Of a DNA stretch of 64,000 nt, positions 1 to 64,000 are shown in pieces. The stretch's first letter is position 1. Each line of letters opens with the position of its first letter. Source of the stretch: Jatrophihabitans telluris (GTDB lineage Bacteria > Actinomycetota > Actinomycetes > Mycobacteriales > Jatrophihabitantaceae). Where the stretch lies: positions 682,001-746,000 of the forward strand of contig NZ_CP097332.1 of the NCBI RefSeq assembly GCF_023516435.1, read 5' to 3'. A program made the translations under genes and the position numbers. The notes beneath the pieces are model-generated. The model did not search any database, had not been told where the DNA came from, and saw only the letters and a list, made by a program, of their open reading frames with translations.

Positions 1-606
1 AGCCTGACGTCCCCACCGCCGCAGGATCCGCGCGGCCGCCCCGGGGGTCAGCGTGATCAACGCCGCGGCCGCCGGGATCAGCACGTCGAGCTGGGCGTCG
101 TGGGCCTGCGGGGTCCGGTGGTGCGGGTTGCGAAGGTCGTGAACGGTGTACACGAGCGGTTTCCCATTACGGGAAAGGGCATCCACGATCGACTCGAGCT
201 CGCTGGGGGACAGGGCGTCGAAGCCGAACTGGATGTGGAACACGTCGAACTCGCCGGCGTGGTCGTCGATCCAGCCCGGTGACAGCATCGCCGGGGGCCA
301 CCATTGGGAGTCCACACTGCGGGCCACCTTCGGTGGCGGATCAGCCAGCCGCATGACGGCTTCCGGCACGTCCTGCTCGTCGAGCTCGGAGGGCGGCGAC
401 AGATGGCGGACGTAGACATGTCCGGCAGGCACCGACGCCACTCGAATCGGTCCGGTGGCGGGTGTGCTGCTCGGCACCGCGCTCGCGTGATCGATGCGCG
501 CGGGATCGATGAGGGGCAGGCGAGTGGCGGTCACAAACTCGGCCGGCGGCCGGGATGGCTGGCCGCGCCGAGCGGTCGGTGGAGCTGGGGTGGTGCGGAC
601 ATGCAT
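1..606 (-). CDS. Glycosyltransferase family 4-like protein, N-terminal part (cut by window edge)
   Basis: The open frame runs from an ATG at 606 down to base 1 without a stop, so only about 202 N-terminal residues are visible. After a roughly 40-residue variable leader, the region IRVASVPAGHVYVRHL, then FDVFHIQFGFD and VYTVHDLRNPHHR, has the look of the N-terminal Rossmann half of GT4 (GT-B fold) glycosyltransferases. The visible part ends at ALITLTPGAA, typical of the strand before the domain linker. An AAGAGG ribosome-binding site lies just upstream of the start. The sugar-nucleotide donor and acceptor cannot be inferred because the C-terminal donor-binding half lies outside the window. The frame and start are clear; the substrate is unknown. 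Confidence 0.7.
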   Translation of the reverse strand, partial: MHVRTTPAPPTARRGQPSRPPAEFVTATRLPLIDPARIDHASAVPSSTPATGPIRVASVPAGHVYVRHLSPPSELDEQDVPEAVMRLADPPPKVARSVDSQWWPPAMLSPGWIDDHAGEFDVFHIQFGFDALSPSELESIVDALSRNGKPLVYTVHDLRNPHHRTPQAHDAQLDVLIPAAAALITLTPGAAARILRRWGRQA

Positions 607-916
607 ACCTCTTGGCGGTGGCGGTGGCGGTGGGATTGCTCAGCCCGGAGCGGGCTGGGCGTTGAGTGAGCTAGGTGGGCGGAGGTCACCGAGGGTCACG
701 GCGCCACCAGGCGAAAGTCAGCGGACAACAGGCGAGCGGCGCTCAGCGAAGGCATCTGTGCTCCCGGCACGGGGGCGAGGCACTTTCTCTGCCTGCTTAC
801 TTGCACGGTAACCCATCCACGCGATGAACGCGAAGACGCCGACAGCCGCGCGGGCACGCTAGGCACGGGCTGGCCCGGATGCGACACTGACCTTCCACTC
901 AGCGGAAGGCGTACCC
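607..916. other. Intergenic region between divergent glycosyltransferase and IclR genes
   Basis: This 310-base divergent spacer has no convincing gene. It opens with three copies of the hexamer GGCGGT (about 614-631), immediately upstream of the glycosyltransferase ribosome-binding site. The rest should contain promoters for both flanking genes and probably an IclR autoregulatory site, but I could not recognise a clear -10/-35 pair or operator. Confidence 0.4.
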
Positions 917-1681
917 GTGGCCGGCAACACGTCCATCTCCGGCTCGACCGTCACGTCGCGGGCCCTGGCGGTGCTGGCGGCCTTCGACGGCGAGCATCGC
1001 GCCCTGAGTCTGACCGAGTTGGGTCGGCGAGCGGGACTGCCGATTCCGACGGCGTACCGGCTGATCTCGGAGTTGACCGCGTGGGGCGCGCTGGTGCGGC
1101 GCCCCGACGGCGCCTACGTGATCGGCCGGCGGATCTGGGATCTCGGCCTGCTGGCTCCGGTGCAGTCCGGTCTTCGCCAGATCGCCGCTCCTTTCCTGCA
1201 GGATCTCTACCTCGCCACGGTGGCCACGGTGCATCTGGCCGAGCGGGACGGGCTGTCGGTGCTCTATCTCGACCGGCTCTCCGGCCGGGCGTCGGTGCCG
1301 GTGGTCAGCCACGTCGGCGCGCGCCTGCCCCTGCACGCGACCGGGGTCGGCAAGGTCCTGCTGGCCTATGCCCCCGCGGAGATTCAGGCGCAGGTACTGG
1401 GAAAACTGACCCGCGTGACTCCGTACACGATCACCCAGCCGGGTCGCCTGTGCGAGCAGTTGCGCCGAGTCCGTCGCGAGGGATTCGCCCAGACTTCGGA
1501 GGAGATGAGCCTGGGGGCGTGTTCGGTCGCGGTGCCCATCAGTACCTCGCCGGGTCAGGTCGTTGCGGCCCTCGGCATCGTTGTGCCGAGCTTGAAGCGG
1601 GACCGTCCGCGCCTCGTCGCCGCCCTGCAGGTCGCCGCTCAGGGCATCGGGCGCAGTCTGGCCGCAGCTTCCGCTCAGTGA
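917..1681 (+). CDS. IclR-family transcriptional regulator
   Basis: A 254-residue protein starting at GTG with a GGAAGG ribosome-binding site. The N-terminal winged helix-turn-helix (about 12-70, including SLTELGRRAGLPIPTAYRL) and the C-terminal effector-binding domain (about 80-250) are both complete for the family. IclR proteins such as PcaR/PobR control aromatic-acid catabolism. Here the gene lies 45 bases before pobA on the same strand, so it probably regulates pobA in response to 4-hydroxybenzoate or a related acid. The role is inferred from position; the family assignment is firm. Confidence 0.9.
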   Translation: MAGNTSISGSTVTSRALAVLAAFDGEHRALSLTELGRRAGLPIPTAYRLISELTAWGALVRRPDGAYVIGRRIWDLGLLAPVQSGLRQIAAPFLQDLYLATVATVHLAERDGLSVLYLDRLSGRASVPVVSHVGARLPLHATGVGKVLLAYAPAEIQAQVLGKLTRVTPYTITQPGRLCEQLRRVRREGFAQTSEEMSLGACSVAVPISTSPGQVVAALGIVVPSLKRDRPRLVAALQVAAQGIGRSLAAASAQ

Positions 1682-1726
1682 AAGACAGGGGTGGTTCGGG
1701 CCGCCGAGGTGGCGTTCACTGCTCCC

Positions 1727-2902
1727 ATGCGTACTCAGGTCGCGATCGTCGGTGCGGGTCCCGCCGGTCTGTTGCTGTCCCATCTGCTCGCGGCGGACGG
1801 TATCGACTCCGTCATCGTCGAAAGCCGCTCCCGGGCCTACGTCGAAGCGCGGATCCGCGCCGGAATCCTGGAAAGTTCCACGGTCCAGCTGCTGGACTCG
1901 GTGGGGCTGGGAGCGCGGCTGCACCGCGAGGGGGACGAGCATCGCGGCATCTACCTGCAGTGGCCAGGCGAGCGGCACCATCTGGATTTCGTCGACCTGA
2001 CCGGACGCAGTGTCTGGGTCTACGGGCAGACCGAGGTGACCAAGGACCTCGGCGCGGCGCGTGCGGCCGACGGTCAGGTCATCCACTACGAGGCCGGCGA
2101 AACCGCGTTGCACGATCTGAACACCGACCATCCCTATCTCACGTTTCGCGACGCCGACGGCGCACCGCGGAGACTGGACGCCGACGTGGTGGTCGGCTGC
2201 GACGGCTCGTTCGGACCGAGCCGGGCGGCGGTTCCGCCCGCCGAGCGGACCGTCTGGCAACGCGAGTATCCCTATGCGTGGCTGGGCATTCTCGCCGACG
2301 TCGCGCCCTCGACCGACGAGCTCATCTACGCCTGGCACCCCGACGGTTTCGCCCTGCACTCGATGCGTTCGGCGACGGTGAGCCGGCTCTACCTGCAGGT
2401 TCCCACCGGCACGGACCTGGCGGACTGGTCGGACGACCGCATCTGGGCCGCGCTGGCCGAGCGCCTCGGCGACGGGGTGAACGGCTGGAGCCTCACACCC
2501 GGTCCGATCACGGACAAGAGCGTGTTGCCGATGCGTAGCTTCGTCCAGTCACCCATGCGCTCGTCGCGGTTGTTCCTGGCCGGGGACGCCGCGCACATCG
2601 TGCCTCCCACGGGAGCCAAGGGACTGAATCTCGCCGTCGCCGATGTCGCTCTGCTGGCGCCGGCGCTGGTCGCATTGCTCGGCAAGCACGACGCCCGGCT
2701 CGCCGATGCCTACAGTGACACCGCGCTGCGCCGGGTGTGGCGGTGCACGCACTTCTCCTGGTGGATGACGACCATGCTGCACACCGACGACGATCCCTTC
2801 ACCCGCCAGCTCCAGCTGTCCCAGCTCCAATGGGTGGCCCGCAGCGACGCGGGTGCCACCGGTCTGGCCGAGAACTACGCCGGGCTCCCCCTGGGCTTCT
2901 GA
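1727..2902 (+). CDS. pobA: 4-hydroxybenzoate 3-monooxygenase
   Basis: A flavoprotein that hydroxylates 4-hydroxybenzoate to protocatechuate using NAD(P)H and oxygen, in the cytoplasm. At 391 residues it matches the family length. The FAD-binding GxGxxG motif is at residues 9-14 (GAGPAG). The second FAD motif, GDAAHIVPPTGAKG, starts at residue 286, the position found in the well-studied Pseudomonas enzyme, and the C-terminal ENYAGLP block carries the conserved Tyr. I chose the ATG at 1727 because it begins directly at the FAD strand; a GTG at 1691 would add 12 non-conserved residues. No protocatechuate ring-cleavage genes are in the window, so the product must be used by genes elsewhere. Confidence 0.92.
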   Translation: MRTQVAIVGAGPAGLLLSHLLAADGIDSVIVESRSRAYVEARIRAGILESSTVQLLDSVGLGARLHREGDEHRGIYLQWPGERHHLDFVDLTGRSVWVYGQTEVTKDLGAARAADGQVIHYEAGETALHDLNTDHPYLTFRDADGAPRRLDADVVVGCDGSFGPSRAAVPPAERTVWQREYPYAWLGILADVAPSTDELIYAWHPDGFALHSMRSATVSRLYLQVPTGTDLADWSDDRIWAALAERLGDGVNGWSLTPGPITDKSVLPMRSFVQSPMRSSRLFLAGDAAHIVPPTGAKGLNLAVADVALLAPALVALLGKHDARLADAYSDTALRRVWRCTHFSWWMTTMLHTDDDPFTRQLQLSQLQWVARSDAGATGLAENYAGLPLGF

Positions 2903-2949
2903 GGGCCGTCCCGCGGAGTCGTCTCCGGCAGACAGCAGCTCGGGACGCG

Positions 2950-3642
2950 CTACAGCTCCGGCGCCGACGGGCGGGCGTAGCGATGCACCGGTCGTCCCGT
3001 GGCGCCGTACTCGAGATCGAGCGCGATGAGCCCCTTGCGTTCGAGTTCGGTGAGGTACCGCTGGGCGGTCGGCCGGCTGATGCCGAGCTGATCGGCCACC
3101 GAGCTTGCCGACTGGGTCTCTTGCGAATTGAGGACGATGGCCAGGATGCGCGCCATCGTGGGCGGCAGTCGCGGGCGCCCTCCCCGCTCGGTGCCCGCGG
3201 GCTGGCGCATGGCGTACAGCGCATCGACGACTGATTGGTCGGCGTCGACGTTGCCCGCGGTGGTCATCTCCTGGCGCCAGCGTCGATAGGTCTCCAACTG
3301 CTCGCGCAGCAGCCGGAAGCCGAAGGGCTTCACGAGGTAGTAGACGGCGCCCAGGCCGATGGCCGCGCGGACCGAGTCCAGGTCGCGAGCAGCGGTGACG
3401 ATCATGCAGTCCGGGGCATCCGGGTCCTCGGCGGTGAGCGAGCGCAGCAGGCTCAAGCCGTCCTCGTCGGGCAGGTAGATGTCGAGGATCATCAGGTCCG
3501 GATGCAGTTCGGCGATCATGGTGCGAGCCTCGCCCGCCGTGTGGGCCTCGCCGACGGTCGTGAAGCCCTCGACTCGGTCCACCGCGGCCGAATGCAGTTT
3601 CGCGACACGGTAATCGTCATCGACGACCAACGTGCGAATCAC
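2950..3642 (-). CDS. CitB/DcuR-type response regulator
   Basis: A 230-residue response regulator. The receiver domain (1-120) has the acidic pocket at D8-D10, the phosphorylated Asp at D54 (DLMILDIYLP) and the conserved Lys at K105 (VKPF). The C-terminal helix-turn-helix (about 160-222, SVADQLGISRPTAQRYL) is of the CitB/DcuR class. It is translationally coupled to the upstream kinase through a four-base overlap. By family, these pairs sense extracellular di- or tricarboxylates and activate uptake genes. The divergent ABC importer on the other side of the kinase is the obvious target, but that is inference. Confidence 0.9.
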   Translation of the reverse strand: MIRTLVVDDDYRVAKLHSAAVDRVEGFTTVGEAHTAGEARTMIAELHPDLMILDIYLPDEDGLSLLRSLTAEDPDAPDCMIVTAARDLDSVRAAIGLGAVYYLVKPFGFRLLREQLETYRRWRQEMTTAGNVDADQSVVDALYAMRQPAGTERGGRPRLPPTMARILAIVLNSQETQSASSVADQLGISRPTAQRYLTELERKGLIALDLEYGATGRPVHRYARPSAPEL

Positions 3643-5255
3643 GGTTGATCACCGAAGATGGCCCCGGCCGCGGAAGAGGACCGTACCAACGGTGCGGTTC
3701 GTGGCAGCCGGACCTCGAAATAGCCGCCCGGGCCGGGCCGTACCTCGATCGTCCCGCCGCTCTTGGCCACCAGGCGAGCAACCAGCGCGAGCCCGATGCC
3801 GCGGCGCATCTGGCCGCGCGGTTGTTTGGTGGAGAAGCCGTCGGTGAAGATGTCCTCCAGTCGGTCCGAGGCCACTCCGGGACCGTTGTCCGTGACGATG
3901 ATCCTCAGCTCCGGTTGGTCGGCCAGGTCGACGGTGACCAGGCGGGGGGTCGGCACCCCCGCGGTGGCCTCGATGGCATTGTCGACCAGATTGCCGATGA
4001 TCGACATGAGGTTCTGCGGATCGATATCGGTGTCGAAGCTCGATTCCGGGGTGAGGGTCAGCTCGACGCCCGCTTCGGTCGCCACCGAGATCTTGGCCAG
4101 CAGCAGCGCGGCCACGAGGGGCGATCCGATCCGGGCGCGCAGATCCTCCGCCGAGGACACCTGATCGCGGGTGATGATCGAGAGGTATTTCGCGATCTCC
4201 TCCAGATCGCCGAGGTCGGCGAGCCCGGACAGCACGTGGAGCCGGTTGGTGAACTCATGCTCCTGCGCGCGCAAGGCGTTGGTCAGACCGGTGACAGCGT
4301 TCATCCGCCGCATCAGGCTCTCCAGCTCCGTGCGGTCCCGCAGGGTGACGATGCTGCCGGCGTCCCGATTGCCGATGACCACCGGCCGGCGGTTCACGAC
4401 CAGGAGGGCGTCGCTGGTCATGACGGATTGGTCACTGCCGCCGGACGTTCCGTCCAGGACCTGGCGAAGCCGGCCGGCCGGGATGAGATCCTCCAGGCGC
4501 TCACCGACCCCGGCGGTGCTGATGCCCAGCAACCGCCGAGCCTCGTTGTTCAACAGCGTGATCCGGCCCCGCGTGTCGAAGCCGATGACGCCTTCCTTGA
4601 TGCCGTGGAGCATCGCTTCGCGCTCCTGCAGCAGCGATGCGATCTCCCGCAGCTCCAGCCCGAAGGTCACCCGTTTGATGGTTCGCGCCAGCACCAGGGC
4701 CACCACGACGCCCAGCCCGAGGACGATGGCGCAGTACGCCGCGATGGCGACCATGTCCTTGTGGACCTGGCCCGCAACGGCCGTTTCCAGGTAGCCGACC
4801 GAGACCTGTCCGACCACCCGCCCGTTCGCGTCGAAGATCGGGGCCTTCCCGTTCGCCGAACGGCCCAGGCTGCCGTGGTCGATGCCGACCCGGTCCTGGC
4901 CGTCCAGCACGGCGACGGGTTCTTCCAGCCGCTTTCCGATCAGAGCCGGGTTGGGATGGGAGTAGCGGACCCCGTCGCGGTCAGAGACCACCACGTAGGC
5001 GGCGCCGGTATTCTGCACGACGCGCGCGGCCAGTCCGCGGATGACGTGGTTGGGGTCCTGCGCCTGTACCGCCGTCTGGATGTCGGGGATGTCGGCCACG
5101 ACGATGGCCGTGACGCGGGCTCGTTCCTCGTACTGCTGATCGAGGGAGTGAGTGGTCAGGCGCAGATCGAGAATGCCGCCGAGGACGACCGTTCCGAGCA
5201 GAATCCCGACCATGGCGAGCAGGATCTGGGAGGCCAAGGTACGTCCTCGTCCCAT
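3639..5255 (-). CDS. CitA/DcuS-type sensor histidine kinase
   Basis: A 538-residue membrane sensor kinase: TM1 about 9-31, an extracytoplasmic PAS/Cache-like sensor about 35-165 containing the RYSHPNPALIGK block typical of DcuS/CitA proteins, TM2 about 168-192, a cytoplasmic PAS domain about 212-300, a SpoB-type phosphoacceptor segment with the likely His at 333 (QEHEFTNRLH), and an HATPase domain with NLVDNAIEA and DNGPGV. The ligand is probably a small carboxylate by family precedent. It forms an operon with the response regulator, and it is divergent from an ABC importer with a 250-base spacer. Confidence 0.92.
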   Translation of the reverse strand: MGRGRTLASQILLAMVGILLGTVVLGGILDLRLTTHSLDQQYEERARVTAIVVADIPDIQTAVQAQDPNHVIRGLAARVVQNTGAAYVVVSDRDGVRYSHPNPALIGKRLEEPVAVLDGQDRVGIDHGSLGRSANGKAPIFDANGRVVGQVSVGYLETAVAGQVHKDMVAIAAYCAIVLGLGVVVALVLARTIKRVTFGLELREIASLLQEREAMLHGIKEGVIGFDTRGRITLLNNEARRLLGISTAGVGERLEDLIPAGRLRQVLDGTSGGSDQSVMTSDALLVVNRRPVVIGNRDAGSIVTLRDRTELESLMRRMNAVTGLTNALRAQEHEFTNRLHVLSGLADLGDLEEIAKYLSIITRDQVSSAEDLRARIGSPLVAALLLAKISVATEAGVELTLTPESSFDTDIDPQNLMSIIGNLVDNAIEATAGVPTPRLVTVDLADQPELRIIVTDNGPGVASDRLEDIFTDGFSTKQPRGQMRRGIGLALVARLVAKSGGTIEVRPGPGGYFEVRLPRTAPLVRSSSAAGAIFGDQP

Positions 5256-5344
5256 GTCCTATCACCTTCACCCGATCGCCGGTTCGTTCGCGGGATGGAA
5301 GCACGTTCGCGTGCCTCTTGACCAGACCCCGTGAACTAAACGCA

Positions 5345-5355
5345 CGAAAGTTTCG
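5345..5355. promoter_or_regulatory. Palindrome CGAAAGTTTCG in the kinase/ABC divergent spacer
   Basis: A perfect 11-base palindrome sits about 90 bases upstream of the kinase start and 150 upstream of the ABC ATPase start. It is a candidate operator for the response regulator. Its GAAAGTTTC core is also found in the ROK-type operator at 28742-28752, so the binding protein is uncertain. Confidence 0.3.
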
Positions 5356-5505
5356 GAAACGTGATCGTAACGCGCGATTGACCAGCTAACCCCGAGTATC
5401 GCGGGATTGCCCGCAAACGATCGCAATTGTTTACCCAGCCACAGCTTGCCTGCAGCCTTGCCCTCCAACAGCCACAAAGCTCCAACGGCCACAAGGAGGC
5501 AACGC

Positions 5506-6327
5506 ATGGCAGCGCCCACCGATCAACCGGCGATCGAGCTGGTGAACGTCACCAAAAGGTTCACGACTCCCTCGGGCGGTCTGTACACCGCCATCGAGGA
5601 TCTGGACCTCACCGTCGCGCCGGGTGAGTTCTGCGCCGTCGTCGGTCCGACGGGTTGTGGCAAGTCGACCACCCTGACCCTGGTCTCGGGCTTGGAGCGG
5701 CCCTCGCGCGGCGTGGCCCGAGTCGGGGGGCACGAGGTGGACGGCATCACCCCCGGTGTCGGGTTCGTGTTCCAGACCGACGCGGTGTTCCCCTGGAAGA
5801 GCGTGCTCGACAACGTCGCGGCCGGCCCGAGGTTCCGCGGCGATTCGAAGGCGAGCGCCAACAAGAACGCCCGGGACTGGCTGCGGCGGGTGGGACTGTC
5901 CGGCTTCGAGGACCGCTTTCCGCACCAGCTCTCCGGCGGTATGCGCAAGCGGGTCGCGCTGGCCCAGAGCCTGATCAACCAGCCCTCGGTGTTGCTCATG
6001 GACGAGCCGTTCTCCGCCCTCGACGTGCAGACCCGCTCGATCATGTCCGACGAGCTGCTGTCCCTGTGGGAGCTGACCCGTCCGGCCGTCATCTTCGTCA
6101 CCCACGATCTGGAGGAGGCGATCGCCCTGGCGGACAAGGTCGTCGTCCTCACCGCCGGTCCGGGACGGGTGAAGGCGGTCTTCGACGTCGACCTGCCCCG
6201 CCCGCGGCGCGCCCAGGAGATCCGGTTCACCGAGGAATTCGTGTCCATCTACTCCAAGATCTGGGAAGCGCTGCGCGCCGAGGTCGAGACCGCCTATGCC
6301 CGAACGACCGCGGAGGTGGCCTCATGA
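5506..6327 (+). CDS. NitT/TauT-family ABC transporter ATPase
   Basis: A 273-residue ABC ATPase of the SsuB/TauB/NrtD group. It has Walker A GPTGCGKST at 47-55, the signature LSGGMRKRVALAQ, Walker B VLLMDEPF and the switch His in FVTHDLEEA. The start at 5506 is chosen for its strong AAGGAGG site at 5493-5499; the frame stays open further upstream but without conservation. It is the first gene of an ATPase-permease-binding-protein operon. Family members take up sulfonates, nitrate, thiamine precursors or aromatic acids. The neighbours (pobA, carboxylate-type sensor) suggest an aromatic or organic acid here. Confidence 0.9.
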   Translation: MAAPTDQPAIELVNVTKRFTTPSGGLYTAIEDLDLTVAPGEFCAVVGPTGCGKSTTLTLVSGLERPSRGVARVGGHEVDGITPGVGFVFQTDAVFPWKSVLDNVAAGPRFRGDSKASANKNARDWLRRVGLSGFEDRFPHQLSGGMRKRVALAQSLINQPSVLLMDEPFSALDVQTRSIMSDELLSLWELTRPAVIFVTHDLEEAIALADKVVVLTAGPGRVKAVFDVDLPRPRRAQEIRFTEEFVSIYSKIWEALRAEVETAYARTTAEVAS

Positions 6328-7208
6328 CCGCAGAACTGGCCGGCAGCACCATGCGCACCAGCGTCAAGGCCGGCCAGCCCGAGCCGAGAAAGGGCATGCG
6401 CCCGCGGTCGAAGTGGCGCGCGCAGGTCAACGCGGTCCGCCTCACCGTCGTCGTCGTCCTGCTCGGCGGATGGCAGCTGGGTGCCGACCACGGCTACATC
6501 GATCCGTTCTTCTGGAGCAAGCCCAGCATGGTGTGGACCCAGCTGCGGACCTGGGTCAGCAACGGGACGTCGCAGGGCTCGTTGGCCTCCCAGATCCTGG
6601 TCACGCTGGAGGAGGCCGCGTACGGCTTCATCATCGGCGTGGTCCTGGGCGTCGTGCTGGGCATCCTGCTCGGCCGAAGTCGCTTCCTGGCCGACGTGTT
6701 CTCGCCCTTCATCAAGGTCGGCAACTCGATTCCCCGCATCATCCTCGGCTCGATCTTCACCGTCGCGTTCGGCTTCGGGATGAAGTCGAAGGTGATTCTG
6801 GTCGTCGTGCTGGTCTTCTTCGGAGTCTTCTTCAACGCCTTCCAGGGTGCTCGCGAGGTCGATCGCAATCTGATCTCCAACGCCCGCATCCTGGGCGGAT
6901 CGCGTTGGCAGGTGACTCGCCAGGTCATCCTTCCGTCGGCCTTCACCTGGATCATCGCCAGCCTGCACGTCAGTTTCGGCTTCGCCCTGATCGGGGCGCT
7001 GGTCGGAGAGATCCTCGGCGCCAACCAGGGCCTGGGACTGCTCATCAAGACGTCGCAGAGCGAACTGAACATGGCCGGGGTGATGGCCGGCATGTTGCTG
7101 GTGGCGATCATCGCGCTGGTCGCCGAAGCGCTGATCACGCTGCTGGAAAGAAGGGTCCTGTCCTGGCGACCCTCCCAGATCAGCACGGACGACCTCACTG
7201 CCTTCTGA
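6324..7208 (+). CDS. NitT/TauT-family ABC transporter permease
   Basis: A 294-residue inner-membrane protein translated from an ATG that overlaps the ATPase stop codon by four bases. It has about six transmembrane segments, the first at about residues 35-50. The cytoplasmic EAA-type loop around NARILGGSRWQVTRQVILP couples to the ATPase, and the fold matches SsuC/TauC-type permeases. It ends about 90 bases before the substrate-binding protein. Confidence 0.9.
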   Translation: MTAELAGSTMRTSVKAGQPEPRKGMRPRSKWRAQVNAVRLTVVVVLLGGWQLGADHGYIDPFFWSKPSMVWTQLRTWVSNGTSQGSLASQILVTLEEAAYGFIIGVVLGVVLGILLGRSRFLADVFSPFIKVGNSIPRIILGSIFTVAFGFGMKSKVILVVVLVFFGVFFNAFQGAREVDRNLISNARILGGSRWQVTRQVILPSAFTWIIASLHVSFGFALIGALVGEILGANQGLGLLIKTSQSELNMAGVMAGMLLVAIIALVAEALITLLERRVLSWRPSQISTDDLTAF

Positions 7209-7295
7209 GCTCGAACCCGTACCGCCCGCTCGACCCGCACCACTGTCCTGCTCTACACCCCTGCACCACCCACCCACCTTCATCGGGAGACAACA

Positions 7296-8357
7296 ATGCT
7301 CGGAAAACGCCTGTCCGCGATCACTGCCTGCGGGGCAGCCGCGGTGCTCGTCCTCACTGGTTGCAGCAGCAAGGCCACCAGCGGCAGCGGTAGCGGCGCG
7401 AAGGCCGCGGCCGGTTCGCCGACGGTCAACATCATGGTCGGCGGTATGAGCAAGCAGATCTACCTTCCCTACATGCTCGCCCAGCAGCTCGGCTACTACG
7501 CCAAGGCGGGAGTCAACGTCAAGCTGCAGGACGAACCCGCCGGCGGCGACGCCACCCAGAACCTGCTCGCGGGGCAGGTCGACGGCGTCGGTGGCTTCTA
7601 CGACCACACCATTGCCCTGCAGGGACAGGGAAAGTCGGCCGAGTCGGTGGTGTCGATGCTGCAGATCCCTGGTGAGGTGGAGATCTGCCGGACCGACCTC
7701 AAGGGCACGGTCAAGTCGCCGGCCGACTTCAAGGGGCGTGCGCTCGGCATCACCGACACCGGTTCGTCGACCGACTTCCTGACCCAGTACCTGACCACCA
7801 AGAGCGGCGTCGATCCCGCCACGACCACGCGTCGCGGAGTGGGCGCCGGTACGACATTCATCGCCGCGCTGAAGCAGAAGGCCATCGACTGCGGCATGAC
7901 CACCGAGCCCACGGTGTCGCAGGTGCTCAAGAACAACCTCGGCTTCATCCTGCTCGACATGCGTACCGCGGATGGTTCCCGCCAGGCGCTCGGCGGGACG
8001 TATCCGGCAACCTCGCTGTACATGACGACGAGCTACGTCGACAGTCACAAGGACGCCGTCCAGAAGCTCGTCAACGCCTACGTGGCGACGCTGAAGTGGA
8101 TCCAGGCGCACACCGGGGCGGAGATCGCCGACAAGATGCCGGCCGACTACTACGCCGGTGTCGGCAAGGACGCCTACGCCAAGGCTCTCGACAGCGAAAA
8201 GGGAATCTTCAACCCCAACGGCCTCATGCCCGCTGACGGTCCGAAGACGGACCTGTCCGTACTGTCGGCGTTCAACCCGGCCGTCAAGGGCAAGTCCATC
8301 GATCTGTCCAAGACCTACACCAACGAGTTCGTCAGCGCCGCTACGCCGATCTCCTAG
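7296..8357 (+). CDS. NMT1/SsuA-like substrate-binding lipoprotein
   Basis: A 353-residue periplasmic-type binding protein anchored as a lipoprotein: the signal peptide ends in a LTGC lipobox (Cys about residue 23), followed by a Ser/Gly-rich linker. The mature part (KQIYLPYMLAQQLGYYAKAGVNV, shortened here to its start) is characteristic of NMT1/THI5-like proteins of nitrate, sulfonate and aromatic-acid importers. It delivers ligand to the upstream permease and ATPase. A strong hairpin follows the gene. The ligand is unproven. Confidence 0.88.
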   Translation: MLGKRLSAITACGAAAVLVLTGCSSKATSGSGSGAKAAAGSPTVNIMVGGMSKQIYLPYMLAQQLGYYAKAGVNVKLQDEPAGGDATQNLLAGQVDGVGGFYDHTIALQGQGKSAESVVSMLQIPGEVEICRTDLKGTVKSPADFKGRALGITDTGSSTDFLTQYLTTKSGVDPATTTRRGVGAGTTFIAALKQKAIDCGMTTEPTVSQVLKNNLGFILLDMRTADGSRQALGGTYPATSLYMTTSYVDSHKDAVQKLVNAYVATLKWIQAHTGAEIADKMPADYYAGVGKDAYAKALDSEKGIFNPNGLMPADGPKTDLSVLSAFNPAVKGKSIDLSKTYTNEFVSAATPIS

Positions 8358-8370
8358 TCCGCATCACGCC

Positions 8371-8406
8371 GAGCCCGGCCCATCGAGCATTCGATGGGCC
8401 GGGCTC
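8371..8406 (+). terminator. Strong hairpin terminator after the ABC importer operon
   Basis: A perfect 16-base-pair stem (8371-8386 with 8391-8406) around a GCAT loop begins 13 bases after the binding-protein stop codon. There is no obvious U tract, as is common in high-GC actinobacteria. Confidence 0.75.
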
Positions 8407-8451
8407 GCGTGCATCGGAGCCGCCCCGGTCCTTCTGGCTCGTCCTGGTCGC

Positions 8452-8457
8452 TACTAT
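8452..8457 (+). promoter_or_regulatory. -10 box TACTAT of a probably leaderless STAS gene
   Basis: TACTAT fits the actinobacterial TANNNT -10 element and lies at -12 to -7 relative to the ATG at 8464, with no ribosome-binding site between. Transcription would start at the start codon itself. Confidence 0.5.
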
Positions 8458-8463
8458 GCGGTC

Positions 8464-8790
8464 ATGGATCTCAGGATCGTCGAGCAGGTTTCGGCCACCG
8501 GTACGTACACGCTCAGCCTGCGCGGGTCATTGGACCTCATGAGTAAGGGCGAACTGATCGCCGCGGGCGAGCTCGCTCTGCAGGCAACCGGTTCGACCGG
8601 ACTGGTGCTGAACCTGGCCGGCGTCGAGTTCATCGATTCGACCGGCATCGGCGCGATCATCGAGGTTTCGAGCTTCGCGGCCGATCTGGGCCGCACCTTC
8701 GCCCTGCAGAGTCCCTCGGCTCGGGTGGCACGGGTGCTGGAGCTGACCGGTCTCAGCGACAACTGGCCGACGGTCCCCAACGCGGTCTGA
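8464..8790 (+). CDS. STAS-domain anti-sigma-factor antagonist-like protein
   Basis: A 108-residue single-domain STAS protein. The conserved loop FIDSTGIGAI contains the Ser that is phosphorylated in SpoIIAA/RsbV-type antagonists, so it can switch between free and kinase-bound states. No RsbW-type kinase is adjacent, so its partner is elsewhere. It faces a second STAS gene across a 6-base gap. The ATG at 8464 is preferred because it begins the domain and has a properly placed -10 box; the open frame upstream has no homology. Confidence 0.85.
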   Translation: MDLRIVEQVSATGTYTLSLRGSLDLMSKGELIAAGELALQATGSTGLVLNLAGVEFIDSTGIGAIIEVSSFAADLGRTFALQSPSARVARVLELTGLSDNWPTVPNAV

Positions 8791-8796
8791 CCAGGT

Positions 8797-9150
8797 TCAG
8801 CCGATCGCTTCGGGCACGGTGCCAGACGCGGCCGGGGTTGCCGGGTCGGCCAGCGGAAGTACCGCCGCGAGCCCGGACAGGTGCAGCAGGGTGACGATGC
8901 GCGGGTTGGCTCCGGTGAGGAACAGGGCGGCGCCGCGGGCCGCGACGAGGTTGCTGAGCTGAACGAGGCCGCCCAATCCGCTGGAATCGATGAAGCTGAC
9001 CGCGGTCAGATCCACCATGACGCGCCTGGGCGTTCGCTCACCGAACAGCCGATGTCCCAGTTCAACCGGGGCGTGGGCGGAAGCGATGTCAAGATCGCCC
9101 TGCAGAATAAGCCAACCGGTCTCGTCGTCGGCAGCACGCTCGGAGCTCAT
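8797..9150 (-). CDS. Second STAS-domain protein (anti-anti-sigma-like)
   Basis: About 117 residues from the ATG at 9150 (a GTG at 9171 would add seven). The STAS fold includes GWLILQGDLDIASA and the phospho-acceptor loop SFIDSSGLGGLV. It is convergent with the other STAS gene, so the two are not an operon and may answer different kinases. A hydrophobic segment TLLHLSGLAAVLPLA near the C-terminus is the normal final STAS helix, not a membrane anchor. Confidence 0.82.
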   Translation of the reverse strand: MSSERAADDETGWLILQGDLDIASAHAPVELGHRLFGERTPRRVMVDLTAVSFIDSSGLGGLVQLSNLVAARGAALFLTGANPRIVTLLHLSGLAAVLPLADPATPAASGTVPEAIG

Positions 9151-9346
9151 GCGGTCCTGTCCTGCGAACACGCGGCCAGCGATACGCCGTCGTGGAAGGG
9201 GGCGCTGTTGGCCTTCTGCACTGTATGTGAATCCGGGCGATCTCGCTCGCTCCAGCCAAGATCAAGTAGCGGACCTGTCGCGACCGCGATTCCAGGCCGC
9301 CGGGACGTGACGTTTGCTGCGGCGCGGACGGGAGATCAGCAGCGGG

Positions 9347-10360
9347 TCAGTTCCGCATCCCAGGCGAGGCGTCGTCGGCCGGTCCCTTCGAGGCGGGGTC
9401 GGCGGGGTCGGCGGGGTCGGACGAGGTTGCCGTGCTGGTATGCGTAGCGTCCTTGGCCGGCTTCGATTTCTTGGGCTTCACCGGTTTGCCCGGCTTCGTT
9501 TTGCCGTTGCCGTTGCCGTTGCCGTTGCTGTTGCTGTTGCCGTTGCTGTTGCTGTTTTCGGGGGTCGAGGACTCCGATTCGGACTGACTGATCGAAGGCG
9601 GAGCGCTCGCAGAAGGCCGCACGCTCGGCTGCGCCAGTAGCGCGGTGCAGTACGTGCTGACGTGGCCGGCCCCTCCGGCGGCCTGGATGAGCACTCGGAA
9701 CGCAGGGCTGTTGTCGGCCTTTCCGTGATCGTGGGGCCGCTTGAGCCAGGACCGGCACAGCCCGACGAGATCGGGATTGGGCCCGGTCGTCGATGGTGTG
9801 AGAGACGGCGATCCGGACGTCGACCGTGACGGCGACAGCGTTCGGGAGCCCTGGCCGGACAGCGGAGCCGACGAGGCTCCCGGCTCGGTCGAGCCTGATG
9901 AACCGGTCGAACCTGACCCGGTGACGCCGCTGGCAGACGTGGTTGCCGACGTCGTCAGCGCGCCAGCGGCCGGACCGCTGGACGTTGCGGTGCTGCGATG
10001 TCCGTGGCTCGGCCATGTGGGCTCATGCCCGGTGGCCAGGGCGACCCCACCGACGGCCGCCGTGGCGGCTGCTCCGGCGAACAGCAGCTTCGCGGCCAAC
10101 GCGTTGGTGGCCACGATCTTCACGACCCGCCGCCGGCGCCTGGTTGGACGAGGACCGGCCAGTTGCGCTCGCGCGAATTCCGCGATCGCGGCATCGAGGC
10201 CGGCCGACCGGCCGGCGGCTCCGGTCTCGGACTGAATCTGTGCTGCCGGCGCGGCGGCCGCGTCCAGCAGGTAACTCAACGGGCTGGGCGTAGCGGCGCG
10301 GTGATCGAGCAGTTCGTCGAGCTCGAGTCGGCTCGGGAACGGCTTGGAAGATCGCATCAC
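9347..10360 (-). CDS. Membrane-anchored Ser/Thr/Asn-rich protein paired with an ECF sigma factor (candidate anti-sigma)
   Basis: 337 residues. The cytoplasmic N-terminus (about 1-80, ending in a PTRRRRRVVK basic patch) precedes one transmembrane segment (about 87-110). Outside is a long Ser/Thr/Gly/Pro tail, a small conserved-looking module with two Cys (GLCRSWLKRP to YCTALL), then NSNGN/NGNG hexanucleotide-encoded repeats and a DPADPAD repeat. It starts 30 bases after the sigma-factor stop, preceded by GGAGG. Layout and position match anti-sigma/co-regulators of ECF sigma factors, but no classic zinc anti-sigma HxxxCxxC motif is visible, so the function is inferred from context only. Confidence 0.6.
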   Translation of the reverse strand: MMRSSKPFPSRLELDELLDHRAATPSPLSYLLDAAAAPAAQIQSETGAAGRSAGLDAAIAEFARAQLAGPRPTRRRRRVVKIVATNALAAKLLFAGAAATAAVGGVALATGHEPTWPSHGHRSTATSSGPAAGALTTSATTSASGVTGSGSTGSSGSTEPGASSAPLSGQGSRTLSPSRSTSGSPSLTPSTTGPNPDLVGLCRSWLKRPHDHGKADNSPAFRVLIQAAGGAGHVSTYCTALLAQPSVRPSASAPPSISQSESESSTPENSNSNGNSNSNGNGNGNGKTKPGKPVKPKKSKPAKDATHTSTATSSDPADPADPASKGPADDASPGMRN

Positions 10361-10390
10361 ATTCCTCCAGCGTGCACGCTGGCCGAGCCG

Positions 10391-11089
10391 TTACTCATTG
10401 CCGTGCGGGGGTGACGTATCAGACGTTCCGGCTCTACGGTCGCGGTCGCGAATCCCTGGGTCGGTGCCGGCAGCGACCTGGGGTGAGCTGTCCGGATGCA
10501 ACCTCTCGGCCAGCGTGCGCAGCCCGCGGTGCGCGGCGACCCTGACCGCGCCCGCGCGCTTGCCGAGGACGTCGCCCGCGGTCGCGGCGTCCAGGCCGAC
10601 GACCGTGCGGAGCAGCACCGCCTCAGCCTGGTCGTGGGGGAGAGACACGATGAGCGCGAGTGCCGATCGCGTCGACTGGTTCTCCGCGGCCAGCAAAGCG
10701 GTGTCGGAATCGGCCGGTCGCTCCAGTAGGAAGGCGAGGTCGGCGGGCTCCACGGGGCGCCGGGCCCGGTAGCGGGCGTGGTCGAGCGCACGGTTGCGGA
10801 CGATCCGCGCGGCCCACCCGCGAAAGGCGTCGGCCGAGCCGGAGAAAGTCGCCAAGTCGCGGGCAATCTGCAGCCACGCCTCGGCGGTGATGTCCTCGGC
10901 GTCCTGGCCGGCCAACCCCACGGCGTAGCGCAGCAACTTGGGCTGCAGCTCGCGGTACAGCTCGGCAAAGGCGTCGTGGTCGCCGCTCTGGGCAGCCGCC
11001 AGCGACGTTTCGGTCGCGTCCGGCGCCTCGGTCATCGCTGCGTCACGAGCATGATGATCCGCTGTTGAAGCGGTCTCGTCTGTGAGCAC
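10391..11089 (-). CDS. ECF-type RNA polymerase sigma factor
   Basis: A sigma-70-family factor with region 2 (about 45-115: DAFAELYRELQPKLLRYAV, QDAEDITAEAWLQI, RGWAARIVRNRALDHAR) and region 4 (about 140-200: LPHDQAEAVLLRTVVGLDA, RVAAHRGLRTLAERL). The start is uncertain: GTG at 11089 has a GAGGG site, GTG at 11119 and ATG at 11035 are alternatives in the same frame, and the conserved part begins near residue 30. The next gene downstream encodes a single-pass membrane protein that could be its anti-sigma partner. The regulon is unknown. Confidence 0.85.
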   Translation of the reverse strand: MLTDETASTADHHARDAAMTEAPDATETSLAAAQSGDHDAFAELYRELQPKLLRYAVGLAGQDAEDITAEAWLQIARDLATFSGSADAFRGWAARIVRNRALDHARYRARRPVEPADLAFLLERPADSDTALLAAENQSTRSALALIVSLPHDQAEAVLLRTVVGLDAATAGDVLGKRAGAVRVAAHRGLRTLAERLHPDSSPQVAAGTDPGIRDRDRRAGTSDTSPPHGNE

Positions 11090-11185
11090 TCGCCCTCGCT
11101 GTTCGCCGCCTGCCGACACTGCTGCCCGAGCGTCAGCGTCGGCCGCGCCCCTCGCGTGACGGTCACGGCCGCTCCGGCGCCCAGC

Positions 11186-12826
11186 CTAGCGGGAGGACAA
11201 CGCGACCCGGTCGACGAGCTCAAGGGCAGTCTCCTGCTCGTCGGCGCTGGTCGTCTTGGCCAGTTCCACCGTGGCCAGCCGGCCCGAGATGATCAGGGTC
11301 ATCAGTTCATTGCCGAAGTAGGGGCCGGCTTCGCGCTTCCAGGACATCGGCGGACGCGGTACCCGTGTCACGGCGTCGAGCAGGAAACGGGTTCCGCGTT
11401 CGGCCGCCCGGCTCCAGGCAACGCGGAAGGTCGCCTTCATCGGGGTCGGTACGAAGTTGTGCAGCGGCGAACAGGTGAGCTGGTAGATCTCCGTGTCCGT
11501 CACCTCCTCGAATTGCGCGCGAGCGACGTAGGCGTGGTGGACATCGCCGGACAGGACACAGACCGTCGCGGGCGCGTGGCCGTGGACGCCGGTGGCGACG
11601 TCGCGGATGAGCCCGGACAGCTCACGGAAGGAGCGCTGGAACGCCGCCCAGTGTTCGAGGTCGGCCGCACGCCGTAACCGCTCGGCCCACCGGGCCAGGC
11701 GAGGGCCGCGCGCCCCGGCGGCCAGGCTCTCGTCCCACGCCTCCAGGTCGTGCAGCGCGCGGGCGAGCAGCCACGGCAAGGACGTTCCGATCAGCAGGTG
11801 GTCGTAGTCGCCTCGGGCCTGTTCGGCGATCCAGGCGTACTCGGCATCGCTGACCATGCTGCGGCCGCCCTCGTCTTCGTCGAGGATGCGTCCGCACCGG
11901 GAATCGATCATGACCAGCCGGACGGCACCGAAATCGCGGCGGTAGGACCAGCGAGTTCCCTTCGCCCCATCGGCTTCGGCGTCGGCGTGCTCGGCAAAGG
12001 CACGCAACAGGTGTTCGCCGTCGGCCCCGCCGGTCCGGATCTGCTGGTAGAGCTCGTTGGCGGCGAGGTCAGCCGGGGCGAGATTGCCCAGGTGCTGGTA
12101 GACCCAGTAGGACGACAAGCCGCCGATGATCCGCTCGCGCCACCAATCAGTGCGCTGAATGTCCTGGCGCCACAGGCGCGAGGTGTTCCAGTCGTCGCGG
12201 ATGTCGTGATCGTCGAAGATCATCGAGCTGGGCACGACCGACATCAGCCAGCGCACATCGGGATCGGTCCAGGACTCGTCGTAGAGCCAGGTGTATTCCT
12301 CGAAGTCGGCGACCTGCTCCTTGGCGCCGGTGGTGATGTCGCGGCGACGCCGGATCCGGGCCTGGGTCTGCGGCGTGGTCTCGTCGGCATAGACCTGGTC
12401 GCCGAGCATCAACAGCGCGTGCGGCCAGCGCTCCTCGGACTCGGCGGCCAGCTGGCGGCCCAGCACCATCAGGGCGTCGGCCTCGAAATGCGGATCGTCG
12501 GCGACCGAGGCCGACCGGGCGTAACGGCAGGATCCGAAGGCGATGCGCAACGATCCGGCGCCACCGAGGGTCCGCACGCGCGGCGTGGGCCGATGGTCAG
12601 CGGGCGCCGGCCACACCGGCGTCCCGTCCAGGCTGACCGTGTAGGCAACGGAGGTCCCGGCCGCGAGCCCGGTGACGATGACCAGCGCGTAGTGATGGCC
12701 GGCCACTGTCCAGGTGTGCTCGCTGGCGCCGAGGATCTCGACGGTGCACGGCTCGTCGGTCTCGACCCAGATCGTCGCGTCGTGCTCGCCGACGTGACGC
12801 AGAACCGGGCCGAGGACGAGCTTCAC
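11186..12826 (-). CDS. PhoD-like metallophosphatase/phosphodiesterase
   Basis: 546 residues from a GTG whose last bases overlap the stop of the upstream small membrane gene (GTGA). An N-terminal Ig-like domain (about 1-95) precedes the PhoD-type catalytic domain: metal ligands are visible in LMLGDQVYADE (about 137), FDDHDIRDDWN (about 201) and SGDVHHAYVAR (about 423). No signal peptide is present, unlike secreted PhoD of Bacillus, so this is a cytoplasmic or atypically exported member. The substrate (phosphomonoester or phosphodiester) is not known. Confidence 0.85.
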   Translation of the reverse strand: MKLVLGPVLRHVGEHDATIWVETDEPCTVEILGASEHTWTVAGHHYALVIVTGLAAGTSVAYTVSLDGTPVWPAPADHRPTPRVRTLGGAGSLRIAFGSCRYARSASVADDPHFEADALMVLGRQLAAESEERWPHALLMLGDQVYADETTPQTQARIRRRRDITTGAKEQVADFEEYTWLYDESWTDPDVRWLMSVVPSSMIFDDHDIRDDWNTSRLWRQDIQRTDWWRERIIGGLSSYWVYQHLGNLAPADLAANELYQQIRTGGADGEHLLRAFAEHADAEADGAKGTRWSYRRDFGAVRLVMIDSRCGRILDEDEGGRSMVSDAEYAWIAEQARGDYDHLLIGTSLPWLLARALHDLEAWDESLAAGARGPRLARWAERLRRAADLEHWAAFQRSFRELSGLIRDVATGVHGHAPATVCVLSGDVHHAYVARAQFEEVTDTEIYQLTCSPLHNFVPTPMKATFRVAWSRAAERGTRFLLDAVTRVPRPPMSWKREAGPYFGNELMTLIISGRLATVELAKTTSADEQETALELVDRVALSSR

Positions 12827-13062
12827 AGACGAGGGTCGGTCGGATCGTTCGGCTCGATGTAAGTGGTGCGACCGGGCCGACTGATGATGTCCGTGCGCCG
12901 CCGGGACATGGTGATGGCGATGCCCAGGATCAGTCCGACCGCTCCGATCACCATGAGGATGACGCCGATCATGCCGAGGTCGATGTTCTTGACGTTGTCG
13001 GTGATGGCGAACTTCAGCACGGCGCCGATCGCGATCAGCAGCAAGCTTGCACCGATGGTCAT
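12823..13062 (-). CDS. Small two-helix membrane protein, DUF6458-like
   Basis: 79 residues with two tightly spaced hydrophobic helices (about 4-20 and 30-50) and a basic, polar cytoplasmic tail (SRRRTDIISRPGRTTYIEP). The pattern GASLLLIAIGAVLKFAI plus MIGVILMVIGAVGLI matches the actinobacterial DUF6458 family as I know it. It has a GGAGTG ribosome-binding site and is translationally coupled to the PhoD-like gene. Function unknown; the coupling suggests it may place or regulate the phosphatase at the membrane (inference). Confidence 0.75.
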   Translation of the reverse strand: MTIGASLLLIAIGAVLKFAITDNVKNIDLGMIGVILMVIGAVGLILGIAITMSRRRTDIISRPGRTTYIEPNDPTDPRL

Positions 13063-13350
13063 GGGGATTCACTCCGGGGAACTGGGTGGCCGTGGTTGGG
13101 CTCGCGAGGATCCTACTCATGCCCCGATGAAATGACACCGCGCGAATCCCGCTGTTCGGCCCCGTGGTGGCGCTACCCTGAGGCAGCCGCGCGAGCAGCT
13201 GTAACACGCTGAACGTCGGCGACGCTGAAACCTACGAGGCGCAGTCGCTGACGATTGGCGTCCCGGAACAGAGCGTGGACCCTGCGGTCAACTAAACCCG
13301 CGGTCCACGAAGCGGCGGGTCCTGTGCGAGCCCCCGTGAAAGCGAACGTC

Positions 13351-14238
13351 ATGACCGCACGTGTCGAGACCTGGACCGGAGTTCAGGTCGCGCTGCCAGA
13401 CCTTTTCGCAGTGGACGAGCCATCGGCGGCCGACACTGCCGATGCCGACTATTCATCTCCCCGCCCGGAGATGGACACCATCATCGCCAATCGGTACCGC
13501 CTGATCCGCCCGATGTCCGGCACGTCGACCGGTTTCCTCGCTCATGATCTGACCCTCGGGCGCCAGGTGCAGGTGGCCATCGCGTCCGACCCGGCCGACC
13601 CCGACGCTTTCGACGGTCACGCCACCAGTGCCGCCTCGCCGAACGACTGGATCCTGCAGAGCCCGGATCGGGTCGGCGCACTGGCCGAACTCAACCACCC
13701 CAGCCTGCCCAAGCCGTTGGACGCCGGCCTGCTCCAGGACGGCCGGACCTTCGTGGTCACCGCCTACGGGTCGGGGCATGCACTCGTCGATGTCTTCACC
13801 GCGACCTCGGTCGCCCCGTCGGCCGCGTTCTTGTCGACAGTGACCAGCGTGCTCAGCGGCCTGCTGGCCTACCTGCACGAGCGCGGTTACGGCCATCGAG
13901 GCCTGACCGCGGAATCGGTTCGGATCTCCACTCTGGTGAGCTCCGGGACCGATATTCGCGTCGAGGTCGGACTGTTGGGTCTGTATCGAACGGGGGAGTC
14001 GGGTGCCCACGGCAGCCGTCTGGCCCAACAGTCCGCCGCCGACGACGTTGCAGCGCTCGGGCAGGTGCTGCTGGCCACCTTCGCGGGGGCCGACCGTAGA
14101 GCTCGGCATCGAAAGGGGTCAGGCGCCGGCACCTCATGGCCGGTGGCCTGGCGCGGCGCCCTCCTTGAGATGACCGCTTCCGACGCCGCGGCTCGTCCGA
14201 CAGCCGCGGATGTGCAGCGGATGTTCCGGCTGCGCTGA
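13351..14238 (+). CDS. Protein kinase-like protein lacking catalytic residues (pseudokinase)
   Basis: A 295-residue Ser/Thr-kinase-fold protein with no membrane segment. The N-lobe begins at RYRLIRPMSGTSTGFLAHD (about 49-66) and the C-lobe runs to a typical ARPTAADVQRMF end. Key residues are gone: the glycine-rich loop is MSGTSTGF, the ATP-anchoring Lys of VAIK is Ala (VAIA, 76-79), the HRD loop reads HRG (182-184) with the Lys and Asn also replaced, and DFG is replaced by GLLG. It is therefore probably a binding or scaffolding pseudokinase. The start at 13351 is preferred; the frame is open to 13255. The roughly 290-base region upstream has a hairpin (GTGGACC 13275-13281 with GGTCCAC 13302-13308) and no gene. 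Confidence 0.75.
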   Translation: MTARVETWTGVQVALPDLFAVDEPSAADTADADYSSPRPEMDTIIANRYRLIRPMSGTSTGFLAHDLTLGRQVQVAIASDPADPDAFDGHATSAASPNDWILQSPDRVGALAELNHPSLPKPLDAGLLQDGRTFVVTAYGSGHALVDVFTATSVAPSAAFLSTVTSVLSGLLAYLHERGYGHRGLTAESVRISTLVSSGTDIRVEVGLLGLYRTGESGAHGSRLAQQSAADDVAALGQVLLATFAGADRRARHRKGSGAGTSWPVAWRGALLEMTASDAAARPTAADVQRMFRLR

Positions 14239-14248
14239 TCGTTTCAAT

Positions 14249-14284
14249 GTTGTACCCGTTGTACCCGTCGTACCCGTTGTACCC
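14249..14284 (+). repeat. Four tandem 9-base repeats (GTTGTACCC)
   Basis: Four contiguous copies of GTTGTACCC, one with a single change (GTCGTACCC), fill the space between the pseudokinase stop and the ribosome-binding site of the next small gene. Copy number could alter spacing in the leader without affecting a reading frame. Confidence 0.85.
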
Positions 14285-14302
14285 ATCTGAAAAGGAGAAA
14301 CT

Positions 14303-14458
14303 GTGATCGTTCTCGGCATCATCCTGCTGATCATCGGCTTCGTAGCCAAGATCGCCATCCTGTGGACGATCGGGATCATCTTGATCCTGGTCGGAGCCGT
14401 GCTCTTCCTGCTCGGCGCCGCTGGTCGCGAGGTCGGTGGCCGTCGCCACTGGTACTGA
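14303..14458 (+). CDS. Tiny membrane protein, DUF6131-like
   Basis: 51 residues, starting at GTG with AAAGGAG just upstream. Two hydrophobic helices joined by a short turn (IVLGIILLIIGFVAKIAIL and WTIGIILILVGAVLFLLG) end in the short tail GREVGGRRHWY. This is the hallmark arrangement of the actinobacterial DUF6131 family. It follows the pseudokinase on the same strand. Function unknown; stress-related membrane roles are plausible but unproven. Confidence 0.8.
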   Translation: MIVLGIILLIIGFVAKIAILWTIGIILILVGAVLFLLGAAGREVGGRRHWY

Positions 14459-14530
14459 TCGGGGATCTGGTGCGCACCGGGCCCTGACCGGGCCCGCTGC
14501 GTTCCCAGCTGAGTAGCAGTTCCTTGAGCA

Positions 14531-14558
14531 GCCGGGCCAACTGACGTTGGCCCGGCTG
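14531..14558. terminator. Bidirectional hairpin between convergent genes
   Basis: A perfect 12-base-pair stem (14531-14542 with 14547-14558) around a TGAC loop lies between the DUF6131 gene and the convergent TetR gene. A weaker CGGGCCC/GGGCCCG hairpin lies just before it (about 14478-14495). Confidence 0.7.
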
Positions 14559-14580
14559 ACTCGTTCCGGCGAGCAGTCCG

Positions 14581-14616
14581 GCCCGCTCGGCCCGCTCGGC
14601 CCGTTCGGCCCGTTCG
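14581..14616. repeat. Four tandem 9-base repeats (GGCCCGYTC)
   Basis: Two copies of GGCCCGCTC followed by two of GGCCCGTTC, in the noncoding space downstream of the TetR gene. This is the second 9-base array within 400 bases. Confidence 0.85.
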
Positions 14617-14667
14617 GCAGATCGAAGTCGGCCCGAACCACGTGGGACTGCCAGTCCGGCGGGCCGG

Positions 14668-15357
14668 TCAGTGAGGAGCCGAGGAGCCGTCGAGGGTTTG
14701 CCGTAGCCGGGGCAGGACCTCGTCGAGATCCTCGCTCGTGCGTATGACGATCAACGCCTGAGCGGCCTTGCTCGGCTCCAGGGGGGCTGCCACCTCGAAG
14801 CGCCACAGCGCCGCCAGCCCCGCGGTGGCCTGGTCGTACTCGGTCAGTGGCTGCTCGCTCTGCCGGCGCAGCCACCGCCGCAGCACATGGTTGTGGACGG
14901 TGACGACGGCACCGGAAAGCAGATCGGCGCGCAGCGAGTCCTCAGCCGAGCGTGAGCCGTGCTCGTCCAGGTAGTGGCGGAACAGTCGCTGGTACCGGGA
15001 GACACTGGCGATCTCACGGTTGCGCAAGGCTGTGACCGAGCTGGTCAGGCTGAATCGCAGCCGCGCCCGGTCGCCTTCGTCGAGGTAGTGCAGCAGGATC
15101 GTGCGGGCGCCGCGGAACAGGGTCGGGACCACCTCGGCCTCGGTCACGGCCTGGGCCAGCAGGGACTCGACCTGCTCGACGATGCGGTCATGATCGGGGA
15201 AAATCACGTCCTCCTTGGAGGCGAAGGTGCGGAAGAAGGTCCTGCGCCCGACGCCGGCCCGCTCGGCGATGTCCTCCACGGTGGTCGCCTCGAAGCCCTG
15301 CTCCTCGAACAACGCGAAGGCCGCATCGGTCAGTCGCGTTCGCGTGTCGGCTGCCAT
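14668..15357 (-). CDS. TetR-family transcriptional regulator
   Basis: A 229-residue TetR regulator. The helix-turn-helix (about 20-55: TVEDIAERAGVGRRTFFRTFASKEDVIF) is intact, followed by an all-helical ligand domain. The ATG at 15357 has a strong GAGAGGGG site, which makes it preferable to the in-frame start at 15375. It is divergent from a Crp/Fnr-type gene. Two TGGCA-type dyads in the spacer are likely its operators, so it probably represses itself and possibly the Crp-like gene. Ligand unknown. Confidence 0.88.
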   Translation of the reverse strand: MAADTRTRLTDAAFALFEEQGFEATTVEDIAERAGVGRRTFFRTFASKEDVIFPDHDRIVEQVESLLAQAVTEAEVVPTLFRGARTILLHYLDEGDRARLRFSLTSSVTALRNREIASVSRYQRLFRHYLDEHGSRSAEDSLRADLLSGAVVTVHNHVLRRWLRRQSEQPLTEYDQATAGLAALWRFEVAAPLEPSKAAQALIVIRTSEDLDEVLPRLRQTLDGSSAPH

Positions 15358-15388
15358 TGCGCCCCTCTCGTGCACGGATGTACTCTCG

Positions 15389-15423
15389 TGGCACTCAGTA
15401 TCATTTCATGGCATCAAGTGCCA
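15389..15423. promoter_or_regulatory. Paired TetR-type operator dyads
   Basis: TGGCA-N5-TGCCA is perfect at 15409-15423. A related copy, TGGCA-N5-TATCA, lies at 15389-15403, with centres 20 bases apart, that is, on the same face of the helix. The pair sits in the 100-base spacer between the divergent TetR and Crp/Fnr genes, where a TetR autorepressor would bind. Confidence 0.6.
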
Positions 15424-15458
15424 GGACAAGGGCGCCACGGACTCAGGGGGTCACGATA

Positions 15459-16259
15459 ATGACGACAGCGGTTGTTCAACCCACCCAGGCAGCTCTGTCG
15501 GCCCTCGGCCCCGGCACGGCCCGCCGGCACCTGGTGAGCATCGCGCCCACAGCGACCACAGCGACCACAGCGGCGACCGCGAACGTGGCTCGGATCGGCG
15601 GCGTCGCGCTCGAGGAATACGCCGCACTGGCGGCGACTGATCTGTTGCGTGGCCTTGACGAGAGCTGCATCCAAGCGGTCGTCGCGCAGGCTCGGTTCGC
15701 CCGCCACGCCGCAAAGGACGTCCTGCCCGACGCGGCCGGGTCGACCATCGTCGTGCTGAGCGGCACCCTCCGCGCGGAGCTGTTCGCCCGGACCGCCGAC
15801 CAGAGCCTGACCTGGGTCGCCGGGCCCGGCCAACTGCTCGACGCCGGCGTGGACGAGACCGTCCAGGCGGTCACCGACTGCTGGACCGTCCGACTGGACA
15901 CCAAGCGGCTGCGCGCGCTGGCCGAGCAGTTTCCGCCGTTGGCCCTGCGCCTTCTCGACATCACCGAGGCGGCCAAGACGCACGCTCGCGAAGCGCTCAC
16001 CGATCTCGTCTTCCTCGACGCAGCCGCCCGCCTGGCCAAGCTGATGCTGCGCCTGGAACGGCAGTACGGCCAGCCCGTTGGCCAGGATCTGTTCGTCCAG
16101 CACAACCTGACCCAGTCGGACCTGGCCGCCATCCTCGGTTCCAGCCGCGAGACGATCAACAAGGCTCTGCGTGAGTTCACCAAGCGCGGCTGGGCCCGGA
16201 TCTCGGTGGGCAGCTTCGTCATCCAGAACCGCGAACGGCTGATCCAGCGCTCTCGCTGA
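15459..16259 (+). CDS. Crp/Fnr-family transcriptional regulator
   Basis: 266 residues from the ATG at 15459. A variable N-terminus contains an ATTATTA tripeptide repeat from 9-base DNA repeats. Next come a cyclic-nucleotide-binding-like beta-barrel (about 45-140, VVLSGTLRAELFA) and a winged helix (about 190-255, with NLTQSDLAAILGSSRETINKAL, quoted here as LGSSRETINKAL for recognition). The barrel lacks the classic cAMP-binding RxAT segment and there are no FNR-type Cys clusters, so the effector is unknown. It is divergent from TetR with shared operators. Confidence 0.85.
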   Translation: MTTAVVQPTQAALSALGPGTARRHLVSIAPTATTATTAATANVARIGGVALEEYAALAATDLLRGLDESCIQAVVAQARFARHAAKDVLPDAAGSTIVVLSGTLRAELFARTADQSLTWVAGPGQLLDAGVDETVQAVTDCWTVRLDTKRLRALAEQFPPLALRLLDITEAAKTHAREALTDLVFLDAAARLAKLMLRLERQYGQPVGQDLFVQHNLTQSDLAAILGSSRETINKALREFTKRGWARISVGSFVIQNRERLIQRSR

Positions 16260-16330
16260 GGCCCGGGGCACGCGAATAGAGTGGGCATTCGGCCCGCGGT
16301 GGTCGGGACTGTCGGACTTCGGGAGGCCGG

Positions 16331-16987
16331 GTGAGCGACCTTGAGGTATGGCTGCTCGGCGGCTGCACGGACCTGCGGCGGTACGAGGTCGACTCCGCGG
16401 CCGACGGCGTCCTGATCTGTGATCTGACGACCGGGACCGACGCGCGGGAGAAACGCGAGCACCGGCGGGACCTGTCCCAGTGGCTGGCTCACGGCGGCCG
16501 CGCCGTGGCCCGGGTCAACAGCATCACCACGCCGTTCTGCGGCGAGGACGTCGAGGAGGTGCTCGGCCTTCCCGGCTTGTCCGCGCTGCTGCTGCCCGAC
16601 ATCCGCGTCCCGGCGGCGCTGCGCAGCTTCGCCAAGCGGATCGCCCGGGCGGAGGTGCCGGTGCTGGCCGAGATCGCCAGCGCCGAGGGCGTTGCTCGTG
16701 CCGCTGAGATTGCCGAGGTCCCCGGCGTCGATGGACTCGTGTTCGATCCGATGGCCTACGCCCTCGATCTCGGTGCCGCGCTCAACGAGCGGATCCTGAG
16801 CCATCCGCGTTCGGTGCTCGCGGTCGCCTCCCGGGCTCTCAGGCTGGAGGCGCCGGTCGAGTACGAGGTGAGCCTGGAGGCAGGCAGCCCGGCCGACTAC
16901 GGATTCCGGGGCTTGGTGCGGTCGGTGCGGTCGGTCACGGCGCCGCCGGTGCGGTCGGTCACGGTGCCGCCGGCGTCGCGGGGCTAG
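16331..16987 (+). CDS. Degenerate HpcH/HpaI-aldolase (CitE-like) family protein
   Basis: 218 residues, shorter than the usual 270-300 of CitE/RipC enzymes, starting at GTG after GGGAGG. Family landmarks are recognisable: ARVNS (substrate-binding Arg), LLLPDIRVPAALRSFA, VLAEIASAEGVARAAEI and FDPMAYALDLGA. The first acidic segment reads CDLTTGTDAREK instead of the usual DLEDAV, and the C-terminal lyase segment is missing; it is replaced by a repeat tail ([18 protein letters not shown]) of 9-base-type repeats. Activity is doubtful. It overlaps the convergent LysR gene by 29 bases. Confidence 0.65.
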   Translation: MSDLEVWLLGGCTDLRRYEVDSAADGVLICDLTTGTDAREKREHRRDLSQWLAHGGRAVARVNSITTPFCGEDVEEVLGLPGLSALLLPDIRVPAALRSFAKRIARAEVPVLAEIASAEGVARAAEIAEVPGVDGLVFDPMAYALDLGAALNERILSHPRSVLAVASRALRLEAPVEYEVSLEAGSPADYGFRGLVRSVRSVTAPPVRSVTVPPASRG

Positions 16988-17915
16988 TCCGGCCGGACGG
17001 GCGGCGGGTGTCGACCTGGGCGCTGGCGATCGCGAGCTGGTCGGTCAGTGCGCGGACGGCCTCGACCCGCAGCATGTCCGGCCAGAGCTCGACCAGGATG
17101 TGTCGTTGTGGCCAGTCGATCAGCATGCGGGACACGATGCGCGGGTCACGGTGGGCGCGCAGGGCCAGGTCCGGTACGAGGGCGATCCCGAACCCGGCGG
17201 CGACCAGCGCCTGCATGACCACGTAGTCGTCGGCCACCATGAGGATCTTCGGCGTGAAGCCGGCCTCGGCCGCTGCTCGGTACAAGCGATCCTCGAACTG
17301 CGGGCTGGCGATGATGAACGTCGCTTCCCGCAGTTGTTCGAGGCCGACCAGGCGACGCGACGCGGACGGATGATCCATCGGCAGGATCAGGTGCATCGTC
17401 TCGACCAGCACCTCGCGCTGTTCCAGTCCGGAGTGCTCTCCCGCCTCAACCCCGCGCGCGCCGGAAAACCGATAGCACAGCGCGATATCGACGACGCCGC
17501 GCCGGACCAGCTCTTGGGCATGGGGCGGTTCGGCCTGCACGAGCTGGACCTCGACGTTCGGGTACCGGCGCCGCATCGCGGCCATCGCCGAGGGCACCAC
17601 GGTCGCGCAGGAGGACGGGAAGGCGGCGAGCCGGACCAGGCCCGTCCCCGATGCGGCCAGCGACTCGAGGTCGTTCTCGGCCGCCCGGATCGCGGCCAGG
17701 ATCCGGTCGGCATGGGCGAGCAACGCCTGTCCGGCCGAGGTGAGGGCCATCGTCCGTCCCGTCCGGACGGTCAGGGGCACGCCGACCGATTTCTCGAGGA
17801 CCCTCATCTGATAGGTGATCGCCGGTTGGGTGAAACCCAGCTCGCGGGCGGCGGCCGAGTAGGACCCGGTTCGAGCGACCTCCTGGAGCAGTCGCAGTTG
17901 CTGGGGATCGAGCAC
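16959..17915 (-). CDS. LysR-family transcriptional regulator
   Basis: 318 residues with the N-terminal LysR helix-turn-helix (about 3-62, [20 protein letters not shown]) and a C-terminal periplasmic-binding-protein-like effector domain (about 88-300). The GTG start at 17915 is exactly 7 bases past a TATGAT -10 box, so the mRNA is probably leaderless. It is divergent from the gluABCD importer, which it may regulate; in other actinobacteria glu importers are controlled by other systems, so this is inference. Confidence 0.9.
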
Positions 17916-17921
17916 CCGCCA

Positions 17922-17938
17922 ATCATAAAGAAATTCTT
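17922..17938 (-). promoter_or_regulatory. LysR promoter -10 and adjacent palindrome
   Basis: On the minus strand TATGAT (17927-17922) is at -12 to -7 from the GTG. Immediately upstream is the palindrome AAGAAATTCTT (17928-17938), AT-rich in a GC-rich genome and placed where an autoregulating LysR protein would bind. On the plus strand TTGGAC (17961-17966) and TAGGTT (17985-17990), 18 bases apart, could form the gluA promoter. Confidence 0.5.
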
Positions 17939-17998
17939 GAGAACCGGTCCGATATCTCTATTGGACTTTTGGAAGAGCCGTCTTTAGGTTCATCAACT

Positions 17999-18784
17999 AT
18001 GGCAGAGGCCGCGATCAACGCGAACGCCGAAAAGGCTGACTTTTCTGGCGAACCGCTCGTCCGCCTGACGGACGTCAGCAAGCACTACGGCCAGTTCGAG
18101 GCGCTCCGCCAGATTAATCTGGACATCGCTCGTGGCGAGGTTGTGGTCGTCGTCGGCGCGTCCGGATCGGGCAAGTCCACCCTCTGCCGCTGCATCAACC
18201 GGCTGGAGAGCATCAGCAGCGGCACGATCACCGTCGACGGCACGCCCCTGCCGGAGGAGGGCCGAGCGCTGGCGCAGTTGCGCAGCGACGTCGGCATGGT
18301 CTTCCAATCGTTCAACCTGTTCGGACACAAGACCGTTCTGGACAACGTCACCCTCGGCCCGACGAAGGTCCGTGGCCTCGGCAAGGCCGAGGCGCAGACG
18401 CAGGCCCGCGCGCTCCTGGCCCGGGTCGGAGTCGCGGAGAAGGAGAACAGCTACCCCGCTGAACTGTCCGGTGGACAGCAGCAGCGGGTGGCGATCGCCC
18501 GTGCCCTGGCGATGAAGCCGAAGCTGATGCTCTTCGACGAGCCCACGTCCGCGCTGGACCCCGAGATGATCAAGGAGGTTCTCGACGTGATGACCGAGCT
18601 CGCCTCCGACGGCATGACGATGGTCGTGGTGACCCACGAGATGGGTTTCGCCCGGCAGGCAGCCGATCGCGTGGTGTTCATGGACGCCGGCCAGATCGCC
18701 GAGGAAGCGACGCCGGAGGACTTCTTCCGCGCCCCGAAGACCGACCGTGCCCGCGACTTCCTGTCCAAGATTCTCGCGCACTGA
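17999..18784 (+). CDS. gluA: Glutamate/polar amino acid ABC transporter ATPase
   Basis: 261 residues with Walker [10 protein letters not shown] (53-61), the signature [15 protein letters not shown], Walker [16 protein letters not shown] and the switch His in [11 protein letters not shown]. The set matches the polar-amino-acid importer ATPases (GlnQ/GluA). The ATG at 17999 is preferred over an upstream TTG at 17969. No clear ribosome-binding site precedes it and a TAGGTT -10 ends 8 bases before, so the leader is absent or only a few bases long. First gene of gluABCD. Confidence 0.9.
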
Positions 18785-18813
18785 CCGCGCACCCAACCGC
18801 ACCGGAGGACCCT

Positions 18814-19779
18814 ATGCCCGCTCAGCCCACGCTTTCCCGCCGTGCCTTCGGGGCGAGCGCCGTCGCCGTCGTCGCCGTGCTCGCACTCGGCGCGTGCAGC
18901 AGTTCGAAGAATTCGCCCTCGATCGACGGCAACGTCGGCGCCAAGGCCGGCAGCGCCTACGACTCACTGATCACCGCCGCGCCGATCGCGTCCAGTGGCG
19001 ACGTCGACGCCAACACCTGGGCGAAGAAGATCAAGGCACAGGGTTACCTCAAGACCGGGGGCACCGATTCCGGGCCGTTGTTCTCGATCAAGGACCTCAA
19101 GACCGGTGAGCTCACCGGTTTCGACGCGGGCCTGTCCCAGATGCTCGCGCACTACATCACCGGTAAGACCGATGTGAAGGGCCTGACCAAGCTCACCATC
19201 ACCACCGTCGACACCCGCGAAACCCTCTTGCAGAACAACAGCGTCGACGCCGTTTTCGCCACCTACTCGATCACCCCCGAACGCGCCACGAAGGTCAACT
19301 TCGCCGGACCGTACTACCAGTCCGGGGACGCCATCATGGTCAAGAAGGGCAACACCTCGATCAAGTCGGTCAGTGATCTCAACGGCAAGACGGTCGCGAC
19401 CGAGAGCAACTCCACCGCCGCGCTGCAGATCAAGAAGCTCGCACCGTCGGCGAAGGTCCTGTTGTTCAAGGAAGACGCCCAGTGCGTGGCTGCGGTGCAG
19501 CAGGGCCGGGCCGACGCCTACGTCCTGGACCAGGGCATTCTGATCGGCGACGCTCAGAGCAACCCGGCCGTCGAGGTGGTGGGTGGTGACCCGTTCACCG
19601 TTGACCCCTACGGCATCGGACTGAACAAGGACAGCGACGCCAAGGCGTTCGTCAACGCGTTCCTGCAGAAGATCTACGACAGCGGAGACTGGGCCAAGCT
19701 CTGGAAGGCCACCATCGGCACGGTCGTCAGTGGCAACGCGCCCACCCCGCCGAAGCTGGGTTCGGTCGACGGTTCCTGA
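18814..19779 (+). CDS. gluB: Glutamate-binding lipoprotein of ABC importer
   Basis: 321 residues. The signal peptide carries a twin-arginine-like motif (LSRRAFGAS) and ends in a LGAC lipobox (Cys about 28), so this looks like a Tat-exported lipoprotein. The mature protein is a type II amino-acid-binding fold (TGFDAGLSQML, VDAVFATYSITPERA, GRADAYVLDQGIL). It captures glutamate or a related amino acid for the GluCD permease. A GGAGGA site precedes the start. Glutamate specificity is by family and operon order. Confidence 0.88.
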   Translation: MPAQPTLSRRAFGASAVAVVAVLALGACSSSKNSPSIDGNVGAKAGSAYDSLITAAPIASSGDVDANTWAKKIKAQGYLKTGGTDSGPLFSIKDLKTGELTGFDAGLSQMLAHYITGKTDVKGLTKLTITTVDTRETLLQNNSVDAVFATYSITPERATKVNFAGPYYQSGDAIMVKKGNTSIKSVSDLNGKTVATESNSTAALQIKKLAPSAKVLLFKEDAQCVAAVQQGRADAYVLDQGILIGDAQSNPAVEVVGGDPFTVDPYGIGLNKDSDAKAFVNAFLQKIYDSGDWAKLWKATIGTVVSGNAPTPPKLGSVDGS

Positions 19780-19811
19780 GTGAGGCGCGTCCGAGAGGAG
19801 GGAGCACGCAC

Positions 19812-20456
19812 GTGCACGTCCTGACCGACAACATCGGCTTCCTGATGGGCGGCGTGCTCATCACGGTCGAGTTGACCGTGCTCGGATTCCTGGGCGCCCT
19901 GCTGCTCGGCACGATTCTCGCCGTGTGCCGGGTCAGCCCCATCACGCCGCTACGGGTCGTGGCCTCGGTGTACGTCGAGTTCTTCCGCAACATTCCCCTG
20001 CTGTCGCTGCTGGTTCTGGTCGTCTTCGGCCTGCCCGATGCGGGCTTGACGCTCTCGACGTTCGTCTCGGCCTGGATCTGCCTGGCCCTGTCGGGTTCGG
20101 CCTTCGCCTGCGAGGCCATCCGTGGCGGCATCAACTCCGTCGCGGTGGGACAGGCGGAGGCCGCGCGGGCGATCGGGCTGACCTTCACTCAGAACCTGCG
20201 TTTCGTCATACTGCCGCAGGCCTTTCGGGTCATGGTTCAGCCGCTGGTCAACACGTTCATCGGCGTCCTGCTCAGTTCCGCCCTGGCTGCCGTGGTCAGC
20301 GTGAACGATCTCACCGGCCGCGCGCAGTTCCTCAACCTCGAGTCGGCCGAGGCCGTGCTGTGCTTCCTGTTCGCCGGGGCGGTGTATCTGGTGCTCGCGC
20401 TGGGTAGTGGCGCATTCGGAGGCTGGCTCGAGCGCAAGGTGGCGATCAGGCGATGA
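19812..20456 (+). CDS. gluC: Glutamate ABC transporter permease
   Basis: 214 residues, HisMQ-type permease with about five transmembrane helices. It has the conserved VEFFRNIPLL block and the EAA loop EAARAIGLTFTQNLRFVILP that contacts the GluA ATPase. The start is a GTG after GAGAGGAGGGAG. It overlaps gluD by four bases, and the two form the heterodimeric channel. Confidence 0.88.
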   Translation: MHVLTDNIGFLMGGVLITVELTVLGFLGALLLGTILAVCRVSPITPLRVVASVYVEFFRNIPLLSLLVLVVFGLPDAGLTLSTFVSAWICLALSGSAFACEAIRGGINSVAVGQAEAARAIGLTFTQNLRFVILPQAFRVMVQPLVNTFIGVLLSSALAAVVSVNDLTGRAQFLNLESAEAVLCFLFAGAVYLVLALGSGAFGGWLERKVAIRR

Positions 20457-21331
20457 GTGTCAATCGGGTCCTGTTCGACGCCCCCGGACCGCGTGCGCGC
20501 CGACGAATCGTCTATGTCACCGGGGGATCGGTGATCGTCGTGCTGGGAGTGCTCGGGCTGGCGTTGCGCCAGCTCGATGCGCATGGTCAACTCGCCCAGT
20601 ACCGCTGGCGGCCCTTCCTGACCACGCCGTATCTGCGGGTGATCTGGCAGGGGCTGGAAGGAACGCTGCGGGCCACCGCGATGAGCGCGGTCCTGGCCTT
20701 CCCGCTCGGGATCGTGCTGGCCCTGCTCCGGCTCTCGCCACGGCGCGTGGTGAGTTGGCTGGCCACCGCCTACATCGAGGTGTTCCGCTCGATTCCGTTG
20801 CTGCTGCTGATCTATGCCTTCCTGCTGGCGCTGCCGAGGTACTCGATCAACCTGCCCATCTTCTACAAGCTCGTCGTGCCGATCGTGCTCGTCAGCTCCG
20901 CCGTCATCGCCGAAGTCGTCCGCGCCGGCGTGAAGGCGCTGGACAGCGGGCAGGGCGAGGCCGCCGTCGCGATCGGGCTGCGTTACTCGCAGGTGATGCG
21001 GCTGGTCGTGCTGCCCCAGTCACTGCGATTGGTGTTGCCGACCTTGGTGGCGCAGCTGATCACGCTGCTGAAGGAGAGCACGCTCGGCTACGCGGTGAGC
21101 TATCCGGAACTGATGAAGCAGGGCGACTTCCTGACCGCCCGCACGCACCTGCTGCTGCAGACCTACGTGATCATCGCGGTGATCTACGTGGTCATCAACT
21201 TCCTGCTCGGGCAGTTGGCCGCGCAGGTCGAACGCCGGTTGCGACGCCGGCCGGGCGGGTCGGCCTTCGCTCGCACCCGTGAACTCGACCCGGCCAACCC
21301 GCCCGGAGCCCGGCTCGCGACGACCGCATAG
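20453..21331 (+). CDS. gluD: Glutamate ABC transporter permease
   Basis: 292 residues, the second HisMQ-type permease subunit. A basic N-terminus (GPRARRRIVYVTGG) leads into TM1. The block IEVFRSIPLLLLIYAFL and the EAA loop GEAAVAIGLRYSQVMRLVVLP are conserved. The C-terminal cytoplasmic tail is longer than in GluC and basic. It is translationally coupled to gluC by an ATGA overlap and is the last gene of the operon. Confidence 0.88.
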   Translation: MSVNRVLFDAPGPRARRRIVYVTGGSVIVVLGVLGLALRQLDAHGQLAQYRWRPFLTTPYLRVIWQGLEGTLRATAMSAVLAFPLGIVLALLRLSPRRVVSWLATAYIEVFRSIPLLLLIYAFLLALPRYSINLPIFYKLVVPIVLVSSAVIAEVVRAGVKALDSGQGEAAVAIGLRYSQVMRLVVLPQSLRLVLPTLVAQLITLLKESTLGYAVSYPELMKQGDFLTARTHLLLQTYVIIAVIYVVINFLLGQLAAQVERRLRRRPGGSAFARTRELDPANPPGARLATTA

Positions 21332-21406
21332 GGCCACACCGACTCGGCCCGGCGGGCAGAGCCGGACATCCGGCTACGAACAAGACCGAAGGGCAGACGA
21401 ACGCCG

Positions 21407-22156
21407 ATGTGCCGATTGCTGGGTGTGATCTCCCGCGAGGCCGCGCCACTCACCGAGACCCTGGCCACCGACCTGGCGCCGTTCGCGGCGCTGTCGGCCG
21501 TGCACTGTGACGGGTGGGGAATGGCCTACTGGGATCGCGACGACGACCTGGTGCTGCGCAAGGAGGCGCAGGCCGCCTCCGACAGTGAGCGGTTCTGGGA
21601 CGAGGCGAAACAGGCCGACACCGACGCCGCCGTCCTGCACCTGCGCAAGGCTTCCTCGGGCATGATCCCCAATCTCGCCAACACCCATCCCTTCGTCGCC
21701 GGGAGCGTCGCCTTCGCTCACAACGGCTACTTCTCGCCGATGCAGCGCGTGGAGGCGCTGTTGAGCGAAACCGGCGGTCGGAGCCCGGAGGGTGACACCG
21801 ACAGCGAGCGCTACTTCGGGCTCGTCCTGGCGGCCATGCGCTCGCTCGGTCCGGTGGAGGCGCTGCAGGCGACGGCAGCGCAGATTCGGCGGGCCAGCGA
21901 GCATCTGGTGTCGCTCAACGCCCTGGTACTGACCCATCGCTCCCTGTTTGCCTTTGCCTACTGGGACGAATCGGTTCCTCCCAGCGCCGAGGCGGGTACC
22001 GCCACCTACGAACTGATGTTCCGCGTGAGTGCGGACTCGGTCACCGTCGCCTCGGACGGTTGGGAACCACCCGGACCTCAGTGGGAGCGGATCGCCAACG
22101 GAATGGTGCTCGAGGTCCGGCGGGACGACCTGCGGGTGACGGTGCACCGCGGCTGA
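21407..22156 (+). CDS. Class II glutamine amidotransferase (EgtC/YafJ-like)
   Basis: 249 residues beginning MCRLLG: Cys2 becomes the N-terminal nucleophile after Met removal, as in Ntn-type glutamine amidotransferases. HLRKASSG and FAHNGYF are the usual substrate and oxyanion segments. The protein is only the glutaminase-like domain, as in YafJ and the ergothioneine hydrolase EgtC. No ergothioneine genes are next to it, so the natural amide substrate is unknown. Confidence 0.8.
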   Translation: MCRLLGVISREAAPLTETLATDLAPFAALSAVHCDGWGMAYWDRDDDLVLRKEAQAASDSERFWDEAKQADTDAAVLHLRKASSGMIPNLANTHPFVAGSVAFAHNGYFSPMQRVEALLSETGGRSPEGDTDSERYFGLVLAAMRSLGPVEALQATAAQIRRASEHLVSLNALVLTHRSLFAFAYWDESVPPSAEAGTATYELMFRVSADSVTVASDGWEPPGPQWERIANGMVLEVRRDDLRVTVHRG

Positions 22157-22175
22157 TTCGGCCGGCCCGCAGTGT

Positions 22176-22424
22176 TCAGCCCTGAAGGCCGTCGACGCCG
22201 TCGACGCAGGCGTAGAACTCGCCCAGGCCGAAGGGGTAGAACAGGCTGGCGACGCCCGAACCGGTGATGACCTCGATGCCGCCGTCGATCTCAGCGACCC
22301 AGGCGTCCACCGATTCCTCGGCGCGGATCAGGTCGCTGAGCCTTTCGATGTCGCTGGTTTCGGTCACGCGCAGCAGGTCGTCCAGACAGGTTATGTGCAG
22401 GTGGTCACCGACGAACTCGCTCAT
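22176..22424 (-). CDS. Small acidic hypothetical protein
   Basis: 82 residues from the ATG at 22424, which has GGGAGGT upstream; the open frame continues further upstream without features. The protein is strongly acidic, with no signal peptide, membrane segment or Cys pair, and reads like a small alpha/beta protein (DHLHITCLDDLLRVTE, then WVAEIDGGIEVITG). I do not recognise a family. It is convergent with the amidotransferase gene and divergent from ndh. Confidence 0.55.
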   Translation of the reverse strand: MSEFVGDHLHITCLDDLLRVTETSDIERLSDLIRAEESVDAWVAEIDGGIEVITGSGVASLFYPFGLGEFYACVDGVDGLQG

Positions 22425-22537
22425 CCCGGCACCTCCCTCGGATCGGTCCTCTCGTCGCACGGCATCGACTTCGTTCGCCCTTCCCATCGACCGTCCGCCG
22501 CCCACCTTGAGGAGAGCTGTGCCGGTCGGGCGGCCAT

Positions 22538-22543
22538 TAGGGT
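22538..22543 (+). promoter_or_regulatory. -10 box TAGGGT of leaderless ndh
   Basis: TAGGGT is at -12 to -7 from the ATG at 22550, so the ndh transcript probably starts at the start codon. The GGAGAG further upstream (about 22511) is too far to act as its ribosome-binding site. Confidence 0.5.
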
Positions 22544-22549
22544 AGAGGC

Positions 22550-23914
22550 ATGACATCGCAGAGCATCGGCCAGCGGCATCAGGTCGTGATCATCGGCTCG
22601 GGGTTCGGCGGCCTGTTCGCGGCGAAGGCGCTCGGGCACGCCAACCTCGACGTGACGATGATCAGCCGGCTGAACCATCACCTGTTCCAGCCGCTGCTGT
22701 ACCAGGTCGCGACCGGCATCCTGTCCGAGGGCGAGGTGGCGCCGCCGACCCGCGACATCCTGCGCAAGCAGAAGAACGCCCAGGTACTGCTCGGCGATGT
22801 GACTGCGATCGATGTCCAGGAACGCACCGTCACCTCCAGTGCGGCGGGCATCACCACGGTGACGCCCTACGACACCCTCATTGTCGCCGCCGGCGCGGAC
22901 ACGTCCTACTTCGGGCACCCCGAGTACGCGCAGGTGGCTCCGGGCTTGAAGAGCATCGACGACGCGATGCAGATCCGGGCGCGGATCTTCGGCGCCTTCG
23001 AGGCCGCCGAGCTCGAACCGGATGCAACCAAGCGGGCCGAGTGGCTGACCTTCGTGGCGGTCGGTGCGGGGCCGACCGGGGTGGAGATGGCCGGCCAGCT
23101 GTCCGAGGTTGCGCACCGGACCCTGCGGGGCAACTTCCGGGCGATCAACCCCGCCGATGCCCGGATCATCCTTGTCGACGCGGCCGATCTGGTGCTGGGC
23201 TCGTTCGGCTATCACCTGTCGGCCAAGACCGTGACACAGCTGCAGAACCTCGGCGTCGAGGTGTGGCTGAACTCCATGGTCAAGGGCGTGGACGCGACCG
23301 GGATCGACGTCGTGGACAGTCACGGCGAGGCGTCGCGGATCAACAGCCGATGCGTCGTGTGGGCCGCCGGAGTGCAGGCCTCGCCGCTGGGGCGGTCGCT
23401 GGGCGAGCAGACCGGAGCGACGGTCGATCGTGCTGGGCGGATCGAGGTCAACCCGGACCTGACCCTGCCGGGCCATCCGGAGATCTTCGTGGTGGGCGAC
23501 ATGATCTCGCTCAACAACTACCCCGGGGTAGCCCAGGTCGCCATCCAGGGCGGCAAGTACGCCGCCGACCAGATCGACCGCAGGGTGCGGGGCAGGGCCG
23601 CCAAGGGTCCGTTCAAGTACTTCGACAAGGGGTCGATGGCGACGATCTCCCGGTTCCAGGCGGTGGCCAGCGTCGGACGCATCCGGCTGTTCGGCTTCGT
23701 CGCCTGGTTGTTGTGGCTCGGGGTGCACATCTTCTACCTCGTCGGCTTCAAGAACCGGATCGCGACCGTCTTCCACTGGGCGATCAGCTTCCTGGGCGAC
23801 TCCCGGGCACAACGGGCGGGCGTGCTGCAGGAGGCCAAAGCGCACCCGCCCGTGCAGGCGCCCGCAACACCCGGTCCGATCGAGCAGTCCGACGGGCCGC
23901 CGGCTGAGTCCTGA
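22550..23914 (+). CDS. ndh: Type II NADH dehydrogenase (NDH-2)
   Basis: A 454-residue single-subunit NADH:quinone oxidoreductase that feeds electrons to menaquinone without pumping protons. It has the FAD motif VVIIGSGFGGLFAAKAL (11-27), the NADH motif FVAVGAGPTGVEMAGQL (about 168-184), the FAD-ribityl block EIFVVGDM, and the C-terminal AVQGGKY-type loop (here VAIQGGKYAADQI) with the membrane-anchoring hydrophobic helix LFGFVAWLLWLGVHIFYL. A Pro/Ala tail follows. It is monocistronic. Confidence 0.92.
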   Translation: MTSQSIGQRHQVVIIGSGFGGLFAAKALGHANLDVTMISRLNHHLFQPLLYQVATGILSEGEVAPPTRDILRKQKNAQVLLGDVTAIDVQERTVTSSAAGITTVTPYDTLIVAAGADTSYFGHPEYAQVAPGLKSIDDAMQIRARIFGAFEAAELEPDATKRAEWLTFVAVGAGPTGVEMAGQLSEVAHRTLRGNFRAINPADARIILVDAADLVLGSFGYHLSAKTVTQLQNLGVEVWLNSMVKGVDATGIDVVDSHGEASRINSRCVVWAAGVQASPLGRSLGEQTGATVDRAGRIEVNPDLTLPGHPEIFVVGDMISLNNYPGVAQVAIQGGKYAADQIDRRVRGRAAKGPFKYFDKGSMATISRFQAVASVGRIRLFGFVAWLLWLGVHIFYLVGFKNRIATVFHWAISFLGDSRAQRAGVLQEAKAHPPVQAPATPGPIEQSDGPPAES

Positions 23915-23951
23915 GCCCGCGCTCAGGTCCCGTCCCGGTCGGCGCTGGGGG

Positions 23952-23987
23952 TTGACGTCAGGTTCTGTTGGATTATGTTTGAACCTG
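23952..23987 (+). promoter_or_regulatory. Promoter with overlapping dyad upstream of beta-galactosidase
   Basis: TTGACG (23952-23957) and TATGTT (23974-23979), 16 bases apart, form a plausible promoter. The dyad CAGGTTC (23959-23965) / GAACCTG (23981-23987) straddles the -10, where a repressor would block polymerase. Its binding protein is not adjacent. Confidence 0.55.
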
Positions 23988-23996
23988 TCACGTTGA

Positions 23997-27053
<3,057 letters not shown>

Positions 27054-27087
27054 TTCGCCTGTGGTCTGACTCGGGTTCGGGCAGGGC

Positions 27088-27291
27088 TCAGGTCGGCGTC
27101 AGGGATGATTCCTTGTGCGCCGCCTGGGCCCCTGTCTTGTCCGATTCGACGATCCAGTACGGGTCGTCCTCAGAGGCGTTGAACTTCTGGCCGTCGAAGG
27201 TGAAGGGTTTCGTCCGTTTCTGAGTGGCCTTTCCGTGGGTCGGTCCTTGCGATGTGTTCCAGCGGACGCGGTCGCCGGTGCTGAGTGCCAT
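27088..27291 (-). CDS. DUF2945-family small protein
   Basis: 67 residues. The pattern GDRVRWNTSQGPTHGKA, then DDPYWIVESDKTGAQAAHK, is the typical DUF2945 signature, a small SH3/Tudor-like beta domain. It is soluble, polar and Lys-rich. A TAGCGT -10 box at -12 to -7 suggests a leaderless mRNA. Molecular function is not established. It is convergent with lacZ. Confidence 0.85.
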   Translation of the reverse strand: MALSTGDRVRWNTSQGPTHGKATQKRTKPFTFDGQKFNASEDDPYWIVESDKTGAQAAHKESSLTPT

Positions 27292-27297
27292 GACCTC

Positions 27298-27303
27298 ACG
27301 CTA
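27298..27303 (-). promoter_or_regulatory. -10 box TAGCGT of leaderless DUF2945 gene
   Basis: Read on the minus strand, TAGCGT spans -12 to -7 from the ATG at 27291. Confidence 0.45.
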
Positions 27304-27512
27304 CGACTGCGTCTCAACCACGGCACCTTCGCGGAGTCCATCCGCCGCCGTAGCGCCTCCACCGCGCGAGCCTCGGCGAGCAGATCCAGCGACGACACGA
27401 CTGGCCTTTCTCCACAGGCCGATTCCCGCTCATCCACAGTCGCTTCGGAGGGCCACGCACGGCCTCGGGGAGCCCCGCCGGTGTGACCGGTCAGGTAGGG
27501 GAGAATCCACGC

Positions 27513-28658
27513 GTGAACGAACGCAGTTGGGACGTGGCCGTGATCGGCGCCGGACCGGCCGGTGCCGCCGCCGCGTGGACCGCGGCACAGGCCGGGGCCA
27601 GGGTCCTGATCCTTGAGCGTGAGCGGCTGCCCCGGTACAAGCTGTGTGGCGGAGGTCTGATCGGTCCTTCGCTGGCTGCGTTGCCACCCGGTTTCACGCC
27701 GGCCAGCCGGGACTCGATCCACGCGGTGCGTTTCACCCATCGCGGCCGGGCCGGCCGCACCCGGCGCGGACCGGGTCCACTCATCGAACTGATCGACCGT
27801 CCCACCTTCGACGCCGGACTCGTGGACCGTGCCCGCGAGGCAGGGGCGCAGCTGCGGGACGGCGTCTCGGTGCGCGATCTCCACGACGACGGCGAGCTGG
27901 TGACGCTGTCCACCGACGGCGGTCCCGTCCGGGCACGATTCGTGGTGGGCGCCGACGGGAGCGCGGGCCGCAGCAGCCGTCTGGTCGGTGTGCAATTCGA
28001 CCAGGTCGATCTGGGTCTGGAACACGAACTACCCGTCGCTGGCGAGCTTCGAGACTCGTGGCGAGGGATGGTCCACCTCGACTGGGGTCCACTGCCGGGC
28101 TCCTATGGTTGGGTCTTCCCGAAGGACGACTACCTCACGGTCGGGGTGATCGGCGCCCGCGAGCGGGGAGTCGAACTCAAGGCGTATCTGGCTGATTTCG
28201 TCGGCCAACTCGGTCTGGACGGAATCGAGCCCCGGCACAGCGGCGGTCACCTGACGCGGTGCCGGTCCGAGGACTCGCCACTGGCCCGCGGCCGGGTCCT
28301 GGTTGCCGGCGACGCCGCGGGCTTCCTCGAACCGTTCACTCGTGAAGGCATCTCGTTCGCGCTGCGCTCGGGTGCCATCGCCGGTTCGATCGCCGCGCAG
28401 CTGGCCCACGGGACGTTGGCGACCGCCGCTGCGGAGGCCGAATACCTCGATCAGGTAAGGGAAAGCCTGGTCCGGGAGATGGTGGCCGGGCAGGCGTTCA
28501 TGCGGGCGTACGAGCGCCGGCCCGCAGTTTTCCACGCGGCGATCGTGGCGCTGCCGCCCGCCTGGTCGGCCTTCGGCGACATCGTCGCCGGGCGGGCCAC
28601 CCTCGCCGACGCCCTGGAGCACCGCTGGGTCCGTGCGATCCTCGGCCGCCAGGCCTAG
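27513..28658 (+). CDS. Geranylgeranyl-reductase-family FAD-dependent oxidoreductase
   Basis: 381 residues from a GTG with GGGGAG upstream. The N-terminal FAD fold has VIGAGPAGAAAAW (about 9-21), followed by the geranylgeranyl-reductase signature RYKLCGGGL (with the conserved Cys), and a late VAGDAAGFLEPFTREGI motif. Members saturate isoprenoid chains (menaquinone, archaeal-type or carotenoid lipids) or act as halogenase-like monooxygenases. Here the neighbours give no pathway, but menaquinone side-chain reduction would fit an actinobacterium. The annotation is at family level only. Confidence 0.85.
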   Translation: MNERSWDVAVIGAGPAGAAAAWTAAQAGARVLILERERLPRYKLCGGGLIGPSLAALPPGFTPASRDSIHAVRFTHRGRAGRTRRGPGPLIELIDRPTFDAGLVDRAREAGAQLRDGVSVRDLHDDGELVTLSTDGGPVRARFVVGADGSAGRSSRLVGVQFDQVDLGLEHELPVAGELRDSWRGMVHLDWGPLPGSYGWVFPKDDYLTVGVIGARERGVELKAYLADFVGQLGLDGIEPRHSGGHLTRCRSEDSPLARGRVLVAGDAAGFLEPFTREGISFALRSGAIAGSIAAQLAHGTLATAAAEAEYLDQVRESLVREMVAGQAFMRAYERRPAVFHAAIVALPPAWSAFGDIVAGRATLADALEHRWVRAILGRQA

Positions 28659-28697
28659 CGACGGGCGCAGCGGTTACCCGGTTGTGACCCGGGGCTA

Positions 28698-28753
28698 TTG
28701 ACGACGGTCGTGTCGTCCTTCTACCGTGGTCCAGACCAATAGGAAAGTTTCCA
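28698..28753 (+). promoter_or_regulatory. csn-like operon promoter with ROK operator
   Basis: TTGACG (28698-28703) and TACCGT (28722-28727) are 18 bases apart. Fourteen bases downstream is the palindrome AGGAAAGTTTCCA (28741-28753), with a perfect GGAAAGTTTCC core. It closely matches the RGAAASTTTCYT operator described for the Streptomyces ROK repressor CsnR, as I recall it, and it sits as a roadblock upstream of the ROK gene. Confidence 0.7.
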
Positions 28754-28788
28754 TTCAATTACCGTGACCCGGGTCGGAGGCGCAGTCG

Positions 28789-29982
28789 ATGAGCACTCGC
28801 CGGGCCGAAGGAGTCGCCTTTCCCGCCGGGCCGCAGGGGCTGCTGAGATCGCTGAACGCCCGCGCGGTGCTCGAACACATCCACCGGGCGGGCCCCGTCT
28901 CGCGCGGCGATCTGGCCGCCGCCACCGGCCTGTCCAAGCCCACGGTCGGGCTCGCGTTGCAGTCGCTGAGCGCGGCCGGAGTGCTCGACACCGACAGCCC
29001 GAGCAGCGGCCGTCCGGGCCCGTCGGCCGCCCTGTACCGGATTCGGCCGCTGAGCGGGCTGTCGATCGGCCTGGACGTCGGTCACGAATGGACCTACGCC
29101 GCGGTCGCCGACATCAGCGGAGAAATGCTGGCCCGTCGCAAGGTCCGCACCCGTCGACGGCTCACCACCCTGGTTCGCCAACTCTCCGATCTGGTTGCGG
29201 ACCTCGCCGGTGATCTCGGTGTTCCGGCGTCCGGCTTCGCGCACGCCGTGATCGGGGTGCCCGCCGTGGTCGCGCCGTCGGGGCAGTCGCTGGCGCTGTG
29301 CGACGTGCTGCCCGACAACGGCCGCGGATTCCCGCAGGCCATCCGGGCCGCGCTGCCGATGCCGGTGACGCTGGAGAACGACGTCAACCTGGCGGCTTTG
29401 GGGGAGAGAGCGGTCGGGTACGGGCGAGACATCGAGAACTTCGCCTTCTGCTCGATCGGTACCGGTGTCGGTGTCGGCATCATCATCGGCGGCAAGCTCT
29501 ATCGGGGCGTGTCCGGATCAGCGGGCGAGGTCGGATACCTCCCGGGCGACGATCCCACCGTGCCGGCCACCCCGCCGCTGCTGCGCGCGATGATCGACAG
29601 CACCCTGTCCGGCACCGCGATCGTCGATGAGGCGCTCGCCCAAGGCCTGCCCCCCGAACTCGACGGTCGCGCTGTCTTCGATCTGGCCCGAGCCGGCGAC
29701 GAGCGGGCCACCCGGGTGGTGGACATCATCGCCCGCCGGATCGCCTACGTCATCTGCAGCGTTCTGGCGGTACTCGACCCCCAATTGGTCGTCCTGGGTG
29801 GTGGAGTCGGGCTCAACTCCGACCTGCTCCTCGATCCCGTGATGGGGCATATCCGTGCGATGTCGCCGTTCGAACCGCACGTGGAAGTGAGCAAGAGCGG
29901 CAGCGATGCCGTGTTGTTCGGTGCCGTGTCCATGGCCAGCGAGCTCGCGCGCGACGCGGTGTTCGCGGCGGCCTCCCGTTGA
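28789..29982 (+). CDS. csnR: ROK-family repressor, CsnR-like
   Basis: 397 residues: an N-terminal winged helix (about 20-80, GPVSRGDLAAATGLSKPTVG) is joined to a ROK sugar-kinase-like domain (about 90-390) with VTLENDVNLAALGE and a CSIGTGVGVGIIIGG phosphate loop. The zinc-binding CxCGxxGC motif of ROK kinases is absent (the region reads GSAGEVGYLPGD), as in many actinobacterial ROK repressors. It is the first gene of a ROK-SBP-permease-permease-GH4-kinase operon, the order of the Streptomyces csnR-K operon for glucosamine oligosaccharides. It probably represses its own operon through the palindrome 36-48 bases upstream. Confidence 0.8.
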   Translation: MSTRRAEGVAFPAGPQGLLRSLNARAVLEHIHRAGPVSRGDLAAATGLSKPTVGLALQSLSAAGVLDTDSPSSGRPGPSAALYRIRPLSGLSIGLDVGHEWTYAAVADISGEMLARRKVRTRRRLTTLVRQLSDLVADLAGDLGVPASGFAHAVIGVPAVVAPSGQSLALCDVLPDNGRGFPQAIRAALPMPVTLENDVNLAALGERAVGYGRDIENFAFCSIGTGVGVGIIIGGKLYRGVSGSAGEVGYLPGDDPTVPATPPLLRAMIDSTLSGTAIVDEALAQGLPPELDGRAVFDLARAGDERATRVVDIIARRIAYVICSVLAVLDPQLVVLGGGVGLNSDLLLDPVMGHIRAMSPFEPHVEVSKSGSDAVLFGAVSMASELARDAVFAAASR

Positions 29983-30027
29983 TCCACCGTCCGTTCGTAC
30001 CGCCTTCGAAGCAGGAGAGCTGACCGA

Positions 30028-31398
30028 ATGAAGCATCAACCGTCCCACACCATTGCGCGATCATGTCTGGTAGCCGGCCTCGCGCTGGTCACCGCCCTGG
30101 CCACCGCCTGCACCGGCGGCGGGTCGAACAAGGCCGCCGCGCCGGCCTCGGTCATCGCCACCGACGCCAGCCATGCCCCGACGTCGATCACCGTGTGGTC
30201 GTTCAACACCCTGGCCAAGGAGGTCAAGGCGTTCCAGGACGATCTGGGCCGCCTGCACCAGAAATATCCCTGGCTGACCGTCAAGTTCGTGCCGGGCAAG
30301 GACGACGCCGCCTTCGCCAAGGCCGTCGCGGCCGGCGATCCACCGGACGTGTTCATCTCCACCGCGCCCGACTACGTCGGCCAGTTCTGTCACAACGGGA
30401 CCGTGCTGGATATGAGCCAATACCTGAAGCTGGCCAACATCGACGTCACCAAGACCTTCCCGGCGGCCTCCCTGGTTTACACGCAGTACCAGGGCAAGCA
30501 ATGCGCGCTGCCGCTGCTGACCGACGCCTACGGTCTCTATTACAACAAGAAGATGTTCGCCGCCGCGGGTATCGCGAGTCCGCCCAAGACGTTCTCCGAG
30601 CTGATCGACGATGCCAAGAAGCTGACCGTCAAGAATGCCGACGGTTCGATCAAGACCTTCGGTCTGGTCACCCGCACCGACTACAACCTCAACGCCAACA
30701 TCTTCACCGGCGTCCACACCAACTCCAAGTTCTACGACGCCGCCGGCAAGGCGACCTTCGCCAGCGACCCCGGCTGGGCGAATATCCTGCAACTCGACAA
30801 GTCCCTGCAGGACTTCTACGGCGCCGGCAACGTGCAGAAGTTCGTCGGCCAGTACCAGCCGCACAGCGACGACGCCGCCAACGCCTTCGTCAAGGGTGCG
30901 GCCGCGATGGAGTACGACGGGGAATGGCATATCGGCGAGATCGCGGACGAGGCCCCGAACCTGGACTACGGAATCGCGCCGTTCCCAGTGCCCGACGACC
31001 AGCTTTCCCGTTACGGGGTCGGCAACACCCAGGGCACGGTGGTCTACATCCCGAGCCGGACCAAGCACGCGCAGGAGGCGTACTTCGCCGCCCAGCAGCT
31101 CACCACCGACACGACGTTCCTCACCACCCTGGCCGACGCGGTCAGCAATGTCCCGTCCACCTTCGACTCGCTCAAGGCTTGGGACCAGGCCGGCAACGAG
31201 CACTGGAAGGCGATGATCGACATCCTGACCAACCCCGGTTCGTACTACAAGCAACTGACCGCGGCCGGAGCTCAGGACGCGACCGCCTGGGGGACGTTCA
31301 CCCAGAACTACGAACGGGGCAAGGCGGGTGATCTCACCGCGGCGCTGAAGAAGTTCGATCAGCAGGTCAACACGATGAACGCTCAGGCCGGACAGTGA
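30028..31398 (+). CDS. csnE: Oligosaccharide-binding lipoprotein, CsnE-like
   Basis: 456 residues, family 1 extracellular solute-binding protein. The signal peptide ends in LATAC (Cys about 28). The mature protein has the MalE-like layout (ITVWSFNTLAKEVKAFQ, YYNKKMFAAAGI, AAAMEYDGEWHIGEI). It follows the ROK gene by 45 bases with GGAGAG before the start. Specificity for chito- or glucosamine-oligosaccharides is inferred from the operon. Confidence 0.82.
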   Translation: MKHQPSHTIARSCLVAGLALVTALATACTGGGSNKAAAPASVIATDASHAPTSITVWSFNTLAKEVKAFQDDLGRLHQKYPWLTVKFVPGKDDAAFAKAVAAGDPPDVFISTAPDYVGQFCHNGTVLDMSQYLKLANIDVTKTFPAASLVYTQYQGKQCALPLLTDAYGLYYNKKMFAAAGIASPPKTFSELIDDAKKLTVKNADGSIKTFGLVTRTDYNLNANIFTGVHTNSKFYDAAGKATFASDPGWANILQLDKSLQDFYGAGNVQKFVGQYQPHSDDAANAFVKGAAAMEYDGEWHIGEIADEAPNLDYGIAPFPVPDDQLSRYGVGNTQGTVVYIPSRTKHAQEAYFAAQQLTTDTTFLTTLADAVSNVPSTFDSLKAWDQAGNEHWKAMIDILTNPGSYYKQLTAAGAQDATAWGTFTQNYERGKAGDLTAALKKFDQQVNTMNAQAGQ

Positions 31399-32384
31399 CC
31401 ACCGTGCTCGCCGGCCCGGCGCGCTCCGTCAAGGGCGCCGAGGCCCGGCGCTCACGTCGGCGTCGACCCGACCGTGCCCGCTGGTGGGTGGTCCTCGGAT
31501 TTCTTTCGCCGTTCCTGATCGGCCTGGCCGTGTTCGTGGTCTACCCCGTCCTGGCGACGTTGTACTACTCCTTCACCGACTACCAGGCGGGCTCCTACCA
31601 ACCGGTCAACTGGGTGGGCCTTCGCAACTACCGCACCATGTTCGCCGACACCCAGGTCTTCTGGGTCGCCGTACGCAACACCGTGTGGATGGTCCTGATC
31701 ATGGTCCCCATCCAGACGGTCTGGGCGATCTTCGTCGCGTGGATCCTCACCCGCATCCGCCGGGGTGCACTGGTCTATCGCACCATCTACTTCCTGCCGG
31801 CAATGGTGCCCATCGTGGCGACCGCGTTGTCGTTCATCGTGATGCTCAACCCCGTCGGCCCGCTCAATCACCTGCTGTCGGACGTGGGAATCACCGGCCC
31901 GGGCTGGTTCTCAGACGCAGCGTGGTCCAAGCCGAGCCTGGTGCTGATGGCGCTGTGGACGGTCGGCAACACGATGATCCTGTTCCTCGCGGGGATGCTG
32001 GACGTGCCGAAGTCGTTGTACGAGGCGGCCGAGATCGACGGTGCCGGTGCGTGGAAGCAGTTCCTGCACGTGACCCTGCCGGGCATCTCGCCGATCGTGT
32101 TCTTCTCGCTGCTGACCGGGATGATCTATACGTTCCAGTACTTCACCGAGGCGTTCGTGGCCTCCGGATCGGCCAATCCGATTCTGTCGAGCAACGAGTC
32201 CATCGGCTACCCGCAGGATTCCCTGCTGTTCTACACCACCGAGATCTACCGCCAGGGGTTCCAGTACTTCCGCACCGGCTACGCCTCGGCCATGGCGTGG
32301 TTGCTGTTCCTGGTCATCTTCGCGTTCACACTCGTGTTCATCCGCGGGTCGCGGCGCTGGGTCTACTACGGCGGTGCGCGATGA
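31395..32384 (+). CDS. csnF: Sugar ABC transporter permease (MalF type), CsnF-like
   Basis: 329 residues with a very basic N-terminus (ARRSRRRRPDRARW) and six predicted transmembrane helices. The MalF-type EAA loop is YEAAEIDGAGAWKQFLHVTLP. It overlaps both neighbours by four bases, so translation is coupled. It pairs with the next gene as a heterodimeric channel; no ATPase is encoded in the operon. Confidence 0.85.
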   Translation: MTTVLAGPARSVKGAEARRSRRRRPDRARWWVVLGFLSPFLIGLAVFVVYPVLATLYYSFTDYQAGSYQPVNWVGLRNYRTMFADTQVFWVAVRNTVWMVLIMVPIQTVWAIFVAWILTRIRRGALVYRTIYFLPAMVPIVATALSFIVMLNPVGPLNHLLSDVGITGPGWFSDAAWSKPSLVLMALWTVGNTMILFLAGMLDVPKSLYEAAEIDGAGAWKQFLHVTLPGISPIVFFSLLTGMIYTFQYFTEAFVASGSANPILSSNESIGYPQDSLLFYTTEIYRQGFQYFRTGYASAMAWLLFLVIFAFTLVFIRGSRRWVYYGGAR

Positions 32385-33262
32385 CGGCGGCGGTGGCTCG
32401 TCCGGTCGAGGTTCGCCGAGAGGCCGACCTTCGCCGGATCCGGGCGGTCCTGTCGACCGTGGCCACGCATGCCATCGCCATCGCGGTGGCGCTGTGCTTC
32501 CTGCTGCCCTTGCTGATCTGCCTCGTCACGTCGCTGATGACCCAGCAGCAGGCCGGCACCGGAGCGCTCTGGCCGAGCCCGTTCGCGTGGCACAACTTCA
32601 CCGACGTCTTTCACGACATGCCCTTTGCGCGCGATCTGTGGAACACCGTGCTCTATGCAGGCCTGTCCACGATCGGCGTGCTGCTGTCCTCGGTCCCGGT
32701 GGCCTACGCCCTGGCTCGCATGTCATGGCGCGGCCGGGAGGTGACGTTCATGGTGGTGCTGGCGACCATGATGATCCCGGCCCAGGTGACCAGCCTGCCG
32801 CTGTACGTCGTCTTTTCCCAGCTGGGATGGGTGGATTCGCTCAAGCCCCTGATCATCCCCTCGTTCTTCGGCGATGCGTTCAGCATCTTCCTGCTCCGGC
32901 AGTTCTTCCTCACCATCCCGTCCGAGCTGACCGAGGCAGCCAAGGTGGATGGCGCCGCGGACTGGCGCATCCTGCGCAGCGTGGTGATACCGATCTCCAA
33001 GCCGGCGATTGCGGCTGTCGGCCTGTTCGCCTTCCTCTACGCCTGGAACGACTTCTACAATCCCCTGCTGTACACGGGCAACAGCAGCACGAGCCAGACG
33101 CTGGCCGTCGGCCTGACCACCCTGGCCAAGAGTTCCCACCAGAACGCCTACCAGCTGCAGATGGCCGCCTCGATCATCTTCCTGGCCCCGATCCTGGTGC
33201 TGTTCTTCTTCGCCCAGAAGGTCTTCGTCGAGGGTGTCACGCTCACCGGGGTCAAGGGCTGA
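32381..33262 (+). CDS. csnG: Sugar ABC transporter permease (MalG type), CsnG-like
   Basis: 293 residues from the ATG overlapping the previous stop. It has six predicted helices and the MalG EAA loop TEAAKVDGAADWRILRSVVIP, followed by FAFLYAWNDFYNPLLY. A longer open frame exists upstream but lies inside the preceding gene and is not real. A 70-base gap separates it from the GH4 gene. Confidence 0.85.
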   Translation: MTAAVARPVEVRREADLRRIRAVLSTVATHAIAIAVALCFLLPLLICLVTSLMTQQQAGTGALWPSPFAWHNFTDVFHDMPFARDLWNTVLYAGLSTIGVLLSSVPVAYALARMSWRGREVTFMVVLATMMIPAQVTSLPLYVVFSQLGWVDSLKPLIIPSFFGDAFSIFLLRQFFLTIPSELTEAAKVDGAADWRILRSVVIPISKPAIAAVGLFAFLYAWNDFYNPLLYTGNSSTSQTLAVGLTTLAKSSHQNAYQLQMAASIIFLAPILVLFFFAQKVFVEGVTLTGVKG

Positions 33263-33332
33263 CCCGCCGGCCCGATCCTCCCACCGTCCTCAGCACCTCC
33301 GTAATGCCCCGCACAGATAGGGAACATCTCCT

Positions 33333-34610
33333 ATGAAGATTGCCGTCATCGGAGGCGGTAGCACCTACACGCCCGAGCTGATCGCCGGTTTCGCCAGCCG
33401 CGTGGATGAACTGGCGGTCACCGAACTGGTGCTGCACGACATCGACGCTGATCGTCTCGACGTGGTAGGGGGATTCGCTCGGCGCATCCTCACTGCCCGC
33501 GACTACCCGGCCGCGCTGGTGACCACCAGCGACCTGCACGCCGCGGTCGATGGGGCTGACGCCGTGCTCGTGCAGCTTCGCGTCGGCGGCCAGCAGACCC
33601 GGCTGGTCGACGAGACCCTGCCCGGCAAGTACGGCCTGATCGGGCAGGAGACCACTGGTCCGGGCGGCTTCGCGAAGGCCCTGCGTACCGTCCCGGTCGT
33701 GCTCGACATCGCCGAGACGGTTCGCGAGCGGGCCCAGCCCGGCGCGTGGATCGTCGATTTCACCAACCCGGTGGGCATTGTCACCCGGGCGCTGCTCGAC
33801 GCTGGTCACCGGGCGCTGGGGTTGTGCAACGTCGCGATCGGATTCCAGCGCCGTTTCGCCGCCCGCTACGGGGTACGCCCCGACCAGGTCGAACTCGACC
33901 ATGTCGGCCTCAACCACCTGACCTGGATCCGGGGCGTACGGATCGCCGGCCGCGAGATCCTGCCGGAGCTGCTGGCTTCGGACTACGCCGCGGAGCTCGC
34001 CGCCGACATCGGTGCGCCGATCGAGTTGATGCAGACCCTGCAAGCGATTCCGTCGTACTACCTGCACTACTTCTACTGCACCGACGACGTGGTGTCCGAA
34101 CAGCAGCACGGTCAGCACCGGGCCGAACGAGTGGCCGAGATCGAGCGAAGCCTGCTCGAGCTCTACCGTGACGAGCGCCTGGTCGACAAGCCCGCCTTGC
34201 TGGACGAGCGGGGCGGGGCGTATTACAGCGAGGCCGCCGCGGCGCTGGTGACCTCGCTGCTGACCGGTGACGGGGCCCGCCACTACGTCAACCTGCGCAA
34301 CGACACCGCGATCCCGCAGATGCCGGCCGAGGCCGTCGTCGAAGTCCCTGCAGTCGTCGATCGCTCCGGCGCGCGGGCCGTCTCCCTCGCTCCGCTCAAT
34401 CCCGAATTGATCGGGCTCATGCAGGCGGTCACCGCCTACGAGAGCCTGACCATCGCCGCGGCCACCTCCGGTGACGGGCGCATCGCGGCCCGGGCCCTGA
34501 TCGCGAATCCGCTGGTACGGCAGTGGAAAGTGATCCCGGACCTGCTGGCCGACCTGCTGGAACGAAACGCCGAGCACCTGCCCCGCTTCGCCTCCGGGGG
34601 CCGGTCGTGA
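33333..34610 (+). CDS. csnH: Glycoside hydrolase family 4 enzyme, CsnH-like
   Basis: 425 residues. GH4 enzymes use NAD+ and a divalent metal to cleave glycosides by redox-elimination. Visible are the Rossmann motif VIGGGSTYTPELI (5-17), DFTNPVGIVTRALL, the metal-ligand block GLCNVAIGFQ (Cys) and DHVGLNHLTWI (His). The closest functional group is 6-phospho-beta-glucosidase, but no phosphotransferase system is nearby. The downstream kinase may instead supply phosphorylated substrate or use the product. It has an NAD-dependent cytoplasmic role in degrading imported amino-sugar oligomers (inferred). Confidence 0.82.
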   Translation: MKIAVIGGGSTYTPELIAGFASRVDELAVTELVLHDIDADRLDVVGGFARRILTARDYPAALVTTSDLHAAVDGADAVLVQLRVGGQQTRLVDETLPGKYGLIGQETTGPGGFAKALRTVPVVLDIAETVRERAQPGAWIVDFTNPVGIVTRALLDAGHRALGLCNVAIGFQRRFAARYGVRPDQVELDHVGLNHLTWIRGVRIAGREILPELLASDYAAELAADIGAPIELMQTLQAIPSYYLHYFYCTDDVVSEQQHGQHRAERVAEIERSLLELYRDERLVDKPALLDERGGAYYSEAAAALVTSLLTGDGARHYVNLRNDTAIPQMPAEAVVEVPAVVDRSGARAVSLAPLNPELIGLMQAVTAYESLTIAAATSGDGRIAARALIANPLVRQWKVIPDLLADLLERNAEHLPRFASGGRS

Positions 34611-35644
34611 CCGAGCCGTCGCCGGTCTATGTGGTCGCGGCCGACGGCGGAAACTCCAAGACCGACCTGGTCCTCGCCGATCCATCCGGGCGGGTGCTGG
34701 CCCAGGTGAGGGGACCGGGAACCCATTCTCATCTGGTCGGCGTCGAGCAGGTCGTGGCGGAGTTGATCGAGCTCCTGACCGCCGCTCGCATCATCGCCGG
34801 CATTCCCGCCGACGCCCCGGCGGCGGCTGGAACCTTCTACCTGGCCAACGTCGACCTGCCCGGCGATGCCGAGGCCGTGCTCGCCGCATTGCGCTCGGCA
34901 CGAGTCGCTCGGCTGCTCGAGGTCGACAACGACGTGCTTGCGGTGCTGGAGGCCGGCAGCAACCGGGGCTGGGGCATCGGAGTGGTCTGCGGCGCCGGCA
35001 TGAACGCGTTGGGCATCGGACCGGACGGTCGGATCGAGCGCTTTCTCGGTCTCGGCGACGTGACCGGCGACTGGGGCGGCGGCCACGGGATCGGGGTGGC
35101 GGCGCTCGGGGCGGCTGTGCGGGCCGAGGACGGCCGGGGCCGGCGCAGCGCGCTGACCGGCTTGATCGCTCACCACTTCCACCGTCGAACGGCCTCGGAG
35201 GTGGCCGTGGCCGCGCACACCGGCCTCATCGATCAAGCCGAACTGGGCGGTCTGGCCCCGGTGGTCTTCCAGGCCGCGTTGGACGGGGACCTGCTCAGCC
35301 GCGAACTCGTGCACCGCCTGGCCGACGAGGCCATCCTGCTGGCCCGGACGTTGAGCACCCGACTGGAACTCGACGAGACCGCTACGGAGGTGGTCCTGGG
35401 TGGCGGCCTGTTGCAGTCAGGCAATCCCGTCCTGCTGGATCGGGTCGCCGAGGGGATCACGGCCGTCCTGCCCAAGGCCGAGATCGTGGTGTTGACCGTG
35501 CCGCCGGTGGCCGGGGCCTTGCGGGACGCGCTGCGGCGGATCGGCGCCACGTCGGTCGTGCAGAACCGGGCCCGGCTGGCCTTCGGTGCCGAATCAGCTC
35601 GTGACGACCAGCGCGATCAGGCCTCGGTGCGCCGACCCGGGTAA
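34607..35644 (+). CDS. csnK: BadF/BadG-type sugar kinase, CsnK-like (probable glucosamine kinase)
   Basis: 345 residues from a GTG overlapping the GH4 stop (GTGA). It is an actin-fold ATPase with phosphate-1 motif AADGGNSKTDLVLAD (about 9-23), GVVCGAGMNALGI and LGDVTGDWGGG, like N-acetylglucosamine or glucosamine kinases of the BadF/BadG group. It would phosphorylate glucosamine released from the imported oligomer. Its TAA stop lies inside the first copy of a 49-base duplication. Confidence 0.8.
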   Translation: MTEPSPVYVVAADGGNSKTDLVLADPSGRVLAQVRGPGTHSHLVGVEQVVAELIELLTAARIIAGIPADAPAAAGTFYLANVDLPGDAEAVLAALRSARVARLLEVDNDVLAVLEAGSNRGWGIGVVCGAGMNALGIGPDGRIERFLGLGDVTGDWGGGHGIGVAALGAAVRAEDGRGRRSALTGLIAHHFHRRTASEVAVAAHTGLIDQAELGGLAPVVFQAALDGDLLSRELVHRLADEAILLARTLSTRLELDETATEVVLGGGLLQSGNPVLLDRVAEGITAVLPKAEIVVLTVPPVAGALRDALRRIGATSVVQNRARLAFGAESARDDQRDQASVRRPG

Positions 35645-35734
35645 CGCGGATCACCGGCCGGCGGACGACCAGCCGGTGGGGACGACCGGGTAACGCGGGT
35701 CACCGGCCGGCGGACTACCGGCCGGTGGGGACGA
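35637..35734. repeat. 49-base tandem duplication at convergent gene ends
   Basis: Two adjacent 49-base copies (35637-35685 and 35686-35734) differ at three positions. The first contains the stop codon of the kinase. The second encodes the last residues (VPTGR) and TAG stop of the convergent oxidoreductase. The first copy is thus a duplicate of that gene's 3' end in which the stop has mutated. Confidence 0.85.
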
Positions 35735-36626
35735 TGTCGGCCACCTGCCGGACCAGCTCACCGATCAGCTCGAAGTTGTCGGCCTCGTCCACGTCGGGCA
35801 TGTTGAACAGCGCCTCGTCGATGCCCAGTGCGGCCAGGGTGCCGAAGCGGTCCACGGCCTGATCCACGGTCACCGTGTGTCCGCCGCCGTCCCGGGACAG
35901 CTTCAGCCGTCCCAGCGTGGTCTTGTGAATCTCGGCGTAGTCGCGGCCCTGGTCGGCGCAGTGTTGCTGCAGCACGTCGAGCTTGCCGCGGATGAAATCC
36001 GGACCCTGCTCGAAGATGTTGCAGGCGTCGCCGTACTGCGCGACCATCCGCAGGGTCTTCTTCTCCCCGGTACCGCCGATCAGGATCGGGGGGTGCGGGC
36101 GCTGCACCGACTGCGGCGAGTTCAGGGGCCGAGCCAGCGAATAGTGCTTGCCGGTGTAGGGGGATTCATCGCCTAGCCACATCTGCTGGGCGATCTGCAG
36201 CGTCTCCTCCAGGCGCTCGAAGCGCTCGGCCAACGGCGGGAAGGGCACGCCGAGACCGTTGTGTTCCTCTTCGTTCCACGCGGCGCCGATGCCGAGGTAG
36301 GCGCGACCGCCCGAGAGCGCGTCGAGCGTCGTGACGGTCTTGATGAGGATTCCGGGGTGGCGGTAGGTCACGCCGGTGACCATGGTGCCCAGCTTGACCT
36401 TTTCCGTCACCGCGGCGGCGAAGGCCAGCGCCGAATAGCCCTCCAGCATCTCGTTCTCGGCCGGGCCGACCATCGAGATCTGGAAGAAGTGGTCCATCAC
36501 CCAGAGACTGTTGAGACCGCTCGCCTCCGCCTCACGGGCGATGCGGGCGAAGGTGGTGCCGATGCCATGAGGGCGGTCGGGCAGGGAAGACCAAGTGAAA
36601 GAGGGAACCTGCAGTCCAAGTCGCAT
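35715..36626 (-). CDS. LLM-class F420-dependent oxidoreductase
   Basis: 303 residues from the ATG at 36626, just before MRLGLQVPSFTW; upstream in-frame starts (36641, 36719) extend into a hairpin. It is a luciferase-like TIM barrel with LWVMDHFFQ, TMVTGVTYRHPGILIKT (with the F420-type nonprolyl peptide), RAYLGIGAAWNEEEH and PPILIGGTGEKKTLRM. The last motif is characteristic of F420-dependent members. Substrate unknown. The gene is separated from its minus-strand upstream neighbour by a large perfect inverted repeat. Confidence 0.85.
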   Translation of the reverse strand: MRLGLQVPSFTWSSLPDRPHGIGTTFARIAREAEASGLNSLWVMDHFFQISMVGPAENEMLEGYSALAFAAAVTEKVKLGTMVTGVTYRHPGILIKTVTTLDALSGGRAYLGIGAAWNEEEHNGLGVPFPPLAERFERLEETLQIAQQMWLGDESPYTGKHYSLARPLNSPQSVQRPHPPILIGGTGEKKTLRMVAQYGDACNIFEQGPDFIRGKLDVLQQHCADQGRDYAEIHKTTLGRLKLSRDGGGHTVTVDQAVDRFGTLAALGIDEALFNMPDVDEADNFELIGELVRQVADIVPTGR

Positions 36627-36658
36627 ACTCCCATCCTGCATTACCCCCACCCCTTCGT

Positions 36659-36722
36659 GCATTGTGCGGCCCGAACTTTGGCGACACGCCGGTGGCTCAC
36701 CAAAGTTCGGGCCGCACAATGC
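36659..36722. repeat. Perfect 23-base inverted repeat (hairpin)
   Basis: Arms 36659-36681 and 36700-36722 are exact reverse complements with an 18-base loop, itself partly paired (GGTG-gct-CACC). The left arm begins GCATTGTGCGGCCCGAAC. It lies 7 bases past the stop of the secreted-protein gene, which it could terminate, and 33 bases before the oxidoreductase start. Its length and perfection exceed a normal terminator, so a dispersed palindromic element is also possible. Confidence 0.8.
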
Positions 36723-36728
36723 GCCGTT

Positions 36729-38807
36729 CTAGCGGGGCGGGTGGGTGAGCAGGGTGAAACCGGCGGGGTAGACGGGGACCGTCACCGTGGCGCCGGCGGT
36801 ATGAACCTGCGCCCGGAGCCGGCCGCTGGAGTCATAGGCCGACACGAGCACCGCACCGGAACCCGCGACGGTCACGCTGCGATGGAGCACCCGGGTTCCC
36901 CGGCTGGACAGCAGGACCGTGCCGGACCCGGCCCCGGACAACCGCAGCGAGGACACCACCGGGGTCAGCAGCAGCGCATCCAGCTGACCCGATCCGCCCG
37001 TCAGCGTGGCGGTCAGCGCGGTCTGCCCGGCCGGCAGTGGGCGCGCCACCGGCAGCGGCAGGAGGGCGCCCGGCACCGCCGAGACTCCCTGAGCCCCTCC
37101 GCCGCCGAACCGCACCGCACCCAGCCGTGAGCCGGCGGACAGCTTCAGTACGCCGGCCCGCCCCGGCACCCGGTTCACGACGGCTTCGACCAACCGGTCC
37201 TGATCGGAGGGCACCAGCGTCCACCGCAGGGTGGCACCGCCGGCTGCCTGCACATACCGGCCGCCGCTCCACTGGGACTCACCGGTGGACACGGGATCGG
37301 CGGTGACCACCGTGGCCGGTCCGCCGAGGGTCGCCGCCTCCGCCTCGGTGATCGTCTGGCCGTCGCGTCCCACGATCGTCGCCGACTGCCGGGCCAGCAC
37401 CGCCAGTCGCGGATGAGCATCGAGGGCGAGCATGGTCAGCAAGCCGTGGATCGTCGACTCCGCTCCGGAGTTGAGGTTCACGGTCCCCTCCGGGGAAACG
37501 CCGTCGTCGGTCACGCCGGTTGCCGGGTCGTACACCGCACGGCCCGCCGGGTTCTGGCCGAAGAACCAGCCCGCGGCCACGCCGGCGAGGTCGGTGAGAC
37601 CGTCCGAGTGCGCGGCGTTGCCCACCGCCAGCAGGGCCTGCACGCGAGCGTCTGCACCGTAGGCGATCTGCGAACCGTCGGTCGCAGTGGGCGACAGTCC
37701 GTTGTCAGGTCCGGTCGCCGTGAGCAGCTGAGGGGTGAACAGCGCCGCGTCCGACACCGCTGGTTTGAGCAGCGATCGATCGTGTAGGGCGCCGGAGGCC
37801 GCCGCGAGGGCCGACGGCATCTGGGCGGCCCACGCGTGCCATTGGGACCGGGACAGCGCGGAGGGCAGCAGGGCTCCATACGGCCACTGCCGCACCGATC
37901 CCGCCGACAGCCGGGCGATGCCCCGCGCGAGTTCGGCCAACGCCGGACGAGCAGACGTACCGCCCGCGCGGACGTAGGCCGACAGTCCGAGGACGGCCTC
38001 GGCGCTGGCATCCGCGCCGTCGACGATCAGCCACGCCGGGGTCCGGACTCCGTCGACGAGCTGGTACTGCCCGTAGCGGACGAGGCTCTGCCGGGTGACC
38101 GCGCCGATGGCCAGGTCGAGACGAGCGCGCAGGAATGCCGCGAACGCCGGATCCGCCTGGCGGAACTGGGCGTAACCCTCACCGAGCGCCCAGATCGTGC
38201 GCGCCAACCAGTACGACGCGCCGGAGTCGGAGGGATTGGGCAGCTCCACCGGGGTCGGCGACGGGTTCAGGGTTCCGTCCGGTTGCATCCACAGCACCAC
38301 GTTGCCCGCATTCGGACCGGTCGCGGTCTGCAGGTAGGTCAGGCCCCGCAGCAGCTGGTAAGCCTCGTCGCGACTGTGCGCGTCACCGAACTGCCGCCAG
38401 TGCCTGAGGTAGACGACGGCCGCTCTGGACACGTCGTCGGCGTCGTAGGCGCCCTGGGCGTAGGTGTTGCTCGCGGGGTCGAACGTGCCGCCGCCGACCG
38501 GGGTGTAACTGCCGTCGACGCTGCTGTGGTTGGCGTAGACCCAGAGCTCGCCGACGGCCGGCTGCTGAGCGAGTCGGTAGGTGGTGTGCCCGGCCTGTGC
38601 CGGCGGGGTCACGGCGGTCGTGAGCGAATCCAGGTGAGCCAGATTGGTCAGGTGCGCAGGGTTGCCGGCCGAGGAATGAACCGCCGAGGCAGCCGGGGAT
38701 TTCGCGGACGCGGGCGCGGCGCCGGCCACGACGCCGGCCACGACGCCGAGGACGAGACCACTGGTCAGGATCGTGGCCACGCCGGCCGTGAGAACGCGCC
38801 GGGTCAC
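36729..38807 (-). CDS. Secreted large protein, probable alpha-barrel carbohydrate-active enzyme
   Basis: 692 residues. A Sec signal peptide (1-35, ending APASA) is followed by a helical region (about 80-480) with repeated Trp/Tyr/Gly-rich helices (ASYWLARTIWALGEGYAQF, RSQWHAWAAQMPSAL, AGWFFGQNPAGRAVYD) suggestive of an (alpha/alpha)6 barrel. The C-terminal region is beta-rich (about 500-690). I cannot assign a GH family or catalytic residues. It overlaps the GH130 gene by four bases and is the last gene of a LacI-controlled sugar operon, so it likely acts on the extracellular polysaccharide whose fragments the importer takes up. Confidence 0.6.
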   Translation of the reverse strand: MTRRVLTAGVATILTSGLVLGVVAGVVAGAAPASAKSPAASAVHSSAGNPAHLTNLAHLDSLTTAVTPPAQAGHTTYRLAQQPAVGELWVYANHSSVDGSYTPVGGGTFDPASNTYAQGAYDADDVSRAAVVYLRHWRQFGDAHSRDEAYQLLRGLTYLQTATGPNAGNVVLWMQPDGTLNPSPTPVELPNPSDSGASYWLARTIWALGEGYAQFRQADPAFAAFLRARLDLAIGAVTRQSLVRYGQYQLVDGVRTPAWLIVDGADASAEAVLGLSAYVRAGGTSARPALAELARGIARLSAGSVRQWPYGALLPSALSRSQWHAWAAQMPSALAAASGALHDRSLLKPAVSDAALFTPQLLTATGPDNGLSPTATDGSQIAYGADARVQALLAVGNAAHSDGLTDLAGVAAGWFFGQNPAGRAVYDPATGVTDDGVSPEGTVNLNSGAESTIHGLLTMLALDAHPRLAVLARQSATIVGRDGQTITEAEAATLGGPATVVTADPVSTGESQWSGGRYVQAAGGATLRWTLVPSDQDRLVEAVVNRVPGRAGVLKLSAGSRLGAVRFGGGGAQGVSAVPGALLPLPVARPLPAGQTALTATLTGGSGQLDALLLTPVVSSLRLSGAGSGTVLLSSRGTRVLHRSVTVAGSGAVLVSAYDSSGRLRAQVHTAGATVTVPVYPAGFTLLTHPPR

Positions 38808-39880
38808 GACGTGGTCCGGTCGAGTCGGGCGACGCCGATCGTGGAGTCGGCCATCCCGTAGAACACGTAGTGCTGGCCGTCGACCTCCTCGATTGCGGTG
38901 GGGAAGACGACGTTGGGGACGATGCCCGACAGCTCCTGCTCGGTCTGTGGTTCCAGCAGCGGGGTCTCGGTCCGGGCGATGACCCGGCTGGGGTCCTCGG
39001 CATCCAGCAGCATCGCCCCAGCGGCGTAGCAGACCCGCTGTTGTTGATCCCAGCCCTGCGCCAACTCACCGGTCACGCCGTGATGAATGACCAGCCACCC
39101 TTCGGGCACGCGCAGCGGCGGGGGTCCGGCGCCGATCTTGACCGCTTCGAACTCGTACTCAGGCATGGCCACCAGCCGGTGCTGGTCCAGCTCCGCCAGC
39201 GCGCGCGGATCGCGGGCCACGGCCTCGGCGTCGGCGTAGGAGATCCAGATTCCCGGCCGGTCGTCGGTCATGCCGGCGGGCAGGTACGTCCCCTCACCGG
39301 GGCGGACCCACGACAGGTCCCACATCGGACGGTGCAGCGCCGCGTAGGCGGGCCGGCCGTTCGGGGCGGTGATCACGGATGGGAAGTAGACGACATCCTT
39401 GTTGGGGAACAGGTTCAGATCGGTGTCCAGGTCCGGCTGGTAGCCGAAGCGGATCGGACCCAGCCGCTGCCAGGACCGCAGATCGGTCGAGGTCGCCAGC
39501 GCCGGATGCGGACCCAGCGGGCCGTACGCGACGTAGGTCATCACGTGCACGCCGAGCGATTCGACCCAGGTGGTGCGTGGATCCTCGACGCCGCCGTGGT
39601 CCTTGGCGCGTTCCCAACCGGCGTCGGGCTGCAGGACCACCGAATCTCGACGCACCCCGCTCGGCACGCCGTCGGTCAGTTCCACCTCGGCCAGGCCGAC
39701 CCGGGAGACGTTGCCGGTTTCGACCAGTCGCGGCAGCAACCAGAGCCGGCCATCGGCACTGCGGCCGCTGCCGGGATTGAGAACACCCTCTGCTTCCAGG
39801 GGATTGCCGGGCTCGGGGGTCATGACGACCCCGATCCGGGTGAGCGTGTAGGGAACGGTGCTGGTGACGGAGGTGCTCAA
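38804..39880 (-). CDS. GH130 family beta-mannoside phosphorylase/hydrolase
   Basis: 358 residues, five-bladed beta-propeller type. The family catalytic motif is seen in DHGGVEDPRTTWV, with further blocks DLNLFPNKDVVYFPS and WLVIHHGVTGE. GH130 enzymes phosphorolyse beta-mannosides (mannobiose, mannosyl-GlcNAc, mannosyl-glucose) to alpha-mannose-1-phosphate. No signal peptide, so it acts on imported sugars. It lies 6 bases after the permease gene and overlaps the secreted-protein gene. The exact linkage is unknown. Confidence 0.85.
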   Translation of the reverse strand: MSTSVTSTVPYTLTRIGVVMTPEPGNPLEAEGVLNPGSGRSADGRLWLLPRLVETGNVSRVGLAEVELTDGVPSGVRRDSVVLQPDAGWERAKDHGGVEDPRTTWVESLGVHVMTYVAYGPLGPHPALATSTDLRSWQRLGPIRFGYQPDLDTDLNLFPNKDVVYFPSVITAPNGRPAYAALHRPMWDLSWVRPGEGTYLPAGMTDDRPGIWISYADAEAVARDPRALAELDQHRLVAMPEYEFEAVKIGAGPPPLRVPEGWLVIHHGVTGELAQGWDQQQRVCYAAGAMLLDAEDPSRVIARTETPLLEPQTEQELSGIVPNVVFPTAIEEVDGQHYVFYGMADSTIGVARLDRTTS

Positions 39881-39886
39881 GAGATA

Positions 39887-40801
39887 TCAGCCTTTCACGC
39901 CGGAGCCGATGTCGGTGGAGGTGAATTTGCGTTGGAATACCAGGAACAACGCGATCGCCGGCGCGGCCAGGACACAGGCGCCGGCCAGGATCGCACCGAA
40001 CGGGTTCTGAGCCGTGGCGGACGTCGTGGTGATGAAGTTGGACAACGCCACCGCCAGAGGTTGCTTGTTGTGCTGCTTGGTGATCAGGAACGGCCACAGG
40101 AACTCGTTCCACGGGCCGATGAAGGTCATCAGTGTCGCCGTCAACAGGGCCGGTTTCACCAAGGGAATGGCCACACCGAGCAGGATGCGCAGCTCGCTGG
40201 CCCCGTCGATGCGCGCCGCCTCGAACAGCTCCGGTGGCAGCTGCAGGAAGTACTGGCGGAACACGAACACCGCCGTGGAGTTGATCGCGAAGGGGGCGAT
40301 CATGCCGAGGAAACTGTCGGACAGGCCGTAGTTGCGCACGATGAGCACGTACAGCGGAACCGTGATCAGCTGGAAGGGCACGACCTGCAGCAGCAGCATC
40401 GCGGCGAACAGGGTGCCGCGACCCCGGAACTGCAGTCGCGCCAGCGCGTAGCCGGCCAGGACGCCGAAGACGAGGGTGCACAACAGCACGCCGCCGGTGA
40501 AGATGCCGGAGTTGATCAGCGTCCGGCCCAGGCTGATAGCCGCGTTGATCTGGCTGTAGTTGTGCAGGGTCATGTTGCCCGGGTTGGGCAGCACGCCGGC
40601 CAGCGACGGGTTCTTCCTCTTCTGCAGGGAACCGATGAGCATGTAGTAGAAGGGGAACAGGAACAGGAAAGCGCCAATGCCCAGGGCGATCATCTTCCAC
40701 CAGGACCGCCCGTGACGGACGGGCCCGTTGCCCACGCCCAGGCCGAGGGGCGGCGTGGTGCCGGTGCCGCGCTGTCCGATCCGCTCGTCGTAGATGGTCA
40801 T
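39887..40801 (-). CDS. Sugar ABC transporter permease (MalG type)
   Basis: 304 residues with six predicted transmembrane helices. The EAA loop FEAARIDGASELRILLGVAIP is followed by MTFIGPWNEFLWPFLI. It starts one base from the end of the MalF-type gene. Together they import the presumed mannoside for GH130. No ATPase is encoded nearby. Confidence 0.87.
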   Translation of the reverse strand: MTIYDERIGQRGTGTTPPLGLGVGNGPVRHGRSWWKMIALGIGAFLFLFPFYYMLIGSLQKRKNPSLAGVLPNPGNMTLHNYSQINAAISLGRTLINSGIFTGGVLLCTLVFGVLAGYALARLQFRGRGTLFAAMLLLQVVPFQLITVPLYVLIVRNYGLSDSFLGMIAPFAINSTAVFVFRQYFLQLPPELFEAARIDGASELRILLGVAIPLVKPALLTATLMTFIGPWNEFLWPFLITKQHNKQPLAVALSNFITTTSATAQNPFGAILAGACVLAAPAIALFLVFQRKFTSTDIGSGVKG

Positions 40802-40802
40802 G

Positions 40803-41795
40803 TCAGTCCCGTTCCAGTAGTTGTTGGATGCCGGCGATGACCAGGACGCCGATCACCAGCAGCACTCCGATGGCGGCGGCCACATCGGGATGGTTCTGCT
40901 CGATGCCCTGTTGGTAGAGCACCAGCACGGGGGAGGCCGACTTGCCGTCCGGGCCTCCACCGCCGGTCAGCAGGTACGGCTCGGTGAAGAGGTTCGCGCC
41001 CGTCACGATGGCCAGCAGGGTGACCAGGGTGGTGGCGTGCCGCACCCCGGGGACGGTGACCGACCGGAACTGGCGCCACTTGGAGGCCCCGTCGACCGAG
41101 GCCGATTCGTAGAGCTCCTTGGGTACGGCCTGCAATGCCGCCAGGTACAGCAGGATGAAGAATCCCAGCTGCTTCCAGGTCACGAACAGCGCGATCGACG
41201 GCATGGCCCAGTGCACGTTGATGAGCCAGGACGGGTTCGGGGCCAGCGATCCCAGCAAGCGGTTGACCAGACCGTCGGTGTTGAACAGGAACAGCCACAC
41301 TCCGACGACGGCCACGCTGGCGGTGACGTACGGGACGTAGTAGGCGCCGCGGAAGAAGCTGCGCAACGGAATGGCCGAGTTGAGTGCGGTGGCCAGCACG
41401 AGGGACAGCACGACGGTCAATGGCACGTTGATGACCAGGAAGATCAGGATGTTCAGGAACGCCTGACGGACGAGCGGGTCACTCAGCGCGGTCCGGTAGT
41501 TGTCCAGGCCCACCCACGGGCGCGGCACCCCCACTCCGGGGGCGGTGAAGATGTAGCGGTGGAAGGACATGTACACCGACAGCACCAGCGGATACGCGAA
41601 GATGATCGCGATGAACACGGCGTACGGCAGGCCGAACAGGATTCCGACCGGGTGGCGTCCGAGAACGCGTTCGGGCCACGAGCGGTGATTGCGCCGGGCG
41701 TCGCGGCTGGGTGCGGGGGAGCCGTCCAACGGCGAGGTGTGCCCGCCTCGGCGGCTGTCGTCGGGTGAGATCTGCGCGGTGGTCATGACCCTCAC
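40803..41795 (-). CDS. Sugar ABC transporter permease (MalF type)
   Basis: 330 residues. A polar N-terminus (about 45) precedes TM1 (IFGLPYAVFIAIIFAYPLVL). The EAA loop YESASVDGASKWRQFRSVTVP is typical of MalF-type subunits. It overlaps the binding-protein gene by four bases. Confidence 0.87.
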   Translation of the reverse strand: MRVMTTAQISPDDSRRGGHTSPLDGSPAPSRDARRNHRSWPERVLGRHPVGILFGLPYAVFIAIIFAYPLVLSVYMSFHRYIFTAPGVGVPRPWVGLDNYRTALSDPLVRQAFLNILIFLVINVPLTVVLSLVLATALNSAIPLRSFFRGAYYVPYVTASVAVVGVWLFLFNTDGLVNRLLGSLAPNPSWLINVHWAMPSIALFVTWKQLGFFILLYLAALQAVPKELYESASVDGASKWRQFRSVTVPGVRHATTLVTLLAIVTGANLFTEPYLLTGGGGPDGKSASPVLVLYQQGIEQNHPDVAAAIGVLLVIGVLVIAGIQQLLERD

Positions 41796-43090
41796 TTCTT
41801 ACGGATGAGCTTGTCGATAGCGGCGGCGGAATCGGTCAGACTCGTGGTGACCGGGCTGCGCCCGAAGATCACCGACCTGGACCAGCTGTTGCGGAAGCTC
41901 TGCCAGATCTCCACCGAGTTCGGCACGTTCGGCACTTCGGTGGTCCGGTTCGCTTCCGCCGCGAAGGTCTTGAAACCTGGGTTCTTGGTGAAGAAGGCGG
42001 CGTAGGTGCCGAGCACGTCTTGTCGGAGGGGCATCTGCCCCGTCACGCTGAGCAGCGTGCCGTCGGCCTGCTCGCTGGTGCTGTACTTGAGGAAGTCCCA
42101 GGCGGTCGCACGGTTCTTGCACGAGGCGTACATGGCGACGTTCTTGGCGTCGGAGAAGGTGTGATCGTCTCCGACCTTGCTTCCGGACGACGTCGGCACG
42201 GGGACCACGCCCCAGTCGACCTTGCCCTTGTAGGAGGCGATGGCCCACGGTCCCACGATGGACATCGCGGCGACGCCGTCGGCGAAGGAGTCACCGTTGT
42301 AGGCCTCCTTGCCGGCGAGGTTCTGCCGGTACAAGCTGGCCCAGAACTGCGCCACGGACTGACCGGCCTGATCGGCGAAGACGGCCTTGTCGGCGGTTAT
42401 GAGCTGGCTGCCGCCGCTCTCGGCGGCATACATCGAGTAGAAGTCGTACCAGGACTGGTAGAACTCGCTCGACGGTGCGGGATAGATGGCGTACTTGGCC
42501 GCCTTTGAGGCGACGATTTTCTTGGCCGTGTCCAGGAACTGCGAGTACGTCGACAGCGGTGGGTTCGTGGTGGAGATACCGGCCTTGGCGAAGATCTTCT
42601 TGTTGTAGAAGATCATGACGGGATTGGTCTTCCACGGGAGCTGGTAGTACTTGCCATCCGGAGATTTGTACTGGGCCGCTTGGTCACCGGAGCGGGTCTG
42701 GATGTACTGCGCCGCACCGGGAAAGTCGTCCAGCGCCACCAGGCCGCCCTGGGCCTGGAAGGTCGGTACGGAGGCGGGGGAGGTGTTGTAGATCAGGCAC
42801 GGCTCGCTGCCGGCGACGATGCTGGCCCCGATGACTTCTTCCGAAGACTTGTTGGCCGGGATCTCCTGGCCGGTGACCTTCTCCTGCGGATGCGCCTGGT
42901 TCCACTGGGCCACGAGTTGCTTTCCCCACTGGACCTCCTGCGCGTTGTTGGAGTACCAGATGCTGATCGGGCCGTGAGCGTCCTTGGCGGTGGCGGCATC
43001 GACGGCGTGGACGCGACTGCACCCGGCGGACAAGCCGACCGCGAGCAGCGCGGCCAGCCCGCCGGCGATGGTCCGTGTGGCGGCTCTCAT
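41792..43090 (-). CDS. Sugar-binding lipoprotein of ABC importer
   Basis: 432 residues from the ATG at 43090, which overlaps the LacI stop by four bases; longer open frame upstream is an artefact across the LacI gene. The signal peptide ends in LSAGC (Cys about 24). The mature family 1 solute-binding protein has ISIWYSNNAQEVQWG, FYNKKIFAKAGI and AAMSIVGPWAIASYKG. The presumed ligand is a mannoside or manno-oligosaccharide, judged from the GH130 gene in the same operon. Confidence 0.87.
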   Translation of the reverse strand: MRAATRTIAGGLAALLAVGLSAGCSRVHAVDAATAKDAHGPISIWYSNNAQEVQWGKQLVAQWNQAHPQEKVTGQEIPANKSSEEVIGASIVAGSEPCLIYNTSPASVPTFQAQGGLVALDDFPGAAQYIQTRSGDQAAQYKSPDGKYYQLPWKTNPVMIFYNKKIFAKAGISTTNPPLSTYSQFLDTAKKIVASKAAKYAIYPAPSSEFYQSWYDFYSMYAAESGGSQLITADKAVFADQAGQSVAQFWASLYRQNLAGKEAYNGDSFADGVAAMSIVGPWAIASYKGKVDWGVVPVPTSSGSKVGDDHTFSDAKNVAMYASCKNRATAWDFLKYSTSEQADGTLLSVTGQMPLRQDVLGTYAAFFTKNPGFKTFAAEANRTTEVPNVPNSVEIWQSFRNSWSRSVIFGRSPVTTSLTDSAAAIDKLIRKK

Positions 43091-44163
43091 GTCTTCTCCT
43101 TCACGCGTGGACTGCGTTTTCTCGTTGGTTGGCCGGGGCAATCGCCGATGGACTCCCGCAGAACCGCTGCCGCTGCGGGCAGTTCCAGATCCGGTGGCGA
43201 TTCGCCCGCGATCAGTTCGAGCAGCACCCGGGTCGCGGCCTGTCCCCACCCGAACGGGTCGGTGCGCACCGAGCTGAGTGGCGGGTGCAGATGTTCGGCC
43301 AGGGTGATGTCGTCGAAACCGACGATCGACAGGTCGGCGGGTACACGCAGCTGGTGCTGCTGGGCCACAGCGATGCCGGCGATGGCCATGACGTCGTTGC
43401 CGTATACCAGTGCGGTCGGTCTCGGACGGCGACGCAGGAGCTGCACGGTCGCTTGCGCACCCCCGGCCGCGGTGAAGTCGGCGACCGCGCCGAGGTTGGC
43501 CGGCAGGCCGGCGGTGGCCAGTTCCTCGGCCCAGGCCCGTCGGCGGCTGCGCGAGTGCAGAAAGGTCAGCGGGCCACCGACGTGACCGATGTGGCGGTGG
43601 CCGCGCTCGATCAGGGCCCGGACCGCGGCGGCGACGCCGTGGGCGTCGTCCAGGCACACGGCCGGATGGGGTGATGTGACATCCGGACGTCCGAGGGTGA
43701 CTGCCGGCAGCGCGAGCTCGGCCAGCAGCGCGATCCGCTCGTCGCCCGCTCGCAGATCGGTGACGAACACGCCGTCGACGCGGCCATCGGCCGACAGACG
43801 GCGGTAGGTCTCCTGCTCGATCGCCGGCGTTGCGACCATGTTGAGCACCAGCGACTGGCCGGCCTCGGCGAGCACGGTCTCGACTCCCGCGATGAAAGAC
43901 GGGAAGAAGGGGTCGGCTCCGAGCAGTTCCGGCCGGCGCGCTATGACCAGGCCGAGCGCGAAGGCCTTCGACTGCGACAGGGATTTCGCCCGCGCGTTGG
44001 GGGTCCAGTTCAGCTCGGCCGCGGCGTCCAGGATGCGGCGCCGGGTTGGTTCGGCCACGCCGGGCCGGTCGTTGAGGGCGAAGGAGACCGCGCCCGCGGA
44101 TACTCCGGCGCGGCGGGCCACGTCGGCGATCGTGACCCGGCTGCCTTTGGCGGTGCGGTTCAC
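43087..44163 (-). CDS. LacI-family repressor
   Basis: 358 residues from a GTG with CGGAGGA upstream. The LacI DNA-binding headpiece (VTIADVARRAGVSAGAVSFAL, about 10-30), the hinge helix (NARAKSLSQSKA) and the sugar-binding core (about 65-340, with IVGFDDITLAEHLHPPLSSV) are complete. It is the first gene of its own sugar operon and probably represses it through the CTAAAGCGGTTTAG dyad located in the promoter 240 bases upstream. Confidence 0.9.
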   Translation of the reverse strand: MNRTAKGSRVTIADVARRAGVSAGAVSFALNDRPGVAEPTRRRILDAAAELNWTPNARAKSLSQSKAFALGLVIARRPELLGADPFFPSFIAGVETVLAEAGQSLVLNMVATPAIEQETYRRLSADGRVDGVFVTDLRAGDERIALLAELALPAVTLGRPDVTSPHPAVCLDDAHGVAAAVRALIERGHRHIGHVGGPLTFLHSRSRRRAWAEELATAGLPANLGAVADFTAAGGAQATVQLLRRRPRPTALVYGNDVMAIAGIAVAQQHQLRVPADLSIVGFDDITLAEHLHPPLSSVRTDPFGWGQAATRVLLELIAGESPPDLELPAAAAVLRESIGDCPGQPTRKRSPRVKEKT

Positions 44164-44176
44164 GGGTTCCTCCGTT

Positions 44177-44234
44177 GTCCGGTTCGAGGCGTGCCGGTCG
44201 GCTCGTCGTCCGGTTCGAGACGTGCCGGTGGGCT
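44177..44234. repeat. 27-base direct repeat in the LacI leader
   Basis: Copies at 44177-44203 and 44208-44234 share 25 of 27 bases (starting GTCCGGTTCGAG), with period 31. The first copy begins 14 bases from the LacI start codon. Confidence 0.8.
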
Positions 44235-44402
44235 AGGGCTGTCGTGTGCCGACGACGCTGGGCGGGAGTGGCCCGGGCCGGGATCAGGGCGCCGGGGCGT
44301 CGATCAGGACTGGCCGAATGCGGCCACGTGGTTGGGCGGTTGCCGCGCGAATTGCACTGCCTGAGAGGGTCAGGCGGTTTTGCGACGCTTGTGACGTCTC
44401 TG

Positions 44403-44431
44403 AAACTAAAGCGGTTTAGCGAGGCTGTCAA
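44403..44431 (-). promoter_or_regulatory. Consensus promoter with LacI-type operator
   Basis: On the minus strand, TTGACA (44431-44426) and TAGTTT (44408-44403) are 17 bases apart, the best promoter in the window. The dyad CTAAAGCGGTTTAG (44406-44419), with the CG centre typical of LacI operators, fills the spacer and overlaps the -10. It should be bound by the LacI-family product of the first gene. Confidence 0.75.
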
Positions 44432-44479
44432 GTATGTCCGGTCTGCCAGAACTGATGGGTTTGGTCAGCCTTCGAGGAA

Positions 44480-47400
44480 TCAGTCGTCGTCCGGGTGACG
44501 GGCCCGCTCGACGTAGCGACACAGCGCGTTGACCTGCCGCAACTGCTGCGGACTGTGGACCTCGGCATCGAGCAATCGCGGTGAGGCAACGAGGATCGTC
44601 AGTGCGCGCGCTCGGGAGACGGCGACGTTCAACCGGTGGATGTCGTACAGGAAGTCGACGCCCCTGGGTGCGTCGGCCGCCGATGACGAGGCCAGCGAGT
44701 AGATGACCACCGCTGCCTCGCGGCCCTGGAACTTGTCCACCGTGCCCACCTGGACGCCCGCGGGCACCACAGTGCGCAACCTGCCGACGTGGGCGTTGTA
44801 CGGCGCGACGACGAGCAGGTCGGCCGGTGTGATCGGCTGCCGCCGGCCGTCGTGATCGGTCCATTGCGCGCCGAGCAGGTCGGTGACCAGTTCGGCGACC
44901 ACGGCGGCTTCCTCCACCGAGTCTGCTTCGTTGCCGAGGTGGACCACCGGCTGGTAGCGCAAACCCGACCCGCACCAACGGCCACCGTGGACCTCTTGCC
45001 GTTCCCGCCCCGGCCCCGACGTCAGCCGGCCCTCGTAGGAGGTGTCGGACACGAACGAGGTCAGCTCAGGATGCATTCGCCAGGTCGTGTCCAGGAATAC
45101 GCCGCGTTCGGGCGGCACCGTGTCGTGCCCTTCCAGCAGATGTTCGAGCGCTGATACGCCTGCGCCGTAGGGGTGTTCGGCCTGGGTGGGCTGGGACAGT
45201 TGTTGCGGGTCACCGAGCAGTACCAGGCTGTGCGCCGCGCGCGAGACCGCGACCGTATTGGCCAACGAGAACTGGCCCGCCTCGTCCACGAGCAGGACGT
45301 CGACCGCGCCGGCCAGCTCCGGACGCGACCACAGCCACGCCGTGCCTCCGACGAGCCGGTGCCGCCCAGTGGACAGGGCCGCGGCAACCTCGCCGTTGTC
45401 GGCGGTCCACGCCACCGAGTCCGCGCCGCACCACTGTTCCTCGGTGGCCTTCTGCAGGGCCGGTCGGTCCACCTTCGCGAGCAGGTTGCCGATCACCGAA
45501 TGGGACAGGGCGGTGATCCCCACCCGGAGCCCCGTGTCGAGCAGGGCGCGGATCAGGGCGGCACCGGCTGTCGACTTGCCGGTACCGGGCGGCCCCTGAA
45601 CCGCGAGCACTTCACCGTCGAGCGATCGACCGATCCGGACCACCGCCTGCTGCGGATCTTCACCCGACCGCACGGGTAGGGCGGCCGGCACCCGACGCTG
45701 CAGTAGCCGGGCGGCGAGGGTGACCTCGCCCGCCAGGGCCCGCCGGGCCGAGTCGGCGATCGACTCGCGCAGGGCGGTGTCCACCACCGGCTTGTTCGGC
45801 TGCAGACCACGCGAGTGCGCCGGTTCGCGCTTGCGGCCCAGCCGTAGTTCGATCCAGCCCTCTTCGGGCGAGAGTGCTTCGATGGTTCCGGCGTTCTCTC
45901 TGGTGTCGACATCGACCACCGTGTCACCGACCCGCAGGCCGAGATCCTGGGGCGGGAATTGCGCCCGCCACACTCGCGACAGCTTGACGTCGCGGACATG
46001 GACGGCCGGACCGAGACCGCCGATCGCGGTGCCGTCCTCGATGAGTTCCTCGTCGTCGAACTCGGCGCGGCGGAAGAAGTCCCACCAACCCGGCCGGGCT
46101 TCGCGCCGATGCCAGCCCACCAGTCCCGCGAAGAGCGGCTGATCGGCGGCGAGCAGCTTCTCGGCCAGCGCGTTCTCGGCCAGCTCGGCTTCGTCCGGTT
46201 CGGCGTCAGCACGGTCGCCGTCGGTACCCGGCCGGGGCAGGGACTCCCCGGTGCGGACGGACAGCTCCGCACGTCGCTGTTCCAGCCAATCGTGCAGAGC
46301 CAGGGTCGATCGCACGTCGGCGGCGTTGTAACGCTCGATGGCGTCGAGGATTGCGGGATCGGGGTCGACGAGCCAATTCTCGTACGCGATCACGCTGGAC
46401 ATGGCGTCGGCCACGTCGGCATCGGCAACGTCCGCATCGGTCACGTCGGCATCAGCAACGTCCGCACCGGCCACGTCCGGATCGGTCGCGGCGGCGCCGC
46501 GGGTATGTCCCCAGTAGAACGCCTCGAGCTTCTTGATCGAGTAGGACTCCTTGCTGATCCGCAGTCCTTGTCGTACGACGGCATAAAGATCGACCAGTAC
46601 CTCGGCGCGGAGCAGGACGTCGAGCTCCGCCTCGCGGACACCGTGGCGCGCGGTGAGTCGCTGCAACGCCGATCGTTCGTACGGGGCGTAGTGGTAGACG
46701 TGCATGCCCGGGTGGGCCCGCCAGTGGGACAGCAGCCGGTCGACGAGGTTCTCGGTGAGTACCCGTTCCTGCTCGGCGGAGTGGGCCCAGAGGGCCTCGA
46801 ACCCACCCGCGCGGTCACCTAGCCCGGCCAGATACTCACGTCCGGACGGTTCGACGTAGGGGTCGCCCTCGAAGTCGAGGTAGAGGTCACCGGGATCGGG
46901 TTCCGGCAGGCGGAGCAGGCCGATTCCGGCTTCGGCGGGAAGCAGCTCGTAGCGTGGTCGGCCGGTCCGGCGCTCGGCCAGCTGCAGCGCGGCCTGCGCG
47001 ACCAGCCGCTGACGAGACGTTCGCCCGATCGTGCGCGGCAGCTCGTCGGCGGTGCACTCGGCCAGCCGGGTGAGCGTGTCGACGCCCGCGGCGCGCAGGG
47101 CGGCCCGGTGGTCCGAGCGCATGAACGCCACGAAGGTCAGGTCGTCGGTCGAGCGCCACTCGCCCACGCAGGCCCGCACCCACCGGCATTGCTCGCAGTG
47201 CCCCACGGGCACCGCCGCCGTGGCCGGCAGGAGGCTGCGGAAGTGGGTGAACCGGCCGGACAGGCGCCGATAGTAGGACTCGACGTCGGCGTACCGGTAA
47301 GAGTGCGCGACGCCGTCGCCGGCGACGACTGTGAGCCAGGCCGGCGGCACGCCCTGGATGCGGTGCAGGTGCTCGCCGTACTCGGCCATCTGCAGCAGCG

Positions 47401-47839
47401 CGGGGACTTTCAACCGGCGCGCCAGCTTGGTGTCGGCAACGTCGTAGGCGAAGGGACCCAGCCGTGATGGGCGTGCCACCCTGAGCAGGAAGTCGGCGTG
47501 GCCGCGGTGGCCGCCGTGGCGGAACGTGGCCTGGTAGATGACCTCGGCGCCGTTCGCCATCGCGCGCTCGGTCGCCGTGACCGCGGCGGCCAGGTCGCCC
47601 TGTTCGATCTCGGTGACGGGGCCTGCGGCGCGTAGCGAGTCCAGGTAGCGGTGCTCGTGTTCCAGGCCCTTGCGAAAGAGCAACTCGAGAGCTTCGTCGT
47701 CCTGGCTGGCCGGCCGCGGGCGCAGGCCGGTCGCGACTGCGAGATCCAGCGAGGTCAGGTGCTCACAGGCGAGGAACTTGGTGAGGTCGGTCGGACTGAT
47801 GACCAGTTCGCTGCCGTCGCGGTACACCGCTGCCCCCAT
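44480..47839 (-). CDS. TM0106-type RecB-like nuclease fused to SF1 helicase
   Basis: 1119 residues in three parts: an N-terminal RecB/Cas4-like PD-(D/E)XK domain (about 10-240, with DVADTKLARR and Cys pairs near 211-222, CEQCRWVRAC), an RNase H-like exonuclease-type domain (about 300-520, LYLDFEGDPY), and a C-terminal Upf1/DNA2-like SF1 helicase (about 720-1110; Walker A GPPGTGKST near 750, Walker B VLLVDEAGQF near 846, GTVDKFQGREAAVVIYSLA). At about 450-481 a VADADVADADVTD repeat interrupts the nuclease region. Probably DNA/RNA processing or repair; the role is unknown. Monocistronic. Confidence 0.85.
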   Translation of the reverse strand: MGAAVYRDGSELVISPTDLTKFLACEHLTSLDLAVATGLRPRPASQDDEALELLFRKGLEHEHRYLDSLRAAGPVTEIEQGDLAAAVTATERAMANGAEVIYQATFRHGGHRGHADFLLRVARPSRLGPFAYDVADTKLARRLKVPALLQMAEYGEHLHRIQGVPPAWLTVVAGDGVAHSYRYADVESYYRRLSGRFTHFRSLLPATAAVPVGHCEQCRWVRACVGEWRSTDDLTFVAFMRSDHRAALRAAGVDTLTRLAECTADELPRTIGRTSRQRLVAQAALQLAERRTGRPRYELLPAEAGIGLLRLPEPDPGDLYLDFEGDPYVEPSGREYLAGLGDRAGGFEALWAHSAEQERVLTENLVDRLLSHWRAHPGMHVYHYAPYERSALQRLTARHGVREAELDVLLRAEVLVDLYAVVRQGLRISKESYSIKKLEAFYWGHTRGAAATDPDVAGADVADADVTDADVADADVADAMSSVIAYENWLVDPDPAILDAIERYNAADVRSTLALHDWLEQRRAELSVRTGESLPRPGTDGDRADAEPDEAELAENALAEKLLAADQPLFAGLVGWHRREARPGWWDFFRRAEFDDEELIEDGTAIGGLGPAVHVRDVKLSRVWRAQFPPQDLGLRVGDTVVDVDTRENAGTIEALSPEEGWIELRLGRKREPAHSRGLQPNKPVVDTALRESIADSARRALAGEVTLAARLLQRRVPAALPVRSGEDPQQAVVRIGRSLDGEVLAVQGPPGTGKSTAGAALIRALLDTGLRVGITALSHSVIGNLLAKVDRPALQKATEEQWCGADSVAWTADNGEVAAALSTGRHRLVGGTAWLWSRPELAGAVDVLLVDEAGQFSLANTVAVSRAAHSLVLLGDPQQLSQPTQAEHPYGAGVSALEHLLEGHDTVPPERGVFLDTTWRMHPELTSFVSDTSYEGRLTSGPGRERQEVHGGRWCGSGLRYQPVVHLGNEADSVEEAAVVAELVTDLLGAQWTDHDGRRQPITPADLLVVAPYNAHVGRLRTVVPAGVQVGTVDKFQGREAAVVIYSLASSSAADAPRGVDFLYDIHRLNVAVSRARALTILVASPRLLDAEVHSPQQLRQVNALCRYVERARHPDDD

Positions 47840-47860
47840 CTGCTCGCGCGTAGCCCTGCT

Positions 47861-47875
47861 CGCCCCGGCGGGGCG
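47861..47875. terminator. Small GC-rich hairpin downstream of the TetR gene
   Basis: CGCCCC (47861-47866) pairs with GGGGCG (47870-47875) across a 3-base loop, 55 bases past the TetR stop codon and before the nuclease-helicase start. A weak candidate for the end of the efflux operon. Confidence 0.3.
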
Positions 47876-47929
47876 TGCTCGCCGAGCTCAGCCGATTGTG
47901 CCTGCTACCTCTGACATAACCGTTCCGAC

Positions 47930-48574
47930 TCAGCGCCGGCCGAGGACGCGCGTCATCGCGGCCTGGCTGACTGGTGGCTCGGTCAGCTCGACCTCGCTGG
48001 GACGTAATCCGGCCAACTGCAGTTGCAGGTGCCTGCGCCATGCGTTCGGCGCCTGGGTGCCGGTCGCCTCGATGACCGCGACCAGCGACCAGATGATCAT
48101 GGTGATGTCGGTAGTCGTGACCTCTTTACGAACCGCGGCGTGCTTCTGAGCGTCTGCCAGCAGTTCGGCGATGGCTGCGCGGATCTGGGTCAAAGAATCG
48201 GGGTCGACGTCGGATCGTCCCCACAGCCGCTGTAAGCATGCGGGCTGACTGGCGTGCAGCTGTCCCGCGTCGAGCAGGAACCGGTGCAGGCCGCCACCGT
48301 CTTTGCGCTCGGCCGCGTTCGTCGCCAGTGCGAGTACCGCCAGCCGCTGCTCGCGAACCAGCGCGTCGATCAACGCTTGCTTGCTGGGAAAGCGCCGGTA
48401 CAAAGTCCCCATGCCGACCCCCGCGGCGTGCGCCACCTCGTCGACCCCGGCGTCCAGACCATGTTCGGCGAAGACCTGGGTGGCCGCGGCGAGCAGCCTC
48501 AGTCGGTTCGCCTCGGCATCCCGCCGTAGCGGCCGGGACGCCGTGTTCACTGCGACGCTGTCTGCCTGGGGCAC
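47930..48574 (-). CDS. TetR-family regulator of efflux operon
   Basis: 214 residues from GTG. Helix-turn-helix about 35-70 (VDEVAHAAGVGMGTLYRRFPSKQAL) followed by a TetR C-terminal domain. It lies 4 bases after the MFS transporter gene on the same strand, so the repressor is made with the pump it probably controls. Inducer unknown. Confidence 0.88.
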   Translation of the reverse strand: MPQADSVAVNTASRPLRRDAEANRLRLLAAATQVFAEHGLDAGVDEVAHAAGVGMGTLYRRFPSKQALIDALVREQRLAVLALATNAAERKDGGGLHRFLLDAGQLHASQPACLQRLWGRSDVDPDSLTQIRAAIAELLADAQKHAAVRKEVTTTDITMIIWSLVAVIEATGTQAPNAWRRHLQLQLAGLRPSEVELTEPPVSQAAMTRVLGRR

Positions 48575-48578
48575 CGGA

Positions 48579-50057
48579 TTACTCCGACTCGTCGCCGACC
48601 ACGGTGCCCGCGGCGACCAGAGCGAGCTCGGGGTGTGCCAGCTCGGCCTGCTCGCGCTGGTGGGCGTCGCGACCGGCCTTGCGCAGGTTCGGGATGAGGA
48701 AGCCGGCCAGCGTGGCCAGCAGCATCACCGCGGCGAGCATGCCGAACCCGCTCGTGTAGCCGGACTCCTTCGGCAGCCTGCTCGGCAGCGCGTTGGACGT
48801 GACCACGCTGGCCATCACCGCTGCGCCGATCGAGCCACCGATGGTGCGGATGTTGGCGTTCATGCCGCTGGCGACACCGGTCTGGTTGGACGGCACGGCG
48901 TCGACGATGATGTTCGACATGGCCGAGAACGCCATTCCGAAGCCGATGCCGAGCAAGACCATCGCGAGTGAGATCTCCCAGATCGCGCCGTGGGCGAACG
49001 CCATGATCGCAAACGACGGAATGCTCACGGCCGAACCGGCGATCAGGACAGTCTTGGCGCCGAATCGAGCCGACAGCGGACCGGACAGCACGCCGAAGAC
49101 GAACATCGCCACCGACATGGGCAGCACGATCAAGCCGGACTCGGTGATGCTGGCCGAGAAGCCGTAGCCGGCGATCGACGGCGTCTGCACGAATTCGGGC
49201 AGGAAGGCGAAGACCGAGTAGAGACCGGCACCGAAGAGCAGGGCGACGAGGTTGGTGGTCCAGACCGCCGGCACCCGCATCATCCGCATGTCGACAAGGG
49301 GCTGAGCCGACCGCAGTTCGACCGCTCCCCAGGCTGCCGCCAGGACCACGCTGGCCACGAGCAGACCGACCACCGAAACAGAACCCCAGCCCCACGAGGG
49401 TGCTTCGCTGACCGCAACCAGCAGGGCGACCAGCCACGCCGACAGCAGCACGGCGGCTGTCCAGCTGACCCTGCCCGGTGAGCGCACCGGTGATTCCGGG
49501 ACCACGAGGTGGGTGGCCACCGCGGCCACGGCGACCACGATGCCGGGGATCCAGAACAGCCAGTGGTAGTCGAGGGCGTTGACGATCGGGCCGGCCAGAA
49601 CCAGGCCGAGGCCACCACCAACCGCGAGCAGGGCCGCGATGACGCCGACGGCGCCGGCCACCTTCTCGCGGGGGAACTCGTCCCGGATGATCCCGAACGC
49701 CAGCGGGATCACGCCGCCACCGACGCCCTGGATCGCCCGCGCAACGATCATGACGGAGATCGACGTCGCCAGAGCGGCGAGCACCGATCCGACCGCGAGC
49801 GCAACCAGAACCCCGACGAGGACCTTCTCCTTGCCGATCATGTCGCCGATGCGCCCGAGGATCGGCGTGAACACCGAGGCCGACAGCAGGTAAGCGGTGA
49901 GGACCCAGGTCACGGTGCTCTGGGAGGTGTGCAGGCTCGTTTCCAGCAGCGGCAGGACCGGTGAGACCAGGGACTGCAGCAGTGAGTAGGCGGCCGCGGC
50001 GACGGCGAGCACCACGAAGGTGAGCTGATAGCGGGATCGGGTAGCGGTCTCGGTCAT
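48579..50057 (-). CDS. DHA2-family MFS multidrug efflux transporter
   Basis: 492 residues from the ATG at 50057 with GGAG upstream; an in-frame start at 50081 adds eight residues. There are 14 predicted transmembrane helices. The MFS motif A is GRIGDMIGKEKV, motif C-like GVIAALLAVGGGLGLVLAGP, and the second-half motif is FGVLSGPLSARFG. The DHA2 (EmrB/QacA) type exports drugs or toxic organic compounds by proton antiport. It is co-transcribed with the TetR gene. Confidence 0.88.
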   Translation of the reverse strand: MTETATRSRYQLTFVVLAVAAAAYSLLQSLVSPVLPLLETSLHTSQSTVTWVLTAYLLSASVFTPILGRIGDMIGKEKVLVGVLVALAVGSVLAALATSISVMIVARAIQGVGGGVIPLAFGIIRDEFPREKVAGAVGVIAALLAVGGGLGLVLAGPIVNALDYHWLFWIPGIVVAVAAVATHLVVPESPVRSPGRVSWTAAVLLSAWLVALLVAVSEAPSWGWGSVSVVGLLVASVVLAAAWGAVELRSAQPLVDMRMMRVPAVWTTNLVALLFGAGLYSVFAFLPEFVQTPSIAGYGFSASITESGLIVLPMSVAMFVFGVLSGPLSARFGAKTVLIAGSAVSIPSFAIMAFAHGAIWEISLAMVLLGIGFGMAFSAMSNIIVDAVPSNQTGVASGMNANIRTIGGSIGAAVMASVVTSNALPSRLPKESGYTSGFGMLAAVMLLATLAGFLIPNLRKAGRDAHQREQAELAHPELALVAAGTVVGDESE

Positions 50058-50213
50058 CGGTTGGTACTCCAGGCGGTACATAGCTGAAACAAAACGGAGC
50101 GGCGGCTCCGGTACGCCGGTAACGCTATCGGCCCGAGTCTCGGGGCAAGAAATTCACAGCGAGAGATGCAGTGGGGATCACAGTGGACCCGGGGCGCGGC
50201 GATCGACCTGGCA

Positions 50214-50501
50214 TCAGCCGTTGCGGCACGGCCGGCAGCCCGGCACCGGGCGGGCGTGCTCCCGCAGGACGTGTTCGGCCGACAGGGTGGCGCACTCGTC
50301 GCATTCGCCGAAGAACCCCTCCGCGGTCGCGTCGAAGATCGCCCAGCACGTCTCGTTGGTGCACCGCACCAGGACGACCTCATCGCCCGGGCCGTAACCG
50401 CCCGGGCCGTAACCGCCCGCGCCGTAACCGCCCGGGCCGTAACCGCCCGGCCGGGGCGCCCGCGGCGGGGCCGTCTGTCGTACTGCCGTTGATGTGCTCA
50501 T
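50214..50501 (-). CDS. Small GYG-repeat protein with putative zinc-ribbon Cys pairs
   Basis: 95 residues from the ATG at 50501, with AGGAGAGG upstream; the longer open frame overlaps the neighbouring gene. The N-terminal third is PGGYGPGGYGAGGYGPGGYG, from 15-base DNA repeats. The C-terminal part has C47-X4-C52, C67-X2-C70 and C89-X2-C92, a likely zinc-binding module (VRCTNETCWAIFD, ECDECATLSAEHVL, GCRPCRNG). I do not recognise the family. The Gly/Tyr tail may mediate self-association. It is isolated, between the efflux operon and the DUF6328 gene. Confidence 0.65.
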   Translation of the reverse strand: MSTSTAVRQTAPPRAPRPGGYGPGGYGAGGYGPGGYGPGDEVVLVRCTNETCWAIFDATAEGFFGECDECATLSAEHVLREHARPVPGCRPCRNG

Positions 50502-50575
50502 CGTGCTGCCGTCCTCTCCTGATCGGATGGCAGAACATTCCCACCGGGGTCTGACAGTTTCGTCCGGAGTGGGCC

Positions 50576-51067
50576 TCAGCCCTCGTCGGCTCGGAGCTTG
50601 CCCAGCGGCAGAACGATCCAGAGACCGATGAAGACCAGTGCGAGCAACCCCGTCGTCACCACGGCGAACCACCGCCCCACGACATAGTCGAGGATGAGCA
50701 GTACGCCATTGAGGACGGCGAGCAGCAGGAAGCTCGTGCCGGCGATCGCGAAGCGACTGGTGCTCTCCACCAGCTCCTCCTTCAAACCGCGGCGGAAGAC
50801 TATGCGGTGGAAGGCGACCGGCGCGACCAGGAGCGCGATGGACAGCACGCAACAGATCAGGGTGATGACGTAGACGGTGCGCTGGAATTCGTCGATGGAA
50901 GCAAAGCGTTGCTGAAACGCGATCGAGAGCAGAAACGCGAACAGGATCTGCACTCCCGTTTCCGACACCCGCAGCTCTTGCAGGAGTTCGCCGTAGTTGC
51001 GATCGAGGCGATGTCCTTCGCTCTCGTCGCGCCCGTCGCCGGCGGGTCGTTGCAGGTCCTGAGCCAT
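50576..51067 (-). CDS. DUF6328-family membrane protein
   Basis: 163 residues from the ATG at 51067 (an alternative start lies at 51103). A charged N-terminus (RDESEGHRLDRNYGELLQELRV) precedes four transmembrane helices. The start RNYGELLQELRVSETGVQIL plus FAFLLSIAFQQRF is the recognisable core of DUF6328. Function unknown. It is divergent from the DUF72 gene, with a 55-base spacer. Confidence 0.78.
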   Translation of the reverse strand: MAQDLQRPAGDGRDESEGHRLDRNYGELLQELRVSETGVQILFAFLLSIAFQQRFASIDEFQRTVYVITLICCVLSIALLVAPVAFHRIVFRRGLKEELVESTSRFAIAGTSFLLLAVLNGVLLILDYVVGRWFAVVTTGLLALVFIGLWIVLPLGKLRADEG

Positions 51068-51110
51068 GAGCTCACTCTCCCCGGCCGGACCCTGCGCGTC
51101 CACCGTCCTC

Positions 51111-51116
51111 TAGGTT
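51111..51116 (+). promoter_or_regulatory. -10 box TAGGTT of leaderless DUF72 gene
   Basis: TAGGTT lies at -12 to -7 from the ATG at 51123, with no ribosome-binding site between. Confidence 0.5.
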
Positions 51117-51122
51117 GGCCCC

Positions 51123-51941
51123 ATGAGCGTTCGGGTCGGGATCTCGGGCTGGGTCTATCCGCCGTGGCGGGGCGACTTCTATCCCCCCGAACTCGTGCAC
51201 GCCAACGAACTGGCCTACGCCGCGCGGCGGATGACCTCGATCGAGATCAACGGATCCTTCTACGCCCTGCAGCGACCGACCAGTTTCTATCGCTGGGCGC
51301 GGGAGGTTCCGGACGACTTCGTGTTCTCGGTCAAGGCGGGTCGCTTCATCACGCACATGAAGAAGTTGCGCAATCTCGAGGATGCGCTGCCCAACTTCTT
51401 CGCCTCGGGCCTGCTCGCGTTGCAGGACAAGCTCGGCCCGCTGCTGTGGCAGCTTCCGCCCAACCTCGGATTCGACGCGGCCCGGATGGAATCGTTCTTC
51501 GCGCAGTTGCCCCGATCCACCGCCGAGGCCGCCTACCTGGCCCGGCACCACGACGAGCGGCTGGCGGGCCGGGCGTGGACCGGATCGCTGCGAGATCGTC
51601 CGCTGCGCCATGCCGTCGAGGTTCGCCACGACAGCTTCAAGGATCCAGCCTTTCTCGAACTGGCCCGCGCACACTGTGTCGCGGTGGTGGTCGCCGATAC
51701 GGCCGGCAAGTGGCCCATGATGTTCGACGTCACCGCTGATTTCCTCTATCTACGGCTGCACGGCGCGGACGAGCTCTACGTCAGTGGCTACGGCACGGAC
51801 GGGCTGCAGCCGTGGGCCGGTCGGATCCGAGGCTGGCGCGACAGCGGCCTGGACGTCTACGTGTACTTCGACAACGACACCAAGGTGCGGTCGCCCTACG
51901 ACGCGATGACTCTGATCGGAATGCTCGATTCCAGCGCGTGA
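51123..51941 (+). CDS. DUF72-family protein (YecE-like)
   Basis: 272 residues. The start VRVGISGWVYPPWRGDFYP, then TSIEINGSFYALQRPTSFYRW and FVFSVKAGRFITHMKKL, is diagnostic of DUF72, a TIM-barrel family of unsettled function. The late Arg/His/Asp positions (AVEVRHDSF, YLRLHGADELY, YVYFDNDT) are conserved. Monocistronic, probably leaderless. Confidence 0.88.
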   Translation: MSVRVGISGWVYPPWRGDFYPPELVHANELAYAARRMTSIEINGSFYALQRPTSFYRWAREVPDDFVFSVKAGRFITHMKKLRNLEDALPNFFASGLLALQDKLGPLLWQLPPNLGFDAARMESFFAQLPRSTAEAAYLARHHDERLAGRAWTGSLRDRPLRHAVEVRHDSFKDPAFLELARAHCVAVVVADTAGKWPMMFDVTADFLYLRLHGADELYVSGYGTDGLQPWAGRIRGWRDSGLDVYVYFDNDTKVRSPYDAMTLIGMLDSSA

Positions 51942-51964
51942 AACAGGTGGCCGACCGGACGGCG

Positions 51965-52597
51965 CTAGACCAGGACGACGTGCAGGGTGCGCGGGCCGTG
52001 GACGCCCTCGACCCGATTGAGCTCGATGTCACTGGTGGCGCTCGGCCCACTGATCCAGGTCAACGGCCGGGTGGGGTCGAGAACCGCGACAGCCTCGGGC
52101 ACGAGCCCGACCACCTGCGAGGACCGCACCACGACAAGGTGAAAGTCAGGCACCAGGGTCAGCGCCCGACGTCCCTGACCCGGCCCTGCGTCGAGCACGA
52201 TGGTGCCCGTCTCCGCGATGCCGACCGCACAGGTCGTCAGAACGCCGTCCATGGTGTCGAGCTCACCGGTCGACAGCGCGCCGTCGGTCAGCAGCTCGAC
52301 CTCCGGCATCGATTGCAGAACCGCCGTCCAGGCATCGGGAAACCCGTACGGCACGATCAGCCGACGACGGCCGGCGACGGCCGCGGCCACGGTTCGCGCG
52401 ATGCCATCCTCATCCGGAGCCTCGGCGGGAACGCGGAACACCGTGGCGCGATAGTCCTCCAGCCGCTCCACGAAAAGGTCGAGGTCCGCTGGGGACGAGG
52501 TCCGGTAATCGCGCGGGACGGTGATGTTCGCGCGCGCGCCCCGTGGACCGAGCGCGCGACCGATGCGGGCCAACACCTCGGAGCGGGCGGCGCTCAC
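51965..52597 (-). CDS. lutC: L-lactate utilization protein LutC (LUD domain)
   Basis: 210 residues from a GTG that overlaps the lutB stop (GTGA). The LUD domain runs through most of the protein (GIAETGTIVLDAGPGQGRR, LVPDFHLVVVRSSQVVGLV). It is the third subunit of the LutABC complex that oxidises L-lactate to pyruvate. The longer open frame upstream is inside lutB and is not real. Confidence 0.88.
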   Translation of the reverse strand: MSAARSEVLARIGRALGPRGARANITVPRDYRTSSPADLDLFVERLEDYRATVFRVPAEAPDEDGIARTVAAAVAGRRRLIVPYGFPDAWTAVLQSMPEVELLTDGALSTGELDTMDGVLTTCAVGIAETGTIVLDAGPGQGRRALTLVPDFHLVVVRSSQVVGLVPEAVAVLDPTRPLTWISGPSATSDIELNRVEGVHGPRTLHVVLV

Positions 52598-54060
52598 GAC
52601 TCGTCCTCCTCGGCGAACCAATCCCGGAACGTCTGCTTGGGCGGAACCGGCAGGTCTCGGGACCGGGTCCACCGCGACAGTGGCGGGGGCAGGGTCGCGA
52701 TCCGCGCGCGGGTGCCGTGCCGACGCCAGGCCAGCAACCGTCCCAGGCGGGCGGCGCGCAACGCCCTCGGCCAGCGGGTCGGTGAGGCCATGACCGCCGC
52801 GGCTGTTCGCATGGCCAGCGCCTCCGGACTCGGCACCAAGTGATGGGCGGCCTTGTCCTGAACCACCCGCTCGCGCAGGTGGACCAGCATCGTGGGGATG
52901 TCGATCGCCACCGGACACGCGTCGAAACAGGCTCCGCACAGGGTGGAGGCGAACGGCAGGCTGGCGTTCTCGCCGACTCCGGTGAGTTGCGGGGACAACA
53001 CCGCGCCGATCGGACCGGGATACACCGACCCGTAGGCGTGGCCGCCCGTGCGCTCGTAGACCGGGCAGACGTTCAAGCACGCCGAGCAGCGGATGCATCG
53101 CAGCGCCGACCGTCCGGAGGGATCGGCCAGGGTCGCCGTCCGACCGTTGTCCAGCAATACCAGATGAAAGTCCTGTCCCTCGGTGGCGCCGGTCCACATC
53201 GAGGTGTACGGATTCATACGCTCGCCGGTGGCCGAGCGAGGCAGCAGTTGCAAGAAGACTTCCAGGTCGGTCCAGCGGGGCAGGAGCTTCTCGATCCCCA
53301 TCACGGTGATCAGCGTGCGGGGCAGCGTCAGGCACATCCGCCCGTTGCCTTCCGATTCAACGACGGCCAAGGTGCCCGTCTCGGCAACGGCGAAGTTGGC
53401 TCCCGAGATAGCCACCTCGGCGGCAAGGAACTTCTGCCGTAGATGGATCCGGGCCGCCTCGGCGAGTTCGGCCGGTTCGTCGCTCAGGTCCGGGTCGACC
53501 ACGGGCATCTCGCGCAGGAAGATCTCGCGGATCTCCGCCCGGTTGCGGTGGATCGCCGGTACCAGGATGTGGCTGGGTTTGTCCTTGCCGAGCTGGACGA
53601 TCAGCTCCGCCAAGTCGGTCTCGTGAGCCTCGATGCCCGCCTCAGCCAGCGCCTCGTTGAGACCGATCTCCTGGGTGGCCATGGACTTCACCTTCACGAC
53701 CTCGGTGACTCCGGTCGCCTGCACGAGCCTGGTGACGATCGCGTTGGCCTCGTGGGCATCGCGCGCCCAGTGCACCGTTCCGCCGCGGGCGGTGACCTGC
53801 TCCTCCAGCTGCAGCAGGTACTCGTCGAGGTGGGCCAGGACGTCGTCCTTGATCGCGGCACCGGCCGCGCGCAGCCCGCTCCAGTCGGGTAGTTCGCCGA
53901 CCACCGCAGCGCGCTTGGCCCGGATCGTTGCGGTGGCCCTGCTCAGGTTGCGACGCAGTTGGGTGTCGGCCACGGCCTCGCGCGCGGCCTGTGGAAACGA
54001 GCGGTCGCCGCGAAGCTGTCCGACCCCGGCGGGTGCTCCGGGCATGCCGAGAAACGTCAT
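52594..54060 (-). CDS. lutB: L-lactate utilization iron-sulfur protein LutB
   Basis: 488 residues from the ATG overlapping the lutA stop. A LUD domain (about 60-300, VKVKSMATQEIGLNEAL, AVAETGTLAVVESEGNGRM) is followed by two [4Fe-4S] motifs, CIRCSACLNVCP (near 321) and CGACFDACPVAIDIP (near 373). It passes electrons from lactate oxidation to the respiratory chain. Middle gene of lutABC. Confidence 0.9.
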   Translation of the reverse strand: MTFLGMPGAPAGVGQLRGDRSFPQAAREAVADTQLRRNLSRATATIRAKRAAVVGELPDWSGLRAAGAAIKDDVLAHLDEYLLQLEEQVTARGGTVHWARDAHEANAIVTRLVQATGVTEVVKVKSMATQEIGLNEALAEAGIEAHETDLAELIVQLGKDKPSHILVPAIHRNRAEIREIFLREMPVVDPDLSDEPAELAEAARIHLRQKFLAAEVAISGANFAVAETGTLAVVESEGNGRMCLTLPRTLITVMGIEKLLPRWTDLEVFLQLLPRSATGERMNPYTSMWTGATEGQDFHLVLLDNGRTATLADPSGRSALRCIRCSACLNVCPVYERTGGHAYGSVYPGPIGAVLSPQLTGVGENASLPFASTLCGACFDACPVAIDIPTMLVHLRERVVQDKAAHHLVPSPEALAMRTAAAVMASPTRWPRALRAARLGRLLAWRRHGTRARIATLPPPLSRWTRSRDLPVPPKQTFRDWFAEEDES

Positions 54061-54872
54061 CGGGTCCTCACCGCCGACGCGTTCGACGAGCCCGGGGAGC
54101 CGGACGAGCTGGACGAGCCGGGCGAGCCGGCTGAGCTGGGGGAGCTCGCGGTGCTCGCCAAGATCTCCGCGAGGTGCACCGTGCGGACGCCGGTGCGCAG
54201 CCGGCTCAAGCCACCACCGATGTGCATCAGGCATGACGAGTCGCCCGCGCTGCAGATCTCGGCCTCGGTGGCCAGCACGTTGGCGACCTTGTCAGCCATC
54301 ATCGCAGTCGACACGTCCGGGTTCTTCAGCGCGAAGGTGCCGCCGAAGCCGCAGCAGGATTCGGCGTGGGGCAGTTCGGCCAACTCGATGCCCTGCACCG
54401 CGCGCAGCAATTGCAACGGCCGGTCCGCCACGCCCAGCAGGCGAAGGGAGTGGCAGGTGGGGTGATAGGTCACCCGGTGCGGGTAGTACGCCCCGACGTC
54501 GGTGACTCCCAGCACGTCGACCAGGAATTCCGACAGTTCGTAGGTCTTGGCCGCGATCGCCTCCGCCGCGTCCGCCAGTTCCGGCCGGCCGGCCGCGCGC
54601 GCGACCTCGGCGTGCTGGTGCCGGATGGACCCGGTGCACGAGCCGCTGGGTGCGACGACGGCGTCGACCGCTGCGAAGGTCCGCACGTGCTTCTCGATGA
54701 GCGGCAGCGCGAGCGAGGGATAGCCGGTGTTGATGTGCATCTGCCCGCAACACGACTGCCCGGGCGGGAAGTCGACGTGCACGCCGAGCCGGCGCAGCAA
54801 CCGAACCGTGGCGATGCCGACCTGGGGGTAGAGCCCATCCACCAGGCAGGTCGCGAACAGGGCAACTCGCAT
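54057..54872 (-). CDS. lutA: L-lactate utilization protein LutA (CCG domains)
   Basis: 271 residues with two CCG domains: ATCLVDGLYP plus QSCCGQMHINTG, and TYHPTCHSLRLLG plus ESCCGFGGTFALKNP. These bind an Fe-S or heterodisulfide-type cofactor in the Lut complex. The C-terminal tail SSPSSAGSPGSSSSSGSPG is unusual and comes from 9-base-type repeats. First gene of lutABC; its promoter faces the two GntR-type operators. Confidence 0.9.
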   Translation of the reverse strand: MRVALFATCLVDGLYPQVGIATVRLLRRLGVHVDFPPGQSCCGQMHINTGYPSLALPLIEKHVRTFAAVDAVVAPSGSCTGSIRHQHAEVARAAGRPELADAAEAIAAKTYELSEFLVDVLGVTDVGAYYPHRVTYHPTCHSLRLLGVADRPLQLLRAVQGIELAELPHAESCCGFGGTFALKNPDVSTAMMADKVANVLATEAEICSAGDSSCLMHIGGGLSRLRTGVRTVHLAEILASTASSPSSAGSPGSSSSSGSPGSSNASAVRTR

Positions 54873-54892
54873 GGCGACACCGTAGGCTCGCG

Positions 54893-54923
54893 TGGTCTGA
54901 CCACGCTACTGATGGTCTGACCA
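54893..54923. promoter_or_regulatory. Paired FadR/GntR-type operators for lut genes
   Basis: Two exact copies of the 11-base palindrome TGGTCTGACCA (54893-54903 and 54913-54923), 20 bases centre to centre, fit the TNGTNNNACNA half-site rule of the FadR branch of GntR regulators. They lie 21-51 bases upstream of lutA in the spacer shared with the divergent regulator. Confidence 0.8.
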
Positions 54924-54953
54924 CACCCACACCCACACCCACGCCCACACCCA
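54921..54953. repeat. Hexanucleotide repeat (CACACC)n
   Basis: About five tandem copies of CACACC, one with a single change, directly abut the second operator, in the region upstream of the GntR regulator start. Confidence 0.8.
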
Positions 54954-54989
54954 GCAGAGCTCGGCGCGGCGACGAAGAAGGACGACCAG

Positions 54990-55709
54990 ATGACGGCTCC
55001 CGGTCCAGGACGCAGTTATCAACGCGTGATCGGCTACGTCGAGGAGCAACTGTCCGACGGCCGGCTGAGCGTCGGGGACAAGCTCCCGGCAGAGCGCAGC
55101 CTGGCTGCCGATCTCGGCCTGAGCCGGGCGTCGGTCCGCGAAGGACTGCGGGTGCTCGAAGCCATGGGTCTGGTCCGCACCGGGACGGGGTCGGGCCCGG
55201 ACGCCGGGGCGGTGCTGGCGGCCGACACGACGACGGCGATCTCGGTGGCGTTGCGCCTGCATCTGGCCTCGGCGACGCTGCCGGTCTCCGACGTCGTGGC
55301 CAGCCGTGTCGTCCTGGAATCCTGGGCCGTGTCCGAAGCCGCGCGACGCACCGCCGCCGGCCGGGCGAAGCCGGACCTGTCGGCCGCGACCGAACTCGTG
55401 CGGGCGATGGACGAACCCGGTATCGGCCCCGAGGCCTTCTACCGCCTGGACGCGCAGTTTCACGTGGCGCTGGCCCGGGCTGCGGGCAACGAAGTGATCG
55501 CCGCGATCATGGCCTCGTTGCGCGACGCCATCCAGACCTACGTGGTGGCCGCCGGCACCGTGCCCGACTGGCCCCGGATGCTTCGCCGGCTACGCACCCA
55601 GCACCGGGCCGTACTCGCCGCCATCGACGCCGGTGAGCCCGAGCTCGCCGCTCGCCACGTTGTCGCCCACATCAACGGCTTCTACCGCTCGACCTGGGTG
55701 TCGGAGTGA
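54990..55709 (+). CDS. FadR-type GntR regulator of lactate utilization
   Basis: 239 residues, with AAGGACGA before the ATG. The winged helix (about 8-75: LPAERSLAADLGLSRASVREGL) is followed by an FCD effector domain (about 95-225) with metal/ligand residues (DAQFHVALARAAGN, HRAVLAAIDAGEPELAARHV). It is divergent from lutABC with two perfect GntR palindromes between, so it very probably represses lutABC and itself until lactate is present. Confidence 0.88.
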   Translation: MTAPGPGRSYQRVIGYVEEQLSDGRLSVGDKLPAERSLAADLGLSRASVREGLRVLEAMGLVRTGTGSGPDAGAVLAADTTTAISVALRLHLASATLPVSDVVASRVVLESWAVSEAARRTAAGRAKPDLSAATELVRAMDEPGIGPEAFYRLDAQFHVALARAAGNEVIAAIMASLRDAIQTYVVAAGTVPDWPRMLRRLRTQHRAVLAAIDAGEPELAARHVVAHINGFYRSTWVSE

Positions 55710-55725
55710 GCTCGGCAAGGCGTTG

Positions 55726-55780
55726 CGAAATCCGCGCTGCGAATCCGCGTTGGAAATCCGCTGTGTGAATCCGCGCTGCG
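55726..55780. repeat. Imperfect direct repeats downstream of the GntR regulator
   Basis: Four imperfect 12-15-base copies of a GAAATCCGCGCTGC-like unit fill most of the 87-base gap between the regulator stop and the convergent bioY gene. Confidence 0.7.
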
Positions 55781-55796
55781 GCCCCTCTCCGGCGAC

Positions 55797-56387
55797 TCAG
55801 CGCCGGCCGACCAGCCGCCAGGTCGCCGGCAGCGCCAGTGCGGCCAGCACCGTCTTGGCCAGATCGGAGCCGAGAAACGGGCGCACGCCGAGGTCGAAAG
55901 CAGTCGCCGCCGACAGGTGCAGATCGACCGCCAGCCAGCTCGCGCCGACCGCGTAGATCACCAGATTGCCCAGCACCATCAGGGCGATCGTGCCGGCGAT
56001 CGAGCGGTCGGCGCGTCGTTCGGCGAGGGCGCCGGCCACGGTCGCGGCCAACCCGAAACCGATCAGGTAGCCGAACGACGGGCCGCCCCAGCCGTGCCCG
56101 TGAGCGGCGAACCAGGGCACACCGGCCACGCCCGCCAGCAGGTACAGGCTCATCGACAGCAGGCCGCGCACACTCCCCAGAGCGGTGCCGACGAGCAGCA
56201 CCGCCAACGTCTGCAGAGTGAACGGGACGGGAGTCCACGGAGTGTGAATCGAGGCCTGGGCGGCCACGCCGGTCAGACCGGCCCCAGCGGCTACGAGGGC
56301 GATGTCGCGCACCCAGGCGCCGGGCAGCAGGTCGGCCAGCACGAGGCGATGCGAAGTACGGTACGGGGCGATGGCAGCAGAGGTCAT
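55797..56387 (-). CDS. bioY: Biotin transporter S component BioY
   Basis: 196 residues, six transmembrane helices. The BioY core TPWTPVPFTLQTLAVLLVG, LYLLAGVAGVPWFA and GPSFGYLIGFGLAATVAG is clear. It is the membrane biotin-binding subunit of an ECF-type importer; the ATPase (BioM) and coupling subunit (BioN) are not in the window, so it either uses a shared ECF module or works alone. A TAGCTT -10 lies at -12 to -7, suggesting a leaderless mRNA. Confidence 0.92.
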   Translation of the reverse strand: MTSAAIAPYRTSHRLVLADLLPGAWVRDIALVAAGAGLTGVAAQASIHTPWTPVPFTLQTLAVLLVGTALGSVRGLLSMSLYLLAGVAGVPWFAAHGHGWGGPSFGYLIGFGLAATVAGALAERRADRSIAGTIALMVLGNLVIYAVGASWLAVDLHLSAATAFDLGVRPFLGSDLAKTVLAALALPATWRLVGRR

Positions 56388-56393
56388 GGTGGC

Positions 56394-56399
56394 AAGCTA
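56394..56399 (-). promoter_or_regulatory. -10 box TAGCTT of leaderless bioY
   Basis: Read on the minus strand, TAGCTT is at -12 to -7 from the bioY ATG at 56387. Confidence 0.5.
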
Positions 56400-56507
56400 T
56401 CCAAGGCGTTGTCGCGCCGGCCAGAGACCAGTTGCACGTGTGAGATCCGCTGCACAGGTCTTGCCTGGAGCGCGTAGTCGGCGGGTCGCGATCGTCCGCG
56501 GCAAACC

Positions 56508-58844
56508 TCAGACCGTCGCGGCACTCTCCAGGGCTTGTGCCGTCGTGGCGCCGTCCAGGTCCGGCCCGGTAGCGACGCGGTCCAGCGACACGGGGTGCTC
56601 GAGCATCGCTGGTCCCGGCGACGGATGACGTTCCACCGGGCGGCCGGTCAGATACCCCTGAACGGCGTCGCAGCCGATGGAGCGCAGCGTCTCCAACTGA
56701 CCAGCGTCCTCGACGCCCTCGGCGATCACCATCGCGTTGAGGCGATGAGCGAGGTCGATGATGCCGGCGACGAAGTCGGTGTGCTTGCCCTCGGCGTACA
56801 GCGGGGCGATGAAGGAGCGGTCGAGTTTGATGATGTCGGGGTTGACGGCGCTGATCCGGCTCAGGCTGGAATACCCGACACCGAAGTCGTCCAGGGCGAT
56901 CCGGACCCCGAGTTGCCGCAACGTTCGCAGTGAGCGCAGCACCTCGGGCCGGTCGATCGACTGATCTTCGGGAACCTCGACGATGAGGCGTTCGGGGTTC
57001 ATGCCGTAGCGGCTGAACAGGTCCTCCAGCCGCTGCGGCAGACCCGGGTCGGCCAGATGGGACAAGCCGATGTTCACCGAGATGCCCTCGCCGGGATCGA
57101 GGGAATCGACCAGCGAAACCGCCTTGCCGATCACGGTCATGTCGAGGTCGGGGAGCAGTCCGGCGCGGTCGGCGACGGCGATGAAGGTCGTGGGCGGGAC
57201 GGCCCGGCCGTTGCGCCGCCATCGAGCCAGTGCCTCCTGCGCGTACGGCGAGCCGTCCATCAGCAGGATCGGCTGGAGGGCCAGCGCAATACTGCCGGCG
57301 GCAACGGCCGAACGCAGGTCCAGCCGCAGGTCGAGGTCGTCCGGGTTGTCGTCATCCAGTTCCGGGCGCCACCGCACCGAGGTGGACTTGCCCGAGCGCT
57401 TGGCGGTGTACATGGCCACGTCGGCTTGCCGCACGATGTCCTGGCTCGACTGAGGGGCCTGGTCCGGGGACACCGTGGTCACCCCGATGCTGGCGCGAAC
57501 CGGGACGCGCCGTTCGCCGACCTGCACCGGCGGTTCGAGGGCCGTCAACAGCCGTTGGGACAGCTCGATGGGATCGCCACGGTCTTCCAGCAGGATCGCG
57601 AACTCGTCACCGCCGAGCCGGGCGATGGTGTCACCGGCGCGCATGGTGGCCCGGAGCCGATCCGCTACGGCCAGCAGTACCTGGTCGCCGGCGGTATGGC
57701 CGAGGGTGTCGTTGACAAGCTTGAAATCGTCCAGGTCGCAGAACATGAGCGAGATCGGACGGAGGTCGCGCTGGTGCAGTTCCAGGGCATGGTCGAGGCG
57801 GTCGTAGAACAGCGACCGGTTGGCCAGCCCGGTGAGGGTGTCGTGGAAGGCCCGAAAGCGCAGTTGTTCCTGCTGGGCGGCGACGTCCTCGGTGAGCTTG
57901 CGGTTGTCCATCAGGGTCAGCAGCTGCCGCAGCAGCAGCGCGCACAGGGCGACCGCGGTGACGGCCAGGTCGAGCTTGTTGCCGGTCAGCAGTCCTGCGC
58001 TGGCGGCACCGATGCCGCCCAGCACGATGAAGTACGGCAGCACGAGATAGCCGAAGGAGGCGTTGCGTCCGAGGGTCTTGGAGCCCGAGCCCTGGTCGGA
58101 CAGGGCCGCGAGCCCGATGAGCAGGAAGGCGGCTGTCCAGCCGATGTCGATGACCGAACCGGTGTGGTATGTACCTTCGGCGCTGAGAAAGGAGAATCCA
58201 CTGTCGGCGCAGGCCATTCCCACCATGCCGCAGATCAGGATCAGCAGGCCGGTACGCGACTGGGCCTGGACGACGACGAGGACGGCGATGGTGACGAGCA
58301 CGAGGTCCGAGACCGGGTACGCGAGGCTGACCAGCAACCCGACGGAGCTTTCCGCCCCGCTGCCGTAGACCTCGCCCATCGTTGTCACCCAGGAGATGCT
58401 GAACAGCGACGCGGTCAGCATGAGCCCGTCCAGCGTCAACCGGATACGCCCGCGGCCGGCGAAGGCGTTGGACGGCCGGAGCAGGATGCCCGGCAGCGCG
58501 AAGGCGGGAAACAGCAGGAAGCCCACGTCGGCCAGGCTCGGAAACGGCGCGTCGCGCGTCGACCACACCTCGTAGTAGGTCCAGATGATCTCGCCCGCGG
58601 CCCACGATCCGGTAGCGGCCGCCAGCAGTTGCCAGGACCGCCGGCGCCGGCCCAGCGTCCGGTGCGAGCGCCAGCCGGCGCAGACCGCCGCAGTGGCGGC
58701 CGCCAGTCCCTGGCCGATGTCGCTGATCGCGCGCGTGACGCGGTCGTCGAAGACCTTGCCGCACACCAGGAGCGTGAAGAGCAGGACGAAGCCGGCCGCG
58801 AGTCCCCACTGGACCGCACGCGCACGACGAGCCTCTGCCCCCAT
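56508..58844 (-). CDS. Membrane GGDEF-EAL protein (cyclic-di-GMP turnover)
   Basis: 778 residues from the ATG at 58844; the frame is open further upstream but overlaps the serpin gene. An N-terminal membrane sensor of about eight to nine helices (about 15-315) leads to a GGDEF domain with intact LGGDEFAILLED (near 409) and an EAL domain with EALARW (near 534), DDFGVGYSSL and KLDRSFI. Both catalytic motifs look intact, so it could make or degrade c-di-GMP. The acidic motif of EAL is slightly divergent (VEVPEDQS in place of ELTES), which may weaken hydrolysis. Monocistronic. Confidence 0.88.
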   Translation of the reverse strand: MGAEARRARAVQWGLAAGFVLLFTLLVCGKVFDDRVTRAISDIGQGLAAATAAVCAGWRSHRTLGRRRRSWQLLAAATGSWAAGEIIWTYYEVWSTRDAPFPSLADVGFLLFPAFALPGILLRPSNAFAGRGRIRLTLDGLMLTASLFSISWVTTMGEVYGSGAESSVGLLVSLAYPVSDLVLVTIAVLVVVQAQSRTGLLILICGMVGMACADSGFSFLSAEGTYHTGSVIDIGWTAAFLLIGLAALSDQGSGSKTLGRNASFGYLVLPYFIVLGGIGAASAGLLTGNKLDLAVTAVALCALLLRQLLTLMDNRKLTEDVAAQQEQLRFRAFHDTLTGLANRSLFYDRLDHALELHQRDLRPISLMFCDLDDFKLVNDTLGHTAGDQVLLAVADRLRATMRAGDTIARLGGDEFAILLEDRGDPIELSQRLLTALEPPVQVGERRVPVRASIGVTTVSPDQAPQSSQDIVRQADVAMYTAKRSGKSTSVRWRPELDDDNPDDLDLRLDLRSAVAAGSIALALQPILLMDGSPYAQEALARWRRNGRAVPPTTFIAVADRAGLLPDLDMTVIGKAVSLVDSLDPGEGISVNIGLSHLADPGLPQRLEDLFSRYGMNPERLIVEVPEDQSIDRPEVLRSLRTLRQLGVRIALDDFGVGYSSLSRISAVNPDIIKLDRSFIAPLYAEGKHTDFVAGIIDLAHRLNAMVIAEGVEDAGQLETLRSIGCDAVQGYLTGRPVERHPSPGPAMLEHPVSLDRVATGPDLDGATTAQALESAATV

Positions 58845-58896
58845 GACGGTCTTATCGTCCGGGACTGAAGGAGCCTGAGCCTCCCCGAAGCCCAGC

Positions 58897-60315
58897 TCAG
58901 CCGGTCGGATCGGCCACCATCGTGCTGAACAGGATGGTGCCCGTCTCGGTGTCGCGCACCAGGAACAGGAAGGGGTGGTCGAACAGGCCCGGCGGCGGAC
59001 CGGCGACAGCGGACATGGCCACCCCGATGCCGGTGACCGCGGCGGCTTCGGTGCCGCTCTCGTCCACGGAGATGTAGTCGCGCTGCGCGACCGTCCCCAC
59101 CGAGCCGGCGACCCCCAGCCCGCCGAGGTCGGCACTGCTGCCGAAGGCTCGCCGCATGCCCAAGGCCCCCAGGGTCGTGTTCAGCGTTGTGTAGTCGGCG
59201 ACGGTGAACTTGGGGAGCGACAACGGCTCGCCGGATTGGACGATGGGGGTGAGCGTGCCGACGATCGTGCCCAGGCCCGTCGGGGAAAGGCCTGCGACGA
59301 AGTGGTCCAGGTCCTGGTGGTACGGCATGATCGCCAGCGCCGCGAAGCGACCGCCGGTGTAGGGAATCTGGACGGCCTGGTAGCCGGGAGTGAACACGCC
59401 GGACAGGCCCGATCCGCCCAGCGGCTCGTGCAGGAAATCCACCGTCCTCTCGGTGCCGTCCGCGCGGTGGAATGTGTCGGGCCTCGTGTTGGCGGCGTCG
59501 AATGCCTGTCGCCACCGAGCCTTGAAGTACACGGCGTTGGCCAGCACGAGCATCGTGCCGGGATCGAGCTGGCCGGGATCGAACAGCGTGGTGATCTTGC
59601 CGTGGGTCTGCGTCTGTACCCAGGCGTTGATCGCCGCCTCGGCGCTGGCCCTGCTGCCGAAGTTCACCTGCCAGACACCGGTGCGGAAGTAACGGGACAT
59701 CGCCTGCATGAACGGGTCCGCGAGCGTCAGGCCGCGCTGGACCCACAAGCTGTTGGCTGACTCCAGGGCGAGCCCGCTCCCCCCGGCGGCACCGGTGAGC
59801 ACGTCCATCACGGCCTGCCAGCCGGCGTCCTGCTGGGCGGAGCTCAGCCCGCTCGTGTGCAGCACGTGGGCGATTTCGGCGGCCGTCTGGCCCCGTGCCC
59901 CGGTCTGCAACATGGCCAACGCGATGGCCAGGCTCGATGGCGACAGCGCCACGTTGGAGCCCGGCTTGGCCGAGGCCACCTTTCGGAGCAGGTCGAGCGC
60001 AAAGGTTTGTTCCGCTACGGCCACCTGGGCCGCGCTGTTCGTGACGGCCGCCTGGGATCCCTGTGCGCCCGTTCCGTCGCGGTTCGGGGAGTCCGCGATG
60101 AGCTGGATGGCCGCTCCGGAATGGCCACTGACTCGCAATCCTCCGCCCGACGCCGCCGGGTGCCGCCCTTGTGCCGAGCCCACGGCCAGCCCGGCTACCA
60201 ACGCCAGCGCCAGTGGCCCCGCGATCAGGCCGACCCGGCGATACCGGCGGTGTCGCGGCCGGGGCGCCTGGGCGGCGGCGAGTTCGCTCTCAGACCCAGG
60301 ATCGAGCTCGCGCAT
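58897..60315 (-). CDS. Membrane-anchored serpin (serine protease inhibitor)
   Basis: 472 residues, with GAGGAG before the ATG. A basic cytoplasmic N-terminus (RPRHRRYRR) and one transmembrane helix (about 28-48) tether the serpin domain (about 100-470) outside the cell. Serpin landmarks: SPSSLAIALAMLQTGARGQT, ANAVYFKARWRQAF, and the reactive-loop hinge GTEAAAVTGIGV (421-432), which keeps the small residues needed for loop insertion, so it should be inhibitory. By the hinge rule P1 is near Ser435 (AMSAV), suggesting elastase- or subtilisin-like targets. The terminal HPFLFLVRDTETGTILF strand is intact. Confidence 0.9.
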   Translation of the reverse strand: MRELDPGSESELAAAQAPRPRHRRYRRVGLIAGPLALALVAGLAVGSAQGRHPAASGGGLRVSGHSGAAIQLIADSPNRDGTGAQGSQAAVTNSAAQVAVAEQTFALDLLRKVASAKPGSNVALSPSSLAIALAMLQTGARGQTAAEIAHVLHTSGLSSAQQDAGWQAVMDVLTGAAGGSGLALESANSLWVQRGLTLADPFMQAMSRYFRTGVWQVNFGSRASAEAAINAWVQTQTHGKITTLFDPGQLDPGTMLVLANAVYFKARWRQAFDAANTRPDTFHRADGTERTVDFLHEPLGGSGLSGVFTPGYQAVQIPYTGGRFAALAIMPYHQDLDHFVAGLSPTGLGTIVGTLTPIVQSGEPLSLPKFTVADYTTLNTTLGALGMRRAFGSSADLGGLGVAGSVGTVAQRDYISVDESGTEAAAVTGIGVAMSAVAGPPPGLFDHPFLFLVRDTETGTILFSTMVADPTG

Positions 60316-60332
60316 CGGAGAACTCCTCGTTC

Positions 60333-60354
60333 GTCGGCGGGCTGTACCGCCGAC
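60333..60354 (-). terminator. Hairpin downstream of the PPOX gene
   Basis: An 8-base-pair perfect stem GTCGGCGG/CCGCCGAC with a 6-base loop lies between the PPOX stop (60417) and the serpin start (60315), in position to terminate the PPOX transcript. Confidence 0.5.
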
Positions 60355-60416
60355 TGGTCGGCTGACTACAGGACGCGGCGAGGAGGTCGATCCGTTGCTC
60401 AGCCGGCTCCGGCGAC

Positions 60417-60857
60417 TCAGATCTGCCCGTAGACGTGTTCGACCGACAAGCGCAGGACCAGCCGCCGGTCCCGGACCATCGCGGCGCGGTACTCCGCCCA
60501 GTCCGGATGTTCACCGGCCAACCGCCGGTAGAGCTCGATGAGTTCCTCGACGGTCTCGTCGTGCGGGTCGGCGGCGACGGCGGAGAGTTCGGCTCGCCCG
60601 TCTAGCGTCGCCCACTTCCAGAAATCGGCCGAGCTGACGTGCAGACTCACGCGCGGATCCCGTCGAGCGTTCGCGGTCTTGGCGCGGTCGGCGGTCAGCG
60701 AGACGCGAACGAGCTGGCGATCGGCCTGGTAGGCGTAGCTGATATTGGACAGCTGCGGCCGCCCGTCGGACTTCAGCGTCGCCAACACGCCCTGGTGCGA
60801 GCCGGCGACGAGCTCGAGCAGGCCCGCCTGGTGCTGAGTGGGAGAGAAGGTCGTCAT
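60417..60857 (-). CDS. PPOX-class (F420/FMN) oxidoreductase
   Basis: 146 residues from the ATG at 60857. Split-barrel fold: HQGVLATLKSDGRPQLSNISY, then RVSLTADRAKTANARRDPRVSLHV. The actinobacterial branch with a C-terminal EYRAAMVRDRRLVLRLSVEHV end is usually called PPOX-class F420-dependent. The cofactor is F420 or FMN; substrate unknown. Confidence 0.82.
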   Translation of the reverse strand: MTTFSPTQHQAGLLELVAGSHQGVLATLKSDGRPQLSNISYAYQADRQLVRVSLTADRAKTANARRDPRVSLHVSSADFWKWATLDGRAELSAVAADPHDETVEELIELYRRLAGEHPDWAEYRAAMVRDRRLVLRLSVEHVYGQI

Positions 60858-60903
60858 GGCCCTAGTCAACTGCAGGAATCCCGCGCCCGCATCAAGTCAT
60901 CAG

Positions 60904-60976
60904 CGGCCCCGATCCGCCGACGCGACTCAGCCGAACTCCGCCGACGGCCCTGATCCGCCGAACCCGACTCAGCCGA
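60904..60976. repeat. About 31-base direct duplication at the CoA-transferase 3' end
   Basis: Copies at 60904-60934 and 60945-60976 (starting CGGCCC-YGATCCGCCGA) share nearly all positions. The second copy contains the stop codon of the CoA-transferase gene (60969-60971), so the first is an untranslated duplicate of the gene end. Confidence 0.75.
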
Positions 60977-62150
60977 CGGCCCCGCTGGCTCGCGCGGTGG
61001 CGATCTGCTCCGGGGTGCGGCCCAGTTCGCGCAGGAGCTCGTCGGTGTGCCGCCCGGGCCACACCGGCGGGTCCGGCCACGCCGCGGGCGTCCGGCTGAA
61101 CCGTGGCGCCGGCGCGGCCTGGATGACCCCGTCCGCCTCGACGTAGGTGCCGCGCGCCCTCAGCTGCTCGTGCCGGGGGGCCTCCTCCAGCGAGAGCACC
61201 GGTGCGGCGCAGGCATCACTGTCCTGCAGCAGCCGCGTCCATTCCTCCCGGGTCCGGCGGGCGAAGATCTCTGCCCACCGAGCCTTTCCCTCCTCCCACC
61301 GGGCCGGATCGGATCGGGCCTGCGGGTCCAGCGCGCCGAGCTCCGAATCGGCGCCGGCCTCGGCTCCGGTCAGCCGGAGCAACTCGGCGTAGAACCGCGG
61401 CTCGAGCGGGCCGATCGCGATCTCCTTGCCATCGGCGCAGGTGTAGACGTCGTAGAACGATGCGCCGGTGTCGAGGAGGTTGCGGCCCGGCTCGTTCGGC
61501 CACATCCCCGACCCGCGCAGGCCGAGGATGAAATTCATCAGGTGGGCGGTGCCGTCCACGATCGCAGCGTCGACCACCTGGCCGCGGCCTGACGTCCGTG
61601 CTTCCAACAGCGCCGCCAGGACGCCGACGACCAGATAGAGCGAGCCGCCGCCGAGGTCGCCGAGCAGGTTCAGCGGCGGGACGGGCCGCTGACCGTGACG
61701 GCGGATCGAATCCAGCGCGCCGGTCACGGCGATGTAGGTGATGTCATGGCCGGCCGTGGCGGCCAACGGACCGTCCTGTCCCCATCCGGTCATCCGGCCG
61801 TACACCAGCCGCGGGTTGACCGCCCAGCAGTCGTTCGGCCCGATGCCCAGGCGCTCGGTCACACCGGGGCGGAAGCCTTCGATGAGGACGTCCGCGCCGG
61901 CGAGCAGGTCCAGCACCACCTGCCGGCCGGCGCCAGACTTGAGGTCGACCGCGATCGAGCGTCGCCCTCGTCCCACGATGTCCGGGTGGGGCGCATCGCC
62001 GTGTGGACCCACTTCGCCTGCTCGGTCGACCCGGATCACGTCGGCTCCGAGGTCGGCCAGCAGCATGGCCGCGAACGGCGCCGGACCCAGGCCGGCCAGC
62101 TCCACGATCCGGATCCCGGACAGCGGCCCGGACTGGTCCTGCTCAGGCAC
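60969..62150 (-). CDS. CaiB/BaiF family III CoA transferase, probable alpha-methylacyl-CoA racemase
   Basis: 393 residues. The GTG at 62150 is chosen because AAGGAG lies 7 bases upstream; a GTG at 62168 is also in frame. GIRIVELAGLGPAPFAAMLLADLGADVIRV is the family start. The racemase residues are visible: His in GHDITYIAVTGAL, Asp in NLLGDLGGGSLYL and Glu in IAIGPLEPRFYAELL, a set specific for AMACR rather than formyl-CoA transferase. It epimerises 2-methylacyl-CoA esters in branched fatty-acid or sterol side-chain breakdown. Confidence 0.85.
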   Translation of the reverse strand: MPEQDQSGPLSGIRIVELAGLGPAPFAAMLLADLGADVIRVDRAGEVGPHGDAPHPDIVGRGRRSIAVDLKSGAGRQVVLDLLAGADVLIEGFRPGVTERLGIGPNDCWAVNPRLVYGRMTGWGQDGPLAATAGHDITYIAVTGALDSIRRHGQRPVPPLNLLGDLGGGSLYLVVGVLAALLEARTSGRGQVVDAAIVDGTAHLMNFILGLRGSGMWPNEPGRNLLDTGASFYDVYTCADGKEIAIGPLEPRFYAELLRLTGAEAGADSELGALDPQARSDPARWEEGKARWAEIFARRTREEWTRLLQDSDACAAPVLSLEEAPRHEQLRARGTYVEADGVIQAAPAPRFSRTPAAWPDPPVWPGRHTDELLRELGRTPEQIATARASGAVG

Positions 62151-62234
62151 CTGGGTCTCCTTCGCCACGACTTGGTTCCGCTGCGGTCCTCGATGATCCT
62201 GCCGCATTCGCCGGCACCTGGCACAGTGAGAGCC

Positions 62235-62735
62235 ATGGCCGACATCACCGCATTGATCATGGATGACCACGAATGGTTCCGAAGGCAGTTCGCGCGCCTG
62301 GACGACGCGAACGGGGTGGCGGAGCTGACCGCGATCTGGCAGCCGCTGGCCCAGCGCCTGGATACGCATGCCGAGGCGGAGGAGACGATCTTCTACCCGA
62401 GCCTGCTGCGCAAGGGCGATGACGCGCAGGAGGAGACCGACGACGCCGTCCGCGACCACAACAAGATCCGGGACGCCGTTGCCGAGGCCGGGAAGCATCC
62501 GGTCGGCAGCGATGCCTGGTTCGAGGCGGTAGGTCACGCCCGCACCGAGAACACCGACCATCTGGGTGAGGAAGAGGACGAGGGACTGCCCGATTTTCGC
62601 AAGCACGCCAGTGCGCAACTGCGCGACGAGCTCGCCCATCGCTGGCTGGCCTTCTACGCCGAACACCCCGCCGGACGCGGCATTTCCGGCGACGATGTCG
62701 ATCCCGAGAAGTACTTGGAGGACAGCAGCCCCTGA
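62235..62735 (+). CDS. Hemerythrin HHE-domain protein
   Basis: 166 residues. The diiron HHE four-helix bundle shows its ligands in MDDHEWFRRQF, HAEAEETIFYP, RDHNKIRDAV and NTDHLGEEEDEGL. These proteins bind oxygen, NO or metal, often in stress responses. The C-terminus is a short acidic tail. It is divergent from the racemase gene and upstream of the repeat-peptide gene. No clear ribosome-binding site. Confidence 0.85.
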   Translation: MADITALIMDDHEWFRRQFARLDDANGVAELTAIWQPLAQRLDTHAEAEETIFYPSLLRKGDDAQEETDDAVRDHNKIRDAVAEAGKHPVGSDAWFEAVGHARTENTDHLGEEEDEGLPDFRKHASAQLRDELAHRWLAFYAEHPAGRGISGDDVDPEKYLEDSSP

Positions 62736-62861
62736 GACGGGCGCACTCGTCGGACGACGGCAACCTCGCAGCGATTCCGCCCTGTTGCCCGTCCTCGATG
62801 ATCGCTAGGTTGAAGTGGCTAGATTCGGAGTGGGCAAGCAGAGGCCCCCCTTTTTCCCGCT

Positions 62862-62875
62862 GGACGGATCCGTCC
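62862..62875. promoter_or_regulatory. Perfect 14-base palindrome upstream of repeat-peptide gene
   Basis: GGACGGATCCGTCC is a perfect palindrome ending 29 bases before the ATG at 62905. A TAGATT (62820-62825) could be the -10. The palindrome may be an operator or a short hairpin in the leader. Confidence 0.35.
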
Positions 62876-62904
62876 GCGGGTGACTTTCGGCGAAGGAGTT
62901 GCAG

Positions 62905-63255
62905 ATGAGCGACGACGAAGTACAGGTCGGCGGCACCGAGGGCCCAGCTGACGGTGGCGCGGACGGCGTCCCCGGTACCAGCGATGGCGGTGCCGACGGC
63001 GGCGCTGACGGTGGTGCCGATGGTGGTGCTGACAGCGGCGCCGCCAGCGGCTCCGGTGGTGGTTCCGACCACGGCGCCGAAGGTCCCGCCGACGGCGGCG
63101 CCGACGGTGGTGCCGATACCGGTGCCAACACCCACGACGGCGGTGCCGACGGCTCGGCCGACAGTGGTGCTGAAGGTCCCGCTGACGGCGGCGCTGACGG
63201 TGGTGCCGACTCCGGTGCCAACACCCACGACGGCGGGGCCGACGGCGGCGCCTGA
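62905..63255 (+). CDS. Gly-Ala-Asp repeat peptide (possible modified-peptide precursor)
   Basis: 116 residues with a strong AAGGAG at 62893-62898. Apart from the first 10 residues (MSDDEVQVGG) the protein is built of GGADGGADG-type repeats, with a 27-residue block occurring twice (57-83 and 88-114, beginning GAEGPADGGADGG and ending NTHDGGADG). It has no Cys, Lys or Arg, two or three His, and many Asp. The two long copies differ mainly at third codon positions, so the peptide sequence is kept. The next gene, 36 bases on, is a JmjC-type protein hydroxylase. No family recognised; it may be the hydroxylase substrate (inference). Confidence 0.65.
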   Translation: MSDDEVQVGGTEGPADGGADGVPGTSDGGADGGADGGADGGADSGAASGSGGGSDHGAEGPADGGADGGADTGANTHDGGADGSADSGAEGPADGGADGGADSGANTHDGGADGGA

Positions 63256-63291
63256 GCGCTCGATGACCCGAACTGCTGCCAGGACTGCGCA

Positions 63292-64000
63292 GTGAACAAC
63301 GAAACCGGGGCTCCGGCCCGGCTCACCCAGCCGGGCCGGAGCTCTGCGCTGCGGCGTTGCATCGCCATCGGCACGGACGAGTTCGCTCACGAATACTGGG
63401 GTAAACGCCCGCTGCTCACCCGCGCCCGCGAGCTCGATTCGGGATCGCGAACGGCGCCCGAGGACCTGCTGTCCATCGCTGCGGTCGATGAGCTGATCTC
63501 TCGTCGCGGCCTGCGGACCCCCTTTGCCCGTATGGCCAAACAGGGCACCGTCCTGCCGGCGGCACGTTTCACGCGCGCCGGTGGCTCCGGCGCGAGCATC
63601 GCCGACCAGCTCGCCGACGACAAGGTGCTCGCCCAACTGGCCGACGGTTCCACGCTGGTACTTCAGGCCTTGCACCGGACGTGGCCCCCGCTGATCGAGT
63701 TCGGCAGCGAACTGGCCGCTGAGCTGGGGCATCCGATCCAGATCAACTCCTACATCACCCCGCCGCAGAACCAGGGTTTTGCGGCTCACTACGACACCCA
63801 CGACGTGTTCGTCCTGCAAGTGAGTGGACGCAAGCGCTGGATCATCCACGAGCCGGTGCTGCGCAATCCCCTACCCGAGCAGACCTGGGAGCAACGCAAG
63901 GACGAGGTCGCCGCGCGCGCGAAGCAAGCCCCCACCCTCGACGTCGTCCTCGAGCCCGGCGACGTGCTCTACCTTCCGCGTGGGTACTTGCACGCGGCCA
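63292..64000 (+). CDS. JmjC/cupin-type ribosomal-oxygenase-like protein hydroxylase (cut by right edge)
   Basis: The frame from GTG 63292 is open to the window end; about 236 of an expected 380-400 residues are visible. EYWGKRPLLTRA near the N-terminus, then INSYITPPQNQGFAAHYDTHDVF (shown only in part: AAHYDTHDVFVLQ) and DVLYLPRGYLHAA give the Fe(II) triad H166, D168 and H234. RKRWIIHEP lies between. This is the RoxA/YcfD (Cupin_4) group of 2-oxoglutarate oxygenases that hydroxylate Arg or His side chains of proteins. It follows a repeat peptide on the same strand by 36 bases. Confidence 0.85.
   Translation, partial: MNNETGAPARLTQPGRSSALRRCIAIGTDEFAHEYWGKRPLLTRARELDSGSRTAPEDLLSIAAVDELISRRGLRTPFARMAKQGTVLPAARFTRAGGSGASIADQLADDKVLAQLADGSTLVLQALHRTWPPLIEFGSELAAELGHPIQINSYITPPQNQGFAAHYDTHDVFVLQVSGRKRWIIHEPVLRNPLPEQTWEQRKDEVAARAKQAPTLDVVLEPGDVLYLPRGYLHAA

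Follow-up and report, generated by a model that had tools for sequence, protein, structure and literature searches.

At one end of the 64,000 nucleotides of Jatrophihabitans telluris DNA analysed here (the window), a short gene encoding little besides Gly, Ala and Asp lies directly ahead of a gene for a predicted 2-oxoglutarate oxygenase. Is this repeat peptide the substrate of the oxygenase, and which of its residues would then be modified? With moderate confidence, we favor a RiPP-like system: the oxygenase, which is of the NO66 type, would beta-hydroxylate Asp within the Ala-Asp-Gly repeats of the peptide paired with it.

The peptide gene and the oxygenase gene

A first-pass annotation of this DNA had described a 116-residue repeat peptide with a strong ribosome-binding site, 36 bases ahead of a JmjC gene on the same strand. 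This description is borne out (Table 1): the ribosome-binding site reads AAGGAG, the stop codon of the peptide is separated by 36 bases from the GTG of the enzyme at 63292, and the enzyme matches PF08007 at 102.5 bits against a curated cut-off of 22. The length of 116 residues counts from the ATG; the ORF listing begins the peptide at an upstream TTG, which gives 118. The segment MSDDEVQV is followed by Gly-Ala-Asp-rich repeats, and the duplicated 27-residue block containing NTHDGG that had been reported is found at residues 57-83 and 88-114, so that NTHDGG is present twice. The two copies agree at 26 of 27 residues, with 20 identical codons, 6 synonymous changes and 1 nonsynonymous change. 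Scans found no terminator-like site between the peptide and enzyme genes, and no sigma-70-like promoter within 62700-63450. Structure prediction gave the peptide no confident fold (mean pLDDT 48.5). Just 5' of the peptide gene, on the same strand at 62235-62735, a hemerythrin-domain protein is encoded (PF01814, E 7.8e-13), and at 58897-60315 on the minus strand is a 472-aa ORF with an N-terminal membrane segment, which by its motif we take to be serpin-like.

Table 1. Coordinates within the window of the features of the peptide gene and of the oxygenase gene
Feature	Position	Strand	Basis and remarks
Ribosome-binding site AAGGAG	62893..62898	+	Sequence; 6 bases 5' of the peptide ATG
Gly-Ala-Asp repeat peptide, putative precursor/substrate	62905..63255	+	116 aa, ATG start; homologues lie directly 5' of the same enzyme type
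N-terminal acidic segment MSDDEVQV of the peptide	62905..62928	+	Alignment and pattern count; putative leader
27-residue block, copy 1 (residues 57-83)	63073..63153	+	Direct repeat in the peptide
27-residue block, copy 2 (residues 88-114)	63166..63246	+	Direct repeat in the peptide
Predicted JmjC_2 (PF08007) 2-oxoglutarate oxygenase	63292..64000	+	Codons 1-236 of 427 lie in the window; gene end at G000:C1:746575
Putative Fe ligands H166 and D168 (HxD)	63787..63795	+	Invariant in 17 homologues; aligned with NO66
K181	63832..63834	+	Invariant in 17 homologues; aligned with NO66 Lys
Putative Fe ligand H234	63991..63993	+	Invariant in 17 homologues; aligned with NO66

The low-complexity DNA of the peptide is open in further reading frames too, so an ORF alone is insufficient to assign the frame, and we assigned it from the leader and repeat common to species together with their synonymous divergence. 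Synonymous against nonsynonymous differences between related species number 30:0 (L060/L080), 24:0 (L083/L099) and 27:1 (L113/L117); these pairs were selected at more than 86% amino-acid identity, a selection by similarity that lowers dN and biases ratios low, while raw counts such as 30:0 stand. The counts indicate that the peptide is under strong purifying selection, in line with the earlier reading of the mostly synonymous differences between the repeat copies.

The enzyme gene leaves the window and ends at L003:2576 (G000:C1:746575 in the host genome, one contig of 4.19 Mb), which gives a protein of 427 aa. The Fe-binding triad H166/D168/H234 named in the first-pass annotation is, like K181, unchanged across 17 aligned homologues. 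NO66 has H, D, H and K at the four corresponding positions, and its Lys we take to be the 2-oxoglutarate-binding residue; judged by this alignment, the catalytic residues of the enzyme are intact. The AlphaFold model of a homologue (L055, mean pLDDT 93.1) was compared with the PDB by Foldseek, and the top rows were NO66 (E 8.5e-29, TM 0.69/0.65, approximately 22-24% identity), followed by MINA, YcfD, YxbC and FIH. The enzyme is predicted to share the fold of NO66, MINA and YcfD over its full length, and its profile alignment with NO66 also extends to the C-terminus of NO66. The kinship with enzymes that hydroxylate protein side chains, also claimed before, is thus upheld: NO66/RIOX1, MINA53 and YcfD share PF08007, are the best PDB matches by both sequence and fold, and have the HxD...H and Lys residues in alignment. 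Unlike these enzymes, which act on ribosomal proteins according to their PDB molecule names, the enzyme studied here has a repeat peptide encoded next door and is patchy in its class.

Conservation of the pair across the class

An even sample of 393 genomes from the class, each 90% complete or more, was searched with an enzyme profile and, separately, with a peptide profile built on an aligned set of 18 peptides (threshold E 1e-4). The peptide was found by profile in 48 of the 393 genomes, and all 48 peptides lie directly upstream of the enzyme on the same strand, with a median gap of 69.5 bases between profile matches (range -7 to 291). Close enzymes, scoring at least 360 bits, are present in 60 of the 393 genomes, one of them (G288) split in two pieces; the next score is 262.6, and the 360-bit line was placed after this gap had been seen. 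A Gly-Ala-Asp peptide accompanies 56 of these 60, found by profile in 48 and by reading upstream in eight (G038, G062, G064, G068, G083, G110, G177 and G195). Two other close enzymes (G058 and G207) are preceded by Asp-rich peptides of another type and two (G108 and G287) only by an acidic non-repeat ORF. The first-pass annotation had held its proposal to be refuted if the hydroxylase were regularly seen without the peptide and the peptide without the hydroxylase; the proposal survived this check. The peptide occurs without the enzyme in none of the 48 profile-positive genomes, by a profile that missed 8 of the 56 known peptides and is therefore not fully sensitive, so that a few enzyme-less peptides could have escaped; the enzyme lacks the peptide in only the four cases just given.

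Among named species, at least 569 stretches encode relatives of the enzyme, and 79 of the best 80 of these are preceded by the peptide. In three it is imperfect, L063 and L107 being truncated at a contig end and L129 apparently frameshifted; at L119 a mere 123 bases are available upstream. Genera among these best 80 include Micromonospora, Salinispora, Actinoplanes, Geodermatophilus, Kribbella, Rhodococcus, Curtobacterium, Agromyces, Cellulomonas and Leifsonia, and the set overlaps with the 393 genomes (for example, L055/G007 and L075/G036). In a phylum-wide sample of 296 genomes, the peptide was present in 11, every one in the class of the window. Close relatives of the host gave an enzyme match in 28 of 41 genomes, some of them fragments or paralogues, and none in 13, for which reason we call the pair patchy. 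Plasmids yielded 166 records with an enzyme match, none covering 80% of the enzyme.

Recurrence across the class shows that the pair is not a chance association, and peptide and enzyme form a conserved two-gene unit; this conservation and the synonymous divergence of the peptide together rule out an artefact of GC-rich DNA. The arrangement is that of a RiPP, a ribosomal precursor encoded with its candidate modifying enzyme: the two genes are adjacent and on the same strand in 48 of 48 cases, and the peptide gene bears the marks of purifying selection. Searches with a single peptide also returned unrelated long ORFs in G017 and G022, which are low-complexity noise, the true peptides of these genomes lying upstream of the enzyme. 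In the host genome, such a search weakly matched a low-complexity stretch of a gene that we take to be RsfS-like (L004:4614-5201, minus strand; G000:C1:3154616-3155200). This gene has an Asp-rich tail with GGADGGADGD; matches to it in eight congeners stop near residue 121-131 (153 in one), ahead of the tail, which is therefore not shared in alignable form.

Because peptide and enzyme belong together in this way, the natural reading is that the peptide is the substrate of the enzyme, and on these comparisons it very probably is. The pairing also bears on two readings in which it would not be. The peptide could be an unmodified, disordered, hydrophilin-like stress protein unrelated to the neighboring enzyme, which would suit its Gly-rich, hydrophilic sequence, its low mean pLDDT and the lack of a recognised export gene nearby; with linkage in 48 of 48 cases and a peptide type that changes in step with the enzyme (see below), we regard this as very improbable. 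Alternatively, the enzyme could be a ribosomal oxygenase like YcfD or NO66 that acts on a ribosomal protein, the peptide being a neighbor with its own job or a regulator. Its full-length kinship with NO66, C-terminal domain included, agrees with this, but presence at 360 bits or more in only 60 of 393 genomes is odd for ribosome maintenance, and the two genes stay together and change type together, which leaves such a role improbable.

Repeat composition and the candidate modified residue

The consensus of the 18 aligned peptides starts M-x-I-N-DDD-I-T-T, followed by the unit EGPADGGANPxGHDGGADGSA about three times. Most homologues begin M-x-[IL]-[ND]-DDD-[IM]-[TS]-[TS]; the window peptide is one of the long variants, and its start, DDEVQV, is atypical. 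Across 77 peptides the cores consist of 39% Gly, 20% Ala and 15% Asp, with no Cys. Asp is present in every core (8 to 27 residues, median 12), and 857 of the 979 Asp residues are followed by Gly. His is missing from 13 of the 77 cores and Asn from 38, and the core at L197 is nearly pure GGAD.

To these we can add the peptides of more distant enzymes. We read upstream of 29 loci with enzymes scoring 262.6 bits or less, a non-random set from the upper part of the score list, and 23 are preceded by a short Asp-rich ORF. With types assigned by eye and Asp-richness a search criterion for part of the loci, 12 of these peptides have GDADGTDG-like repeats after a PLSDDDMTT-like start, 5 end in DSDGTDSSSDFI or similar, 4 have PSDGGGTGRSD or similar and 2 are of the DPDP kind; Streptomyces clavuligerus likewise has a DPDP-type peptide (WP_009999493.1) preceding its cupin protein. 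An upstream Asp-rich ORF was not seen at the other six loci (L209, L211, L232, L234, L238 and L241). Separately, an 84-aa ORF before a distant JmjC relative in genome G030 (L034:1096-1347) ends in SASTGCISNPSGPSC and resembles a lanthipeptide precursor rather than an Asp repeat.

On a quick tree of 86 enzymes, the eight peptide-type labels require 8 changes (minimum 7) versus 36.1 when shuffled, and none of 200 shuffles was as low; the tree holds at least one genome twice (L021/L075) and several long branches that make its deep joins unsure, and the shuffle tests label clustering alone. By this measure, peptide type follows the enzyme tree. Common to all the peptide types is Asp, mostly as Asp-Gly, while His and Asn are not universal.

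The first-pass annotation had proposed that the enzyme hydroxylates Asp, Asn or His of the peptide. The pairing behind that proposal holds, and the choice narrows to Asp, which is found in all 77 cores whereas His and Asn are each missing from some; we infer that Asp is probably the modified site. Modification could instead fall on His, as in NO66 and MINA, or on Asn, within the NTHDGG or PGGHDGGADG part, with Asp as a mere scaffold. The closest solved relatives, NO66 and MINA, are indeed histidyl hydroxylases, His is the commonest residue following Ala ahead of DGGADG (135 of 368), and the window peptide carries its NTHDGG in duplicate. Cores such as that at L197 and the lack of His in most of the distant peptide types read here weigh the other way, and we consider a His or Asn site unlikely. 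A further alternative is hydroxylation at Ala C-beta, or at Gly C-alpha with consequent backbone cleavage. Among the Gly-Ala-Asp-type peptides, Ala and Gly vary no more than Asp does, but it is Asp, not Ala, that the distant types have in common, and a site at Ala or Gly is accordingly quite improbable. Counting against Asp hydroxylation of the paired peptide, the characterised enzymes closest to this one modify ribosomal proteins at His or Arg, and two of the close enzymes are preceded only by the acidic non-repeat ORF, while 6 of the 29 distant loci showed no Asp-rich peptide.

Leader, neighboring genes and related systems

A simple pattern for the acidic start matches 70 of the 77 loci, of which at least three hits are spurious, and faulty parsing accounts for several of the seven misses. 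Among leaders of the other types, 18 of 23 fit a loose acidic-hydrophobic-x-T pattern; the five that fail are both SSSD-type leaders and three of the four PSDGGG-type leaders. On these alignments, the N-terminal motif is about as likely as not to be a leader. If it is one, the motif DDD[IM]xT would guide the peptide to the enzyme, perhaps to its C-terminal winged-helix domain. We considered an RRE in this position, which is unsupported by sequence: the PqqD-like domain PF05402 matches none of 16 C-terminal domains, even at E 10, and profile comparison with 11 PF05402 sequences gave probabilities of 0.3 and 0.4, supporting no kinship. RIOX1_C_WH matches one of the 16, weakly (E 0.23). For comparison with the three strands and then three helices of an RRE, the C-terminus of the L055 model has strands at 343-345, 352-356, 359-363 and 368-371 and helices at 373-382 and 398-410, separated by a short helical turn; a winged helix of the NO66 type would look similar. 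With an RRE unsupported by sequence, the idea that this domain binds the leader is conjecture.

Three genes follow the enzyme on the same strand in the host genome, encoding a sucrase/ferredoxin-like (Suc_Fer-like), a LapA-domain and a TauE protein. The first-pass annotation had pointed past the right edge of the window for export or protease genes. Among the best 80 of at least 569 named loci plus our own, the clusters recurring close to the enzyme include no recognised protease, export or transporter gene. What recurs instead is the Suc_Fer-like gene, directly downstream and on the same strand at 44 of 79 judgeable loci by tblastn among those best 80 of at least 569 (absent at 35; one locus too short) and at 35 of 81 by clustering of the best 80 and our own. 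In that set of 81, it is the only neighbor besides the peptide to recur near the enzyme across families. An FtsK/SpoIIIE gene on the opposite strand (22 of 81 loci), DUF2267 (12), DUF72 (10) and a cluster with no Pfam match (8) recur as well within the same best 80 and our own, but they are confined to loci of Micromonospora and its presumed kin, and we regard them as family synteny. At L003:6590-6915 (about G000:C1:750589-750914), direct copies of a GAGGGCAACCTCAACGGG-like unit lie beside inverted copies by eye, resembling an intergenic repeat cluster.

In yeast Aim32, a relative of Suc_Fer, a [2Fe-2S] cluster is carried by a ferredoxin domain that is thioredoxin-like (PMC8482512). The Suc_Fer-like protein may be an electron donor to the enzyme, and at about half of the loci it might hold the iron reduced. 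In the mechanism that we propose, the enzyme, with Fe(II), O2 and 2-oxoglutarate, would beta-hydroxylate the Asp of the repeated Ala-Asp-Gly units at many sites per chain, yielding a hydroxyaspartyl peptide that would be flexible and very acidic. Hydroxyaspartate binds metals and is familiar chiefly from small siderophores; metal-ion binding is the first candidate function for this product, though with low confidence. In its widest form, which we advance only tentatively, the proposal is that a metal-binding poly-(beta-hydroxy)aspartyl peptide is made in roughly one of every seven genomes sampled from the class, by a single leader-reading, NO66-like JmjC enzyme that works along at least a dozen Asp repeats. 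Such peptides would form a JmjC class standing on its own, with Asp-rich sister classes throughout the actinobacteria, and their enzyme would be related to the bacterial stock behind the ribosomal oxygenases of eukaryotes.

No Pfam, PHROGs or PADLOC model matches the peptide, and its NCBIfam matches are limited to MSCRAMM repeats with E values of 0.049 or higher, two homologues having none; the enzyme has no NCBIfam match, although Pfam places it in PF08007. No paper on the peptide or the pair was found in the literature covered, which leaves most subscription journals outside, and the pair seems to be undescribed. Among the nearest systems by description are those of BipG and PbsQ, which belong to RiPPs of the biphenomycin type (PMC12707348, PMC12257519): in them a JmjC- or cupin-type 2-oxoglutarate hydroxylase acts on a ribosomal precursor peptide, as we propose for our pair. 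As these accounts present it, however, theirs is one ornithine step among those of an MNIO, a B12 radical SAM enzyme, an arginase and a protease, whereas the oxygenase of our pair is the sole recurrent enzyme and faces a many-repeat, Asp-rich chain. JmjC (PF08007) proteins with RRE-like folds have been described in fish and algae, their closest bacterial homologues (approximately 30% identity) lying in RiPP-like contexts (PMC12710340); the section on those bacterial proteins names no Asp-repeat peptide, and our enzyme differs in the lack of sequence support for an RRE. Beta-hydroxyaspartate is itself reported on a ribosomal peptide for PesHI (PMC13060819), and RiPP Asp beta-hydroxylation for SmaO, as cited in PMC13097080. 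Both are described as acting at single named Asp sites in multi-enzyme pathways, in contrast to the dozen Asp residues of the median core here. According to these sources, then, JmjC/cupin hydroxylases acting on RiPP precursors and beta-hydroxy-Asp in RiPPs are already known. What seems new is a RiPP-like family whose one recurrent enzyme is a JmjC oxygenase and whose putative substrate is Asp-rich and built of many repeats.

Should Asp hydroxylation of the paired peptide prove correct, a common actinobacterial gene pair that has no family name would gain a substrate and a reaction, and a class of ribosomal peptides would have a JmjC oxygenase as its one recurrent modifying enzyme. The NO66/MINA fold would gain a natural, many-site peptide substrate, and the pair would be a source of peptides with regularly spaced hydroxyaspartates. 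Another RiPP setting for PF08007-like enzymes is found on plasmid pPg_03 of Pseudanabaena galeata, where a type 2 lanthipeptide synthetase gene has a PF08007-like cupin gene (L222:3947-5167, 31% identity) approximately 2.8 kb away.
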